Below are positions 1 through 64,000 of a DNA stretch of 64,000 nt, one piece after another. Under the pieces are notes generated by a model. The model saw only the letters and a list, made by a program, of their open reading frames with translations, did no database searches and had not been told where the DNA came from. The DNA comes from Bryoerythrophyllum caledonicum. Lineage: Eukaryota > Streptophyta > Bryopsida > Pottiales > Pottiaceae. The DNA lies in contig OZ020515.1 of the NCBI GenBank assembly GCA_963971425.1, forward strand, positions 12,044,291 to 12,108,290, given 5' to 3'. The stretch's first letter is position 1, and the number at the start of each line of letters is the position of its first letter. A program made the position numbers and the translations under genes.

Positions 1-1446
1 CTCAAGGACCATCGCAAGCTACTATAGATGTTCACCAGGGATTCCGTAGTGCATTTCTTGACCAACACCTATGAGATACTAATCTGATACCTGGCCAAAA
101 ATAACCAGTTTGTAAACGTGTGAAGGCTGCTTGTGGTTGATAGTGCCTTGAGTCGATTGTGTGATCTTACCATATGAGGATCAACAAGCCCCACTTTGCA
201 TAACCACAGACAAAATCTCTGCTACGTAGATTTAGTTTCCAATCAACCTGGTGTTGCGATAAAGGGTTCCTATAATGGTATGAAGAGCTTCTGAAAAGCA
301 AAGAATATCTTCTCCCTGGAATGGGGTGTGAGAGGCTTACTGGATGTGCGTTGGCAGCGAGGAAGAGGCAGGCTCTTTCTAGGTCTCCCAAATTCTCATT
401 CACAGTCAGCCTCTCGACCTCTTCCCTGCTCCGCCCTGCATCTCTCCGATGCTGCAAACAACACAACAAATGAGAGGTAACAACTCACAAACCATGCTCC
501 TTACTGGCCAACAATTAGTTCGTGGAGTTGTTCATGCAAGTCGTAGTTTTCAACCTCCTTGGTGCCATCAATAGGTACAAATCAGGCTATCGACACTTTT
601 ACGCAACACACAAGTTTTCGACACATCTTCACCAAAGGTGTCGACTTTAGAGTGTCAGAAACAGACCTGTTTTTAAACACCCGTAGTGAGAAGAGTCAGT
701 GAAAGGAAACCTCATTCACGAAAGCCTGCTCTTAATTGGCTGAGAAGAGTTGGGATTACCTCCTTGGTGCCATGTTCGAAGGAAGCCTCAAGCGCGTCAT
801 CGACCTCGTGCCACATCACGACAGGTGAACGACCCTGAACTTGGTTGTTCTGCCAACTTGAAGAAGCCGGCTAACGCCAGCCCACCACGGTGTTGGCTTG
901 CAGCTGGCTGATGGTTCAGAGGCCATGGCCTCCATTGCCCTAACCTCACCCTGCCTCACCCGCCTCCACATTTCTCCACCGCCACCTACCTATCCATTAC
1001 TCACAGCCGCAAGGATCATGGCAACCAACACTCTTCCAGCTCCATGCTTAGGGTCGCACTTCTACTCAAAATGTGCACCTAGATTTCATGGTCTAACTCT
1101 CCCAACTCTCAGCGTAGCTAGGAAAAAGTGTCACTAATTGATGCTTTTGTTCTGTCAAATGTTGAGAGAGGAGTGATGCGTATTTTCTTGAGAGAAAATA
1201 AGCAGCACATCCCTCCAGATCCATGGATTTGATGCTCCACTAACATTTCTCCTTTACCCCAAACAGCATTCTCCCTTTTCCACCAAGAACCAGCACACGT
1301 TCATTTGACGGTTGTGAAATAACTGCCACGCTGCCACATGAAGCGGAGCCTGTGACCGTGCTCGGAGACCAGCGAAGCGCGGGTCTTGGTCATGGGTCCA
1401 TCGTACACCTTCATGTGTCCCCGAAATATTTGGTGATAATGTCGGC
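1..1446. other. No recognisable gene
   Basis: I see no gene or repeat I can name here. Short open frames exist on both strands (longest about 100 codons) but none shows family similarity or a plausible exon structure. Part of 770-1110 is a little richer in C than its surroundings. Confidence 0.5.
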
Positions 1447-1525
1447 ATGGGTTCAAGGTTAGGGTTTAGGTTTCTAGGGTAGAAGAACCCATACCCTAAG
1501 ACCCTAACCTTAAACCCTAGATTCA
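1447..1525. repeat. Telomere-like imperfect palindrome
   Basis: Degenerate TTTAGGG-type units on the left (GTTAGGGTTTAGG) are followed about 40 bp later by CCCTAA-type units (ACCCTAACCTTAAACCC), forming an imperfect inverted repeat. It is an interstitial telomere-like patch, not a chromosome end. Confidence 0.6.
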
Positions 1526-2482
1526 AGAATCCATACCCAATGCCCAAGGTGTAGACTACTTACAAACAGAATTAATAAATGCCAACAAATGCCTAAAAAT
1601 AGATAACACTAAATGTGAATTTAACACTATTTATCAACTTCAGGAAATTTGTGGAGTAGAAAAAAAAGTGACACGTGTACATTTAGTGTAAGTCTTCCCA
1701 AACTCCTTAGCTAAATTTGACATTCAATGCTATTTACCTCACTCTATGGCAAACTCTAAATTTCAACTTGTTTCCATTTAGAGCACCCACACCGCTCCGG
1801 ACGATGCGGGGGGCTACTAAAATTTTTGGCCCCATGTAGTTTAGGGGGTTTTTCTTGCCACTACATGTCATTGCAGTGGGCAAGCAACAAGCAAGGTGAC
1901 AGTATATTTGGAGCAAGCGGGTGTCGTTGTAGAATTGGCCACCTTCAACCACCTTTGCACCTTGCACCTTCTCCACACTCCGACCACCTTCGCCTACCAT
2001 TGTCATTCAACGTGCTTGGCATGGTTGCTTCCGTGCTTGCTTTCTTCGCACCATCCCACCATGAAACCCCCTCCTCTTGGTGTCTCGAGATACTTTGGAA
2101 TGAAAATCTTGCAGTCATGACATTTTTTTGGCTTTTTTTCCCATCGGCGTGGAGGTTGGAGTCGTGGTGTGCATGCTCTTTGAGTGAGCTACATACACTA
2201 AAATTGAGATTTAGCGTCACCACTTAATGGATTCAGAGATGCTATAAGTTTTTGCTTTTGATGCAAATTTTTCCAAGAGCTCAATTGTATGATAAATTAT
2301 ATACTATTCAAAGAGGGGGATCATTGTAAACATGGTTGTTAAAAGTATTCATCAAAAGTTAAAAATTAAAGCATCCATAATCCATTTATTGTGCTGAACA
2401 CCAAATCTTAGTTTTAGTGTAGTGAGGTCAGTAACAATAATTTTCAAGCAACACATGCTTGTAAAAGTTGGCATATATGCTG
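1526..2482. other. No recognisable gene
   Basis: AT-rich sequence with overlapping short frames at 1826-2227 on both strands, none convincing. Nothing else is recognised. Confidence 0.4.
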
Positions 2483-2825
2483 TAAAGGTAGTCTTGCCCA
2501 TCACCGCCACCTTCCTATCACTGCCACTCTATATTTGGTCCCAATTCCACCTCATACATGCCCCATTTCTACCCTTTCACTCTCTATCAGCTCCAAATTA
2601 AGGCTTATTGTTGGTCAAGACCCCCAACTTTTGGTCAACCCTAATGGGGGTTACCTAGTGGCAGAAATAGGCCAAACACGGCAGCACACTTCAAAAATTC
2701 ATAACTAGTTCAATTTTCATCGAAAAAATATGAAATCACTTGGGGTTGAGATTGTAATTCTAGTGGCTATTTGTGGAAAAAAAATGCATATTTTTATTTG
2801 GATTCTCCTTATATGCACATTGCTT
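2483..2825 (-). repeat. Family G TIR repeat, truncated copy
   Basis: Minus-strand copy of a roughly 340 bp dispersed repeat also seen at 6440-9228 (interrupted), 30318-30592 and 58511-58853. Shared landmarks are a block reading GTGCTGCCATGTTT in plus orientation and a block around GACCAAAAGT. It is cut at 2825 where another element begins. Confidence 0.7.
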
Positions 2826-2826
2826 A

Positions 2827-3545
2827 ACCCCTAAAAGCCCAAGTGTTGTTGCGGGGTTCAAAAATCTTCACTTTGACTCCTCAATCGGTATCATCAAAAT
2901 TCACAAAATTTTGGATTTGCCTATTGACTCTGATCGAGCGTTGAACCGAGCCACAGGCTCAGCAGGGCTTGGGAGGGGTTGGACAAAACCTGCCCCTATT
3001 TTTGTGTTGGAGTGGGCCCGATTTGATCCGCAAAGGAACTCCCGAGGGTAATTTGGGGCAGCAAGCCCTAATTTTGGCCCAAAAAATCCAAAAAAATCCT
3101 CTAGTATCCTAAAACGGGCAGGGCCAGAAAAATGGAACCACTCGAGGCTGAGGTTTGGTGCAACGCTTGACTAGGGTCAATAAGGAGATCCCAAAATTTT
3201 GACCACATCATCTCATGTGGATTTGCCTAAATACCCCGGTCGAGCGTTGCACTAAGCGTTAGGCTTGGAAGGGTGGGGGAAGGTAGGGACAAAATCGGCC
3301 CCTATTTTAATATTGGAGGGGGGCCCTATTTGATCCAAGTTGGGGCCCACTGATGGTAATTTGGGGCCGCAGTTCCCAATTGTGTCCAAAAATAATCCAA
3401 AAAAAGCCTCTAGAACCCAAATTCGGGCAGGGCCAGAAAAATGGTCCCGCCTAAGCCTGGCGCTTGATCCACGCTCGACCAGGGTGAATAAGGAGATCCA
3501 TCTCATGTAAGTTTAGAAGAAGATCCTACAGCTACATTCTCAAAA
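2827..3545. repeat. Family L: TA-flanked element with two ~320 bp tandem units
   Basis: The left edge is a TA followed by ACCCCTAAAAGCCCAAG, the terminal signature shared by several families here. Inside are two diverged direct copies (about 2880-3190 and 3205-3510), each with GATCGAGCGTTG/GGTCGAGCGTTGCAC, a CCCCTATTTT block, GGGCCAGAAAAATGG and AATAAGGAGATC. A related inverted fragment lies at 31985-32165. The right edge is not clear. Confidence 0.55.
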
Positions 3546-3565
3546 AGTCATCTTGACAATTTTTA

Positions 3566-4515
3566 ACCCCTAAGTTACCGTGACACTTTCACACCAAAAA
3601 ACACTTCAAAATTGTTGGATTCTAGTGCAATGAACAAAGAAGGAAACAAAAACTTTGATTTCTAGTTCTGACCAGAGGATCTCAATTAAGACTTATTAAG
3701 TAATATACTCACATAATTTCATAAACTTTGACCGCACGGATTGAAAGATTATAGTGTTTGAAGTCAAGCAAATGGTTCATTTTCTTCCCTGCGTTCAGTG
3801 GATCAGCAGACTTTGGCTTCACTTGGGGTCAATTTTTTGCGCTACACAAGGTCTAAATCCATTACCATCTTGTTAAGCATGATGTTATTTCCTTATACAC
3901 CAATTTTTAGAGGTAGAGGACGGGCATAGCATATTCAAAACAATTGTGCCAGGAGTGGAGTTTGGATATTTGTCAATTCACACTTTAATTTTTTGTGAAC
4001 TTAATATGTTTTAGATTGATAATCCGAATGGTCAATAAGAAGGTTTACACCACATATTGTTGTGGGAAAAATAAAAAGTGAAAAATATAAAGATATCTAG
4101 GTTTTTATGTGGAAAAGAAGAAGTTTTTTTGGTAACTTGCCCGACAATGAGTGACAATGTGTAAAAAAATGTCTGACTTGGGTTGGTATGCTATTTTTCA
4201 CTAAAGACAAGAGTTTCTTTTTGACAACATGAAGGAAAACAATATTACTTGCAAGTATTGAAATCTCACATTCAATCAAGTGTCCTAGCAAAAGTTTTTG
4301 GAGGTGCCCTAGGTGCCCACTCTCCCCATCTAATATTCAAAACCCTACAACTTTTTCATCAAATGTCCAGTTTAGGAAAAAATTGTTTTCCCACTAAGGT
4401 CTTGGTAATGCCTTTTTACAATAAAGGTCTCAAAGAGAAATGTTGGAAATCGACCCCATACGAACCTGACCGAACTTTCGAAAAGCCCATTTTTGACACT
4501 TGGTCCTTTCGGGGT
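3566..4515 (-). repeat. Family B TIR element, near full length (~950 bp)
   Basis: TA-flanked, with ACCCCTAAG at the left and a right end reading GGTCCTTTCGGGGT. Same length and content as the copy at 40312-41261 but in opposite orientation. There is no coding capacity, so this is a non-autonomous Tc1/mariner-type (TA target) element, judged by ends and target site only. Confidence 0.8.
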
Positions 4516-5066
4516 TAATCAACGAAGTAGAGATTCATTGTGTCAGTCATGGGGGTATACCTCCTTGCACCTGAAGCGGGAGGTGTTGAGCTCGTGACTG
4601 AATGAGTTTGTCAAGGAAAAGATCCTGCTCCCAGGTAACAGGCGGCGAATAGAGAATTGCAAAGGCAATGATCTCGGAGACTGTGAAGTAGTATATCTTA
4701 GTAGTAGAGTTATTGAATGCAGAAAGGAGTGGGTATGTGTGATGGCACTTCAACAGCTGGACGTTCGGCGCCTCTTCCGCTCCGCGCACGTGAACCTGAC
4801 CTCTCCGGTGCCCCCTCCTACTCACTCATCTTTTTTTTATTCTTTCCTTTTGTAACATTGATTAGATTTTCCCTATACCAGGGCATGTACAGTTTCTTGC
4901 CTTTTTAGAGAAAATTTAACGATTTTATTACACACACCAGTTGTAATATCGGCAAGCGTTTTTCTCGAGAAGAGGGAAGATATCTTATCCCTGGCTCTGG
5001 CTCTGATTTCTCGGCTTCTAGCCCTCGTGTTTGTTCTTCCTTTTCTAGTTTTCTCCCCCACTATTA
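4516..5066. other. No recognisable gene
   Basis: Between two TIR elements. A moderately GC-rich stretch (4540-4810) has open frames on both strands that I cannot assign to a family. Nothing else is recognised. Confidence 0.4.
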
Positions 5067-5570
5067 AGGTAGAGGCATCCAATTCCGATTAGTAGAGTAT
5101 TCATGGAATGGTGCATGAAATGGTGCATGAAGCGACCCAAAACTGATAACTCAAAATTTGAAAACTCCAGTCATTATTGGCATTGAGTCATGAAGTGTGC
5201 AATTTTGGGTTGCTCCACCTCACTTGAGCTCTCATTGGTGGCCTTGCCTAGAAAGTCGAACAAGGCCAATCGGCATTGGGTACCTCCATCAGTTGGTTAT
5301 CCATGGCACGTCTTCTCTCTTTTTTCTTACTTCTTGGCACTGGGCAAAAGAGGGCACCAAATCTCACCTACTCTAGAGTTTGATTATGGGCTCCGGTGGT
5401 TTTTGGGCATCTAAATTCTATATCAATTCCAAATCTTTGTGAGTAAATTTGAAAAAATATTTGTTGAGTTTCATTCCTAACTCCGCATCTTTCTAGATAA
5501 TTTTTTTTGACATACAATGTCATTTGAGTCCCCAACTGGCTTAAGTGATTGGAATTGGGTGCCTCTACCT
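5067..5570 (+). repeat. Family A MITE, copy 1
   Basis: A ~500 bp element flanked by TA, with inverted ends AGGTAGAGGCAYCCAATTC and GGGTGCCTCTACCT. Other copies are at 23025-23570, 42357-42905 and 59707-61156. This copy is slightly shorter than the 546-549 bp of copies 2 and 3. Confidence 0.85.
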
Positions 5571-6439
5571 TAGACTTTGGAACTAGATTCAAGTGATATT
5601 GCACCCCTAAAAATTCTTGGCTATCTCTCATCGAAAACACCTCAAAACTACCCTTTCTAATGAAATACGTATGAACAAAATCATGCAAATCTTTGTTTTG
5701 TATTCCAACAAAGAAGTACAACGGAATAGGAGCAAAGAAATGCTATTAGAGCGATTTCACTGCATGGTTGTTCAATGGAGTTAAGAAGAGTTTGGTTGGA
5801 GTGATTGAGGTACATTCACGTACAATCAGATCCTTAAGGGGTTGATGTGAGTGGTTGAGGTGCATTATTTGATATTCTATAGAGCTTAAAGGATTTAGGT
5901 CCTCCACGGGTTGTTTTTAGAAGGCATGTGGTCCATTCAAAACATAGTGCATGGAAGGAGCTGATTCAGGCCATTTGAATACATTGTGGTCACAATTGAG
6001 TTGACAATAATGTACATAAAGGTGTGAGTGCTACAGCCATGAATTAGTTCAATGGTGAAAACTTTAAGAGTCCTTTATATATATGTAATTTTTTATGTAT
6101 TACATTTTCTATATATATTACAAGTAAGAATTCAATCCATTGCAACAATCTTCTACAATAAAGGCAGTGAAAGATTTACCTTTTTCCACAAGATATCATT
6201 TTCTCCTTGACTAAGCATAGATGTCTTTATCATCAATAGGGTTCTAGTGGCCTCATTTTCATCACTTGTTTGTACTTGGAGTTGCCTCTTCTATTTTTTT
6301 GGTATAATTATGGCTTTTTCTTCAATTTGTTACTTGATGGTGGAACTACCTTGATTATGTTTTTCTTCTTAATCTACTTATCGAATATCTTATGAACCTC
6401 CATTACAAGGAACAATATCTAGCTAACGACCCGCTAAGT
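5571..6439. other. No recognisable gene
   Basis: AT-rich sequence without a supported gene or a repeat family I can define. Confidence 0.4.
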
Positions 6440-6630
6440 TATACCCCCAATGACATAAAGATTAAGCAATGTGCATATGGAGAGAAGCCAAATAATAATA
6501 TGTTTAGTTTTTAGTGATAGCCAATAGAATTACAATTTGAACCCTAGTGGTTTCATATTTTTCCAATGAAAATTGAATCAATCATGAATTTTCAAAGTGT
6601 GCTGCCATGTTTGGCTTGTTTATGCGACCA

Positions 6631-9054
6631 CACCGGTTACCGTAATTGGTGTGTTACACACTAATTGCAAGGCTCCTCCAGATGGATGTACCCTGAAAAT
6701 AGTGTGTATCACACTATTTAGAAATACACGCTGATAAGAGGATGGCGTAATTAGTATGTAACACACTATTTATTTCCATTCTCAATTAGAATGTAATGTG
6801 TTGACATGATTATTTTCATTTCATTTATATAAATGCCGGTTGATGAAGCCTAACCCTGTGGAAATGAGCAAAATAAAAGACGGAGCACTATTCCTGACCG
6901 ACCTGAATGTTGTCCTTCGGTACCATCACAGCGTCGCGATCTGGGACCGCATCCTCGTCAAAGTGGTTGCGATACTTGGCCACGATGGTTTGCGGCTCAG
7001 GACTCAGCTGCTTTATGTGCCATTCCCCATTGACGTCAAGCAATAACCCGCAACGAATCATCGCCTTCCGCTCATACGAGATATCGTTCAGATCCTAAAT
7101 GAGATTGACGCGCTTAACCGATTTGGCCGCCAACTTGAGAAAGAATGTTTTGCTTGGGTTCTTCAGTGCTCCGGAATTTCTCCCATCTTGGCGCCCGTCA
7201 TTTTGCCACAGGTGCATCTTGACTACATCCATCTTATATCGCTCCCAGCCAGCCGTCCACTCGTCCTTGATCTTTAAAATCACGAACGAATCTGCTGGCT
7301 GAATCTTGTTCGTTGCGCAAGCAACGAACTTGCGAATGCGAGCACTAATGCGACCGAGGGTGTCCACAACTTGAGGACGGTCGTCGTCTCCTGAGTAGTT
7401 ATCGATCTAAATATCGCGCGTCTTGGAGATATCAGCCGCCACGCCATGTCAACAATGGGCTCGTGGCTCCTTCATGTAGTCCTTCCATAGCTTGGCTGTC
7501 ATGAAGCCCTTCTTCGAAAAACGGTACGATATGCCGTGCACGTCGTCTGGGACTCCTTGGATGGGATAAGAGGAATCAGCGTTCTGGAAGATCATGAATG
7601 GAGGGCAAATCTTTGCATCGAGCCCACCAGTAAGACGCACAACTTGGCCAAACACCAACATCAATAAGCGCGTAGTTGGACCTGACAATGTAAAAAGACT
7701 TACCATGGTCATGCCTATTCCACCAGAAACGACATCTACATATTTGACGTGGTTATCGCCTCTGAATCCCAACGTTTTCCCGTTATCCATATTGATCATG
7801 AAGTGTGTTTCGTCAACATTCTCAACCAAGTTCTCATCTACCGCACCGCTCTAAAACTCCCCTATGTTGACAAAAAATTGATAGAGTATTAGAAACAAGT
7901 AGACTTCATGAATGCAAACAATATTGTAGGATGAGTGCTAATGTGGATAATGAAAACGAATCTTACGTGATATCGAACCCAAATCATATGCGATCTGCAT
8001 GTCGATATGGGCCAAGCGTTCAGGACTAAGCAGAAGCTTCCCTATTTGCGCTCGCCCGACAATATTGTTTGCATTCATGAAGCGTTGAATCTAACGCAAA
8101 TCAATTCTCTCTACAACCGTCACCGTCCTACGGATCATGTTGGCAGTGTAGATGAGATGATTAGAATCTTTGATCAAATCCTTGGCCAACTCGACTACCA
8201 GTTTAGGGGAGAACTTGACACCTGCCTTCCTGAGCCGGTTGAACTCGTCCACTATCTGTTGGTACAGCCAGGAAACGCATGCCGCACGTTTGGATCCGCG
8301 CCTATACGCAGCCTTGGTGAGCACCTTCTTCGTGATCCCTGGCTGCGCATGATTCACTAATATCATGCAGTTCTTGTCCTTTTCTATAGCTAGAATTGTA
8401 CAGCGCTGATCCCACCAACGACTCGCCTTCGTGGAGTTGGCGTTCAGAGACCCCCGAAATTCTCCAGGAAACGCACGAACATAGCGTGCGAACAAGCCCC
8501 GCTTGCCATTTGTCTCCATGTCGGCGATCATCCACTTCACAACCTGAATCCTTGTCTGTTGCGTTGACACCTGCTAGAGCCTTCGCTTCCGACCCGTATT
8601 ATGTACCTCCTCCTTTGCTTCCACTTGATCACTGTCCTCCACCTCATCCTGTTCACTGTTCTCTTTATCCTCTTCCAAGTCATCGTGCCTGAGAATATTG
8701 CCGCCACCTGCTGCTCCACCACCAGCGGGGCCATCTACATTGCCACGAAAAAAATGCGGCGACAATCGGCGACGTGAAATAGATGCTGCTCATTGCTCTG
8801 TTGTACATCAGTCCTGTCACCTGGGGCTCCCGATGCAAATTTCGACAATGATGGACGTTTAGGGCCTGCGAAAGTGTGTGTACGGCCTTAAGAGTGGATT
8901 TCGGTGGACTAGGGCACTTCGATATCCTCAGATGTCACTATACCCCAATAAATGTGTAATGCATACGAAATATCATTATTCCATGATTAATGTATAACAC
9001 ATTAATTGGGAATACACACTATTGAGGTGTACACACTAATTGCGGTAACCGGTG
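6631..9054 (-). mobile_element. 2.4 kb DDE (pogo/DDE_1-like) DNA transposon
   Basis: Both ends carry a 23 bp terminal inverted repeat (left begins CACCGGTTACCG, right ends CGGTAACCGGTG; about two mismatches). Inside each end are repeated blocks of the type TGTGTAACACACTAATT. The interior carries a decayed transposase on the minus strand. A TA follows the right end, but the base pair before the left end is CA, so a clean target duplication is not seen. Family assignment rests on the transposase motifs, not on the TSD. Confidence 0.8.
6850..8570 (-). pseudogene. Decayed DDE transposase of the 2.4 kb element
   Basis: Minus-strand pieces in order: an N-terminal region with a helix-turn-helix-like stretch (8570-8091; starts MSTQQTRIQVVKWM); a DDE core piece (7829-7449) with NVDETHFMI (first catalytic Asp) and NMDNGKTLGF; IDNYSG near 7410 (second Asp); then KIQPADSFVI (third Asp) and a KIKDEW block around 7300-7240. 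The tail around 7050-6900 reads GEWHIKQL. The pieces lie in different frames with stops between them, so the gene is broken. DDE_1-type transposases with this NVDET...IQPADS layout are known from plants and oomycetes. Confidence 0.75.
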
Positions 9055-9228
9055 TAGGTACCTCTATTAGCACTGACCAAAAGTTGGGGTCTTGACCAAT
9101 AGTAAGCCTTAATTTGGAGCTGACAAAGAGTGAATGGATGGCAATGGGTGGATATGGGGTGGAATTGGGACCAAATATAGAGTGGCGGTGATAGGAAGGT
9201 GGCGGGGATGTCGAGGACTACCTTAGAT

Positions 9229-9529
9229 GTTTTAATTGATTTTCTCCATATTGTGCAACAATTTTGATTGATGTCTCCAATAGGATTTGTACATTGCGAT
9301 CCATCTCCCTAAAGATCCATGGTATCCTTTGATTGCAACATTATGTTCTTGTGGCCATTGAAGAGATAAGTTTGAATGTCTTCACAAAGATACCAAACAC
9401 ATACCTCCCGTAACCTCTCCAAACGTATTGCAAGTTGATGTGTAACTTTGTGCAATTGCAAAAGCTTGGTTCCATTACACTTCCCCTTATTGCTTAGAAA
9501 GAATCTTGAAGCCAATTAAGAGCATTTTG
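9229..9529. other. No recognisable gene
   Basis: Short AT-rich spacer between two transposons. Nothing recognised. Confidence 0.4.
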
Positions 9530-9973
9530 CAGATTGGTAGATCATCTTTATGTTGAAAAAATGTGTGCCAAATTTCAAGTCCATGAGATGTATTAAAAAA
9601 AGATATTCAAAATCTACCAACGTGGGGTAGCTGTGAAAAAAGTTTCACAGCTGCCAACTTTGAGACCCTCTCAAAGATTGAGAAAAATTTATTTGCCCAC
9701 GGAATTTTTGGAGTGAGACCATCTCTATATTGGTTACATCTGAGAAAAATTCAAAGTCCAAAAGGTCCAACAAAAAAACATATTCCAAATCTACCAACAT
9801 GTGTAATTGTCAGAAACAAAGGGGAAAGCTTTTCACTACTTCCAACTTTGACACCCTCCCTAGGGCTAAAAAATTGCTAAATCACCATGAAATTTTGAAA
9901 AAAATATCACCTCTATATTGACAAAATCTGTGCCAAATTTCAAGGCTTGGAGATGAACCCAAAAAAAAGATAT

Positions 9974-11152
9974 TCAAAATTTACCAACATAGGGTAGCTT
10001 TGAAAAAAGTTTCACAATTGTCAACTTTGACACCCTTCCAAAGATTGAATTTTTTTTAATTTGCCCATGAAATTTTTGTATTGAGACCAACTCTACATTG
10101 ATTAAAGGTGTGAAAATTTTCAAGTCCAAAAGATCCACAAAAAAGAAATTATGCCAAATCTGCCAAAGTGTATATCCTCCATTAGTGTCATTCACTGCTT
10201 GTAAGCTAGAGGGCATAGGATGACATAGTTGACCACTCACTAACTTCCACTCTCTTTCTAGAACTACCTTCAATGCCTCAAAGTTTCTAGAGTATGCCTT
10301 GCAATGTTGCACAACATCTTTTAGCATCCTCTAGAGCCTCTCAATTGGATTGAGATAGGGAGAGTTTGGAGGCCGATTGGGCTTCTCGAGCAGGTGTACT
10401 TGTCTCCATTCTTCACATATTTTGTTGCGATGTATGGGTGCACTATCTTCCATAAGCACTCCTTGTGGAACTTGATCCATGAAAATGAACCAATTTGCCA
10501 TCGTAGACCACTTCTACAAAATCCTTAGCAGAAAGTTGATTTTTAGGCATAAGGACCAGTTTTTTTTTTGCCCTCCAACAAATGCGCCTAAAATCATTAG
10601 AGAAGTCCGTCCACTTTTAAAAGAATGAACTATACAACTTGGTGAACAATGCTCTTATGCACTTCTCCGCACATAAATTTCTCTAGAACTTTTTCTAATT
10701 TCAAAGGTAGATTCATCTGTCCAAACAACACGCTCTCACTCTTCTGCACTCCATCCACCGTACTTCTCAGCAAAAGTTAATCCCTGGAATATGTGACGAG
10801 GTGTTAAAAAAAGTTTTTTGGCTGCAATTTGATTGAAAATGCCATGCCTTTGTAAGAGCCTTTAAATAGTATGTCTAGACACTTGAGTAGGGCATATATT
10901 AGTAATATCTAAAACTGAAGAGTGAAGATGAGTTTTTGTGTAAGGAAAAATACTATGAACATCTCCATCACTAAGCTTATTAGCGTGACTTCCACTGCAA
11001 GGTTTGCGCTTGTAAGTTCCATCTTCTCTAAACTTTTTCATTGACCTCTGAATTGTTCTAACTCCGATAGTGGTTGCAATTTTAATATTGTACTCCTTTC
11101 CTCACTCACACCTGTAATGCAAGCACAAATTTCATCTGAAGTTGCCATCATG
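9974..11152 (-). pseudogene. Decayed Tc1/mariner (DDE_3) transposase
   Basis: Minus strand. It starts near 11152 with MATSDEICACITG and has a first catalytic Asp block RVVWTDESTFEI (about 10735-10700), a second Asp block VLMEDSAPIHRNK (about 10465-10430) and the third block NSPYLNPIERLWRMLKD (about 10370-10320), the typical SPxLNPIE signature of Tc1/mariner. The C terminus runs on as a 117-codon open frame to 9974. Frame changes between blocks make it non-functional. Confidence 0.85.
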
Positions 11153-11199
11153 TAATCTCTTTTACAATGCTAGTGCAATCTTAAACTCTCATTAACGGG

Positions 11200-11700
11200 C
11201 ACTCATGCATCACTCAGCCCATGTGCGTTATTCCACATGCATAACCCTAAAAAAATTCTATAATCCCACATGAATTAATCAGCTCATGTGAATAAAATAG
11301 CCCATATGATCATGTGAATGAATCGAATGCCTATATGTACAATCAGTCCCTGTGAATAACAAAACCTATGAATGAACCACTTAGTCCATGAATGAACATA
11401 CACGTGAATGCCCCTGAATGAAAATACATGTGAACGATTATACATACCAATGATTCACTCAACCCATACGTCCATTGTGAATCACCCTATATGTCCATAC
11501 ATGTAAACACAAGAAGAAGAACACCGATCCTCAAAGGGGCCGGCATGAATAAAGTGTCTATTCGTTCCACCACTAAGACCATGCCCACTGAGAATGAACA
11601 CACATATAAATGAGTCACTTAGCCCATATGCCCATTGTGAATTATCACTCATGCATCACACATGACACTCTCTATGTGCTCTCAATATCACCCTAACATT
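11200..11700. repeat. Degenerate short repeats and an inverted SINE tail
   Basis: About 11220-11480 is made of degenerate CATGTGAATGAA/CCCATATGTCC-like words. At about 11505-11600, on the minus strand, is the tail of the local SINE family (CACTAAGACC, ACTCATTC-type block, GAATAAAGTGT and an AAGAAGAAGAAC end), interrupted from its head. Confidence 0.5.
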
Positions 11701-12544
11701 CAGTCTATCACAAATGACACACAACATTCCGTTTACATAATCCTCAATTAGTATTTAGAGGGAAAACTTTGTCATCCATGTATGATGCACAATTTAAAAC
11801 CAAGTGGATTCTTCTAGATGAAACAACTCAACCCTTATACATATGTATGTTATTGAACTTTTTAAGAAGCATTTATGTTTAGGGGATGAGTCACATGGCT
11901 AAGTTCAATGCAGAAGCACGAGGTGTCAAAGATATTTTGACATTTTCAATATGTCTTTCAAATTGTGTCTCGAAGTTACACACGTTCGTATATTTTGAAT
12001 ACCTTTTTTAATATACATCTTCTGCCTTGAAATTTTTCCACATGTTATCAACACAGAAATAATCTTGTGCCAAAAAGTTTGTTTTGAATCTACAATTTTT
12101 TAATCCTAGGGAGGGTGTCAAACTTGGAAGTAGTGAAAAGTTTTTCCCTTTGTTTCCCACAACTACACATGTTGGTAGATTTGGTATATGTTTTTTTGTG
12201 TGGATCTTGTGGACTTAAATTTTTTTTCTCACATGTAACAAGTATAGAGGTGGTTTCACGCTAAAAATTCCATGTACAAATAGAATTTCCTCAATCTTTG
12301 GGAGGGTGTCAAATTTGGCAGCAGTGAAACCTTTTTTACAGCTACCCCATGTTGGTAGATTTTAAATATCCTTTTTTGAATACATCTCCTGGATTTAAAA
12401 TTTGGCATACATATTTTCAACATAGAGATGATTCTCTACCAAAAAATTTATGGTAAGCTAACAGTTTTTTAGCCCCATGGAGAGCGTCAAAGTTGGCAGC
12501 AGTGTAGACGCTATCCTTGAAATTGCAAAAACGCCAATTTGAAT

Positions 12545-13975
12545 GTCACCCTATTGTACAATCCTAGTTTTAGGTACCTATGAGGTCAAGGCACGTGTTC
12601 CCGTCAATTTATCCATAAACGACTGAGACTATGTTTCACCAAAACCACCCCCCTTTTTAAATGAAACATTGCAGGACTAATTGAAACAACTTTATAGTAT
12701 TTTCAATTATAGGATCTTCAATTTACATACTACAAGAAGATAATCAAAGCAATACGGGTTGTGAGATACATGCATTTGAAAATGCATTTGGTTTTCTTTT
12801 CCTTTCATGCACATGTTTAGCATACATTGACTTAAGGAAACAACATATTTTTCAACTACACATTGCATGAATTTCATGGCTCTAGCCTCTATGTTCTCTT
12901 TTGTGTTGGGTCATTGCATGCCAAAAATCACAAGTGGTGGAGGTGTTTTGAATAAGAAAAATGGACTTACAATGACTAGGGGTATAAAGAGTAGCCATTT
13001 ACTTATGAGAGCAATTTTATTTTTCAAATAAAATAATGATTGTTGGACCTAAAATCCAAACGGTGAATAGAACCATGATGCCTTTTTCTATCATGAAAAG
13101 AAATAAAATTTGGAAAAGATTAAAAAAAAATAGAACCCTTAATTTCTAAGCGTTTTAAAATAAAAACAATGAGGGTTGATAACATCTTCCCTTCATTGCT
13201 ACTCGCCTCAAAAAATTGCACTATCAAGCTCTACAATAGTACCATTCATTTCTAAAGGCACTAGGGCCTTGGTGTAGTGGTTTGGATCTTGGCACACCGG
13301 TGAGGTGGTTGTGAGTTTAATCTCCATGCCGGAGTGGTGCATACCACCATAGTCCACTCAACTATGGTGGGGATCTTAAGACCTCGTTGTATGGGTACCC
13401 AAAAAGCCCATTGGGGGATGAAATGTTGGTTGTCTCTAAGGCACTTAGTGTAGAGAAGCACTTAGTGTAGAAAAGTGGTTACCCTCGAAGTAGTTCTATT
13501 ACACTAACCTATATCCTGTGGCCATAGGCTTAGTGAAGAGAATGAACAAACACTATATTCACGACAGTCTCCTTTGGAGATAATTTTTTTCTTCTTATTC
13601 AGCTCTATAGAACCCTTTCCGCCATGCCCGTTCTTCCTGTTTGAAAATTCAAAACCCTTAAACTCTATTTTCATGCGTTATCTTTCATAGAAACAAAAAA
13701 AATCCTCTACAAAGCTACTACTTACCCACATCTCCAATATTAATTTCAAACATTCATGATCTAAATCAACATTGGTATAAGCTACCCAAAATTACTAGAA
13801 GCCCACTTTGAGACTTTTGGTCTTTAGAGGTCAAAAAATTCTACATTAATTAAGAAAGAATCTATATCTGGGATGTTTTCAACTTAATGGAAATTAACCC
13901 TTGAAGGACCAAGGCATTTTAGAGGAATTTCTTCTTCATTGAATAAAAGTTGCCAAGATGACAATGTAACCGTAT
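12545..13975 (+). repeat. Family F repeat, split by a SINE
   Basis: Begins near a GAGACTATGTTTCACCAAAA block and runs through GGAAACAACATATTTTTCAA and CAAAAATCACAAGTG blocks shared with 29333-30176 and, partly, with 32920-33027. The SINE at 13261 interrupts it, and further family F-like sequence follows 13610. The right limit is uncertain. Confidence 0.6.
13261..13600 (+). repeat. tRNA-derived SINE, copy 1
   Basis: The head has a pol III A-box-like TGGTGTAGTGGTTTGG and a degenerate B box (GTGAGTTTAATCTCC). The body contains CTATGGTGGGGATCTTAAG, CTCGTTGTATGG and GGCACTTAGTGTAG; the tail reads TAGTGAAGAGAATGAAC, then a short hairpin (GTCTCCTTTGGAGA) and a CTTCTT run. The copy at 30592-30965 has a much better B box (GAGTTCAAATCCC), supporting tRNA descent. 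Confidence 0.8.
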
Positions 13976-15494
13976 GATCTTCTAAGCTTATACAATCTGC
14001 CCTCTTTAAATACAGCCTATGACCATGGCATCAATCCCAATTTCCATTCCACTCTGTGCTCAATTTATTCATTAAATATAGATGGAAATATTTTAAATTT
14101 ATTTTTCACATGTCTTGCTTATGTCACAAAAATTGCAGATTTTTTGGTGAAAATTTATAACTATTGTGATTTTCCAAAGAAAAAGTGAAGAAATTCGTAT
14201 CAAATATAACATATGCCTAATTTTTTTGAAAATTTCACCAAAGGTGTATATTATAGTGTCAAAACTTGGAGTGTAGATGAAATTTCCGTGTTAAGTTAAA
14301 ATTAGTAAATTGGCCAACCATGGTTATAGGTTCAAAGTTCAAACTACAATAGCTTATTCAATTTTATGTATTTTTCAAAAAACTTAATAGGAATTGAAAC
14401 TATACTTCATAAGCTTTGTTTCATTAGTTGGACTCAAATTCGGAAAACATCATTTGAATGACTCGAATTCAAATTTAGAGCAAAAGCTAGAAGTTCCTAA
14501 AATACACTACATTGAGATCCATGTCACAAAGATTTTCTCCTTTGGATAAAACATGACTTACCTCAATGAGGCAAGTCTCATCATCATCTATTACTTACAC
14601 ATTCAATGAACTATTCCAAAAAAAGGGATGAAAAATGTTCATTCATTTTGAAATGTCATCCGAGAAGCTAATTTCCAGCTCCTCTGACGTTCCAGCGTTA
14701 AATGTTGATGGTTGGGAGTAAGATATATCGTAACACATATTGAAAATAACACCTATCAAGTTTTCATCCAACATTTCCATCCATCATGACCGTTTTCATC
14801 CAAAAGAGTCACCATGAACCCTAAACTACATTTTACCTAGCCAATTTGATTGCCCTTGTGCCTATCTACTACCCCATGATTTCTTCGGTTGGACCCACTT
14901 AAACACGCATTAAAAGTGAAGTCAACAAAGAAGGGAGCAAAACATATCAGAACACAAGTTAACTTACAACTAATAATAGTGTAAATTTTTAGGGAGCGTA
15001 ATTGCACAACATGTATGAGACTATAACAAATAAAGAGGCCAAAATGTATGAAATGATATGGTTTGTCAAATACGAGTGTCATGCTCAAAGTGAAATCTCT
15101 TGTCCCCCGAATAGACACTAGGTCCATTAGAGATTAAAATCATGAAAGTCTTGAAAACAACTTATAATTTCTTCAGTTGTATAAATCCTTAATGTATTTT
15201 TGAAATTCAAACCTCAGCATTATGTACATACATTCTACATCTTGAACTACCTAAATCTATATATTCCAAAGATCGGAAATAGGTACAGTAGCGGGAATAG
15301 GTGCCCCACCACAAAAACATGACAGTGTCCCCAAAAGGCGAGAAGAGGAGCTGGACGAATCCTGGCACTGCCACCGAGTGATGTCCGCGAGAAACTACAC
15401 TAAATTTGATGTTTAGTGCAGTGATATCGTATGTTTAGAAAGCAATATATATCTCTTTTACTTCCGATGAAGATTTTTTTACCGAGCGTACAAA
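13976..15494. other. No recognisable gene
   Basis: AT-rich sequence. The word TTAACCCTTGAAGGACCAAG at about 13884-13903, just before this stretch, resembles family B/K termini, but no partner end was found. No gene is supported. Confidence 0.4.
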
Positions 15495-15503
15495 TATCTA
15501 TAC

Positions 15504-15820
15504 GGTCAGGGCGAATTGGCCCCCTCATTGAAAAGTCACTGGATGGACGGAGGTGGACAAAGACCATTCCCCTCCTTGTTCCACTTATAACCTAGTTTTA
15601 GGGTTTAGAGAACCTTGAGGAGGGTTTTAGGGTTCATGGTTTAGGAGTTAGGGTTCTCTAGTAGAGTGTAGGGTTTATAGGTGGTGTTTAGGGTTTAGAG
15701 ATTGGATGAAGCTAGGGGAATGGGTAGGAGAACGGGGTTGCAGGAACGGGGAGGGGATGACCTTGTCCACCTCCGTCCATCCACTGATCCTCCAATGAGG
15801 GGGTCAATTCGCCCTGGCCC
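15504..15820. mobile_element. MULE-like MITE, 317 bp, with telomere-like core
   Basis: Terminal inverted repeats of about 80 bp (left starts GGTCAGGGCGAATTG; right ends CAATTCGCCCTGGCCC) are flanked by a perfect 9 bp direct repeat TATCTATAC (15495-15503 and 15821-15829). Nine-base target duplications with long TIRs are typical of Mutator-like elements. The ~150 bp core is rich in degenerate TTTAGGG units. There is no coding capacity. Confidence 0.88.
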
Positions 15821-16117
15821 TATCTATACTCTACTCAAAGAGGGTGTCATTGTCAACATGGGTGATAGAAAACATCATGGGTGGTAAAAACTAATAACAT
15901 TTATAAATGCATGCATGGAAGCACGGAACTGGTGCGGATGCGGGGCGAGGCGATCCACGGGAGTGCGGAGCGGATCCATGCATTTGCGGGGGCACCGGGG
16001 ATGCGGCCTGGCAACTCCAACGGTCGTGCACTGGTGATCATGGCAGCCACGCCCTGGAATGCAGCGGGGAGGCGCTCCACCCCAGGCACACTATATTACT
16101 CCCGCATGTGGGGACAT

Positions 16118-16306
16118 CTTGCGAGCTCCAGGCATCACCTTGCGAGCTCCAGGCATCACCTTGCGAGCTCCAGGCATCACCTTGCGAGCTCCAGGCATCA
16201 CCTGGCGAGGTCCAGGCATCACCTGGCGAGGTCCAGGCATCACCTTGCGAGCTCCAGGCATCACCTGGCAAGGTCCAGGCATCAGCTTGCGAGGTCCAGG
16301 CTCCGA
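16118..16306. repeat. 21-bp minisatellite, nine copies
   Basis: Nine tandem 21 bp units, consensus CTTGCGAGCTCCAGGCATCA plus C. Copies 1-4 and 7 share one version (CTTGCGAGCTCC); copies 5, 6, 8 and 9 carry a GAGGTCC or AAGGTCC variant. Because 21 is a multiple of three and the unit has no stop codon, several frames stay open through it, which is not evidence of coding. It lies about 370 bp beyond the GRAS stop codon. Confidence 0.95.
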
Positions 16307-16671
16307 AAGTGAAACACTAATTGGTAAGTCATGAAAATACAGTTGGAGCATCTGCTGGAATGACTGGCGCTAGGATTATCATGATCATGATTCGAGGTTC
16401 AGACGCATGGAAACAGAGAGTAGATCGACAGCTGTGAGAGTTCGGACATGAAAAAACAGATGGAATCGAGTATAGGTCGACTCGTGTGTTGGTTTATGCG
16501 GTGGTTTATTGAAAGATGAAGATGCTTGTGCAACAGAAAAGTGTGGAGTACCGACTTGGTGTCTAGCGCTGGGAATTTGGCATCGATCGCAGTTGCAGCA
16601 TTTGATGTACATGCTGTACAGTACAATAGAGGTGTGTCGCGTGGAGTATATACAGTCGGAGATGCGGGCGT

Positions 16672-18528
16672 TCATGATCGCCAGGCGGTGGCACCGAGGA
16701 TGGGCATGTTGTCCCAGCCGAGGACGACGGCGCCGTTCTCAGTGCGCAGCGTGTAGCCGCTCTGGGCGAAGTAGAGGTGCAGGAGGAGGCGCGCCTGGCT
16801 GATGGCGCGGGCGCCGATGGGCGAGGCGCGGAAGCCCGCCATCTCCAGTCGGCGCGACCAGCTCACAAGCGGCTCGTGCCGGGTGATGCGGTCCTCGCCC
16901 TCGCACGCCAAGATGTTGCGGATCTTCTGGCCCGTGAAGAGGCGCTCTACCTGCTGCAGCGCGTACGAGCTCGGGGGCAGTGACGCGTCCAGCGCGTCGT
17001 ACACCGCGGAGTAGTAGCGCAGGCACTCGAAGAAGCGGTGCAGGAACGTGGGGCTGTTGTGGTCCGTGTCGTTCTCCGTGAAGGCGAGCACACGCGGCTG
17101 GAGGGAGCGCAGGTCGCACAGGAAGCGGTGGAAGCGGTCGTCGCCCCACGCGAGCAGCTGGTGGAACTGGTTGACGGCGTTGACGCACACGACCTCCCAG
17201 TCGCGGATTTCCACCATGCGCACGTCGAAGGCTGGGAGGTCGACGATGAGCGGACAGAACTCAAACGGGACCTGCAGATTGAGCGCGTAGTCCTGCAGCT
17301 TCTCCCGCGAGTGGTCCAGGTCGTCGGACTTGCCGATGGACGTGATGCGCAGCTTGGGCGGGCCGCCGGGCCGGAGCGCCAGCGCCTGGATGAACGCAGG
17401 CCATTGCATGCCGCGCCACAACGTGTTCAGGTCGATCACGTGGACGTGTGCCTCACCCTCGACCGCGTCCAGGATGATCTGGTTCAGCGTCAGGTGGGGC
17501 AGCTTGATAAACGGCGTGTATTCGTAGATGCCGCTGAACGCCTGCATAATGTCGAACGGCGGCACGTCCTTGTCACGATCCAGGCCCTTGAAACGCCCCG
17601 ACGTCGCGGTATGCGTAATGCGCGCGTGCAGCGCGTCCACGAACACCGCCCCGAGTCGCTGCATGGTGGTCATGCACGGGACCAGCATTGCACTGAGCCG
17701 CGCCAACAACACGTGCGCCAGGTCCATCTGCTCGTTCGAGACCGCTTCTGCGCAAGCCAGCAGAAGATGCACGAGCTGCAGTCCCGTCGCGGAGTTTGCT
17801 TGCTGCCCGCCCGACTTCAGCTCGGGCTTCACGATGCTCGCCGTGTCCAGCACCTTGATCATCGCGCCGTCGCTCTGCTGCACCGCCATCGCCTCGCTCC
17901 CCAGCAACCGCCCCGGGTAGTGATCCGCCAGGTACCCCGGCCCCGGCCGCAGATCCCCGGCAAGAATCTCACTCTCCAGCTCCGTCACATTGTACTCCCC
18001 CGCGCTCGTCGTACACAACAAACTCACACCACCCCCGCCATAGCTCGGAAACTCCCGCGCCCGGGGCACGATTCGCACCACCTCTCCGAGGGTTCCCGTG
18101 CTCCCCGAGCTCTGGGAGCCCTGCAGCTTGCCCCGCATCTGGTAGTCTGAGCCCTGATAGTCGCGCTTGCGTGATAGAACGCCCGCGTCCGGTTGCATAG
18201 GGACGAACTGGTTCGGATTCTGCAGCCCGACCTGCCCTGGATGCGGCGCCGATGGGCGCAGCGACGAGAACGACGTCTTGCCCTGCAGCATGCGCTGGTA
18301 CTGGTCGTGGTACTCGAACGGCGACTGCGGCGACAACGAGTTCGGGTACTCCCACGAGTCCTGCGACGACGAGGGCGGCAGCGCGTGCGGCGCCACCGCC
18401 ATGCTCGACGTCGACGTCGACCCGTCCCATTGAAGATCCGCGACAGGCGCCGCGTACACGGCCGCGGGTTGCTGCTGCTGAAGCAGCTGCCGGTGCCGGA
18501 AGATCGACGCCAACTCCCCGTCTGCCAT
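16672..18528 (-). CDS. GRAS-domain transcriptional regulator
   Basis: Single-exon gene for a 618-residue protein starting at the ATG at 18528 (MADGELASIF); the codon just before it, TTG, is open but not a plausible start. The first ~245 residues are low-complexity, with Gln and Ser-rich stretches, and show no DELLA motif. Residues ~250-617 form the GRAS domain: leucine-rich region I (LVHLLLACAEAV), the VHIID block as VHVIDLNTLWRGMQWP (~362-377), ALRPGGPPKLRIT, a PFYRE-like RFFECLRYYSAVYDAL (~498-513), IRNILACEGEDRITRHE and a C-terminal SAW-type GATAWRS. GRAS proteins act in the nucleus as co-regulators of transcription. The ACEG...RHE block and the LGW...TAW end recall DELLA/PAT1-type members, but I cannot place the subfamily. 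It is GC-rich in an AT-rich setting and intronless, as is usual for the family. Length and motif order look intact. Confidence 0.95.
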   Translation of the reverse strand: MADGELASIFRHRQLLQQQQPAAVYAAPVADLQWDGSTSTSSMAVAPHALPPSSSQDSWEYPNSLSPQSPFEYHDQYQRMLQGKTSFSSLRPSAPHPGQVGLQNPNQFVPMQPDAGVLSRKRDYQGSDYQMRGKLQGSQSSGSTGTLGEVVRIVPRAREFPSYGGGGVSLLCTTSAGEYNVTELESEILAGDLRPGPGYLADHYPGRLLGSEAMAVQQSDGAMIKVLDTASIVKPELKSGGQQANSATGLQLVHLLLACAEAVSNEQMDLAHVLLARLSAMLVPCMTTMQRLGAVFVDALHARITHTATSGRFKGLDRDKDVPPFDIMQAFSGIYEYTPFIKLPHLTLNQIILDAVEGEAHVHVIDLNTLWRGMQWPAFIQALALRPGGPPKLRITSIGKSDDLDHSREKLQDYALNLQVPFEFCPLIVDLPAFDVRMVEIRDWEVVCVNAVNQFHQLLAWGDDRFHRFLCDLRSLQPRVLAFTENDTDHNSPTFLHRFFECLRYYSAVYDALDASLPPSSYALQQVERLFTGQKIRNILACEGEDRITRHEPLVSWSRRLEMAGFRASPIGARAISQARLLLHLYFAQSGYTLRTENGAVVLGWDNMPILGATAWRS

Positions 18529-19560
18529 CAATTCTATGCGTTTGATTCGACCGATCTCCCTTTCACTAGAGTTTTCCTAATCTGACCTGCATGTGCGTTG
18601 GATCACTGGCGCTCCTCTCGCGCTCCGGGGCCGTATAGATTCGTCTGCTCTACAGACGCCATGATCACTCCCATCTAGTACAACCTAGTACAGCAGAATG
18701 ATGAAGCCGTGGTCGAATTCTAGCAAGTCCAGCGCCCACAGCTCTGGTCGTTGTTGCTGGTTGCGTAATCTGCCCCGGGAACTCGAAGCGGTTCGGTCCA
18801 TGACAGCATCGCTCACACGCATTCTGCGCGCACTGCGAATCCCAGCGGAATATTCCGCGGCCCCTGCTCCCCGTGAACCACAAGCACACGGTCAAATCTC
18901 CGCCCCCGGGAACCCTTAGTCCTCCATCAATCCTTACTGTCACAAAGCACAGATGCTTCCACAGCAATCAAACAACTCTCTAGAATCTCTAAATCATTCC
19001 TAGATTCGCTTCTCCGCGTTCAAGCTCACAGCTTCCTTCCCTCAACCAGTAAACCAACAACTTCCTAAAAGCAAAAACTTCAAAACGTCTCTCACCACCA
19101 CGAAACCAAAGCCATAACAACGTCCTCACCACAACCAAAAACCTCCGAAATCCCCTCGCCACGAAACGAACAAATACTCTCACAACTTCCTCAGTCTACG
19201 ACAAAACCCCAAAACCAAAACTCGTCACGAAACAACGACCGAATCTCCACTTCAAACGCAACATCATGAGTTATCTCCGCTAGAAACACCCACCTTGTGC
19301 GAGAGATAAGGCCAGATTCATCGCCTTATCGTATCGACATCTCCTTCGGCAACCATGACGGTCCTGTGTCGGTAGAAAAGAGAGAGAGAGAGAGAGAGAG
19401 AGACAGATAGAAATGAGAGAGAGAGATCTTCCGACGGAGGTGCATCGAGAAGAATCATAAAGGAGGTGAGGAGAGGGTTAGAGGTTAGAGGAGAAGCGGA
19501 AGTTAGTTTAGTTCGGAGCTAGTTGCGGCTGGAGGAGCGGGTCAGCGGACAGTAGTGCAC
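18529..19560 (-). promoter_or_regulatory. Upstream region of the GRAS gene
   Basis: About 1 kb upstream of the GRAS start, of mixed composition with no supported ORF. The transcribed strand is pyrimidine-rich in parts, including the GA/CT tract at 19381-19403. It probably holds the 5' leader and promoter; no TATA box or start site can be fixed from sequence alone. Confidence 0.4.
19381..19403. repeat. (GA)n microsatellite upstream of the GRAS gene
   Basis: An uninterrupted run of AG dinucleotides from 19381 to about 19402, with a second short GAGAGAGAGA at 19415-19426. On the gene's strand this is a CT tract, common in plant 5' leaders and core promoters and a potential GAGA-binding site. 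Confidence 0.85.
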
Positions 19561-19862
19561 TCTTTTTTTTAAAGGGCCTGCCCCATTTTCTTCTTTGTTA
19601 TTTCAGGGCATCCCCCTCTAGTTGGCGGAGCCTCCACTTTTGGAAGGGCCGCTATATCTAGAGGGGCCCTCCAGATGTTTAATCTTGTCTGGTTTGGCCG
19701 CCCTTGTTTCCATGGATTTTCCGGGATTGTATCGCTGTTGGGCCAGCTCAATCTGCTTTGCATGGGTTTCTTGAGCTCTGGCCACTTCATCTCACTTTTA
19801 CCACTATTCTAATATTGGTTCTATAGTTATAGTAGTTTTCTCTTTCAAGGTTTTTTTTCTTT

Positions 19863-20000
19863 TGGGCACACACGAGTTGTTGTGTTGGCAACTTGCGGCG
19901 TGTTTCCATCAACAAGAGGGGAGGTTTCATGGCGAGGGATTGAACCCACAACCACTCCGCTCGGTTTGGGTCACTGCGGATTGTTTTTTGGAGAACTTTT
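19863..20000 (-). repeat. tRNA-like SINE fragment
   Basis: On the minus strand, GAGTGGTTGTGGGTTCAATCC (19928-19953 region, B-box-like GGTTCAATCCC) resembles the head of the SINE family at 13.3 and 30.9 kb, but the rest of the body does not match. It is a diverged or different SINE. Confidence 0.45.
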
Positions 20001-20330
20001 TAGATACAATCTATATCTTAAGCAAGTTTGGTGGACTCATAATCTTTGCCTTATGTTTGTAAGTTGTAACCAAATTTCATATTCACACCACCAAATCTAA
20101 AACTATGTTAGACACCTTTAGTATCTTTTCAAATAGACTTTAGATTTGCAAGCACGTGCCTCTTTTAAGAAGATCTTTACTAGCAATGTACACCATACGT
20201 TGGTAGTGGGGTCATCACTTATCAAACAATTGTTTTGTTTATTTTTAAAAAGAAGGTATTCAATTCAAAAGAAAACATCAAAATGGCACCATTTACCATA
20301 CAAATTATTTTAAATATATTACATTAATTG

Positions 20331-21045
20331 CTAGGACACTCTATTGAATGTGAGATTTTCAAACCTGGCAAATAATGATATTTGATTGCATACTATCAAA
20401 AAAACAATTTGTCTTTAGTGAAAAATAACATATTAACCCAAATCAAACAATTTCATACATTGTCACACATTGCCGGGCAAGGTACCAAAAAAACTTCTTC
20501 CTTTCCATTTATAACTTAGAGATCTTCATATTCGTTACTTTTTATTTTTTCCACAACAATATGTGGTGAAAACCATCTTATTTGACCATTCAAATTATCA
20601 ATCTAAAACATATTAAGTTCAATTTTTTTTTAATGTTGTTCGGTAATTTTTAAACCTCCACTCCTTGCACATTTGTTTTGAATATGCTACACCCCTTTTC
20701 TACCTCTAAACATTGGTGTATAAGGAATCAACACCATGCTTAACCCAATTGTACTAGACGTAGACCTTGTGTTGTGCTATCATTTGACACCAAGTGAAGT
20801 CAAAGTTTGATGACCACTCAACGCTGGGAAGAAGATAACCGTTTTTTTACTTCCAACACTATAATCTTTCAATCCGTGCGATCAAAGTTTCTGAAATTTT
20901 GTGAGGACATCACCTAACAAGTCTTAATTTAGATCCTACGATTAGAGGTAGAAATAACAGTTTTTGTTTTATACCTTACTCATTGCACTAGAACTAGCAG
21001 TTTTGAAGTGCTTTTGGTGTGAAAATGCCTTGGGCCTTTAGGGGT
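20331..21045 (+). repeat. Family B TIR element, truncated at the left
   Basis: Matches the copy at 40312-41261 from its GCTAGGACACTCTATTGA block to the right end GGGCCTTTAGGGGT followed by TA. The left terminus is missing. Confidence 0.75.
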
Positions 21046-22825
21046 TAAGATAATGTTATTATAGAATTATTTTTCTTTTATTGCACATGTGGTAGCCCAC
21101 AAACTCTAACAAGTTAATCTTATTTGGTGCACATGAGTGCATGTTTAGTGTGTATGGGAGGAGTGGTTCATACTTCTTTTATCACTTCAATTGTTTTTAA
21201 CCCTTAAAAAGCTATGTGGGGGACCATATATGCAATCACGTATAATACTCTTAGAATACAAAAGATGTATTAAAATTTAGCAAGATATACACCTTTGGAT
21301 TGAAGATTCCTCAACTAACATATTTCAATTGGAGATTATTTTAGTTTATAACCTTATCATGTTCAAATAGGACACCGTACATGTAGAATACATGACCGTT
21401 TGCAACTTCTCAAACATGTAGTAGGTGCAATTATGATATAAATTTGAAATGCCATGTGCCATTGGATTGGGCTCAATACAAATACAAACTTTAATAACTA
21501 CTATACACATCAATCTTACACCTTGTATGTCCAATACACATCAAACATCATGTTACAACTCAAATCTCACTTCTCAATCCTTTTAGGATTAATTTCCCCA
21601 TAGATTCTTTTCAATACAATAGGGCTGCTGTAATACAAGAAACTAATTGAACAGACATCTAACCCCTGAAGGACCAAGTGTCCCTTTGAAGGAACTATTT
21701 TTTCACTTTGACTACAACTATCTTTCAATCCGTACGATCAAAGATTCCCAAATTTTTTACCACATCATCTCATGGCTACATTTTCAAGAAGTTCCCCTTG
21801 GCAAATCTTAATCAATTGAGTAGGAATGCCTCTCAAATGCCTTGGTTCTCATGCTGGTGCCAGCCCCAAATATGACACCGGAGTTCTTCGCCTGTGATGT
21901 GCGAAACTATGATGTATGGAACTAAGGTAGTTCCAGCTTACTAATTCCCTGTCCGGTGGGCATGGTCTTAGTAGTGGAACGAACAGACACTTTATTCACG
22001 TCGGCCTCCCTTTGGAGACCGACGTTCTTCTTTCTTTATGGAACTAAGACCCATCCAAGACGGGGACAAATGCCAAATGTTCCAAGGGCCTAGATGATGT
22101 CCAGCATAATGTTCTGTGTTGTAGATTTATGTATCATCAAGTTGCTCACATGGGCCAAACAGTAGCAAATCACAGGGTCCATGCTTGTCATAAGCATAGG
22201 AATGTCATAGGATGACATGGCCTTGGATTCTTACTGGTGGGTTGATGTGGAATACCATACCCAAGGGTCAGATTCCGCAAAAATATATTCATAAAATTAG
22301 TTGTCAAAATTTTATGGATTTTTTTTTTTTGAAGAAACGAATTTCCAATAATATTTGTCTTGCCAAACATCTATTTAAAGATTTTTTTTTTTGGCAATGT
22401 TGTGTCAGACTTGACCCTTGGTACAGTTGGCATGTTAGAATCAATGTTTTTTCCTTTCCTGCAAACAATATTTTAATATCGAAGGCACCATAAAAACTCT
22501 GTTGGAGAAGGGATCGTAGTATAAAAAATCACTTTTCAAATTGAGAAGGAAAAACCATACTCTTCTCTTTAATCAAAGATTTGATACCTTCAATGTTGGC
22601 TATTGAGTAATCTTGAAAGTCTTATCAAAAGAAGAAGGAATGGATGTGAGAGAAGAACAAAATTGAATGCAAAAAAATTGAACATGAACTAGTCTCATGT
22701 TTTTTTTTTTGTTTTTTTTTTTTTGCACCAAAGAAATACATGAGTAGTAATGGATTCTACCCAATGCAAAGCTAAAACTTTCCCGTGATACTTCAAGTTT
22801 CAAAAAAATGACCAATAGTTCTTTA
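21046..22825. other. No gene; repeat fragments
   Basis: AT-rich. At 21659-21850 is a left-end fragment of the ACCCCTGAAGGACCAAG type. At about 21955-22040 is a plus-strand SINE tail (CTTAGTAGTGGAACGAAC, TTTATTCACGTCGGCCTCC, hairpin GGAGACCGACG). Poly-T tracts occur at 22320-22390 and 22700-22725. No gene is supported. Confidence 0.5.
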
Positions 22826-23662
22826 ACCCTTTAAGGCCAATGAGCTTTTATGGCCATCGAGAATCTACCACTGTTCTAAATCATGCAAATGACATCTACG
22901 TTGTGGATACATTTAAGTGCAGAAATCTACAAACTCATTTCACAAAAATTAGTGTAGCTCACCCATGCTTGCACCGATTGTCGTGGCAATGGTCTCAACA
23001 GATGCCCATCTTCCTCGACCTCTAAAGTAGAGGCACCTAATTCTGATCGGCCACCCAATCCCAATCAATAGACTATGCATGGCATGGTGTATGAAAACGG
23101 TGAATGCATGAAATGGTGCATGAAGTGACCCAAAACCGATAACCTCAAAATCTGAAAATAACAGTCATTGTTGGCATTGGGTCATGAAGTGTGCAATTTT
23201 GGGTTGCTCCACCTCAATTGACCTCTCATTGGTGGCATTGCCTCAAAAGTCGAACAAGGCCGATCGGCATTGGGTACCCTTCATGAGTTGCTTATCCATG
23301 GCATGTCTTCTCTCTTTTACTCACTCTCACTTCTTGGCATTGGGCAAAAGAGGGCACCAAATCTCACCTACTCTAGAGTTTGATTATGGGCTCCGGTGGT
23401 TTATGGGCTTTTAAATTCTATATCAATTCCAAATCTTTGAGATTAAATTTGAAAAAATATTTGTTGAGTTTCATTCCTAATTCCGCATCTTTCTTCATAA
23501 ATGTTTTTGACATACAATGTCATTTGAGTCCCAAATTGGCTTATGTGATCGGAATTGGGTGCCTCTACCTTAAGTCATGGTCTATATTTTCCTTCAAGGT
23601 GGCCTCCTACAAAGGTTCTTGTGGCAAAACAACCCAAATTTGGTCGTTTGGCATTAAAGAAT
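22826..23662 (+). repeat. Family E TIR element, split by a family A MITE
   Basis: Left end TA then ACCCTTTAAGGCCAATGAGC. The E sequence stops at 23024 and resumes at 23571 (AGTCATGGTCTATATTTTCC) after the nested A copy. An uninterrupted E copy on the minus strand at 33844-34140 shows the joined order CCACCTCTAAGTCATCTTC, giving the empty site. The right limit near 23662 is approximate. Confidence 0.8.
23025..23570 (+). repeat. Family A MITE, copy 2 (nested in family E)
   Basis: 546 bp. Left end AAGTAGAGGCACCTAATTC, right end GAATTGGGTGCCTCTACCT, flanked by TA on both sides. Comparison with the empty family E site shows that TA was duplicated on insertion. Confidence 0.9.
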
Positions 23663-24031
23663 TAACACCTCTCTAAAGCCAAGTTGTCTTATTTACGTGG
23701 CCCCAAATACTATCACAAGATTATAAAATAGAGGGAGACAAAGAGGAGGCACTCAGGCACCCCTCTACTTTCAAGATTACTCTATTCTAACATCTTTTCA
23801 AACAAAGATATGTGATCGTAGAACCCATGAAACTTGAGCCAATAAAAATATAGTGGTTTGAATAAAATTTAAAAAAATTGAATTCTTTCAAAATTAATAA
23901 CAAATAAGCGACAATGTTAATGACTTCTATGTAAATAAGATATATAGTGGTACAATTTCAGCAATAGATGAACATTACCTTTCTCAAGGAAGAGAGGTTT
24001 GTGCTATGGGGTAAGGTATGTCAGCCCATCA

Positions 24032-25571
24032 ACCCCTAAATTACCAAGCCATTTTCAAACCAAAAACACTTCACAGCTGCTCGTTTTAGGGACGCTTCAC
24101 ACTATGCCCAAGTCGAGTGACTATCCATCAAAATGAGTGGCCAAACTATGGCGAGAGGCCAAACTTTTTTGCCAAAAAATACATTAAATAATATAGATTG
24201 AAGGTTTGGCCGCTCGTGGTGTGAAGCCCCAAAGGTCAAGTCCAAAGTCCAAACCCCATATCGTTACAACAAATAAAATCAGCCCAAAAAATCACCCAAT
24301 AAAAATCAGCCAGTCAAATTTAGCCAAAAAAAATAGCCAAAAAAATCAGCCAAAAAAATTTAGCCCAGAAAATTCGGCCTCTTTCATCTAACGGTCTAGA
24401 TCTTGTCAGTTTTTTATTATTTTATTAAAAAATTCAACGGACTCTCGATTGTAGTTTGGGTCGACTAAAATGGGCGACCCCAGTTTTGCTCGAGAGGCCG
24501 TCACTTTGGGGCCAAAACAACTCAAAAGTGTTGCCATGTAGGACAGTGGCCTTTGGAGTTTGGGCACAAGTGTGAAGGCCGAAAGTCTGGACTTTGGCCA
24601 TTCCAACAATCTCAATGGTGGAAATCGACGGCCACTCAACTTGGCCACCAAGTGTGAAGCGGGCCTTAGTGCAATGAATAGAGAAGAAAATGAAAACCTT
24701 CAATTCTACTTTAAACTATAGGATCTCAATCTAGACTTATAAAGTAACATACTCACAAAGTTTCATGAACTTTGACCGCAAGATTTAAAGATTACAGTGT
24801 TTGAAGTACAAAAAATGGTTCATTTTTTTCCCTACCATTTGTAGATCAATACACTCTGACGTCACTTGGTGTCCAATTTTTGCACTATACAAGGTCTAAA
24901 TACATTGCCACCATATTAAGCATGATATAAGTTCCTCGTACACCAATTTTTAGAGGTAAACAAAGGGTGCAACGTATTCAAAAAAATTGTGCAAGGAATG
25001 GAGGTTCAAAAATTGTCAATTCACGTTTTATTTTTTTGTGAACTTAATATGTTTCAAAATGAAAATAAGAATGGTCAATGAAAAGGTTTACACCACATAA
25101 TGATGTGGGGAATTTTTTTTTAAAAAATATGAAGATCTCAAAGTTTTATGTGGAAAGGAAGAAGATTTTTTGGTACCTTGCGTATACACCAAAATAACGT
25201 ATTTATCCAAGACAATGTGCTACAATGTGTGAAAATGTTTGACTTGGATAAATATGCTATTTTTCACTATAGACAAGAGATTTCTTAGTGACAGTACAAA
25301 AGGAATAATATTATTTTCTTTAATTGAAAATCTTACTCTCAATAGAGTGTCCTAACAAAAAAAAAATGGAGTTGCCAAATGTGCCCGCCTTCCCATTTGA
25401 ACTTCAAAACCCTACAACTTCTTCATTAAATGCCGGATTGAGGAAAAAATTGGACTTGCACAAAGCTTTTAGTTATTTCCATCTTTGGTTAATTTTTTAA
25501 TAAATTGACATAGGAAGAACCTGCCCAAACCTTCAAAAGTCCTACCAGGGGACTCTTGGTAATTTAGGGAT
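24032..25571 (-). repeat. Family B TIR element, split by a Tourist-like MITE
   Basis: Left end ACCCCTAAATTACCAAGCC. B sequence stops at 24088 and resumes at 24666 (TTAGTGCAATGAATAGAG), then matches other B copies to the right end near 25571 (TTAGGGAT then TA). In the uninterrupted copy at 3566 the joined order is TTCTAGTGCAATGAACAAAG. Confidence 0.8.
24089..24665. mobile_element. Tourist-like (PIF/Harbinger-type) MITE, 577 bp
   Basis: Ends GGGACGCTTCACACT... and ...AGTGTGAAGCGGGCC form imperfect TIRs of about 30 bp, flanked by the 3 bp direct repeat TTA (24086-24088 and 24666-24668). A TTA duplication with GG-starting termini fits PIF/Harbinger MITEs. The interior has poly-A-rich CAAAAAAATC repeats and no coding capacity. 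Confidence 0.85.
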
Positions 25572-26031
25572 TAAGGTGAAGTGATCCATAACTATTCTCT
25601 TAAGTTGAATAGGGTCTAAAAGCACATTGGGTGTTAAAGGAAATCATGCATACAAATGAAGAACACTAACCTGGCCCAAGCCTCGCGCCGGCCTCGCCGG
25701 TCCTGGCGGGAGCCCGCCTTGTTCTCTTTCTTTGCAGTAAAGTTTCCCTTTACTTGTGTCAAAAAAAAAAAAACCATTTTGGGAAACAACCTATAACTAC
25801 AAAGTGCACTTATAGGTTGCTTTACTTGAGAGCCCAATTTTACAAGATAATTCACTTCTATACTCGTTTAAGATTTCAAGGAGGAAATTTAGGAAAGGTA
25901 TAGAAGTGAATGATATTGTAAAAGTGGGTGATAATGGGCCGACATACCTCATGTCGCATGCTACTTGAGAAAAAATAATTTGAGAAAGTTTTTTGGGATA
26001 TTTTTGGAGAGTTGGAAATTACTTGAATAAT

Positions 26032-26094
<63 letters not shown>

Positions 26095-26518
26095 GTTCAT
26101 TTTCACTAACATTTACATGTTCACCACCCTTCTATTGAGGGAAAATCATGCTACTGTTTTTTGCTATCATCATTTTAGCCCATATCATGAGTATTTTCAG
26201 CATATCATAACTCTTGCATCTCAAGGCAAGTGTAGCTGGATTTGTCCAACTTGGCATTCTACAGCATCCTAAAGCTGGCATTTAAATTCTGTTATTGTGT
26301 ATTCAAAAGCAACATGTGTAAGTTGTGTGAGTTGGTAAAAAGTCCACAATGTGGTACACATGGTTTAGATTTTGGTACATCATCAAATTCTGGGCAATCT
26401 ATTGTAGTTGACTTTGCTAAAGGTTACCATTCCAGGAATTGAATCATTACATCAGCACATGCTTGAACTGAAGGGCCTTTACCTTCTATTCATTTCCTGT
26501 TTTTTATAATTTATATTA
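25572..26518. other. No gene; TA microsatellite
   Basis: Mostly AT-rich, with a short GC-rich patch at 25670-25725. The (TA)n tract at about 26037-26091 is annotated separately. No gene is supported. Confidence 0.45.
26037..26091. repeat. (TA)n microsatellite
   Basis: About 27 uninterrupted TA dinucleotides. The Ile-Tyr frame it opens is an artefact. Confidence 0.97.
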
Positions 26519-28571
26519 ACCCCGAAGGTACTGTGACAGTTTCACACCAAAAACACTTCAAAATTGTTGGATTCTAGTGCAATGAAATAAGAAGGGAAAA
26601 AAACTTTTATTCCTAGTTTTGACAGTAGGAATTAAGGCTTATTAACCCCTAAAAGCCCAAGGCATTTTCCCTCATGAAACACTCCAAACCTGCCATCATC
26701 AACAAGTGGCAACAAAATCTAACATTAAAGTCTACTTTTAGACTTTCAACCGTATAATCTTAACATATACATGTACATGAACTTACAATATAAATTCGGT
26801 TGCAATCCACCGCACGGATGTGAAGATTATAGGGTTTGAAGTGCAAAGAAAAGTACGGCCTTGCCCCCTTGCCTGGCAAGGTCAGCCTACTTTGACTAGG
26901 CATATCTTCTAGTTTTTACATTGAAATGTGATAAAATATTTTACCAATATGACTTATATGTTGTTAGCTATTTGTGTGCAAAATTTGAGGTCAATTCAAG
27001 GGGTAATAGATGTAGAAATATATACTTTAGTGAAAGGGGGTACAAAATGATGACAACTTCTACATAAGTGATATGAAATTGTTTGTTTCATGCAAGTTGT
27101 TGCATTTGAGAATCCCAATGGTGGAAACCTTCAATATATTTTTTCACTCATTTTTTTTAAAAAAAAGACTAAAATTAATCTAATCAATAATTTTCATGAA
27201 TATATGGAATAAACAAAGCATTCTGGGAAAGGGCAGTGCTTGAAATTGGGTGGCCAATTCGTCTCGCTGTTGATAGCCCTCGGAGCTAGACTAAAAAAAT
27301 AAAAAAATAAAAAACTTAAAGAATAAAAAATAAATCTTAGTGGGCCCACTTCTGGCGTGGGACGCTGGCAGGCCAGCTAACAGCTGATTGTTTGTTGTTT
27401 TTTTAATTATTTTAATGACTCTTTTAATCATTTTCAAACCTTTTTCCACTTGGACTTTGTGCATAGAAATCTGGACTCCTTTCCTCACCCTTTGTGTCCC
27501 AAAATTTTGCCCCATTTTTCTCCTCAAATTGCATTGGTTGACATGGCTGCCCCTGTAGTCTAGACTCCCCATTTTGACCTTTGAAGGCTAATAACTTTTG
27601 AACCAAAGTCCAAAATCATATTTGAAACATTCCCTATGTAGATTTCATCAATGACAATGCAGTGCAAATTTTTCATAAGAATCAGAGTATTTTTTCCACT
27701 CAAAGGTATGTGCCCAAAATCCAAAACGTACGCCCCAAGTACACTTGGGCTCTTAGGGATTAAGACTTATTAAGTAACATACTCTCACAAAACTTCATGA
27801 ACTTTGACCACATCGATTGAAAGATTATAGTGTTTGAAGTCAAGCAAATGGTTTATTATCTTCCATATGTTGAGTGGATTGGCATACTCTGACTGTACTT
27901 GGTGTCAAATTTTGCACCACACAAGGTCTAAATCCATTACCATTATAATGTAAGCATGATGTTGGTTCCCTCTACATCAATTTTAGAGGTAGATGTAGGG
28001 TGTAGTACATTCAAAACAAATGTGCGAGGAGTAGAGGTTCAAAAATTGCCAATTCGTGTTATATTTTTTTGTGAACTTCATATGTTTTAGATTGATACTC
28101 CAAATGGTCAATAAGAAGGCTTACACCTCATATTGTTCTCGAAAAAATAAAAAGTAAAAAATATGAAGATCTCTAAGTTTTATGTGGAAAAGAAGAAGTT
28201 TTTTTTATACCTCGCCCGACAATGTGTGACAATGTATGTGCTTATATGCTATTTTCACTAAAGACAAGATTTTTTTTGACTACGTAGAAGGAAATAATAT
28301 TACTTGCCAGTATTGAAAATCTCACATTCAATGGAGTCTAATAGTATAAGTTTTTGAAGGTGCTCAACGTGGCCGTTCTCCTCGTTTGAAATTCAAAACC
28401 CTATAGTTTTTTCATTAAATGTCGGATTTAGGAAAACATTGTTTTTCTATAGAGGTTTTAGTAATGCCCTTCTACAATTTAAATTTCAAAGAGGAATATT
28501 AGAAATTGACACCATAGGAACCTGACTGAACCTTCAAAATGCCATTTTATGATACTTGGTTCTTTAAAGGT
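26519..28571 (-). repeat. Family B TIR element, split by a family C element
   Basis: Left end ACCCCGAAGGTACTGTGAC preceded by TA. B sequence runs to about 26644, is interrupted by family C, and resumes at about 27761 with AGACTTATTAAGTAAC, then runs to the right end TCTTTAAAGGT plus TA at 28571. Both halves match the uninterrupted B copies at 3566 and 40312. Confidence 0.8.
26645..27760. repeat. Family C TIR element, 1.1 kb (nested in family B)
   Basis: TA-flanked with inverted ends ACCCCTAAAAGCCCAAGG and ACTTGGGCTCTTAGGGAT. It is non-coding; part of it (a Phe/Ile-rich frame near 27300-27570) is open by chance. A reversed, diverged fragment of the same family lies around 48050-48500. Confidence 0.75.
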
Positions 28572-29332
28572 TAATCAAATTAAGATAAATATATGAATGT
28601 GTTCAATATTTTATAGGGTGAGGCCCCCACGGGAGGGCCTCATGAGATGTAAGGGGCCCGACGAGGAGGGCAGTAGCCAGAGGAGGAGGGACCTGAACAT
28701 CCCCTGAGCCCCAACTGCAGGGGCCTCACGCGGCGTAACGCCCTAAAATTTTCAGCACTTGCTTGGGCAAAATGTCGTGGCAGGCGTAATGCATGAGGTT
28801 TTTGGAAAGCGCGGTACATGGGGCGTTATGGATTATAAGGCTCACGAAAATGAATGGGCAAAAATTATCGACGGGCGTTACCGTACAATATTATCTAGTA
28901 GAAATGGCACATGAGCTTGAAGAATTGTTAGAGTTTTCCTCAAAGTGCTTTCCAAAGAGAAAAGCCAGTATGACAGTGGTGCCAATCATGACAAACAAAT
29001 TATGCAGGGGAATAGACTTCCAGAAATCTCATATTTCATTTTTCTGCACCAATGAGATGCATGGCAATCAATGCTCTTAGGCCCTACCACATGCAAGCTA
29101 AAGCTCTTCCGTAGTACAATACTCCAAGTTCCCAAAAAGTTGACCGGTGGTTCCCCATACCTTTTCCAAGCCAAGTCACTATGTGCATGTGGTCCCAATT
29201 ATTAACATAAAACCCTAATATTTTGAGTGACATGCGAGATCACCTTCCTTTATTTTCATGAAAAAATCTCATGTGGATTGAGAATTATAATTTTTTTTAA
29301 TGAGTGGCAACCTTACCATGGTATTGCATTAA
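28572..29332. other. No gene; GC-rich island
   Basis: A GC-rich patch at 28612-28745 holds inverted words GTGAGGCCCCCACGG and GGGGCCTCACGCGG, perhaps a decayed small element. The 95-codon frame at 28793-29080 has no recognisable family. Confidence 0.4.
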
Positions 29333-30176
29333 GTAACCCTTATTAAACAAAGACTATGTTCCACCAAAACCACCTCAAAACTGCCTTTCTAAAATGAGAC
29401 ATTGCAACACTAAATTTATTTATTTATACTATTTTCAACCCTAAGATCTTCAAGATCACTACAAGAAAAAGACACTCACAATCCGCACAGATTGTAAAAT
29501 ACATGACTTTAAAGAGTGCAATATGGTTTATTTCTTCCCTACGCAATCATGATCAGTGTACTTTGACTCAAGAAATAGTTATATTTTCCAACTACTAATT
29601 GCATAAAATTTATGGATTCATGTTCTACCTTTGGTTAGGTCATTACACACCAAAAATCACAAGTAATGGAGATGTTTAGATTAAGAGAAATGGACTTGCA
29701 ATAACTATGGGTGTAGAAAGTAGCCATTTACATAGGAAAGCACATTAAAACTTATTAAAGATGTAATAGTTGCGTAAAAATCCAAACGGTGGACAGAGTA
29801 ATGAAGGCTTAATCTAATAATGGTTTTTTTTTATCTTTAATTTCTATTTGATTTTTAGTAAAAACAATGAGGATTGCCAAGAACTTTCCTTCACTGCTAC
29901 CTACCTAAAAAAAGTGCAATAATCAACACCACAGTAGCACTATCCATCTCTACAATACCTTGATCAGCTGCCCCAAGTTCAAGCTTTTGATGTTTGAATT
30001 ACCATCATTTTTTCCCTATTAGTCCAAAATAAAGAAAAAAATATACCCCTGCAAAGACAACTCGTTTTTCTATTTCCACAAAAAATTCCAAGAAGTTATC
30101 TTCAAAAGTAGATTCTAAAAAACTTGCCCAAAATCAATTTGTACCTTGTAGGTACAGATGGTCCTTTTTAGGGTTA
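29333..30176 (+). repeat. Family F repeat, near full length (~845 bp)
   Basis: Starts near AAGTAACCCTTATTAAAC and ends at GGTCCTTTTTAGGGT before TA. Shares ACTATGTTCCACCAAAACC, TACACACCAAAAATCACAAG and other blocks with the copy at 12545. The ends resemble the ACCCYTWAAGG terminal signature. Confidence 0.65.
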
Positions 30177-30317
30177 AGAAAAGAGTAGTGGTTCATAAAG
30201 GGGCAGGGACCACATTTTTTTTTGTTCACGTGACATTATACAGAAACTACGGTTTAATAAAGGTCACTTAAGAGAGAATGATGGTGCTACAATTCCAAGA
30301 ACTATGGTAAATCCACT

Positions 30318-30592
30318 CATAACCGACAAGTTAAGAAATGTGCATATATGGAGAGCACAAATAACAACACACTTCAATTCACTGATAGCCAATAGAATTG
30401 CAATTTCAATCCAAGCGGTTTCATTTAATTATGAAATGTGAATTAGTTATGAATTGTCAAAGTGTGCTGCCATGTTTAGCCAGTGGCTACCAATAGGTAG
30501 CTTCAAAAAGCGCCGACCAAAAGTAAAGAATTTGACTAATAGCAAATCTCCATTTAGAGCTAAATGGGATGGAAGTGGGTTGGATATACCCC
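30318..30592 (+). repeat. Family G repeat, right end replaced by a SINE
   Basis: Matches 58511-58853 from ACCGACAAGTTAAG through GTGCTGCCATGTTTAG and GGGTTGGATATACCCCA, where SINE copy 2 begins. Confidence 0.75.
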
Positions 30593-30965
30593 AAAAGAAG
30601 AAGTTTGGTTCCCGTTGGAGAACGGGCGTGAATATAGTGTTTGTTCATTCTCTTCACTAAGCCTATGACCACGGGACATATGATAGTGTAATAGGGGACA
30701 TATGGTAGTGTAATAGAACTACTCCCTCCTTTTGAGGATAAAGACTTTTCTACACTAAGCGCTTCCCTACATCAAGTGCCTAAGAGACGACCGACATGTC
30801 ATCCCCCAAGGACTTTTTGGATATCCATACAACGAGGTCTTAAGATCCTCCACCATAGTTGGGTGGACTATGGTGGTAGGCTCCAAACCGGCATAGGGAT
30901 TTGAACTCACAACCACCTCACCGGTGTGCCATGACTCAAACCACTACACCAAGGCCATGGTGCCG
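30592..30965 (-). repeat. tRNA-derived SINE, copy 2
   Basis: Minus strand. Head GGCCTTGGTGTAGTGG (A box) and GTGAGTTCAAATCCC (B box); body ACCATAGTCCACCCAAC, CTCGTTGTATGG, GCTTAGTGTAG; tail TAGTGAAGAGAATGAAC, a hairpin CCCGTTCTCCAACGGG and a CTTCTTCTTT end. It contains a near-perfect 22 bp direct duplication around 30665-30715 (GGGACATATGATAGTGT). It keeps a better B box than copy 1. Confidence 0.85.
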
Positions 30966-32919
30966 TGAATATATTCCAATTCTACAAGCTATCACTTATT
31001 GGTTTTGATTGGTTGCTAGGAGGGTTACGGTAGATTGTGTCCTCTCTTTGTGTCTACTCTCCTTTTCACCAAGGGAATATTAGATCACTACACTAAACAC
31101 TAAATATAGTGTAGAGGGATTATTGATGTAGATCACCCACACTAATTTCCATCAAAGCATGTGCATGCCAAGTTCTGATTGGGTATTTGTTCTCAAGCAA
31201 GTGTGTGTCAGTCAACAATTGCATGTAAATTTTCAAATAGTGTAGGAAATTTCAAATAGTCTAGTCTACACTATATTCAGGGAATGGTGTAGTAGAAAAA
31301 GGATGCAACTTCACCATAAACAAACACCATGAATTGTCCAGTTACACCAACATTTGTGTGTTTGAACAATTCTTGGTATTTGTTTTTGGTGAAGTTGCAC
31401 CCTTTCTAATGATGACTCAAAATGCCCAATAAGACCTAGTGATTTGCATGGGAAAACTAAATAATGTATGGTGAGGCTTGACATTTATTGTTACTTACCT
31501 CACTGCATACCTCACTTTAAATATAAACAAGTTAAAATATAGTTTGTGTAATACAATGAGGTAAATAACAATAAATGCCTAGCCGAGCTAGGGGATTGGA
31601 GAAACCTTACAGTGAATGTACACATATAACTCTTTTCTATTTCAAAAATCTACTACGGTAATGTTGTCAATAAATTAGAATCATATTTAGTGTTAGCCGC
31701 ATTTACAACTTTGTTGACATGTAGTGTTTTTATATATAAAAAAATGCCAACACTAAATACTGTAATTAGTGTGGCTCTTAACTGCACAACAAGGTCTTGA
31801 ACTTGAACTACAAGTGGCTTTCCACACACCACCAATATGCTATTGCTACATGTTTCAAATTAGATAAAATATTTGATATATTCATGCAATGGAAAAAATA
31901 CTCATGTATCCCTTGGCTCAACTTTTGAGACTGCCCCATGCCTCGGTTACATAGGACCTCGTTATTTCATGGTTACGGATTCCACGGAGGGTGGGCTAGG
32001 ATTGGCCTCATTTCTCAGAATTTTTTTAATTAAAAAATTGGGTTCTAGAATCCTGATTTAGATTGTTTTTGCCAAATTTGGGGCCTCAAAATACCCCTAA
32101 GACCTGCCTTGGTCTAAATAGGGTCCCTCCAACATTAAAATAAGGGCCAACTTTTGTCCACACCCACACCCCCTTCTCATGCCATCATCACCTTGATTTT
32201 AAAATCGGTTAATATCTCCGCTGCAACTGTTGACGCTAGGGCCGCCACTGTTGCAACATATCTACAACATGATCTCTGTTTTGTGGTAGCGCTTTTCACC
32301 CTAAGTAGAATAACATGTTCAACCTAGAATAAGATGTGTACAATCATCATCATCACAAAAGGTACTATTCAATCTCCGGCCCCTCCGTCCTTGTTTTTGG
32401 TACGAAGGTACCAAGCTCCCTTGTTATTATATTTATTTTTTTAGCAACGATGACGAAGCAACTGATGAAGATTGGTTGAATACTGATGAAATATTACTAT
32501 TTAGTTGTTGCCTATTTAGGCGACTTTTTGGTTCATGCTCATGTGATGATGGTTGCCTGGATTTTTCTAAATTATGAACCAACTTTTAAAAACGAGTGCA
32601 TGGTTATTCCAAAGACTTGTGAAAAGAAGGGTTTATGGTGAACCAGCAAAATACTTGATTAACCCCAAAAAAAACCAAAAGCCATGAGGTGCGTTTTGGC
32701 AAATCTTGGGCATGTTTGCAAGATTGCAATCTGTATTACCAGTTCTTGAAATTTTATTCAAAGAGGCAAGAAGATAAGAGCTACGAGGAAATAAAATATT
32801 AATTGCTATTGGATCTATTCAAAAAACATTGTGCCATCTCAAAAACAAAATTTGAGGTCGGGCATGTTGGACAACATTGTAAACTTTTGCTATGAACCTC
32901 TATCTACCCTTAATTGCCC
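30966..32919. other. No gene; repeat fragments
   Basis: AT-rich. At 31985-32165 a minus-strand fragment related to the family L tandem units is present (GGGTCCCTCCAACATTAAAA, GGGGCCTCAAAATACCCC). No supported gene. Confidence 0.45.
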
Positions 32920-34145
32920 AAGACTATGCTTCACCTAAACCACCCCAAAAGTGCCTCTTTAAGATGAGATGTTGCACGTTGAATTGAAACAACTTTTACT
33001 ATTTTCAACTATAGGATCTTTAAATTAACCTCTAAACTTCGTTGACAAATTCACACAAAAAAACTTCAAAATCGTTGATTATAGTATAAAGGGTGGAGAA
33101 AGAAAGAAATACATTTATTTTGAATTTGATCCATAGGGTTTTAATTAAAAGTTCTTAAATAACATGCTCACAAATTTTCAAAAACTTTGATTGCATGGAT
33201 TGCAAGATTTATAGTGTTTAAAGTAAAGAAAAATGTTCATTTTCTTTAGAGTGTTGAGACTATTAGCACACTTTGACTGAACTTGGTGTCAAATTTTTGC
33301 ACTTTCCAAGGTTTGAAATTGATACCATCAAGTTGAACATGATATTAATTCCATAGACATCAATTTCTAGACGTAGAAAATCGGTGAAGTATAATCAATA
33401 AACTGTACAAGCAGTGGAGGTTAAAAAAGCTACCATTACACATTTTAGGTTTTTGTGAACTAAATATGTGTCAGTATGAGAATCTAAATAGTCAATAAGA
33501 TGGTTTACACTACATCTTGCAGAAGGAAAATTTAACCCCTAAATTCACTTGACAATTTCACACCCTAAACACTTCAAAATTATTGATTCTAGTGCAATGA
33601 GTAAGGAAGGAAACAAAGATTTGTATATCCAATTTCAACCATAGGATCTTATTTAAGAGCTGATAAATAACATACTCTCAAAATTTCATCAACTTTGATC
33701 GCACGGATTGAAATATTATAGTGTTTGAAGTAGAGGCAACAATTCATTTTCATCCCTACGTTGAATGGATCAATAGACTTTGACTTCACTTGGTGTCAAA
33801 GTTTTGCACTACACAAGGTCTAAATTTCATACCATCATGTTAAACCTTTAAGGATGACTGACCATATATGGTGCATTTTGGCACAAGAATCTCTACAGAA
33901 AGCGCTACATGCCACCTTAAAGGAAAAAATAGAAGATGACTTAGAGGTGGAGTAAGTTGGGCATCTATTGAGACCATCGCCTCGACAATTGATGCAAGCA
34001 TCATTGAGCTACAATGATTTCCATGAAATGAGTTTGTAGACTATTATGTTGAAAAATACCCATTGCGTAGATGTCATTTTGCATGATCTATAACACTTAA
34101 AGATCCTCACAAGCCAAAGAAGTTCATTGGCCTTAAATTGTTAAG
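32920..34145. repeat. Nest of family F, B and E fragments
   Basis: A family F start (32930-33027, GACTATGCTTCACCTAAACC) is interrupted by a family B left end (33028, ACCTCTAAACTTCG). That copy is cut by a second B left end (33535, ACCCCTAAATTCACTTG), itself cut at about 33841 by the minus-strand family E copy (33844-34140). The order suggests successive insertions: F oldest, E youngest. Confidence 0.65.
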
Positions 34146-34290
34146 CAAGAAGAAGAAGAACTTCGGTCCAAGCTTAGGGGACCGGAGTGAATAAAGTGTT
34201 TGTTAGTACCACCATTAAACCACTGTCTACTATACAAAAATTTAGTAGTATCGAACTACTCCCCCCTCTTGAAAGTAGACACTATCTAAC
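34146..34290 (-). repeat. SINE tail fragment
   Basis: AAGAAGAAGAACTTCGG, hairpin-like CGGTCC...GGACCG, GAATAAAGTGTTTGTT and CTACTCCCCCCTCTTG match, in inverse order, the tail half of the SINEs at 13.3 and 30.6 kb. The tRNA-like head is absent. Confidence 0.6.
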
Positions 34291-34379
34291 CAAAGACTAG
34301 TAACCAGTAACCAATATCCAAGGACCAAGGACCAAATTAGAGCTACAAGGCACATTGTGAGGGAATGAAATGTGGAGGT

Positions 34380-35990
34380 TAAGTGTGTGCTTTTTGGAGG
34401 TTTTAGGGGGTATCATTTGGTTCGGGGAGAGGTTGGTTAGTTTCAAATTTTTGCTTGTGAAGGAGAATGGACATCACATGTTGGATAGCAATGGTGTTAA
34501 TTTTTGTGAATGTCTTTTTAATTTGATTGATGAGGATATTGAATGTTTTTTTGAGACTTTTCATAGATGGAATAAAGGTGGTAGCTCCAACACCGGCTGC
34601 AATGACAATAAGGGGGTCAACTTTCCATCCAAGAGCTATAATGTCATTAATAAGTGGTTGGTATTTATTAAAAAAAAAATCAATTGCTTTTGGAGAAAAT
34701 CTTTATTACAATATTTGGATTCGATAAATTGGATAGTGATGTATATGTTAATGTGGTCCGGTAGGAGGCCTGTATATGGTAGTCCTCTGACCCATAGCAT
34801 GTCTGGCTTAAATCTGGCGTTGCAATGGCATCTTTGGGTTCCACATGTGCATGGGAGTAGCCATGGGGGGGACCCGCATTTTCTAGTGAATTATTGTTGA
34901 AGGTTCCGGCGTTTGTAAGTATGAAGCATTGGGATTTGTTTGACGATACAATTAGTTTCCAGATTTCCCATACCGCTTTGTTGTGTCTTTTGATGATTAG
35001 GGAGTGTATGTGATGGTTTTGGCATTTAGAGAGTACATGTAGCCATGTGTCCGAGTCCATGGAGGTGCATATAGAGCATGTTATGAATGAGAATCTTTCT
35101 ATTCCAAAGAAGAGTTGTTTGTGGGCATTTTCCATGTATTGTCCGGTACAAAATTTGATAAGAGATGTTTTTTGTAAATATGTAGTTGTAGGATTTTTCC
35201 AAAAGTTTGTAGAGAGTTCGTTATCAATGTTGTTGTTACCGGTCCATTTGTCTATGGTAGGAAAACTTTCCGAGATTAAATCTAGGTTGTGGATTTGGTC
35301 TTGTCTGTTGAGATATTTATCCATAAATCTAATGGGGCCTTTGTCCAGGGTGTCTTCCATAGAAGACTAACTATCTCTGTGGAAGTTGTATGGAGTACCG
35401 TGGGCATGTTCATGTGGGTGTTTTGCATTTCTATGACATTTGTCTAGTCCTTCTTTAGCTAATTTATTTGCTTGATTGTTTCCTTCTATATTGACGTGTG
35501 CTCTAACTTTATGGAGGGTTGTAATTTGTATGCGGTTTTGTACCATTTGAACCAGAGATGTTGGTATGGCTTGGTTTGGGTGGCTATTGTGGAGGGTAGG
35601 GTGTGTTATTTGTGTGTTTAATAGATACAATACGTTTGTACAATATGTAAAGATGTGTGTGGGTTTATTAGCATATTGTGTAGTGATAATTTGAAGTGTT
35701 TTATGGAGGGCCATCATTTATGCTCTGAGGATATTTTGAAATCCATGTAATCTTTTGGATATTCTTATTTCTTTGGTGAGGTTGTGTACGCCATATCCTC
35801 CTTTTCTCTATGCCAATGTGTTGGACTTATTTCTGTTGGTTCTTCGAGGAACCATATGCGTAGTAACCATATGCGGGCTCAAATTTTAGAGGGGTGTAGT
35901 CATGGTATGTGTAGTAATGGAGGTGGTGTAGTGAGGCGACCGTGTGTTATGTTTGCATATTTGAGTTGGGACCATTTTTTATTGCGATTC
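34380..35990 (-). mobile_element. LINE 3' part with RNase H domain (decayed)
   Basis: Minus strand. From about 35810 downward an RNase H-like domain begins (GGYGVHNLTKEIRI, FQNILRA), continues in the frame 35717-35367 (THIFTYCTNVLYLLNTQI; KVRAHVNIEGNNQANKLAKEG, last ~110 residues) and is followed by the 226-codon frame 35360-34680 with a zinc-knuckle-like TWLHVLSKCQNHH and RHNKAVWEIWKLI. A C-terminal block YQPLINDIIALGWKVDP...GVGATTFIPSMK lies around 34660-34560. This order (RNase H, then a Cys/His region, then a C-terminal tail) fits LINE ORF2 3' ends. Reverse transcriptase and endonuclease are not present; the copy is 5'-truncated and carries several stops and frame changes. Confidence 0.75.
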
Positions 35991-36039
35991 ACTAGGGTTT
36001 GGGGAGGTTTAGATGGGGCTTTTTTTTAGAATAGTTGGC

Positions 36040-36640
36040 ATATGTTGAGGTTGTTTGTTATAGACATTAGCGTAGCAAGTTGTTTCCGGGCAAATCACGT
36101 CACGCAATGAGTTGCAACTAGGGCAACAAATGCACCAAGTTCAAGCGAGTCAACCAATCATGGTTGATGATGCTCAGGAGGTGGATGACACCATCATCAT
36201 TAATGTGGTTGATATCACAACGGTTGGTGTGTTAGAAGATATTTGCACACCATCTAAACGACAATGTGTTCCACTTGTTTTGCCTCCGATTGGCCGATTT
36301 GCGCGTCCGTATGTGGACATTGATGGTCCATTGAGCGGAGATTCATTGTCATTTTCAACCAACGTTGGAACGAAGGAAGTGAAAGCATTGAGGAGTGCAA
36401 TGATGCATTGCGCCTTCGTGGTTTTGCCTTAGCTGAAACATACTACCAATGGAAGGTGGCAACCATTCTTAATGTCAATTGCGGTTGCCATCAGAGTTTT
36501 CATAAGGGACGGACATGGCCTAAATCCGGCAGACCGGACGGACGGACCAATCGGTCCCCAAGAAATAACCGACATAGTGGAGAGCGGAACAAATTACGGA
36601 GTTCAATATTTTATACGATTTACCAAAAGTAAATATGATA
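36040..36640 (+). other. Unassigned open segments
   Basis: A 106-codon frame (36112-36432; acidic stretch VDDAQEVDDTIIINVVD, then PPIGRFARPYVDIDGPL) is followed in another frame by LRLRGFALAETYYQWKVAT (36406-36460) and a Cys-containing tail NVNCGCHQ. It reads like a broken coding exon, perhaps captured by a transposon, but I do not recognise the family. Confidence 0.35.
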
Positions 36641-36679
36641 TGATGACATGGAAAAGCGCTTTATGACATAGAAATCCAC

Positions 36680-36840
36680 ATGTGCAACGGGGCGCAAACA
36701 TCTAGGGGGCGTGAACGTCAAGGGGGGCACGCGCCTCTTTTAGGGGGTGTGCACGTCTTGGAGGGGGATGTGACTTTGAGAAGGGAGGCGCGCACTTTTG
36801 AGAGGGGGGGCGGGGCACTTGACTGAGAGGGGTTGGGCGC
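36680..36840. repeat. G-rich strand-asymmetric tract
   Basis: Degenerate units such as GGGGGCGTGAACGTCAAG, GGGGGGCACGCGCC, TAGGGGGTGTGCACG and GAGAGGGGGGGCGGGG give a strongly G-rich plus strand with many runs of four or more G. Possible G-quadruplex former; no gene. Confidence 0.6.
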
Positions 36841-37570
36841 GTGCTCTCTCACGCTTTTTTTTTTGGTTGGCTCTCTTGATTTTCTTGAGTATTGGTGTTC
36901 TTGTTCTCCTTGTTTTTGCACGATTATAGAAGGTGGATCATTTTTTTTAAAACATCCAATTTTTCCAATTAGTGTAGGAACTCAAACTATTTAGATTCAC
37001 CTTTATTTTTTGAAATATGTTTTAGCATCGTGTTTCCGTGAAGTTTTTCTCCTTTCTTGTCTTCTTTTTAGTGGCCTCAAATAACACTTTTTAAAGGAAT
37101 TCGATGACTTCTGATATATTTTTAGTAAATTTGTCTTTGCCCCAATATTCCCCCGGCCCCCAAAGAAAGGTGACCAAATTAAAAAGTTCTTTTTCATATA
37201 ACGTGACTTTTTCCATGAACTTTACTGTACACACACCTTAAAATATATATTCCTTCAAAATATATATTCCTTTTATTTTTTATTTTTTAAATTTTAGTAT
37301 ATTAATAAAACTCAATTTATGACTATGTTGTGTTTAATTGACGATTGTATTGTATTCAATCAAAATCAAGTTATACAAAAATTAATTGGTAATCACTAAT
37401 GGTAATAAAAACATAGTGGGACTTATGGCCTGACGATGACCTTTGAAAACAACAAATTGGTTTTCTTCATCAGGCTTTCTATTTGCCCGAGACCGAGTAG
37501 TTGAATGTAGAATTAGTAGCCGGGAGATTGTAGCTATAAGATGATGATCATAAGTAGTAGTATGATAAAA
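36841..37570. other. No recognisable gene
   Basis: AT-rich spacer upstream of the NDUFAF2-like gene. Includes a near-duplicate ATATATTCCTT at 37243-37272. No supported feature. Confidence 0.4.
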
Positions 37571-37574
37571 AATA

Positions 37575-37602
37575 GTTTGGGGTTTAGGGTTTAGGGTTTT
37601 AG
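37575..37602. promoter_or_regulatory. Telo-box-like motif upstream of NDUFAF2-like gene
   Basis: GGGGTTTAGGGTTTAGGGTT at about 37579-37598, i.e. AAACCCTAAACCC on the other strand, sits about 200 bp before the ATG. Telo boxes (AAACCCTA) in this position are common in plant promoters of housekeeping and organelle-biogenesis genes. Regulatory role here is inferred only from motif and position. Confidence 0.5.
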
Positions 37603-37797
37603 TATAGTCGTATTAGGATGTATACTGGAGCCCTAAAACACATCGACCTGTTTAGGGTTTCTGAAATCTATTGACACAACAGAAAATCAGCAATTCGTAG
37701 ATGATGGGACTATCATGAAATCGACCCAGGTTGTTGTTCATTCTCTGCTGTAATTTATCGTCTCTTTGGTTTGTGATTTGTGTGTTTTGAAAGCACC

Positions 37798-39879
37798 ATG
37801 CTGTCCAAGGTGCTTGGCTTCCTTGCCAAGCGTGGCAAACTGCTGGTTGGTACCGACAAGACAGGAAATTCTTATTACCGCCAGCTTCAGGACCGGGATG
37901 GCACAGGTACGAACCCTAAGCCCTAAAACGCGAGAACCCTGAGCCCTAAACTGCTATTCTGACATCATTTTTGTTGGGGTTGCTACAGTTACGGAGCGGC
38001 GGTGGGTGGAGTTCGCAGGCTCTTCAGTTGTGGATCCCATCCCTGGTAAGTGTTTCCTCTTCATTTTGCACATTATTCGTGAATCGTGCCAAATTTAGGG
38101 TTTAGGGTTTTCGGGTGATGGATTTTGATAAGGGTTGTATAGAAAACCGCATATTGGTTGTAAGTTGTGCACGTACATGTTGATGGATTTCACAGTTGGT
38201 TTTGACTAGTAACATCGCTTTAGGGTTTCTTACAAAGAATATACTGAATTAAAGAATGCATAAAACAGGGTCATTTGCGCGTTTACAACCCCTCCAAATC
38301 ATTTCTGTAACTGCATCACAAAAGTGTATACATACTTTGTAAGGAGCTACAGAGAATTCCCATGAATTGTAATTATTTTAAATCTGTTGTTTCGTGTGCG
38401 TTGATGGCAGTGGAGTGGAATAGTTGGCTGAACAGGAGACGCAAAGACCCTCCAACTCCCGAGGTATCACCTACTTATGTCTTGAATTGTCATGTGTTTG
38501 GTTTGGCTCTTCTACATACTGATGTTTTCCATAGAAAAAGTGGTGTTGTGGATGGCACAGGTTGTTTTCCTCTTAATTCCTCGTACTGGTCATGCAATGA
38601 TCAGATGGAAATGAAGAGCGTACGTGATCTTCTTCTGTTGTCCAGGAAACGGAGCAACTTGAAGTACGCCGCCAGACCATCAAGGCCAACGCTGCTTGTG
38701 AGTTGTTTACAGGGTCCTTCTCATGTGCTGTTGGAATAACCCAAATGTGCATTGATTTGCTACCTTGATACGGTACTTTTCTCTTACTATTCCTCTTGGC
38801 CTTTTGGGTGTGGCTAAACAGTGCTTCAGAAGGAAGAGGAGAAACGTCGATTTCGTGCCAAATCACTTCAGCAAGGAATGAATGAAGGTGAGAATAACCT
38901 AATCTTAGCTTCCTGCATACCCTAAGATTCAGCAGAAAATGTATGCGAATTGACTATGCCTACATGTTCTGAGAAATTTTAGAATCACTTAAAACCTTTA
39001 TTTGAGCCTATCCTTGAGTGCCACATTTTACTTGTAAGCATAATCGTGACCTGAAATTAATTATTCGGAATTTGAGTGTTGATTCTGACCCTTATGTATG
39101 GTATATGATGTATGTTTCTAGTTTTGCGTTTAAGGTTGTAAAAAGCTAACTCAAGTAACTCATTGGAATGACAGATGACGTCAGCCCTCAAGGTGTGACA
39201 CGATTCATTCAGCAAGTCTCCGAAAGTGGTGCATCTGGTAAGCAAAGTGATGATTTTTCTATTTTTATTATTATCATAATTACGAACACAGATTGAACCA
39301 AAGTGGTAATGATCTCCTTCACCATGATCATGAGTTAAACTTCGTCAGTGTGCAAGTTTTCGGTCCAGTACCTTTTTTGTGGTTAGCTGATGAATCGATT
39401 TTCAATTGAAATGCCCGAGCTTTTTTTCCTTTTTGTTGTTTATGTTGCGAAGGAGATGCTAAAGCTCCACAGCAAGAAATTGAGCCAACTTTCAAACCGG
39501 ACGCCTGGAATCCAAGTCCACCTCCCTCCAAGTAAGCTTTTCTTTCACCTTTGCAATTCGCCCAAAGGTTTCACCCCCTCTTCTGACTGCTGTTTCCTTA
39601 TTCTAACCTAGATTCATAGAAGAGCTTGTTGGTCTCTAAACTCAAGTCAAAGTAGTTTTAGGGGTCCTTGAGAGTGAGAATTTTGGTGGTTATCTCAAGT
39701 TAGAATTAGTTGTGGTCGCCTTTGAGAAGGAAGAAGGAGAGGCCATGTTATACCTGCTTATCTTTGCCTTACTTTATTACATATTTCTATTGACACATAA
39801 TGTGATATTGTTGTTTTGTAGATCAGGAGAGGCAGAGGGATCCGGTGACAAGTTTAAACCAGGGACTTGGAACCCATGA
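37798..39879 (+). CDS. NDUFAF2: NDUFAF2-like mitochondrial complex I assembly factor
   Basis: Eight exons joined by GT-AG introns with consistent phase: 37798-37906, 37989-38045, 38411-38463, 38646-38697, 38822-38887, 39175-39237, 39453-39531, 39822-39879; the product is 178 residues. The N-terminal half has the B17.2/NDUFA12-like fold signature of the family: LVGTDKTGNSYYR, TERRWVEFAG and the conserved VEWNSWLNRRRKDPPTPE (residues ~55-72). It continues with a charged helix QKEEEKRRFRAKSLQQG and a disordered tail with a repeated motif, FKPDAWNPSPPP and FKPGTWNP, ending at the stop. NDUFAF2 (mimitin, B17.2L) helps assemble the matrix arm of respiratory complex I, replacing NDUFA12 on an assembly intermediate. 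The RRKDPP motif and extended tail separate it from NDUFA12 itself. The start is the first ATG giving the family N terminus. Intact as far as can be seen. Confidence 0.9.
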
Positions 39880-40120
39880 TCAGAACATCTTGTCACAGAG
39901 CACATATTTAACAGAGGTCAACATTGAATTAGTTCTTCTGTCTAATTTTGCTTTCCAAAATATTGTTTATAATATGGGCACACTCTGGAGATTTTTTCAC
40001 ATGACCTGTGTCATCGTGGCTGTAAATGCCAACTTTGGTTTGGACTCATGTTGTGGCTACATTTTGTTCCATGATAATAAAATTGGACTGTATCTTTCTA
40101 AGCACTCATGTATCTACTTA

Positions 40121-41817
40121 ACCCTTTAGCGCCCAGGTCATGTTTCTCCAAAACCAAGAAATGTGCTGATTTTGTTCTTTGAACTAACTTTGATGGAAAT
40201 AATGACTAATTTTAATATCCTACCTTACAAAATTGAACTCAAACCATGACATAAATTTTGGGGAAAATTTGCACAACATCCAATGGTTGATGGATTAGAT
40301 TATAGTGTTTAACCCCTAAAGGACCAAGTATCAAAAATGGGCTTTTTGAAAGTTCGGTCAGGTTCCTATGGTGTCAATTTCCAACATTCTACTTTGAAAT
40401 CTGTACTATAGAAGGACATTACTAAGACCTCAATGGGAGAACGATTTTTTTCTAAATCCAACATATAATGAAAAAGTTATCGGGTTTTGAATTTCAAATG
40501 GGGAGAGCGGGCACTTTGGGCACCTCCAAAAACTTTTGCTAGGACACTCTATTGATTGTGAAATTTTCAATTCTAGCAAGTAATATTTATTCCCTTCATA
40601 TTGTTAAAAATAATAATTCTTGTCTTTAGTGAAAAATAGCATATTAACCCAAGTCAAACATTTTCACACATTGTCACGCATTGTCAAGCAAGGAACCAAA
40701 AAAACTTCTTCTTTTCCACATAAAACTTAGAGAACTTTATAATTCTGAATTTTTTTTTCTTCCATAACAATATGTAGTGTTGATCTTCTTATCGACCATT
40801 CGGATTATCAATCTAAAACATATTAAGTTCACTAAAAATTAAAACGCGAATTGGCAAAATTTGAACCTCCACTTCTTGCACAGTTGTTTCGAATATGCTA
40901 CACCCCTCCTCTACCTCTAAAATTTGGTGTATATGGAGCAAACATCATGCTTAACACGATGGTAATGGATTTAGACCTTGTGTAGTGCAAAAATTTGATA
41001 CCAAGTGAAGTTAAAGTCTGCTGATCCACTAAATGCAGGAAAGAAAATAAACCATATGTTTGACTTTAAACACTATAATCTTTTCAATCTATGCGGTCAA
41101 AGTCTATGAAATTTTGTGAGTATGTTTCTTAATAAGTCTTGTTTGAGATCCTACGGTCAAAACTAGAAGTCGATGTTTTAATTTCTTGCTTTATTCATTG
41201 CACTGGAATCCAACAGTTTTGAATTTTTTTTGGTGTGAAACCGTCACGATACCTTAGGGGTTAAAGTTATCGTATATTGGTAATGAAAATTGTGGACTTT
41301 GGAGGGTATACCACTTTATCCACCAATAGATTCTTGCAAGAATCTTTGTACTTTGAAAAAAGAGGTTCACATGTGCACTAGGTTGATAGCTTCCCATTGT
41401 CATATCATATGTGAAAGAAACATTTATACATGATTATTGATGATTTTTTTACTTTTGTCTACTTAATTGTATACAAAAATCTTCCAAACTTATACAAATT
41501 AAAACGGAATTTTTGTATGCAATGAGAGAGATCAACAATCACTAAACAATGAAGAATCTCTTAAAGACAAATTTCAACCAAAATTTAAAACCAAAATCAT
41601 TTTGCATGTGTATGGAATACAACGTAGTATGCGGCATGGAATTCATTGTATTTTTGTCTATTTGATGTATGTAGTGTTGTATTCCTGCCTTTTCCATGAA
41701 TTTGGTGTGCTCAAAGCTCAACTTCACATTTCACAACCTAATTCCTCTTGGATTTCATGCAAATTGAGTTTTAATACCTCTAGAGTCCCATTTTGGGTCT
41801 CCTGGGCCCTAAAAGGT
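40121..41817 (+). repeat. Family K TIR element, split by family B
   Basis: Left end after TA: ACCCTTTAGCGCCCAGGTC; right end GGGCCCTAAAAGGT before TA. K sequence is 40121-40311 and 41262-41817 (about 745 bp). A second copy, reversed, spans 58862-61197 and is interrupted at a different place. Confidence 0.8.
40312..41261 (+). repeat. Family B TIR element, full length (nested in family K)
   Basis: 950 bp. Left end ACCCCTAAAGGACCAAG, right end GATACCTTAGGGGT, with TA immediately outside both. Best reference copy of family B in the window. Non-coding. Confidence 0.88.
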
Positions 41818-41943
41818 TAAACTAAAGTTAGTGGTGATAATCATCAATATGTCATTGGTATGGTATACATTTTAGACAAGACAAAAAAATAGATTAGACT
41901 TGAATCTGCATCAAATCACCATAGAGAATTACTCAATTAAATG

Positions 41944-41945
<2 letters not shown>

Positions 41946-41992
<47 letters not shown>

Positions 41993-41993
41993 T
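41946..41993. repeat. (ATT)n microsatellite
   Basis: About 15 TTA/ATT trinucleotides followed by a short interrupted extension to 42007. Confidence 0.95.
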
Positions 41994-42301
41994 TGATTAT
42001 TATTATTGTGAATCAAAATCTATGTAATCTTAGCCGAGAAGATAATTACTTGGTCTAAGTTTTTGCCTTGTCGTTGCCTTTTGCCTTGCTTTTGGATGTA
42101 GTATGTGATGTACTTGTTTGAATTACCGTCTTCTTGCTTTCATCCTCCTTGTACTCATTGTAGCAATAGTGAGGCATCTGCAAACCAATGTATTTTTTTT
42201 TCATGTTTCTTTCCATGTTTTTCCTTTAAGTAGTGTCGCATACTTTTGTTAATTAATTATGAAGAATTGCACAAGAGCGTGCATTCTTTCTTCCTCCTTT
42301 A

Positions 42302-43121
42302 ATCCTTTAACGCCTAAGTGGACTCGCAAGGCATGGGATAATCTATGAGCATAATAAGGTAAAGGCACCCAATTCCGATCAGCCACCCGATTCCGATCAG
42401 TAGAGTATGCATGGCATGGTGCATGAAAATGGCAAATGCATGAAATGGTGCATGAAGTGACCCAAAACCGATAACTCAAAATTTGAAAACACCAGTCATT
42501 ATTGGCATTGGGTCACGAAGTGTACAATTTTGGGTTACTCCACCTCGATTGAGCCCTCATTGGTGGCATTACCTCGAAAGTCGATCAAGGCCGATCGGCA
42601 TTGGGTACCCTCCATCAGTTGATTATCCATGGCATGTCTTCTCTCTCTTTTTACGCACTCTCACTTAGTGGCATTGGGCAAAGGAGGGGACCAAATCTCA
42701 CCTACTCTATAGTTTGATTATGGGCTCCGGTGGTTTTCAGGCTTCTAAATTCAATATCAATTGCAAATTTATGAGATTAAATTTGAAAAAATATTTGTTG
42801 AGTTTCATTGCAAATTTCCGCATCTTTCTACATAAATGTTTTTGACATACAATGTCATTTGAGTCCCCAATTGGCTTAAGTGATCCGAATTGGGTGCCTC
42901 TACCTTAGAGTATATAGAACATCATTTACATAGCGGATACATTCCGTCGTGACCCTGATTCACAGAAATCATGGTAATTTGCCAATGCCAAGGAGATGTG
43001 CCGGAAAGCTGTCGCAGAGACCAACGTAAGGACCTCGATGACAACGGGCAATCAATGGAAAAGTTACAACACCCAGAGTACCAAAATCAATCCTCGCATG
43101 GCCTCGTAGGCATTAAAGGGT
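42302..43121 (+). repeat. Family J TIR element, split by a family A MITE
   Basis: Left end ATCCTTTAACGCCTAAGTGG, right end CTCGTAGGCATTAAAGGGT. J sequence is 42302-42356 plus 42906-43121. An uninterrupted reversed copy lies at 46877-47125 and supplies the empty site. Confidence 0.8.
42357..42905 (+). repeat. Family A MITE, copy 3 (nested in family J)
   Basis: 549 bp, ends AGGTAAAGGCACCCAATTC and TTGGGTGCCTCTACCT, TA outside both. Very close to copies 1, 2 and 4 throughout. Confidence 0.9.
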
Positions 43122-43545
43122 TCAATTCCAAGTATCCTCTACAACAAATAGAAAACCCAAATTGTATTCAATGAATGTAAATGAAAATGATGTTTGTATT
43201 AATTTAAACAATCCATTAAATTCATTGCTTGAAACCAGTTGGATCTTTGAAACGGAAAACAACAAACAAATGCATGTAATCGGATGAAATTCATCCAGAA
43301 AAACAAGGAACCAAGTATCTTGTTCAATGTAAGTACAAATCTTGCATTCTTCGATGTCCAAATTTTACATTCTTTTCTGGTCTTCGTGTTTTCTACACAA
43401 ACATGAAGCACAAAATTGAGCAGACGAAGTGAAAACTGAGAATCGGCGAGAAGCATGCTCCGATCTCGCAGAGGAACGATGGAAATTCGTGGGTGAAGCG
43501 CGAGCAGGAGGCGAAGTTGATGAGGAACAAGTCGGAGGCAGAGCC
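43122..43545. other. Upstream region of the HAD hydrolase gene
   Basis: AT-rich up to about 43400, then richer in GC toward the start codon. An in-frame upstream ATG at 43429 would add 39 residues. The leader and promoter probably lie here; no defined motif is assigned. Confidence 0.4.
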
Positions 43546-46500
43546 ATGGCTGCTGCGAGGAGGCTGCTGCTGCGGTGGCCGTGGTTTTCCCCCTCGTGCA
43601 GCTGCCGAACCTCGCCGCAGATGCAGCAGCAGCAGATTATGACGCGGTTCAACCTGGCGAGGTTCGGATCTTGTCTCCGCTAATTTCAAACCCTAATTTT
43701 GTATCTGTCTTTTTTTTCTTCTTGTACCCTTTTGTGGTCGCAAATTTGGAGAGATGGCATGACTTGGGTGTTGAGAGGTCATGTGAAAACTGCATCTTCT
43801 GTATGAACACAACGTTTTGGTCGACAGGACTGCGTTCGGCATAGCTTTTGATATAGACGGTGTTTTCATCCGCGGCAGTGAGGTGATAGGCAGGGCACCT
43901 GAGGCTGTACAGCGTCTCTACAAGGATGTGGAGAAAGGTACTACTGGTCTCCACCTCCGCCTCTTTTCTTACAATTTGATGTTGCAGCAGCGGTGAACTG
44001 ATGGATTTTTGTGGTCCAATTGTTCGCAGGGGAGCTCCTGGTGCCGTTCGTATTCCTCACCAACGGTATGGTACTCACTGTCTGATCAAGTCCTATCTTT
44101 CATGCTGTTGCATGATGATTCATATTGAATTGGTGGATTTTTTCAGGTGGAGGGACGACTGAAGCAGTTCGAGCGGAGGTGCTGTCTCGCCAGCTTTCAG
44201 TTCCTATAGACCCCCTTCAGGTGCTTTCCCCTACCATGGTCAATGAATGTCTCCTGCATGTTCTGTGCTAGGCTACTTGCAGCTTCAAGGGTTGTTGTTT
44301 GCATACTCTTCTTCCTTCCTTTGAAACTACCACTCTCTTCATGCAAGTGCTGTGAGAGCCAATCATTTTCCTCTTTCAACTAAAGAAAGTGTAAAGACGT
44401 GGAGGTGGTTATGTCCCATAACCTTGGTTATATACAACATAACCTCTTCCACATCTTTACACTTTCTTTAGTTGGAAGAGGAAAATGATTGACTCTCACA
44501 GCACGTGCATGAAGAGAGTGGTAGTTTCAAAGGAAGGAAGAAGGTTATGCAAACAACAACCCTTCAGCAAGTAGCACTACAAAAGAGGTTATGCCCCCAT
44601 CTTTGTGAATAGAATATGCATTTTGAAACTGATGGGGGTAATAACGGGGGTTTTGGCAGGTAAACCTAGGTCACACTCCATTCAGAGCTCTTGCAAAGCG
44701 GTTTGTTTCCCACCTGTTTCCTCACAGTCATGTCCATTTGAGTTTCTTTTAAAAAATTGTGTCGGTTTATCATTGAAGTTTTACACTCTCATTCAAATGC
44801 AGGTTTAGAGCAAAGAGGGTACTGGCGGTCGGCAAAGGTGAACCGGAAACAGCCTTAAAAAGCTACGGCTTCACGTAAGCTGCAATCCCATGACCTAACA
44901 TCTATGAAATTCCACATCTGTTACTCTTGTATCGCTGGTAACGAAGGATTGTGGTGGGAATAATGGCTGGGAGTTTAGCTGTGAGTTTGGTTGTGCATTA
45001 ATGGGCCCCATGTGGTAAGATTACACAATATTCTCGTGTCATACACACAACTTTGATGGTTTTTACATTGTAAAAGCTTACGTACCGGTAGTCTATCCTG
45101 TCGAAGCTTTTTTTTTGTTCTTTTTCCCTAGTGTGGGATGTATGTTTTGAAGCAACTACTGGTGTGGCTGTGTCAGAACGGTGGTGAGGATGGACAAGTT
45201 CTGTGAAGAGTTTGAGTACATCGATCCGCTGCAGTCGTACAAGCCGTGGGTGAAGCAGTACGACGCCGCCGCCAGAGACATGCTCACGCCGCCCGAAGAG
45301 CGCCAGATCGCCGCGGTGTTTGTGTGCAGCGATCCGGTCGATTGGAGTCGGGATCTTCAGGTCTGTCACCCCTTTCAACAACACGCAGTTTTCATACCAA
45401 CCCACGTTACCTGTAAGAATTGTGACCACTCTTCTTTAAAAAAGGAATTTCCCTTAAAAAGCTAAGAATTTTATCCAGTCCTCACCCATACCAAAGAGTT
45501 CAGGGTTTAGAGTTGAGTTAGCTGATCCATTACTGGTTTTCCAATTCCTCCCCCTGAGATTTCATTTGGGTTCAGGGTCCAGGACTTAGTCTTCCTTGAT
45601 TAACTAATCTATCAATTTTCATTTCCTCTTCAGTTTCCGAGTTTCAACCCTTTAGGCGTCAGAAGGTCACAGTACTCTACATGTATAGTGTCGTATTTGA
45701 ACATGATAAGGTTCAGATTGATTGAAATGACCTCTGAATGAAAGATGTTAGTTGAAGAATCTTCAACCCAAAGGTCTAAGGTGCTTGCTAAACTTTAATT
45801 CATTTTCTGTATTCTCCAGAGTAAAGTACTTGCCTGTACATATGGTTCCCGCTGACGTTTAAGGGTTAAGGTTTATCTATCAACAGTTGCTTTTTGATTC
45901 CATCTCCTCAAATTTCACATTCAGCTTGCTCTATAGGGTCCTCAGAAACTACACAGAAACCTCGTCTCAGAAATGGAACGTATTCTTACGTCGGCTCTAG
46001 TTTTGTAGACATGATGGCGCCTGGTTCACATGACATATGGCTATGGACTAGATTCACGTATCAAGTTTCTAAAGGGAGAAGTGCACACAGGTCCTGTGCG
46101 ACGTGCTGCGCTCCGGCGGCCAACCGGGCAAACGTGACTCCGAACTGCCGCAGCCGCCGCTCTACCTGGCGGCCGACGACTTCGAGTTCCCGACCAAGTT
46201 CCCGGTGCCGCGCTTCGGCATGGGCGCGTTCCGCCTGGCGCTCCAGGCGCTGTTCTCGCGCCTCATGCGGCGCCCGCTCGCGTGCACCTCGTTCGGCAAG
46301 CCCAAGCCCGTGGTGTACCACATGGCCGCCAACTCCCTCCGAAACGTGGCCGCCTCGATGATGGCGACTACTGCTACTTCCGGGGGGAAGCGTGAGGCGT
46401 TCGAGACGCTGTACATGATCGGGGACAACCCGGAGACGGACGTGGCGGGCGCCATCCGCGCGGGGAAGCCGTGGTTTTCCATTCTGGTGCGCACGGGGAA

Positions 46501-46603
46501 TTTCAAAGGGAGTGACAACCACGAGGTGTTTCCTGCGGACAAAGTAGTGGACGATGTGTATGCTGCCGTGGATTTCATTCTCAAGAGAGAAGGCGTCAGC
46601 TAA
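43546..46603 (+). CDS. HAD-superfamily (subclass IIA) hydrolase, CECR5/HDHD5 family
   Basis: Eight exons by splice consensus and phase: 43546-43661, 43828-43937, 44030-44065, 44147-44220, 44660-44700, 44803-44874, 45177-45360, 46091-46603; product 381 residues. Motif I is FDIDGVFIRG (Asp47, Asp49), motif II is FLTNGGGT (Thr86), and the C-terminal motif IV is YMIGDNPETDVAGA (Asp323, Asp328), with SFGKPKPVVYHMA before it supplying the motif III lysine region. The cap region contains the family-typical VFVCSDPVDWSRDLQ and RFGMGAFRLALQALF. These match the CECR5 group, whose members are mostly mitochondrial HAD proteins of unknown substrate. The N terminus MAAARRLLLRWPW looks like a mitochondrial presequence, favouring the 43546 ATG over an in-frame ATG at 43429. 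The last exon is much richer in GC than the rest. All catalytic residues are present. Confidence 0.92.
44272..44575. repeat. Long inverted repeat (hairpin) in intron 4 of the HAD gene
   Basis: Arms of about 140 bp (44272-44414 and 44437-44575) are nearly perfect inverted copies, e.g. GGGTTGTTGTTTGCAT against ATGCAAACAACAACCC and AACTAAAGAAAGTGTAAAG against CTTTACACTTTCTTTAGTT, separated by a ~22 base loop. It may be a foldback element or MITE; the transcript would form a long stem. Confidence 0.9.
45647..45866. repeat. Family H MITE, 220 bp, in intron 7 of the HAD gene
   Basis: Inverted ends ACCCTTTAGGCGTCAG and CTGACGTTTAAGGGT, TA after the right end. No other copy is evident in the window, but the ends share the ACCCTTTA signature of families J and K. 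It sits mid-intron and leaves the splice sites untouched. Confidence 0.75.
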
Positions 46604-46875
46604 TTGCAGGTGCTTTCTCACATCATAGTTCTGTATCCACCATTGGTACATTGATAGAATTTAGATAACTTGGTTCTTAGTTTGGATGCTTAGTTTTTGC
46701 CTAAAATCACACATACACAATGAAGTTTCTTATGCTTACAGATTGACACATACTCAAGAGAGAAGGGGTCAGCTAATTGCAGGTGCTTTCTCACATCATT
46801 GAAATTTGTACCCACCATTGGTACATTGATAGAAACAAGGTACAACGGTTCTAAGTTTGGATGCTAGTTTTTGCC
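46580..46875 (+). repeat. Direct duplication of the HAD gene 3' end
   Basis: Two copies of ~122 bp (46580-46701 and 46753-46875) spanning the last nine codons, the stop and the start of the 3' region: AAGAGAGAAGGSGTCAGC, TAATTGCAGGTGCTTTCTC, CCACCATTGGTACATTGATA. The second copy lies after the functional stop, so it adds no coding sequence. Confidence 0.9.
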
Positions 46876-46876
46876 T

Positions 46877-47125
46877 TGGGAGGGTCGATTTTGGTGCTCT
46901 GGGTGTTGTATGGTTGGCCATTGTTGTCATGGTCCTCACATTGCACATTGGTCTCCACAGCAACTTTCCAACGCATCTCCATGATCTCCAATTGATGGAG
47001 GCATTGGCGAAGTATAGTGATTTCTGTGAAGTGGGGCCCTAATGAATTTGTTGTGTAGATGTTTTACATAATCTATTATGTTCGTAGATTCTTCCAGGCC
47101 TTGCCGGTCGAGTTAGGCGTCAAAG
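46877..47125 (-). repeat. Family J TIR element, uninterrupted copy
   Basis: Reversed copy of the element at 42302-43121 without the A insertion: GTGCTCTGGGTGTTGTA, CATCTCCATG, GGCATTGGCGAA, then CTTGCCGGTCGAGTTAGGCG and end TCAAAGGGT before TA. Confidence 0.75.
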
Positions 47126-47129
47126 GGTT

Positions 47130-47321
47130 AAACAAATACACAATGAAGTTTCTTATGATTACAAATTGACACATAGCTTCCAATGTGGTGGTTTTGTTGT
47201 TCATGAGCTTGAAGGTAGTTTTTATAAACAAATACACAATGAAGTTTCTTATGATTACAAATTGACACATAGCTTCCAATGTGGTGGTTTTGTTGTTCAT
47301 GAGCTTGAAGGTAGTTTTTAT
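47130..47321. repeat. 96-bp near-perfect tandem duplication
   Basis: Two head-to-tail 96 bp units (47130-47225, 47226-47321) starting AAACAAATACACAATGAAG, with essentially no differences seen. A third, partial and diverged copy of the first ~45 bp lies at 46710-46755. The unit length is a multiple of three, so long frames run through it by chance. Confidence 0.95.
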
Positions 47322-50300
47322 CAAACTTTTTATCTCCAATGGACATGTTTGCAATGTGAGGAGTTGAAGACCTTGACTTTGTTGTATGCTACTCAAAATC
47401 TTAAGGTTTGTCATGTAGTATATGAAGTGATTCTACAAGCCCTTGACTTCTAATGGCCATAGCTATGAAGGAACATGGTTAGGTCTAGAGAAGCTCTTTG
47501 GAGACAAAGAGGTAGTCTCACATTCCATATCCTACAGGTGCAGTCTCCACTCCTATTGAATAGAAATTTTGGAAAATGAGTTTACAAATATGAAACAATG
47601 TTGAGAAACAATTTTGAAATAATTTTGAAACAATTTTGAAGAAACAAATATGAAACATTGTTCCTCACCATCACAAGAAAAAAGGAAAGAAAACTCATTT
47701 GTCCGGCTAATGAATAGAGGTGTTCAAAGTGTTTAGTGTTGGTTACAATTTTAGTATTCAAAGTATTGGTTTTTATAAAAGTGTCCCCATTACTCCACAT
47801 TTCTTGGAAATCACCAAAAAAACAGGGTGAGATTTGAAGACACGTTGATTCTATGTTTAATCTAATTTTTGGGTAGATCTTTGTTCAAGATAGTGCTGGT
47901 AGAAGATTGTTTGTCTTTTTATTGCATATGTGATGGTTTGTGAGTGGCTCACAAACAAAAAACCATCTTGTTTGATATTGGCGGATGCCTGTTAGGCGTG
48001 TTATGGGTGGGGAAGTTCATTTTTGGAAGGCTCATTGCATTGATGTAAACTTTTCCATTTGCATGTCTACGATAGAGAGGTTTTTAGAGATACATTGAGA
48101 TTCTCAAATTTGTAAAGTTTCATATAACAAGAATTTTTTTACCACTTTTGTACTTATTCTCATGGTATTATACCTCCTTTCACTAAAGTATTTATTTCCA
48201 CATTGTATACCCTTTGATTTGACCACGAATTTTGCACACAATTGGCTAAGACCATATGGGTCATATCGGTAATGGTTTCAAACACTATTAATGTAACAAG
48301 ATATGCTAAGTCAAAGTGGGTTGACTTTGCCATGCAAGGGGGGAAAATAACTATTTCTTGCACTCTAAACGCTATAGTCTTCATGCTCGTGCGGTGGATT
48401 GCTATAAAAAAAATAATAGCACATTTATGAGTCTATTTTAAGGTCTCACGGTTAAAATCCTAAAATGTCACTCGAAAATGTCATTTTTGTGCCTCTTTGT
48501 GGCAATGGCAATTTCAAATGCGTTCTTGAGAAAAATTGTCAAGGAACTTTTGAGGTAAAGATAAATGTTGACGATGGAGGTCATATAATATATATGTGCA
48601 TGTCAATTAGTAAAGTTGCTATCAACAAAATATTGTTGAAAATATTGGTTAGGACTCTCCATTTGTTGTGGTTATCGATCTTTCTTTACACGACAGCTAT
48701 CATGGGACCTGGCGTCGAGGGCCTCTCCACATCGTAGTCTTTTAGCGTAGATTAGTTTGTTACTAATCTATAGGTTTAGGGACGTACGACAGCGCGCCAC
48801 ATTCATTCGTGGATGTTTTCCATCCACTTAGGGTTGTGTGTGTATGCGTGTAGCGCCGCACACGTCCTTGACTTGACATCTTCGTCAAGTCAAGCTTAAT
48901 CAGTGAGTTAGAGAGTGTTGAGTGATTACCTTTGCTTGTAAGTGGTTGTTTATCATTAGTAAAGGCTCCACATTCTCTTATGCTACTTACACTCGTTGAT
49001 TCTCCCTTTGTGGAGTGCGAGACGCATGACTGCCATAGTCATTCACTAGTCATTCACTAGTCATTCCCTTGACAAAGACCTCATGTTTCTACTCCAATTT
49101 CCACCATTTTTGCATTTGAAGAATTTGTATAAAATGGAAAGAGTGGAGGAAGAATGGGTTACAAATTAGACGTTGTGTTAGTACTAGTCTTAGTGGTACT
49201 TGAGGTTTTGAGTGTGAGAAAGGGAGCTCATGCTCATGTTTTGGAGTTGATGGCATTGAGTGCTTGAGAGAGGGATCCCCCAATTTTTCATTAACCCATT
49301 ACAAGACGGAGTATCATTCAGCGGATAGTCCCATTGAGAGCTGACTGGACCGCGACTTGGTGGGGACAAGGGCTGGAAGACAATAACCTACGGGTTGTCA
49401 GTCCGAGAGTCTATGGAATAAATGGAGTAGGGTTGGAAGCCTGAAGTCAACGAGAATTTCAAATAGAAAAGAGGCGTGGATCTCGCCCAGGCGATGGTGC
49501 ATGGGGCTGCATAGAACTGACAGCCCATCGGGCCAGTGGGCGATGATGCAGCTGGACTGCTCGAATCCAAATTGCTGGGCTAAAGGGCTCCCCGGAGTTG
49601 ACGCGGCAACACGTCCGACTGTGGCATGAGTCTGCGGGCTAAAGCTAAGGGCTACAAATTGCTGAAAACGGCCAATTGCGTAAGTTTTCCTACCAAAATT
49701 TTAGAAGTCTTTAGAGTTGATGCTTCAAAAACTCAACTTTTGGAGTTTTAGTCATTTTGCGATTCCAACTTTAGATTCGGGTTTGTGGACAAAATCTAAG
49801 ATTGGTGGTGCTAAAATTTGCTAGTTTAAATTTTTATTTTATTTGTTTTGCTAGTTTTTGTGACGCCCAAAAATAGTCACATGTTGATGTGATCTTTTAA
49901 AAAAAAAGTTAGTGCTAAACTTCGGGAGTATATTACAAGGGCATTGTTACTCGGATGTGAGTGACATTTATACTTACAGTTAGGATTTTTGCCATTTGAT
50001 CTAATTTTAGTGTTAGTTTGGCGTTTGTCGTGATTATCCACCAATATATGTGATTTCATTGGAGGGTTAGTATTTTTAAACACCGCGGTCAATCTCCACT
50101 ACTCCCTTAGTATTAGATATTGGACGGGAAACACTTTTTAATGTTTCACTTTATACTGCACGTTTGTGACTTGGGCCATTTACTGCAGGCGTGTGCCAGT
50201 GGCTCTGATCCCTCGTCTTTTCTGCTTTTATGTTGTTGGGGGAGAGGATCCAATTTTGAATTATGGATTCTTGTGCGGTACCTCCCCTGTGTTGCGGGTT

Positions 50301-50547
50301 TCTTGCCGATGTTTTCCGGTGGCCCCGTTTTCTGTTGAATCTAGATTGTGATAGGGTATCGTAGGGGTGAAGTTGGGTTCATAGCCGGCAAGACCTTTCT
50401 AAGTGGGGGGTTGTGGTTGGACCTATGCTAGCCGGAGGTGATGACCAGTAAACCACAAAGTTTGGTGATTTTGTAGGTCCAGGTTGCCTGTTTGTACCTA
50501 TACCCTTTAAATAGTACCCGTAGATAGATCCCGAGGTACTTATTGTT
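47322..50547. other. No recognisable gene; repeat fragments
   Basis: Includes a reversed family C fragment (about 48050-48500: CCTTTCACTAAAGTATTT, TCGTGCGGTGGATTGC). At 49038-49075 is a short tandem of TAGTCATTCAC. A GC-richer block at 49290-49660 has no readable gene. 48700-50547 could be leader or LTR sequence of the retroelement downstream, but I could not find a matching LTR pair or a primer-binding site. Confidence 0.4.
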
Positions 50548-52640
50548 ATGTTGAGTACACGGAGTCGATATTATTTCTCCCCCTCACGAGACCACTTGGA
50601 GAGTACTTCCACGACAGACCTTAGGCCAGGGTCGGATACCGACGAGGCTTTTGAGTATGTTTTGGCATTGGATACCGACCGTAGGCTTCGGGTCTGGGGC
50701 ATAGGTAGGTTTGACGACATGGATGACAATCTCCGACATGTTGTGCGGGACATGTTCTTGAGATGAGCTGGGGGCATCTCTTTGCCCGATTGGCGGCTCC
50801 GATTCTAAACGTGGATGAAATAGAAGCGCCTGCGGACTCCGTCATTTAATGACTGGTATGCGTTCGAGCTCTTGCCCCAACATTTGGAGCTGGAGGCCCT
50901 CCGGTCATACAAAATGTCTACGACGCACAGCTGTGCCCTGTTGAGGAGTATTGGCGCCAGTGTGTGGAGTTGATTACTGCGCTCAAGGACAGTGCAGTTG
51001 CCCAACTATTGACTTCCATCGAGGAGCCCAAGGTGGAAGAGAGTTTCATCGGTGAGTACTCCAGGAACAAGGGCATTGATGTTGTGGCCGAACGGTCTAG
51101 CATAGGGCCATGTCACGTTTGGCCGTGGCAACACGTGCAGCATTGATGGCGGTTGGCAATCCGCCAGCCTTCGATTATTTGGCGCAATTCATGGCGCACT
51201 TGGAGATGGAGTACGGGGAATTGAAGCGTGATCACATGCAGCGCATCCAGGATTTCCGCTGAGAGAAGGAGGATACCCCACGCACTATGTATACTCGGTT
51301 GGCGCGGTTGTCAGCGGAGACCGGTGATGTGTTCACGGAGCGCCAACTGGTGAAAATCTACATCTCCAAGATGGATAAGCGGATGGTGGAGTTGATTAGT
51401 CCGCATCTTCTTTTTCGGTATCACGGAGATGCCTCTTTGACGCATGCGTTCGCCGAGGTAGAGGCACTTGATAGAGTGTTAGGCGTGAGCGAGGCCATGG
51501 ATTTGGTCACGGCGCTGATGAACACTGCTAAGGCCAAGAAGCTTGCTACCACGACCGGTAGCTTGGTGGAGGCACAACCTAAAAAGGTTGTGCATTGTTG
51601 GACTAGTAGGAAGGCGGGTCACATCAAGGGGGATCCCAATTGCTCCAGAAATGGGCCATGCACGGTGAAGGCCAAGCCCAAGATCAAGGCGGCCAAGATT
51701 ATAGAGAAGATTAGGGGCAAGGGCAAGAAAATCGTGACATGCTCTCACTGAGGCAAGACTAGCCACAGTGATGAGAACTGTCTTGCTCCACTCGAAGAAG
51801 CGCCCAGGATCTTCGGCTACTGAATCGGATGTTGTGAAGACACTTCAGGCCGAAATGGCGGAGCTCAAAGAGGAGAGGAGACGATGGCTTCTTTGGAGCA
51901 GTCCTCCAGAGATTAGTCCTTGACCTCTTTGATGTTGCAGCTCGGTTGGCATGAGAGGGACGTAGTGTGCGTCCAGGGGTGATATGTTTGGTGAATGACG
52001 ACTGATTCATGGTGGTTGGCCGTGCGGACGGCAGTTCTACTCGAGCTACCCCTCTACATGTTATGTTGGACTCCAGAGCTCAACTAGTGATGATTGGCAA
52101 GTAGCTAGTGTAAGATTTGGATCTAGGTGCTTCCGACCTTGAGCCTTGCCCATTTACAATTGTTACATCGGTGGGGGTACAGAGAAGGCCATGGGCTACA
52201 CCCGACATCTGTTGCAGTTGATGTTTGGCGTGGGATCTGGTCCTTTCTTCTCTCACGTATTTCTCCAGTGCGCTGTGACTGACGCCACCAACTACGACAT
52301 TTTGGTGGGTCAACAGGCGCTTTATTCTGACGATTTTGGGGTGGATAACTGGATAGAGGAGGCCAAGATTATGCCTCGCTGATCTGCCGATGATGGCAGA
52401 ATGGAGCCCATTACGGTTGTTTTTACAGCTAACGCGGTGACTTCTACGGTGGATGCTATGTTTGGGTGTATTGCTTTGGCATCCAATTTGTCATGTGGTT
52501 CTATGCTTTTGGAGGAGATATTTGTTTTTTTGTCGGAGGTAGCGGAATCACGTGAGCACAGATTAGCGGGGATCTTTGCATGTCATTGCAAGGATTCCCT
52601 TCCTCCATGGGGGACTCAATTAGAGCCAGGGTTGTCTACA
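50548..52640 (+). pseudogene. Fossil gag and protease region of the retroelement
   Basis: The gag portion shows an RLARLSAETGDVFTERQLV / YISKMDKRMVELI stretch typical of retrotransposon gag, followed by a Lys-rich stretch with Cys and His spacing of the zinc-knuckle type. The protease portion has TPLHVMLDS and, ~60 residues on, NYDILVGQQALY, a common Ty3/gypsy aspartic-protease ending. It is broken. Base composition is distinctly richer in GC than the flanking repeats. Confidence 0.65.
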
Positions 52641-52799
52641 TAGACAGAGAGGGGCCCAAAGACAGCAGACGGACATGACGGACAACACTTTTTGGCGGAC
52701 AGTTGCGTGAAAAAAAACTTACAAACCCTAAATCAAATTTACAACGTACCCCCTAGTAAAACACGTGTGCCGACACGTCAGACCGCTTTCCACGTCACA

Positions 52800-54420
52800 T
52801 CATAGGGCCGGGCGCACACCTTCGGGCCGCGCGCGCAGCATTTGAGGTCGGACGCGTATAAAAAATGGTCAGGCGCTTACCTAAAGGGGTCGGGCGCGTA
52901 CGTACAAACGCTAAGTGCGTACAATTTTTATTTATTTATTTATTATGCGCGCGCCCAACCCTTGTAAGCATGCGCCTGACGTTTTGGATCGGGCGCGTAC
53001 GAATAAGAGCTGGGCACATACGTCCAAAAAAATTAAAAAATGTATTATTAATTTTTTTTGTACGCGCCCAATCCTTATAAGCATGCGCGCGACCTTATGG
53101 ATCGGGCGCGCACGCCAAAAGAATTTTTAATTTTTTTAATTTTTAGGGTGTGCGCTCAGCCTTTGTAAGCATGTGCTTGACCTTTTGGATCGGGCACGTA
53201 CGTACAAGGGCTGGGCACGCACGCCAAAAAAATAAAAAAAATAAAAATTTAGGCGTATGCGCCCAGCCCATGTATGTACGCGCCCGACCCCATTAGGTAC
53301 GCGCCTGGCCCCTTGAGGTACGTGCCCGACCCCTTTAGCAACGCGCCCGACCCCTTTAGGGACGTACACAACTTTTTTAAGTATGCGCCCAACCCTTTTA
53401 AGTTTGTTCCCGACCTTTTTAAGTATGTGCCCTACTTTTTTAGGTACCCGCGAAACCTCTTTAGATACGCGCCCAACCCCTTTAAGTACGGGCCCAACCC
53501 TTGTAAGCATGCACCTAACCTTTTGGATCGGGCGCGTACGTGCAAGGGCTGGGCGCATACGCCTAAAAAAGATTTTATGTATACATTATTTTTTTGGTAC
53601 GCGCCCAACTTTTGTACGTATCCACTCGGCCCTTTTTACTCTTGAGGTACGCGCCCGACCCCTTCAGGGACATGCCCAACCCCTTTAAGTATGTGCCCAA
53701 TTTTTTTCGATACGCGCCTGACTCCTTTAGGTACAGGCTAGACCCCTTTTGATACACACCCAACCCCTTTAGGTACGCGCTTGACCCCTTCAAGTACGCG
53801 CCTGACCCTTTTTAGTACGCGCCCGACCCTTTTTAGTACTCGCCCGACCCCTTTAGGTACTCGCCCGACCCCTTCAAGTACACGCCCGACCCTTTTTAAT
53901 ACGCGCCCGAACCCTTTATATACTCAACCAACCCCTTTGAGTACGCGCCCACCTCTAGCGCGCGCGACCCAATGGATACGCACCCGACCCGTTTTAGTAA
54001 CCCCCGACTCCTTTAGGTATTCGCCAGACCCCTTTGAGTACGCGCCCGACTCCCATTTAGCGAACGTGCCCATCCCCAGGGCGCGCGCGACCCAATAGGT
54101 ACGCGCCCGACCCTTTTTAGTACGCGCCCAAACCCTTTAGATACTCGCCCGAACCCTTTAGATACTCGTCCGACCCCTTTGAGTACGCGCCCGACTCCCA
54201 TTTAGCAAACACGCCCACCCCCAGCGCGCACGCGACTCAATAGGTACGCGTCCGAACCTTTAGGTACGCGTCCGAACCTTATTAGTACGCGCCCGACCCT
54301 TTTAGGAACTCGCTCGACCCCTTCAAGTACGCGCCCGACCCCCATTTAACGAACGCGGCAACCCCCGAGCACGTGCGCGACCGAATGGGTACGCGCCCGA
54401 GAATATGGGGCAAGCAATCG
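52800..54420. repeat. CpG-rich tandem array, left block
   Basis: Dozens of degenerate ~20-22 bp units, consensus close to GTACGCGCCCGACCCCTTTA. Units are inverted (GGGTCGGGCGCGTACG) at 52820-53000 and mostly in the plus sense from 53250 on. Occasional units read GCCCAACCCTTGTAAGCATG. The many frames this array keeps open (for instance Pro/Thr/Arg-rich ones) are repeat translations, not genes. Confidence 0.9.
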
Positions 54421-54968
54421 AAGGAGGATCGCACATTAAAGGGTCAAGCCCGCAAGTTGAAGGGTCGCCGTGCGCGCACTCTTTAAAAAATTTAAATTTA
54501 AATTTTTATAATATTTGGGCATAAGCGCCTCTACCGCAAGCGCGACCCTCCACTGTACGCCCGCAACCTTCCAATTGGCGAACTCGACTCTCCAGTGTGC
54601 GATCCTCTTTGAATCGCTTGCCCCATAATCCCCCCCCCTCTATCTCCCCTCCCTTTTCATTGACTCGCCCTCACTCCTTGTGTACCCGCCCGCTCTTCTT
54701 TTGTAGTGACCCGCCCCTCTCATATAGTCGCATGTCCTCCTTGCACACTTATCAATCTCCTTTGCATACACATCCATGCTCAACACGAATACAACTCGTC
54801 CTCTACTATTTTGTGTTTTTGAAATTCCTTAATCTCGTTGAATTCTTGCTAGTGGCATAATGAAGATGTGGACCATGTATAAGCCTCTTTCATCTTTGTG
54901 CCCACCTTTCCTAAGCTCTTGTCCACCCCTTATATGTATAATGTTGATTCCTTTTCACCTATATCATA
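54421..54968. other. Spacer within the hAT-like element
   Basis: After the array the composition turns pyrimidine-rich (54590-54800), then AT-rich. No gene; an 87-codon frame at 54597-54860 looks like chance. Confidence 0.4.
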
Positions 54969-54970
54969 TA

Positions 54971-55337
54971 CCGTAGGTGAACCTCTAGTTCAGCACCTTA
55001 ATGCCAAATAATTAATTAAAGTGAAAAAATGACATTCGGCATTCAAAATTACAATAATGTTATTTTTGGCAAGAAATCAAATACTACTATATTTGGCCTG
55101 TTTTGGCACCCATGGGAATTGAACTCAAGACCTTGGGATTCCAAACTCAAGTGCTAATGCATGATTGCCATGGATGAAGACTTTTCCAAGCCTTAATCCC
55201 CTTTGATGTCTCTACATGTGCCAAAATCTGTAAATATGCAATTTTTACAATTTCGGCATTTTCAAAAAAACATTTTCCACTTAATTCGGCATGGGCTTTT
55301 CTAATTATTTTATGCCGGACTAGAGGTTCACCTACGG
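54971..55337. mobile_element. TA-flanked MITE, 367 bp, with a tRNA-like core
   Basis: Perfect inverted ends CCGTAGGTGAACCTCTAGT / ACTAGAGGTTCACCTACGG with TA outside both (54969-54970 and 55338-55339). In its middle the minus strand reads GCATTAGCACTTGAGTTTGG and GTCTTGAGTTCAATTCCC, resembling the A-box/B-box halves of a tRNA-derived SINE. Nested inside the hAT-like element. Confidence 0.88.
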
Positions 55338-55339
55338 TA

Positions 55340-55715
55340 TTGTCTTTCTTTGATTAAAAGTGTCGTCATTAACTATTATTGATTTCAAAGATTGTCAAGG
55401 TATGTGTATTTTTGTATTTACTTTTGGCAATCACGTACACAAAATCATTTATACTTGGCCATGGGCTATGGCCTTCTTAATTAACAAGGATTGCAACAAT
55501 TGTTCATGTAATAATTGAATAAAATATTGTAAATGCCATTCTAGACTCTAATTTCTTTTTAACCATAGAATTTGTCTTGTGTTCTTGCTTTTTTATTTAA
55601 GCAATTAACACAAAATTAATTGTAATGATAATAAGAAGGTGATGCATCCAAATATAAATGTAAATGTTGTGTATGCAGATTATTCTAGATTATATGCAGA
55701 TAAATCTAGATTGTA
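55340..55715. other. AT-rich spacer within the hAT-like element
   Basis: Nothing recognised apart from a short duplicated word (AGATTATTCTAGATTATATGC-like, 55677-55710). Confidence 0.4.
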
Positions 55716-55719
55716 ACAC

Positions 55720-56300
55720 GTACTTAAAGGGGTTGGCTGATACTTAAAGAAGTTGGGCGTGTCCCTAAAGGAGTCGGGCCCGTCGCTAAAGGAATCAGGC
55801 GCGTACCTTAAGGGGCCGGGCGCATACGTAAAGGAGTCGGGCGTGTACGTACAGGGGTTGGGCGCATACGCTCAAATTTTTTTAAATTTTTTTTTGGGCG
55901 TACGCGCCCAATCCAAAAGGTTAGGCGCATGCTTACAAAGGCTGGGCGCACACAACACAATTTTTTATTATATTTATTATTATTATTTTTTATAAAAAAA
56001 TCCGGGCGTATACGCCCATCCCTTGTTCGTACATGGCCGATTGAAAAAGTCGGGCGTGTGCTTACAAAGGCTGGGCGCGTACAAAAAAAATAAAAATAAA
56101 AATTGTATGCGCCCAGCCCTTATACGTACGCGCTCGACCCCTTTCAGTACGCGCCCGGCCCCATTAGGTTCACGCCCAGCCTTTTAAGGAACGCGCGCAA
56201 CCTTTTAGGTACGCGCCCAACTCCTTTGAATACGTGTCTGACCTATTTTTGAACTTAGAGTGCCCGAACAGTATGCGCCCGCCCCCTGTTAGTACGTGCA
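55720..56300. repeat. CpG-rich tandem array, right block
   Basis: Same ~20-22 bp unit family as 52800-54420. Units to about 55865 are in the inverted sense (GGGGCCGGGCGCATACG), and from about 56110 in the plus sense (TACGTACGCGCTCGACCCC), separated by AT-rich runs. The arrangement makes the element partly foldback. Confidence 0.85.
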
Positions 56301-56469
56301 CGTTTTCTAGTATAAGTGTCAACCACGTAGTTGCCTTCGTGGCAGGGGGTAAGTTGATTTACCTTGTGTTCTGGTCAAACCTGCATTGACCCTTATCGGA
56401 CGGACAACAACCTTAATTGGACGGACACTACGAGGCGGACGGACACCAGAACAACCCTGATTGGAGCTC

Positions 56470-57172
56470 ACTCGTCGCAGTCGGGAGATTGTGGATGCTC
56501 TTGATGCTCGACATCTCTTAGTGGACTCTTCCACGCTGGTGTTGCTTTGTACTATTCAGTGGCGACCACCGGAGGAGGGTATTACCCTTGTGGAGCTATT
56601 TGCCGATATTGGTACGGGGCTCGCGGTTGTGTTAAAGGCCAAGCTCAAGGTACGACGGCATATCCACGTGGATAGTGGCTTTGCAGCCAACCGTGTCGCT
56701 CAGTTGTATTGAAAGCAGTTACCACCTTGTGCAATTTGAGGGTATTTTGGCAAGTTGCCGCGTGATGTGACGTTGATCAGTGAGGATGATCTTTGTCGGT
56801 TAGGTCACATAGTCTTGGTAATTGCTGGATGGTCTTGCCAAGGCCATTCACGGGCAGGCAGTGGACGTCGCTTGGATGATCTATAGTCGGGTCTCTTTGG
56901 AGATTTGTTGAGGCTCATCCAGTGGTGGATCACCCACCAATTGACGCCACCGGGGTACATTTTTGAGAATGTATTCCCATTGAGGAATATACAGACAAAG
57001 GTGCGTGAGGATGGGGCATACATCCATCACCTTCTTGGAGCCCCCACATTTGTTGATGCTGCGGCGTTGGCCTGTTACGCCCATTGGCCACGTTGGATTT
57101 GGACCAACATGACATCGTCCACAACGCTCACCTCGGCACTTGCTCAAGTGCAACGGCCTGTGCGTCGTTAGG
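56470..57172 (+). pseudogene. Fossil C5 cytosine methyltransferase-like domain of the retroelement
   Basis: Three family signatures occur in the right order: a SAM-binding motif I-like LVELFADIGTGLA followed by HVDSGFAANRVA; a motif IV-like loop region with CQGHSRAGSG; and a motif VI-like PPGYIFENVFPLRN. It ends with a conserved-looking stretch reading HLLGAPTFVDAAALACYAH. C5 methyltransferases transfer a methyl group from SAM to cytosine in DNA; target-recognition and late motifs are not readable here. The region is broken. It directly follows the hAT insertion and is in the same orientation as the gag-protease part. Confidence 0.75.
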
Positions 57173-57483
57173 TCGATGAAGTCATCCAAAGATTTAATTG
57201 TTAGATTGATTATTCATCACTCTAAATGATTATTAAATTACTAGATAAGTTTGGTGGTCTTTCAAGTAGAATCATTTGAAAGCCATTTTTCAGAGTGAAA
57301 GAGAGTTTGCATGAGATATCATGAATATAGATCACCTTTCTCTCCCTTGAGTTGATATTAGAGATTGTGAACTATCTAAAGCTCAAATTGGCTAGTTAAA
57401 ATGAAGAAAAGGTTATCATATTATACCCTCAGGTCACAGTAAGATGACTTCAATGTAATGGTTTCATTGTTTTCTGATGAGAG
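57173..57483. other. No recognisable gene
   Basis: AT-rich stretch between the retroelement fossil and the TauE/SafE-like fragment. Nothing recognised. Confidence 0.4.
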
Positions 57484-58505
57484 CTAAAGGAAGATACTCA
57501 ATGCTACCCAGGCAATAGATAATCGTTCCATCCAAATCTTGAGAAAGGAGAAGAATAGAGGACGTAGAACCATCTGACTTGGGGATAGAATGAGAGTAAG
57601 GACTTGAGAGTGTACATGTGGATGCATTCCAATATCAATGAGCACTGGATTTATGATCATGCCACCACCAATGCCCAACATGCCCAACATGCCTCCATGA
57701 GGCCTACTTCCAACATACTGCTTGGATGTTGGAAACAACATCCAAGCACAAGACCCGGTCACATCTCCTTCATCTTGTGATTCTCCTCCCTGCCTCACAA
57801 TCAATCTATTTTACAGCACAAGACTTGGAAGAATATAAATTCATGGGAATGTTCCTGCACACAAAGATAGTGAGAAACAGATATGATGGTTTTAAACACT
57901 GGCAAAACTATCTAGATGCCAATCTATGTGCATTTCAAAAAAATATGATTTCTATAACCTAAATAGGTTATACTGTGTAGATGGAACATGACATACTAGG
58001 CGTATCACATCGAAGAAAACAAATATAGCCTTGAAGATGCATTGATCCTCACCTGTTCTTCGGAGGAACACTTCTTGGGATGGCGAAGAGCTGTCCACAT
58101 AGTCACCAGAAATGCCAAAGGTACTTGCGTGCCTGTCAACAATCAGTATCTGAAGCCACAGCTCTTCAATGGCAAGAGCCCCTGAAAACGAACCAATCGA
58201 ACCAAAGTCAAGTACCTTTCTTTCTGGGAGCTACCCATTTCTCCATGATTTTTGAAATTTCTTGTGATGAGTTTGGTACTTAACTATCACAAAAGCTTCA
58301 CAAATCTCATACAGCAATTACAATACCTCTGGTTTTGCTGCCTCTGAGTAATTGTGTTCCAAAGAACGCCGAGCTATCCGTCGCAGGAGCAAGTAATGGT
58401 GTTAAATCATTCGCCCCATCTCCTATTTCCGAATCTAGGTCTAAGCCCAGTGGCTCCTCAGCTTCTGCCTCCGCTACCTTGTCTGCATGTGCAAGCAACA
58501 GGTAA
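57484..58505 (-). pseudogene. Possible TauE/SafE-family transporter fragment
   Basis: On the minus strand, 57804-57484 contains GGMLGMLGIGGGMIINPVLI followed by DIGMHPHV, strongly like the second repeat of plant TauE/SafE anion-export membrane proteins (LLGIGGGM..PLL..IG..P.V). The residues after it do not match the family. Around 58500-58320 a frame with EEPLGLDLDSEIG...DLTPLLAP could be the acidic loop of such a protein, and 58190-58090 has an open WLQILIV piece. I read this as a decayed gene or a captured fragment; exon structure could not be established. Confidence 0.4.
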
Positions 58506-58510
58506 GGTAG

Positions 58511-58853
58511 GCCCCCCTAAAACCGACAAGTTAAGGAATGTGCATATATGGAGAGAGGAGATAATTATACTATTATTTTTCAGTGATAGTCAATAGAATT
58601 AAAATTCCAACCCAAGTGATTTCATATTTTTCCGATGAAAATTGAATTAGTTATGAATTTTCAAACTATGCAGCCATGTTTAGTGGGTGGCCAGTATTAG
58701 GTACCCCCATAACCAACGACCAAAAGTAAGGGTCTTGACTAATAGCAAACCTCCATTTGGAGCTAAGTTGGTGGTAATAGGATGGAAGAGGGTTGGATAT
58801 ACCCCAATTTTATAGGCATTGGCTTTGGGTTTTTGTTGGTTATGGGGGGGCTT
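58511..58853 (+). repeat. Family G TIR repeat, best copy
   Basis: Ends GCCCCCCTAAAACCGACAAG and GTTGGTTATGGGGGGGC are inverted to one another; about 343 bp. Internal blocks TGTGCATATATGGAGAG and GGATATACCCCAATTT are shared with the other G copies. Non-coding. Confidence 0.75.
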
Positions 58854-59706
58854 ATCGTAGTAAAAAGGAGGCCCAAACTGGAACTTTGGAGGTGTTAAAA
58901 CTCAATTTTCATGAAATCCATGAGGAATTAGGTTGTGAAATGTGGAGTTCAAATTGCGCACACATTACATGAACACTCTACAAAAATCAAATCATGATTT
59001 GGAGTAATAGAACTCTTGGAAAAGCTAGGAATACAACACAAAACACATCAAATACACTGAAATACAATGAATACCATGCCGCGTACTATGTTGTATTTCG
59101 TACACATACAAAATGATTTTGGTCTTCAATTTTGATTGAAATTTGTCTTTAAGAGATCCTTCATTGTTTTGTGATTGTTGATCTTTTTCATTGCATACAA
59201 AACTCCCGTTTTAACGCACATAAGTTTGAAACATTTTTGTATACAATCAAGTAGATAAAAGTAAAACAATCATCAATAATCATGTATAAAGTTTAAAGAA
59301 CAAGTTCAAGGGTTTTGTGATGAAATATTGATTACGGACGATCATGCTGAAGTAGGTGATATGATTGCTCGCATAGAACCTTCAGCAATATTTGGTTTTC
59401 TTCAGGTATGATATCTCAATGCAAAGCTATTGACTTGGTGCACATGTGAACCTCTTTTATTCAAAGTACAAAAATTATTGCAAGAATCTATTGATAGATA
59501 AAGTAGTATACCCTCCGATGTCCACAATCATCATTACCAATATACAATAACTTTAAACACTACAATCTATTCCATCAACCGTTGAATGTTGTACAAATTT
59601 TCCCCAAAGTTCAGGTTGTAGGTTGAATTCAATTTTATATAGTTGGATACTAAAATTAGGATTATATTTTCATCAAAGTTAGTTCAAAGAAAAAAATCAA
59701 CACTCA

Positions 59707-61156
59707 AGGTAGAGGCACCCAATTCTGATCAACCACTCAATTCGGATAAGTAGAGTATGCATGGCACGGTGCATGAAAATGGTAAATGCATGAAATGGTG
59801 TATGAAGTGACCCAAAATTGATAACTCAAAATCTGGAAACACCACTCAATATTGACATTGGGACATGATGTGTGCAATTTTGGGTTGCTCCACCTCAATT
59901 GAGCTCTCATTGGTGGCATTGCCTCGATAGTCAAACAAGGCCGATTGGCATTGGGTACCATCCATGAGTTGGTTATTCATGGCATGTCTTCTCTCTTATA
60001 CACACTCACTTGTTGGCATTGGGCAAAGGAGGGCATCAAATCTCACCTACTCTACAGTTTGATTATGGGCTTTTAAATTCTATATCAATTCCAAATCTTT
60101 GAGATTAAATTTGAAAAAATATTTGTTGAGTTTCATTCCTAATTCCACATCTTTCTACATAATTTTTTTTGACATACAGTGTCACTTGAGTCCCAAACTG
60201 GCTTAACCCCTAAAGGACCACGACCACTTTCGCTCTAAAACCAGTCCAAAACTGCCACTACCAAAAAGAGACATGAAAATCACATTTTAAAGTGAATTTA
60301 GGATTTTCAACCGTAAGATCTTAAAATAGACTTCTATATAAACATGCCATAAAATTTTGGTTGCAAACCACCACACGGATTGATAGATTCTAGTGTTTAA
60401 AGTCAAAACAATGGTTCATTTTCTTCCCTGCGTTGAGTAGATCATCAGACTTTGACTTCACTTTGTATCAAATTTTTGCATTGTATAAGGTCTAAATCTT
60501 TTACCATTGTCTTAAGCATGATGTTATTCCCCAACTCACCAATTTTTAGAGGAAAAAAATGGGTGTAGCATATTCAAAACAAGTGTGCAAGGAGTGGAGG
60601 TTCAAAAATTGCCATTTCACATTTTATTTTTTTGTGAACTACGTATGTATTCAAATGATAATCCAAACTGTCAATAAGAAGGTTTTCACCACATGTTGTT
60701 GAAAAAATAAAAAGTGAAAAATATGAAGATCTCCAGGTTTTATGTAGAAAAGATGAAGTTTTTTTCCCCCGTTGCCCGACAATGTGTGAAAATGTTTGAC
60801 TTGGAATAAAATGCTTTTTTATACTAAAGACAAGATTTTTTTTGAAAATTTCCAGAAAAAGAAATATTCTTTATGTGTGAAAAATCTCAATGTCAATAGA
60901 AACTTTTGTCAAAATTTTTGGAGGTGCCCGGTGTACCCACTTTCAGCTTTAAGTGGTACTAACTTTCAAACCACAAATCCAAAAAATAAAATAAAAATAT
61001 GTCCACGAAGCTCTTATCAGAGGCAATCTAGAATAAAAATTTCAGAGAAAAAGGATTTTTTTTCGAAGTTTAGGAACCTGCCTCAAATCAGAAATCCCCC
61101 CGAAGGAGACTCTGGTCCTTTAGGGGTTATGTGATCGGAATTGGGTGCCTCTACCT
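59707..61156 (+). repeat. Family A MITE, copy 4, itself split by family B
   Basis: Left end AGGTAGAGGCACCCAATTC, right end TTGGGTGCCTCTACCT. A sequence stops at 60205 and resumes at 61128 (TATGTGATCGGAATTGGG). The joined A order is seen intact in copy 2 (GGCTTATGTGATCGG). Confidence 0.9.
60206..61127 (+). repeat. Family B-type TIR element, 922 bp (third level of nesting)
   Basis: Ends ACCCCTAAAGGACCACGACC and TCTGGTCCTTTAGGGGT, with TA on both sides. The right two thirds match family B in reverse; the first ~150 bp match family C better, so this may be a B/C recombinant or an older common form. Confidence 0.88.
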
Positions 61157-61197
61157 TATCTTGGTTTTGGACGGACATGACTTGGGCGCTAAAGGGT

Positions 61198-62169
61198 TAG
61201 AACGTCAAAAAAGTTGAAGAAATTTCAAGAAAAAAATGCAAAACAATACCAACATTTATTTTTAAAATGGAAAGATTATTCTAGCTATGGCTTAACGGAT
61301 GAAAAGTAAATGCATCTAAAATGTGGGAAAATGTGGCTCATCATGATAAATTGTGTTGCAACGCTGGCTAACTTTAAAGGGAAAGAAACAGAGGTATAAT
61401 CGATGAGTCGGCTTTCCAAAAGTTGATGGCAAACCACTCAGATCAGTCTCAGCGGAATCAGAGAGCTACAATCAAAGTTACTACAATCGAATCCCTGAGA
61501 CTGATCGCATTATACCACAAAGAAAACTCTGAGAATGACAAAAAGAGCTCCAGATTCCATCAAGTACGACATACAGAAGCCCTACTCAGATGCTGCTCAT
61601 TACCAGAACACTGAGTGAAAATTTGAAATTAATACAAGTCACGGTCTCCAGTAAAAGAACCACCTTCCTGGGACATCCCAAAACAAACAGATGCTTATGC
61701 TCACTACACCGAATTAGCAGTTGATACAAGTAGATTCATTTTACTAAGAACCTCCAGGAAGAAGATCTTTATCACTAGGAACAACCATGTCAACATTGGC
61801 AATATATTCTTTTTTATTTGTTTTTTGTTCCTGTTGATTCTCCACGCGACTCATTCAGCTTTCAAAAAATGACTTGTAATGTATTTCCCATCTCTTCTAC
61901 TCTACAATGGCCTTCGTCACACCAACAGCCAGTGGGTCGGACAATTCCACCATCAATTGCTGCTGCTTCTTCTACACTCCCATCATATACAGACGACCAG
62001 AGACCGCAACAGACGATCAGGAACAGGCAGTAGCAGCAGCAGAAACAAGCAAGGCTCTGGAAATCCACCTGGGTCTCACCATTTCTCCACTGCTAATTCA
62101 AAGAGTTACAGGGACGATTCACAAACTACATCCACGCTCCGCTCTGCTTGGCTTGGCTTTGCTTTGCTT
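61198..62169 (-). other. 3' flank of the SMO2 gene
   Basis: Downstream of the SMO2 stop codon on its strand. Probably includes the 3' UTR. No repeat family or second gene is recognised; frames around 61820-62340 are antisense shadows and chance openings. Confidence 0.4.
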
Positions 62170-63972
62170 TCAGTCCGTCTTGGCAACTTTCTCCTCCACG
62201 TACTCGTATTGGTGTTGTTCGGCGGCCTTCAACGCTTTCAGCTTCCGGTATCCCTTGTCCGTTCCAAAGATCCTGGAAAAAAGCATTACCAACAGCTCAG
62301 AGTAGTCCCACACGAAAAGAACCCAGATGACCTTCAGAAGTAAGGAAGAAACAAAACAGGTGCGAACCACGGAATATTCTTCAAAGCGTGGTAATGACTT
62401 AGGGAAACACGACAAATTAGCACGATGTATTAGGCTTAACATACAGAACTAATTAGGTTAGCACGAGTGAACAAATTCCTCGTAGTCTCCAAATGATGCG
62501 CAGGCATTTATGTATAGCGTTTTGCACATCGTTTTACACAGCAAGCAATATATCAACTAGTTCTAAATTCACTTGAATCGCTCGTGGATGAATATGGACG
62601 TAGAAGTAAGAGATAAACTAGACCGTGGGGTTTGCAGTGATGGAAACGTACCAGTCCATGTACGTGAATGTAGAGGAGTAGTTCCCTGACTTTGTGTACA
62701 GAAGACGGTGGTGATAGTCGTGGAAGTCAGCACTGTTTCAGAGCCGTAATATATTGATTAGTTAGCGCGTCGAAAACAACGTGAACAACAAGTATGCGTT
62801 CGCTAAATTGAGAGAAAACCACACCATGCCAGAGTCCAGGTAGAACATACCCTCCGTAGATTGGCAGGTATCTGGAAAGACTCCATGGAAAATCATAACC
62901 GCAGTGAGCCTCCACAGTTTCAATGACTCGCAAGCTCATCCAAAGCCAAAGCGTCAGAAGGTGGGGGCCGGTGATGGCTGGTCCAAAAATCGTGGCAAAG
63001 CCTAGAAAGAGAATCTCTGCAGGATGAGCGTACTCAGACGTCAATCCAAAAGGAGTCGCGTATCTGCATCAAATTCGCGTGGAATGCAGATTAGTTGCCC
63101 TCTTCAGCATATCCGACGGTTAAGACCTATCTATCAAACAAAGGTTTTCAGAAACAAATAAACATAGAACCACTGAAAGCATCTTCATAAGTTTAGACAG
63201 GTCATAACTTGTAATCCTAGACAAATAGATATATACTCGCCGCTTAGACTCTGAAATCATCAAAGAACAAGTTAAAGTAGCGGGCACACACTCATGATGG
63301 ACACTGTGCACGTGCTTGTAGAGCCACTTGGTGTGTAGGATACGATGGCCCCAGTAGAAGATGAAATCCTCCAAGATGAAGTAAGACAGGATCTGAAAGC
63401 AAACCACATTCCTGCAGAAAAATTCGTTCATGTGCTGTGTGCAGATAACAGAAAACCAATACATCTACAAGAATCGGCTTCAAGTGCAGATGAACACCCT
63501 ACACTCGTGACAACAAATCCAACTAGATAGATCTCACAAACTGATAACCAGGATACGTTTACTTCGCAAGCACAGACGCTTACCAAGAAGGTAGAGGCAA
63601 CTGACTGGTGAAGCCCATGTACTTGAAGACAGGATATGACACGATCATGAGAGGCAGATTGACGCAGACGTGATACAGCAGTAATTTCATAACGCACTTC
63701 TCTTGGGCAGCTACAGAGTTAACCTTACCCTGTATTTTTTAGATCAAAGAGAATCTCTTAGTATCCAAACACATACACGACCGAAACCAGCCACAGAAGC
63801 GGAGAGGACAATAGCCTAGCCACAATTAATGTACCTGTATTTTGTACTTTTGTTGGTACCCCAACCGCTCCATAACGATGAATGGAAGCCCGGAAAGAAA
63901 GAAAACGCTCTCATGAATGACAAAGCTCCCAATGGATGCCAGCTGGAAATCGGTGAAGTTGTTGATCAAGTA
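62170..63972 (-). CDS. SMO2: Methylsterol monooxygenase 2 (sterol C4-methyl oxidase), 5' end outside window
   Basis: Six exons on the minus strand: 63972-63835, 63729-63584, 63411-63292, 63063-62851, 62732-62652, 62272-62170, all GT-AG and phase-consistent; 266 residues in the window. The first in-window exon opens YLINNFTDFQLASIGSF, which in SMO2 proteins lies about ten residues from the start, so one short exon is missing. The fatty-acid-hydroxylase-type di-iron histidine motifs are present: HRILH, HSVHH and HDYHH; also EDFIFYWG, TSEYAHPAEILFLGFA, ETVEAHCGYDFPWS and WIFGTDKGYRKL. Hydrophobic segments (FFLSGLPFIVM, LLLYHVCVNLPLMIV) are membrane spans. SMO2 is an ER enzyme that oxidises the 4-alpha-methyl group in plant sterol synthesis, acting with a C4-decarboxylase and reductase. 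The sequence follows the SMO2 rather than the SMO1 pattern. Apparently intact. Confidence 0.95.
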
Positions 63973-64000
63973 CTGCGTCAACAAACAACGTACAACGTTA

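What the first reader, a model, noticed from the sequence alone, without database searches (positions are those of the whole stretch)
50548..57172. Retroelement fossil carrying a cytosine DNA methyltransferase-like domain
Seen: gag-like and protease-like sequence and, on the same strand, three C5-methyltransferase signatures (LVELFADIGTGLA, CQGHSRAGSG, IFENVFPL). Known: transposon-borne methyltransferases are rare; they have been reported in Ty3/gypsy elements of charophytes and in retroelements of dinoflagellates. Inference: this genome has or had an element family able to place methyl marks, possibly on its own copies. No reverse transcriptase or integrase is seen here, so the usual position of the domain in the family is unknown.
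Basis: partly seen in the sequence, partly recalled or inferred. Interest (0 to 1): 0.85.

Follow-up and report, generated by a model that had tools for sequence, protein, structure and literature searches.

The report
Moss retroelement with DNA methyltransferase
The broken sequence is an old copy of a large, recently active family of jumping genes, in what looks like a moss, that carries its own DNA-marking enzyme and a histone-reading domain; such elements were known from algae and had been said to be missing from land plants.

Summary
The window carries a decayed copy (48642-57179, + strand) of a retroelement family; a nested hAT-like DNA transposon (52627-56459) separates its gag-protease from its methyltransferase. 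Other copies in the same 437-Mb genome are long and open: gag - zinc knuckles - protease - DNMT3-type C5 methyltransferase - UAG stop - RT - RNase H - DDE integrase - PHD finger. Of 105 RT copies of subfamily 1 examined, 103 have the methyltransferase upstream. The stop sits in the leaky context UAG-CAR-YYA in 18 of 19 alignable copies. The methyltransferase is under purifying selection (dN/dS about 0.05; adjoining spacer about 0.4). Terminal repeats are split as in DIRS elements (A - coding - B - A - B), yet insertions have TG...CA ends and 4-bp target duplications (6 of 6), as a DDE integrase makes. The closest known element is KnitGypsy-Dnmt3 of the alga Klebsormidium. The host looks like a moss, and a 2019 paper says such transposons are absent from land plants. 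My searches found no report of the PHD finger on the integrase or the leaky stop behind the methyltransferase. Self-methylation is inferred, not shown.

The parts
48642..48695 (+). last 54 bp of a B repeat, joined through GC to the A repeat
   Evidence: 90.7% to B of L018, positions 52-105 of 105; junction ACACGACAGCTATCA
48696..49080 (+). 5' A repeat
   Evidence: 83.6% to A of L018 over 48700-49031; 48700-49080 matches L018 92-459
49081..50529 (+). leader (no long frame identified)
   Evidence: from 49672 on in the DNA match to L018 804-3069 at 79%
50530..51875 (+). gag with zinc knuckles, broken by stops and frameshifts
   Evidence: tblastn with L018 ORF1 residues 2-455, 68-77% identity
51916..52626 (+). 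protease region; about 560 bp present in L018 between knuckles and protease are missing
   Evidence: tblastn 65-75% identity; DNA match 51895-52626 to L018 3628-4376
52627..56459 (.). nested hAT-like DNA transposon, not part of the element; long imperfect inverted repeats inside
   Evidence: TIR CAGGGTTGT/ACAACCCTG and 8-bp duplication 52619-52626 / 56460-56467; inverted repeats; hAT class recalled from TIR and duplication length
56461..57179 (+). DNMT3-type C5 methyltransferase, first part; truncated at about 57179
   Evidence: 85.3% DNA identity to L018 4370-5112; 78.8% aa identity over 250 residues

Best explanation
The window holds a dead, truncated copy of a Ty3/gypsy-type retroelement family in which a DNMT3-type C5 methyltransferase is a fixed part of the polyprotein. 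SHOWN BY SEQUENCE: the order is gag - knuckles - protease - methyltransferase - UAG(CARYYA) - RT - RNase H - integrase - PHD finger; the repeats are A - coding - B - A - B with TG...CA outer ends and a 4-bp target duplication; selection conserves the methyltransferase about as strongly as gag and protease. INFERRED WORKING: (1) A transcript from A1 into B2 is translated; most ribosomes stop at the UAG and give Gag-Protease-Methyltransferase, a minority read through and add RT, integrase and PHD, so the methyltransferase is made, and probably packaged, at Gag-like rather than RT-like amounts. (2) RT copies the RNA; the internal B-GC-A stretch (GACAGCTGTC) stores the joined element ends and serves to regenerate the outer A and B ends, as in DIRS elements, perhaps through a circle. 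(3) The methyltransferase methylates the new double-stranded DNA in the particle or on the way into the nucleus. (4) The integrase inserts it with a 4-bp stagger, and the PHD finger steers it to chromatin with a given H3-tail state. The new copy would arrive already methylated, quiet and tolerated. Steps 2 to 4 are inference; step 3 has no direct evidence here.
For: Domain order in open frames and in an independent record (L060). Linkage 103 of 105 examined and 74 of 108 for subfamily 2. 22 of the 24 loci L001-L024 match the element's methyltransferase and 21 of these also its RT-integrase frame. DNMT3 class; conserved motifs. dN/dS 0.04-0.05 in the methyltransferase against 0.38-0.42 in the spacer behind it. 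UAG-CAR-YYA in 18 of 19. Split repeats, 4-bp duplications in 6 of 6, conserved junction and G-run. Identical A copies in L009 point to recent insertion.
Against: No methylation, expression or enzyme data. The CpG loss seen at synonymous coding sites is absent from the untranslated leaders, so there is no clean self-methylation footprint. CG and CHG decay in older copies is what host methylation alone would give. One DNMT-less copy with 98% identical RT has an open frame (L039/L058), so the domain may not be needed for every insertion. Most dS values between groups are near saturation. No RT or DNMT tree with outside sequences was made.
Confidence: 0.6

Rival explanations
1. The methyltransferase belongs to the element but acts outward: it methylates host genes, competing elements or DNA viruses rather than the element's own cDNA.
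For: No self-methylation footprint in the leaders. Defence against DNA viruses is suggested in print for transposon methylases (PMC6338049, passages).
Against: The place on the Gag side of the leaky stop favours packaging with the element's own RNA and cDNA (inference).
Confidence: 0.2
2. The domain is kept for a non-catalytic or RNA-directed job, such as nucleic-acid binding in the particle or RNA methylation.
For: Only sequence conservation is shown, not activity.
Against: Catalytic and cofactor motifs (FGGIGTG, PCQG, ENVP, AHRPR) are conserved in open copies of all groups aligned; closest solved relatives are DNA enzymes, tRNA methyltransferases are far weaker.
Confidence: 0.1
3. The adjacency in the window is accidental, or the domain is a passenger.
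For: In the window the two parts are 3.8 kb apart; a DNMT-less derivative with an open frame exists (L058).
Against: 103 of 105 linkage, one shared open frame, dN/dS about 0.05 against 0.4 for the spacer next to it, and the gap explained by a nested transposon.
Confidence: 0.02

Closest known systems
KnitGypsy-Dnmt3 of Klebsormidium nitens (de Mendoza et al. 2018, PMC5890265; parts 1-2, section 9 and passages read)
   Same: Non-rearranged Dnmt3 in the Pol polyprotein frame of a Gypsy-type element; repeats arranged as in DIRS elements; purifying selection (reported Ka/Ks below 0.2).
   Different: Host here is moss-like, not an alga. Leaky UAG behind the methyltransferase, PHD finger on the integrase, front ORF0 and 4-bp duplications are not mentioned in the text I saw (the figure itself is not held). 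Sequences could not be compared.
SymbioDIRS-Dnmt3 and SymbioLINE-Dnmt of dinoflagellates (same paper)
   Same: Retroelement-borne C5 methyltransferase; SymbioDIRS carries Dnmt3 in Pol and has A - coding - B - A - B repeats.
   Different: Tyrosine recombinase or LINE endonuclease there; here an rve-type DDE integrase with 4-bp duplications.
Chromoviruses (Ty3/gypsy with chromodomain; PMC6317226 passages)
   Same: A chromatin-reader domain at the C-terminus of a gypsy integrase.
   Different: PHD finger instead of chromodomain; ordinary LTRs and no methyltransferase there.
Orchid Ty3/gypsy elements with an m6A RNA demethylase domain (PMC9289625; listing and start of abstract seen)
   Same: A nucleic-acid-modifying enzyme captured by a plant Ty3/gypsy element.
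   Different: Different enzyme and substrate.

Membership tests
KnitGypsy-Dnmt3-type elements | Non-rearranged DNMT3 domain in the element's polyprotein | tested here: met
KnitGypsy-Dnmt3-type elements | Gypsy domain composition with DIRS-like A - coding - B - A - B repeats | tested here: met
KnitGypsy-Dnmt3-type elements | Purifying selection on the DNMT domain (Ka/Ks below 0.2) | tested here: met
   0.04-0.05 between groups s1a and s1b; close pairs have too few changes (0.11-0.93)
KnitGypsy-Dnmt3-type elements | Common descent with the Klebsormidium copies in RT and DNMT trees | not testable with these tools
   no Klebsormidium sequence is held
Ty3/gypsy LTR retrotransposons | gag - protease - RT - RNase H - integrase order with rve-type integrase | tested here: met
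Ty3/gypsy LTR retrotransposons | Two like LTRs flanking the coding part | tested here: not met
   A alone at the 5' end, B-A-B at the 3' end; so Gypsy-like by proteins, not a canonical LTR element
Ty3/gypsy LTR retrotransposons | TG...CA ends and 4- or 5-bp target duplication | tested here: met
   6 of 6 elements
DIRS elements | Tyrosine recombinase and no target duplication | tested here: not met
   rve integrase and no recombinase family in the Pfam lists; duplications
Chromoviruses | Chromodomain behind the integrase | tested here: not met
   PHD finger there (E 2.3e-9 and 4.3e-10), no chromodomain match
DNMT3 C5 methyltransferases | Canonical motif order, conserved catalytic motifs, best match DNMT3 | tested here: met
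DNMT3 C5 methyltransferases | Enzyme activity on DNA | not testable with these tools
   needs the bench
TMV-type (UAG-CAR-YYA) readthrough stops | UAG followed by CARYYA between two in-frame coding regions | tested here: met
   18 of 19 alignable copies of 23 searched, and L060; readthrough itself not measured; motif recalled

The most novel reading that the evidence does not exclude
A land-plant retroelement that is a self-contained chromatin device. It writes cytosine methylation on its own cDNA with a packaged DNMT3 made in Gag amounts. It reads the target histone tail with a PHD finger on its integrase. It rebuilds its ends from a stored copy of its circle junction, so that a DDE integrase works on DIRS-like, circle-derived DNA. 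It may descend from an acquisition before algae and land plants parted.
Probability: 0.25. Interest if true: 0.9.

Novelty: new variant of a known kind. Interest (0 to 1): 0.72.

Why it matters
Methyltransferase-bearing retroelements were known from dinoflagellates and one charophyte alga (PMC5890265), and a 2019 opinion paper (PMC6338049, passages) argued that they vanished in land plants. A large, recently active family in a moss would overturn that. It also makes two questions testable in a tractable group of plants: why a parasite would carry the mark used to silence it, and how the mark on fresh cDNA affects silencing. The hybrid of split repeats with a DDE integrase does not fit the usual division between LTR and DIRS elements.

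Tried and rejected
Self-methylation footprint. Whole-sequence CpG and CWG ratios first suggested that group s1a is CpG-poor and s1b CWG-poor. At synonymous sites CpG loss is clear on the plus strand in all three groups and on the minus strand in s1a and s2 (s1b p 0.06); CWG loss is clear only on the plus strand of s1b. The untranslated leaders show no CpG loss of this size, so I do not use it as evidence. An apparent CpA over TpG excess was dropped for the same reason.

Pairwise C/T mismatches at CG and CHG are 1.1 to 2.1 times as frequent as at CHH in 9 of 9 pairs. That is ordinary decay of methylated repeats and does not tell self from host methylation.

Viral or bacterial origin. One distant viral-contig match (27%), a stand-alone enzyme frame; no RT match in viral contigs. 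The one confirmed match in prokaryote genomes (L060) is the retroelement itself, filed in a cyanobacterial bin.

Extrachromosomal circle. L060's contig ends overlap by exactly 127 bp, so it assembles as a circle with one B-A. Collapsed repeats could give the same; suggestive only.

A structure prediction of the L060 methyltransferase had not finished at the last collecting call and is not used.

Priming site: no TGG-type tRNA-binding site is visible right behind A1 (sequence); not pursued. ORF0 (about 216 aa, in front of gag in subfamily 1) has no Pfam match. The species of the host was not established.
Full report
What was claimed.

The window copy. The signatures are there. The six open pieces alone give no Pfam match, so the fossil is too broken for profiles. 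Other copies from the same genome settle it. L018 matches the window over leader, gag, protease and methyltransferase (79-85% DNA identity; 79% aa identity over 250 residues of the methyltransferase), and L018 is a PF00145 match (E 3.3e-12). The copy begins at about 48642 with the end of a B repeat and an A repeat. It lacks about 560 bp between zinc knuckle and protease, and it is cut off at about 57179. Between protease and methyltransferase lies a 3833-bp insertion with TIR CAGGGTTGT/ACAACCCTG and an 8-bp duplication with one mismatch, the marks of a hAT-like element (class recalled).

The family. The window lies in a 437-Mb genome. PF00145 gave 123 scored matches out of 1054 candidates there. 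I fetched 24 of these places (L001-L024): 22 match the element's methyltransferase and 21 of those also its RT-integrase frame. Two do not: L001 is a bacterial-type enzyme beside a transposase-like frame, and L019 has no element match (possibly a host gene). L022 is a more distant lineage. L009 reads gag (Retrotrans_gag, below cut-off), zinc knuckle, aspartyl protease (below cut-off) and DNA_methylase in one 1371-aa frame. A single in-frame stop follows, then a 1041-aa frame with RT, RNase H, integrase zinc domain, rve integrase core and a PHD finger. There are two subfamilies, 46% identical in the methyltransferase, and two groups within the first, 82% identical. Searches with each subfamily's methyltransferase scored 91 and 92 candidates out of 2230 and 2525, so counts are lower bounds.

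Is the methyltransferase part of the element? For 108 RT copies of subfamily 1, 69 have a scored methyltransferase match upstream, mostly at 1449 or 1440 bp; 16 of the other 39 gain one. Of the remaining 23, I fetched 401-bp pieces for 20: 18 hold the domain, 2 do not, 3 were not examined. That is 103 of 105 examined. One of the two without it (L039, extended as L058) is a clean deletion: ORF1 up to residue 878 runs straight into ORF2 from residue 42. For subfamily 2, to which the window copy belongs, 74 of 108 RT copies have a scored match upstream; 34 were not examined. Independent support: L060, a contig filed in a cyanobacterial metagenome bin, is a subfamily-2 element with 89% DNA identity to L018 and both frames open.

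What kind of methyltransferase? The best solved structures are DNMT3A/B/C chains (E from 1.8e-14), then DRM2 (6e-9), HhaI (5e-8) and tRNA-type enzymes (0.003 and worse); no chain named DNMT1 or CMT is among the 51 matches. A three-sequence profile gives the same first place, with HhaI then ahead of DRM2. Motif order is canonical, unlike the rearranged DRM, and the catalytic and cofactor motifs are conserved among L009, L013 and L018. No tree with outside sequences was made.

Selection. Between groups s1a and s1b (pairs L009-L013 and L009-L017), dN/dS is 0.04-0.05 for the methyltransferase, 0.02 for RT-RNase H, 0.02-0.03 for integrase, 0.05 for gag (one pair; the other saturated), 0.07-0.08 for protease, 0.10-0.11 for PHD, and 0.38-0.42 for the spacer behind the methyltransferase (Nei-Gojobori; dS 0.6-2.6, partly near saturation). 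Close pairs have few changes and scatter (methyltransferase 0.11-0.93). Comparisons of the coding domains with subfamily 2 are saturated.

The stop. In 19 of 23 searched loci (L002-L024) the stop region could be aligned: 18 read TAG-CAA-CCA or TAG-CAA-TCA and one (L011) CAG-CAA-CCA; L060 has TAG-CAA-TCA. This fits UAG-CAR-YYA, the tobacco-mosaic-type readthrough context (recalled). The hexamer would follow a stop by chance about once in 500 under equal bases, and the bases around it differ between groups. The methyltransferase therefore lies on the Gag side of the stop.

Ends and replication. L009 has A (372 bp) at the 5' end and B (233) - A - B at the 3' end, with 100% identical copies; L017 and L018 have the same plan with 98.6-100% identity; L013's flanks did not show it in that call. 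B copies 604-605 bp apart occur at 9 loci among 40 full B matches, one with three copies; the other 21 B matches are single in the scored list. By eye none of these B matches lies beside a leader match. The outer ends are TG...CA and the 4-bp duplications are CCTC, AGTG, AGCA, TAGT, AGTG, TCCG: 6 of 6. B1 and A2 meet in GACAGCTGTC (10 of 15 pieces searched; absent in L013, L023, L028, L029, L033), and a run of G precedes B1 in 10 of 10 copies. So the element stores a copy of its joined ends, as DIRS elements do, but is inserted by a DDE integrase. The L060 contig has identical ends over exactly 127 bp and contains coding - B - A - leader, that is, a circle with one B-A. A collapsed repeat would look the same. 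The window copy also shows B-end - A - leader.

Host. The plastid psaB of contig C894 matches chains 7ksq, 6l35 and 8htu best (1666 bits, against 1633 for 9lut and 1599 for 7wfd; about 15 differences in 720 by my count of the printed alignment). That these best entries are Physcomitrium, and 7wfd a flowering plant, is recalled. rbcL is followed by accD, and the window has a GRAS gene. I read this as a moss; the species is not known.

Literature. PMC5890265 (parts 1 and 2 of 7, section 9 and passages) describes KnitGypsy-Dnmt3 with DIRS-like repeats and a Gypsy composition. [quoted passage not shown] PMC12344493 (passages) mentions DNMT3 in retrotransposons of streptophytes and dinoflagellates, citing 2018. 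PMC6317226, PMC9033089 and PMC10508981 (passages) do not describe such elements in the passages seen. Searches of the held open-access library listed no report of such an element in a moss, nor of a PHD finger on a gypsy integrase; of long result lists only the first 10-20 rows were seen. Subscription papers and preprints were not searched.

What remains inference. That the enzyme is active, that it acts on the element's own DNA, that the PHD finger steers insertion, and that the stop leaks. The composition test for self-methylation was mixed.

Noticed in passing
L001 (C14:16014858-16018817): Intronless bacterial-type C5 methyltransferase (PF00145 E 2.4e-64) next to a transposase-like frame inside a 22-Mb contig: contamination in the assembly or a transfer.
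   Followed up: no
L019 (C3:9277000-9286900): PF00145 match without any match to the element; possibly an exon of a host methyltransferase.
   Followed up: partly
L060 / L061 (CADCWO010000201.1, 9285 bp): A contig filed in an uncultured Synechococcales genome is a whole-length plant-type retroelement unit with 127-bp identical ends: a mis-binned eukaryotic sequence, perhaps an extrachromosomal circle.
   Followed up: partly
L058 (C6:1319700-1321520): In-frame deletion of methyltransferase and stop that fuses protease region to RT in one open frame.
   Followed up: partly
L016 8592-9901; C12:23034434-23035875: Copies with an extra A-B unit at the 3' end (B-A-B-A-B), so the unit can multiply.
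   Followed up: no
RT copies of subfamily 2: Stops inside decayed RT copies are mostly TAG: 119 of 148 by hand count, against 16 TGA and 13 TAA; fits C-to-T loss at CAG (CHG) sites.
   Followed up: partly
C821 and C894/C590: Two different plastid-type rbcL/accD/psaB sets in one assembly; a second plant may be mixed in.
   Followed up: no
L009 562-1209, L013 435-1103: ORF0, a conserved front protein of about 216-223 aa without Pfam match, just before gag in subfamily 1; no clear counterpart in subfamily 2.
   Followed up: partly
window 16672-18576 (-): Intact 634-aa GRAS-domain gene (PF03514, E 5e-100).
   Followed up: yes
window 34001-36000: Strong GC skew (0.285) in a stretch that also matches DNA near other copies (L030, L031, L033, L035); probably another repeat.
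   Followed up: no
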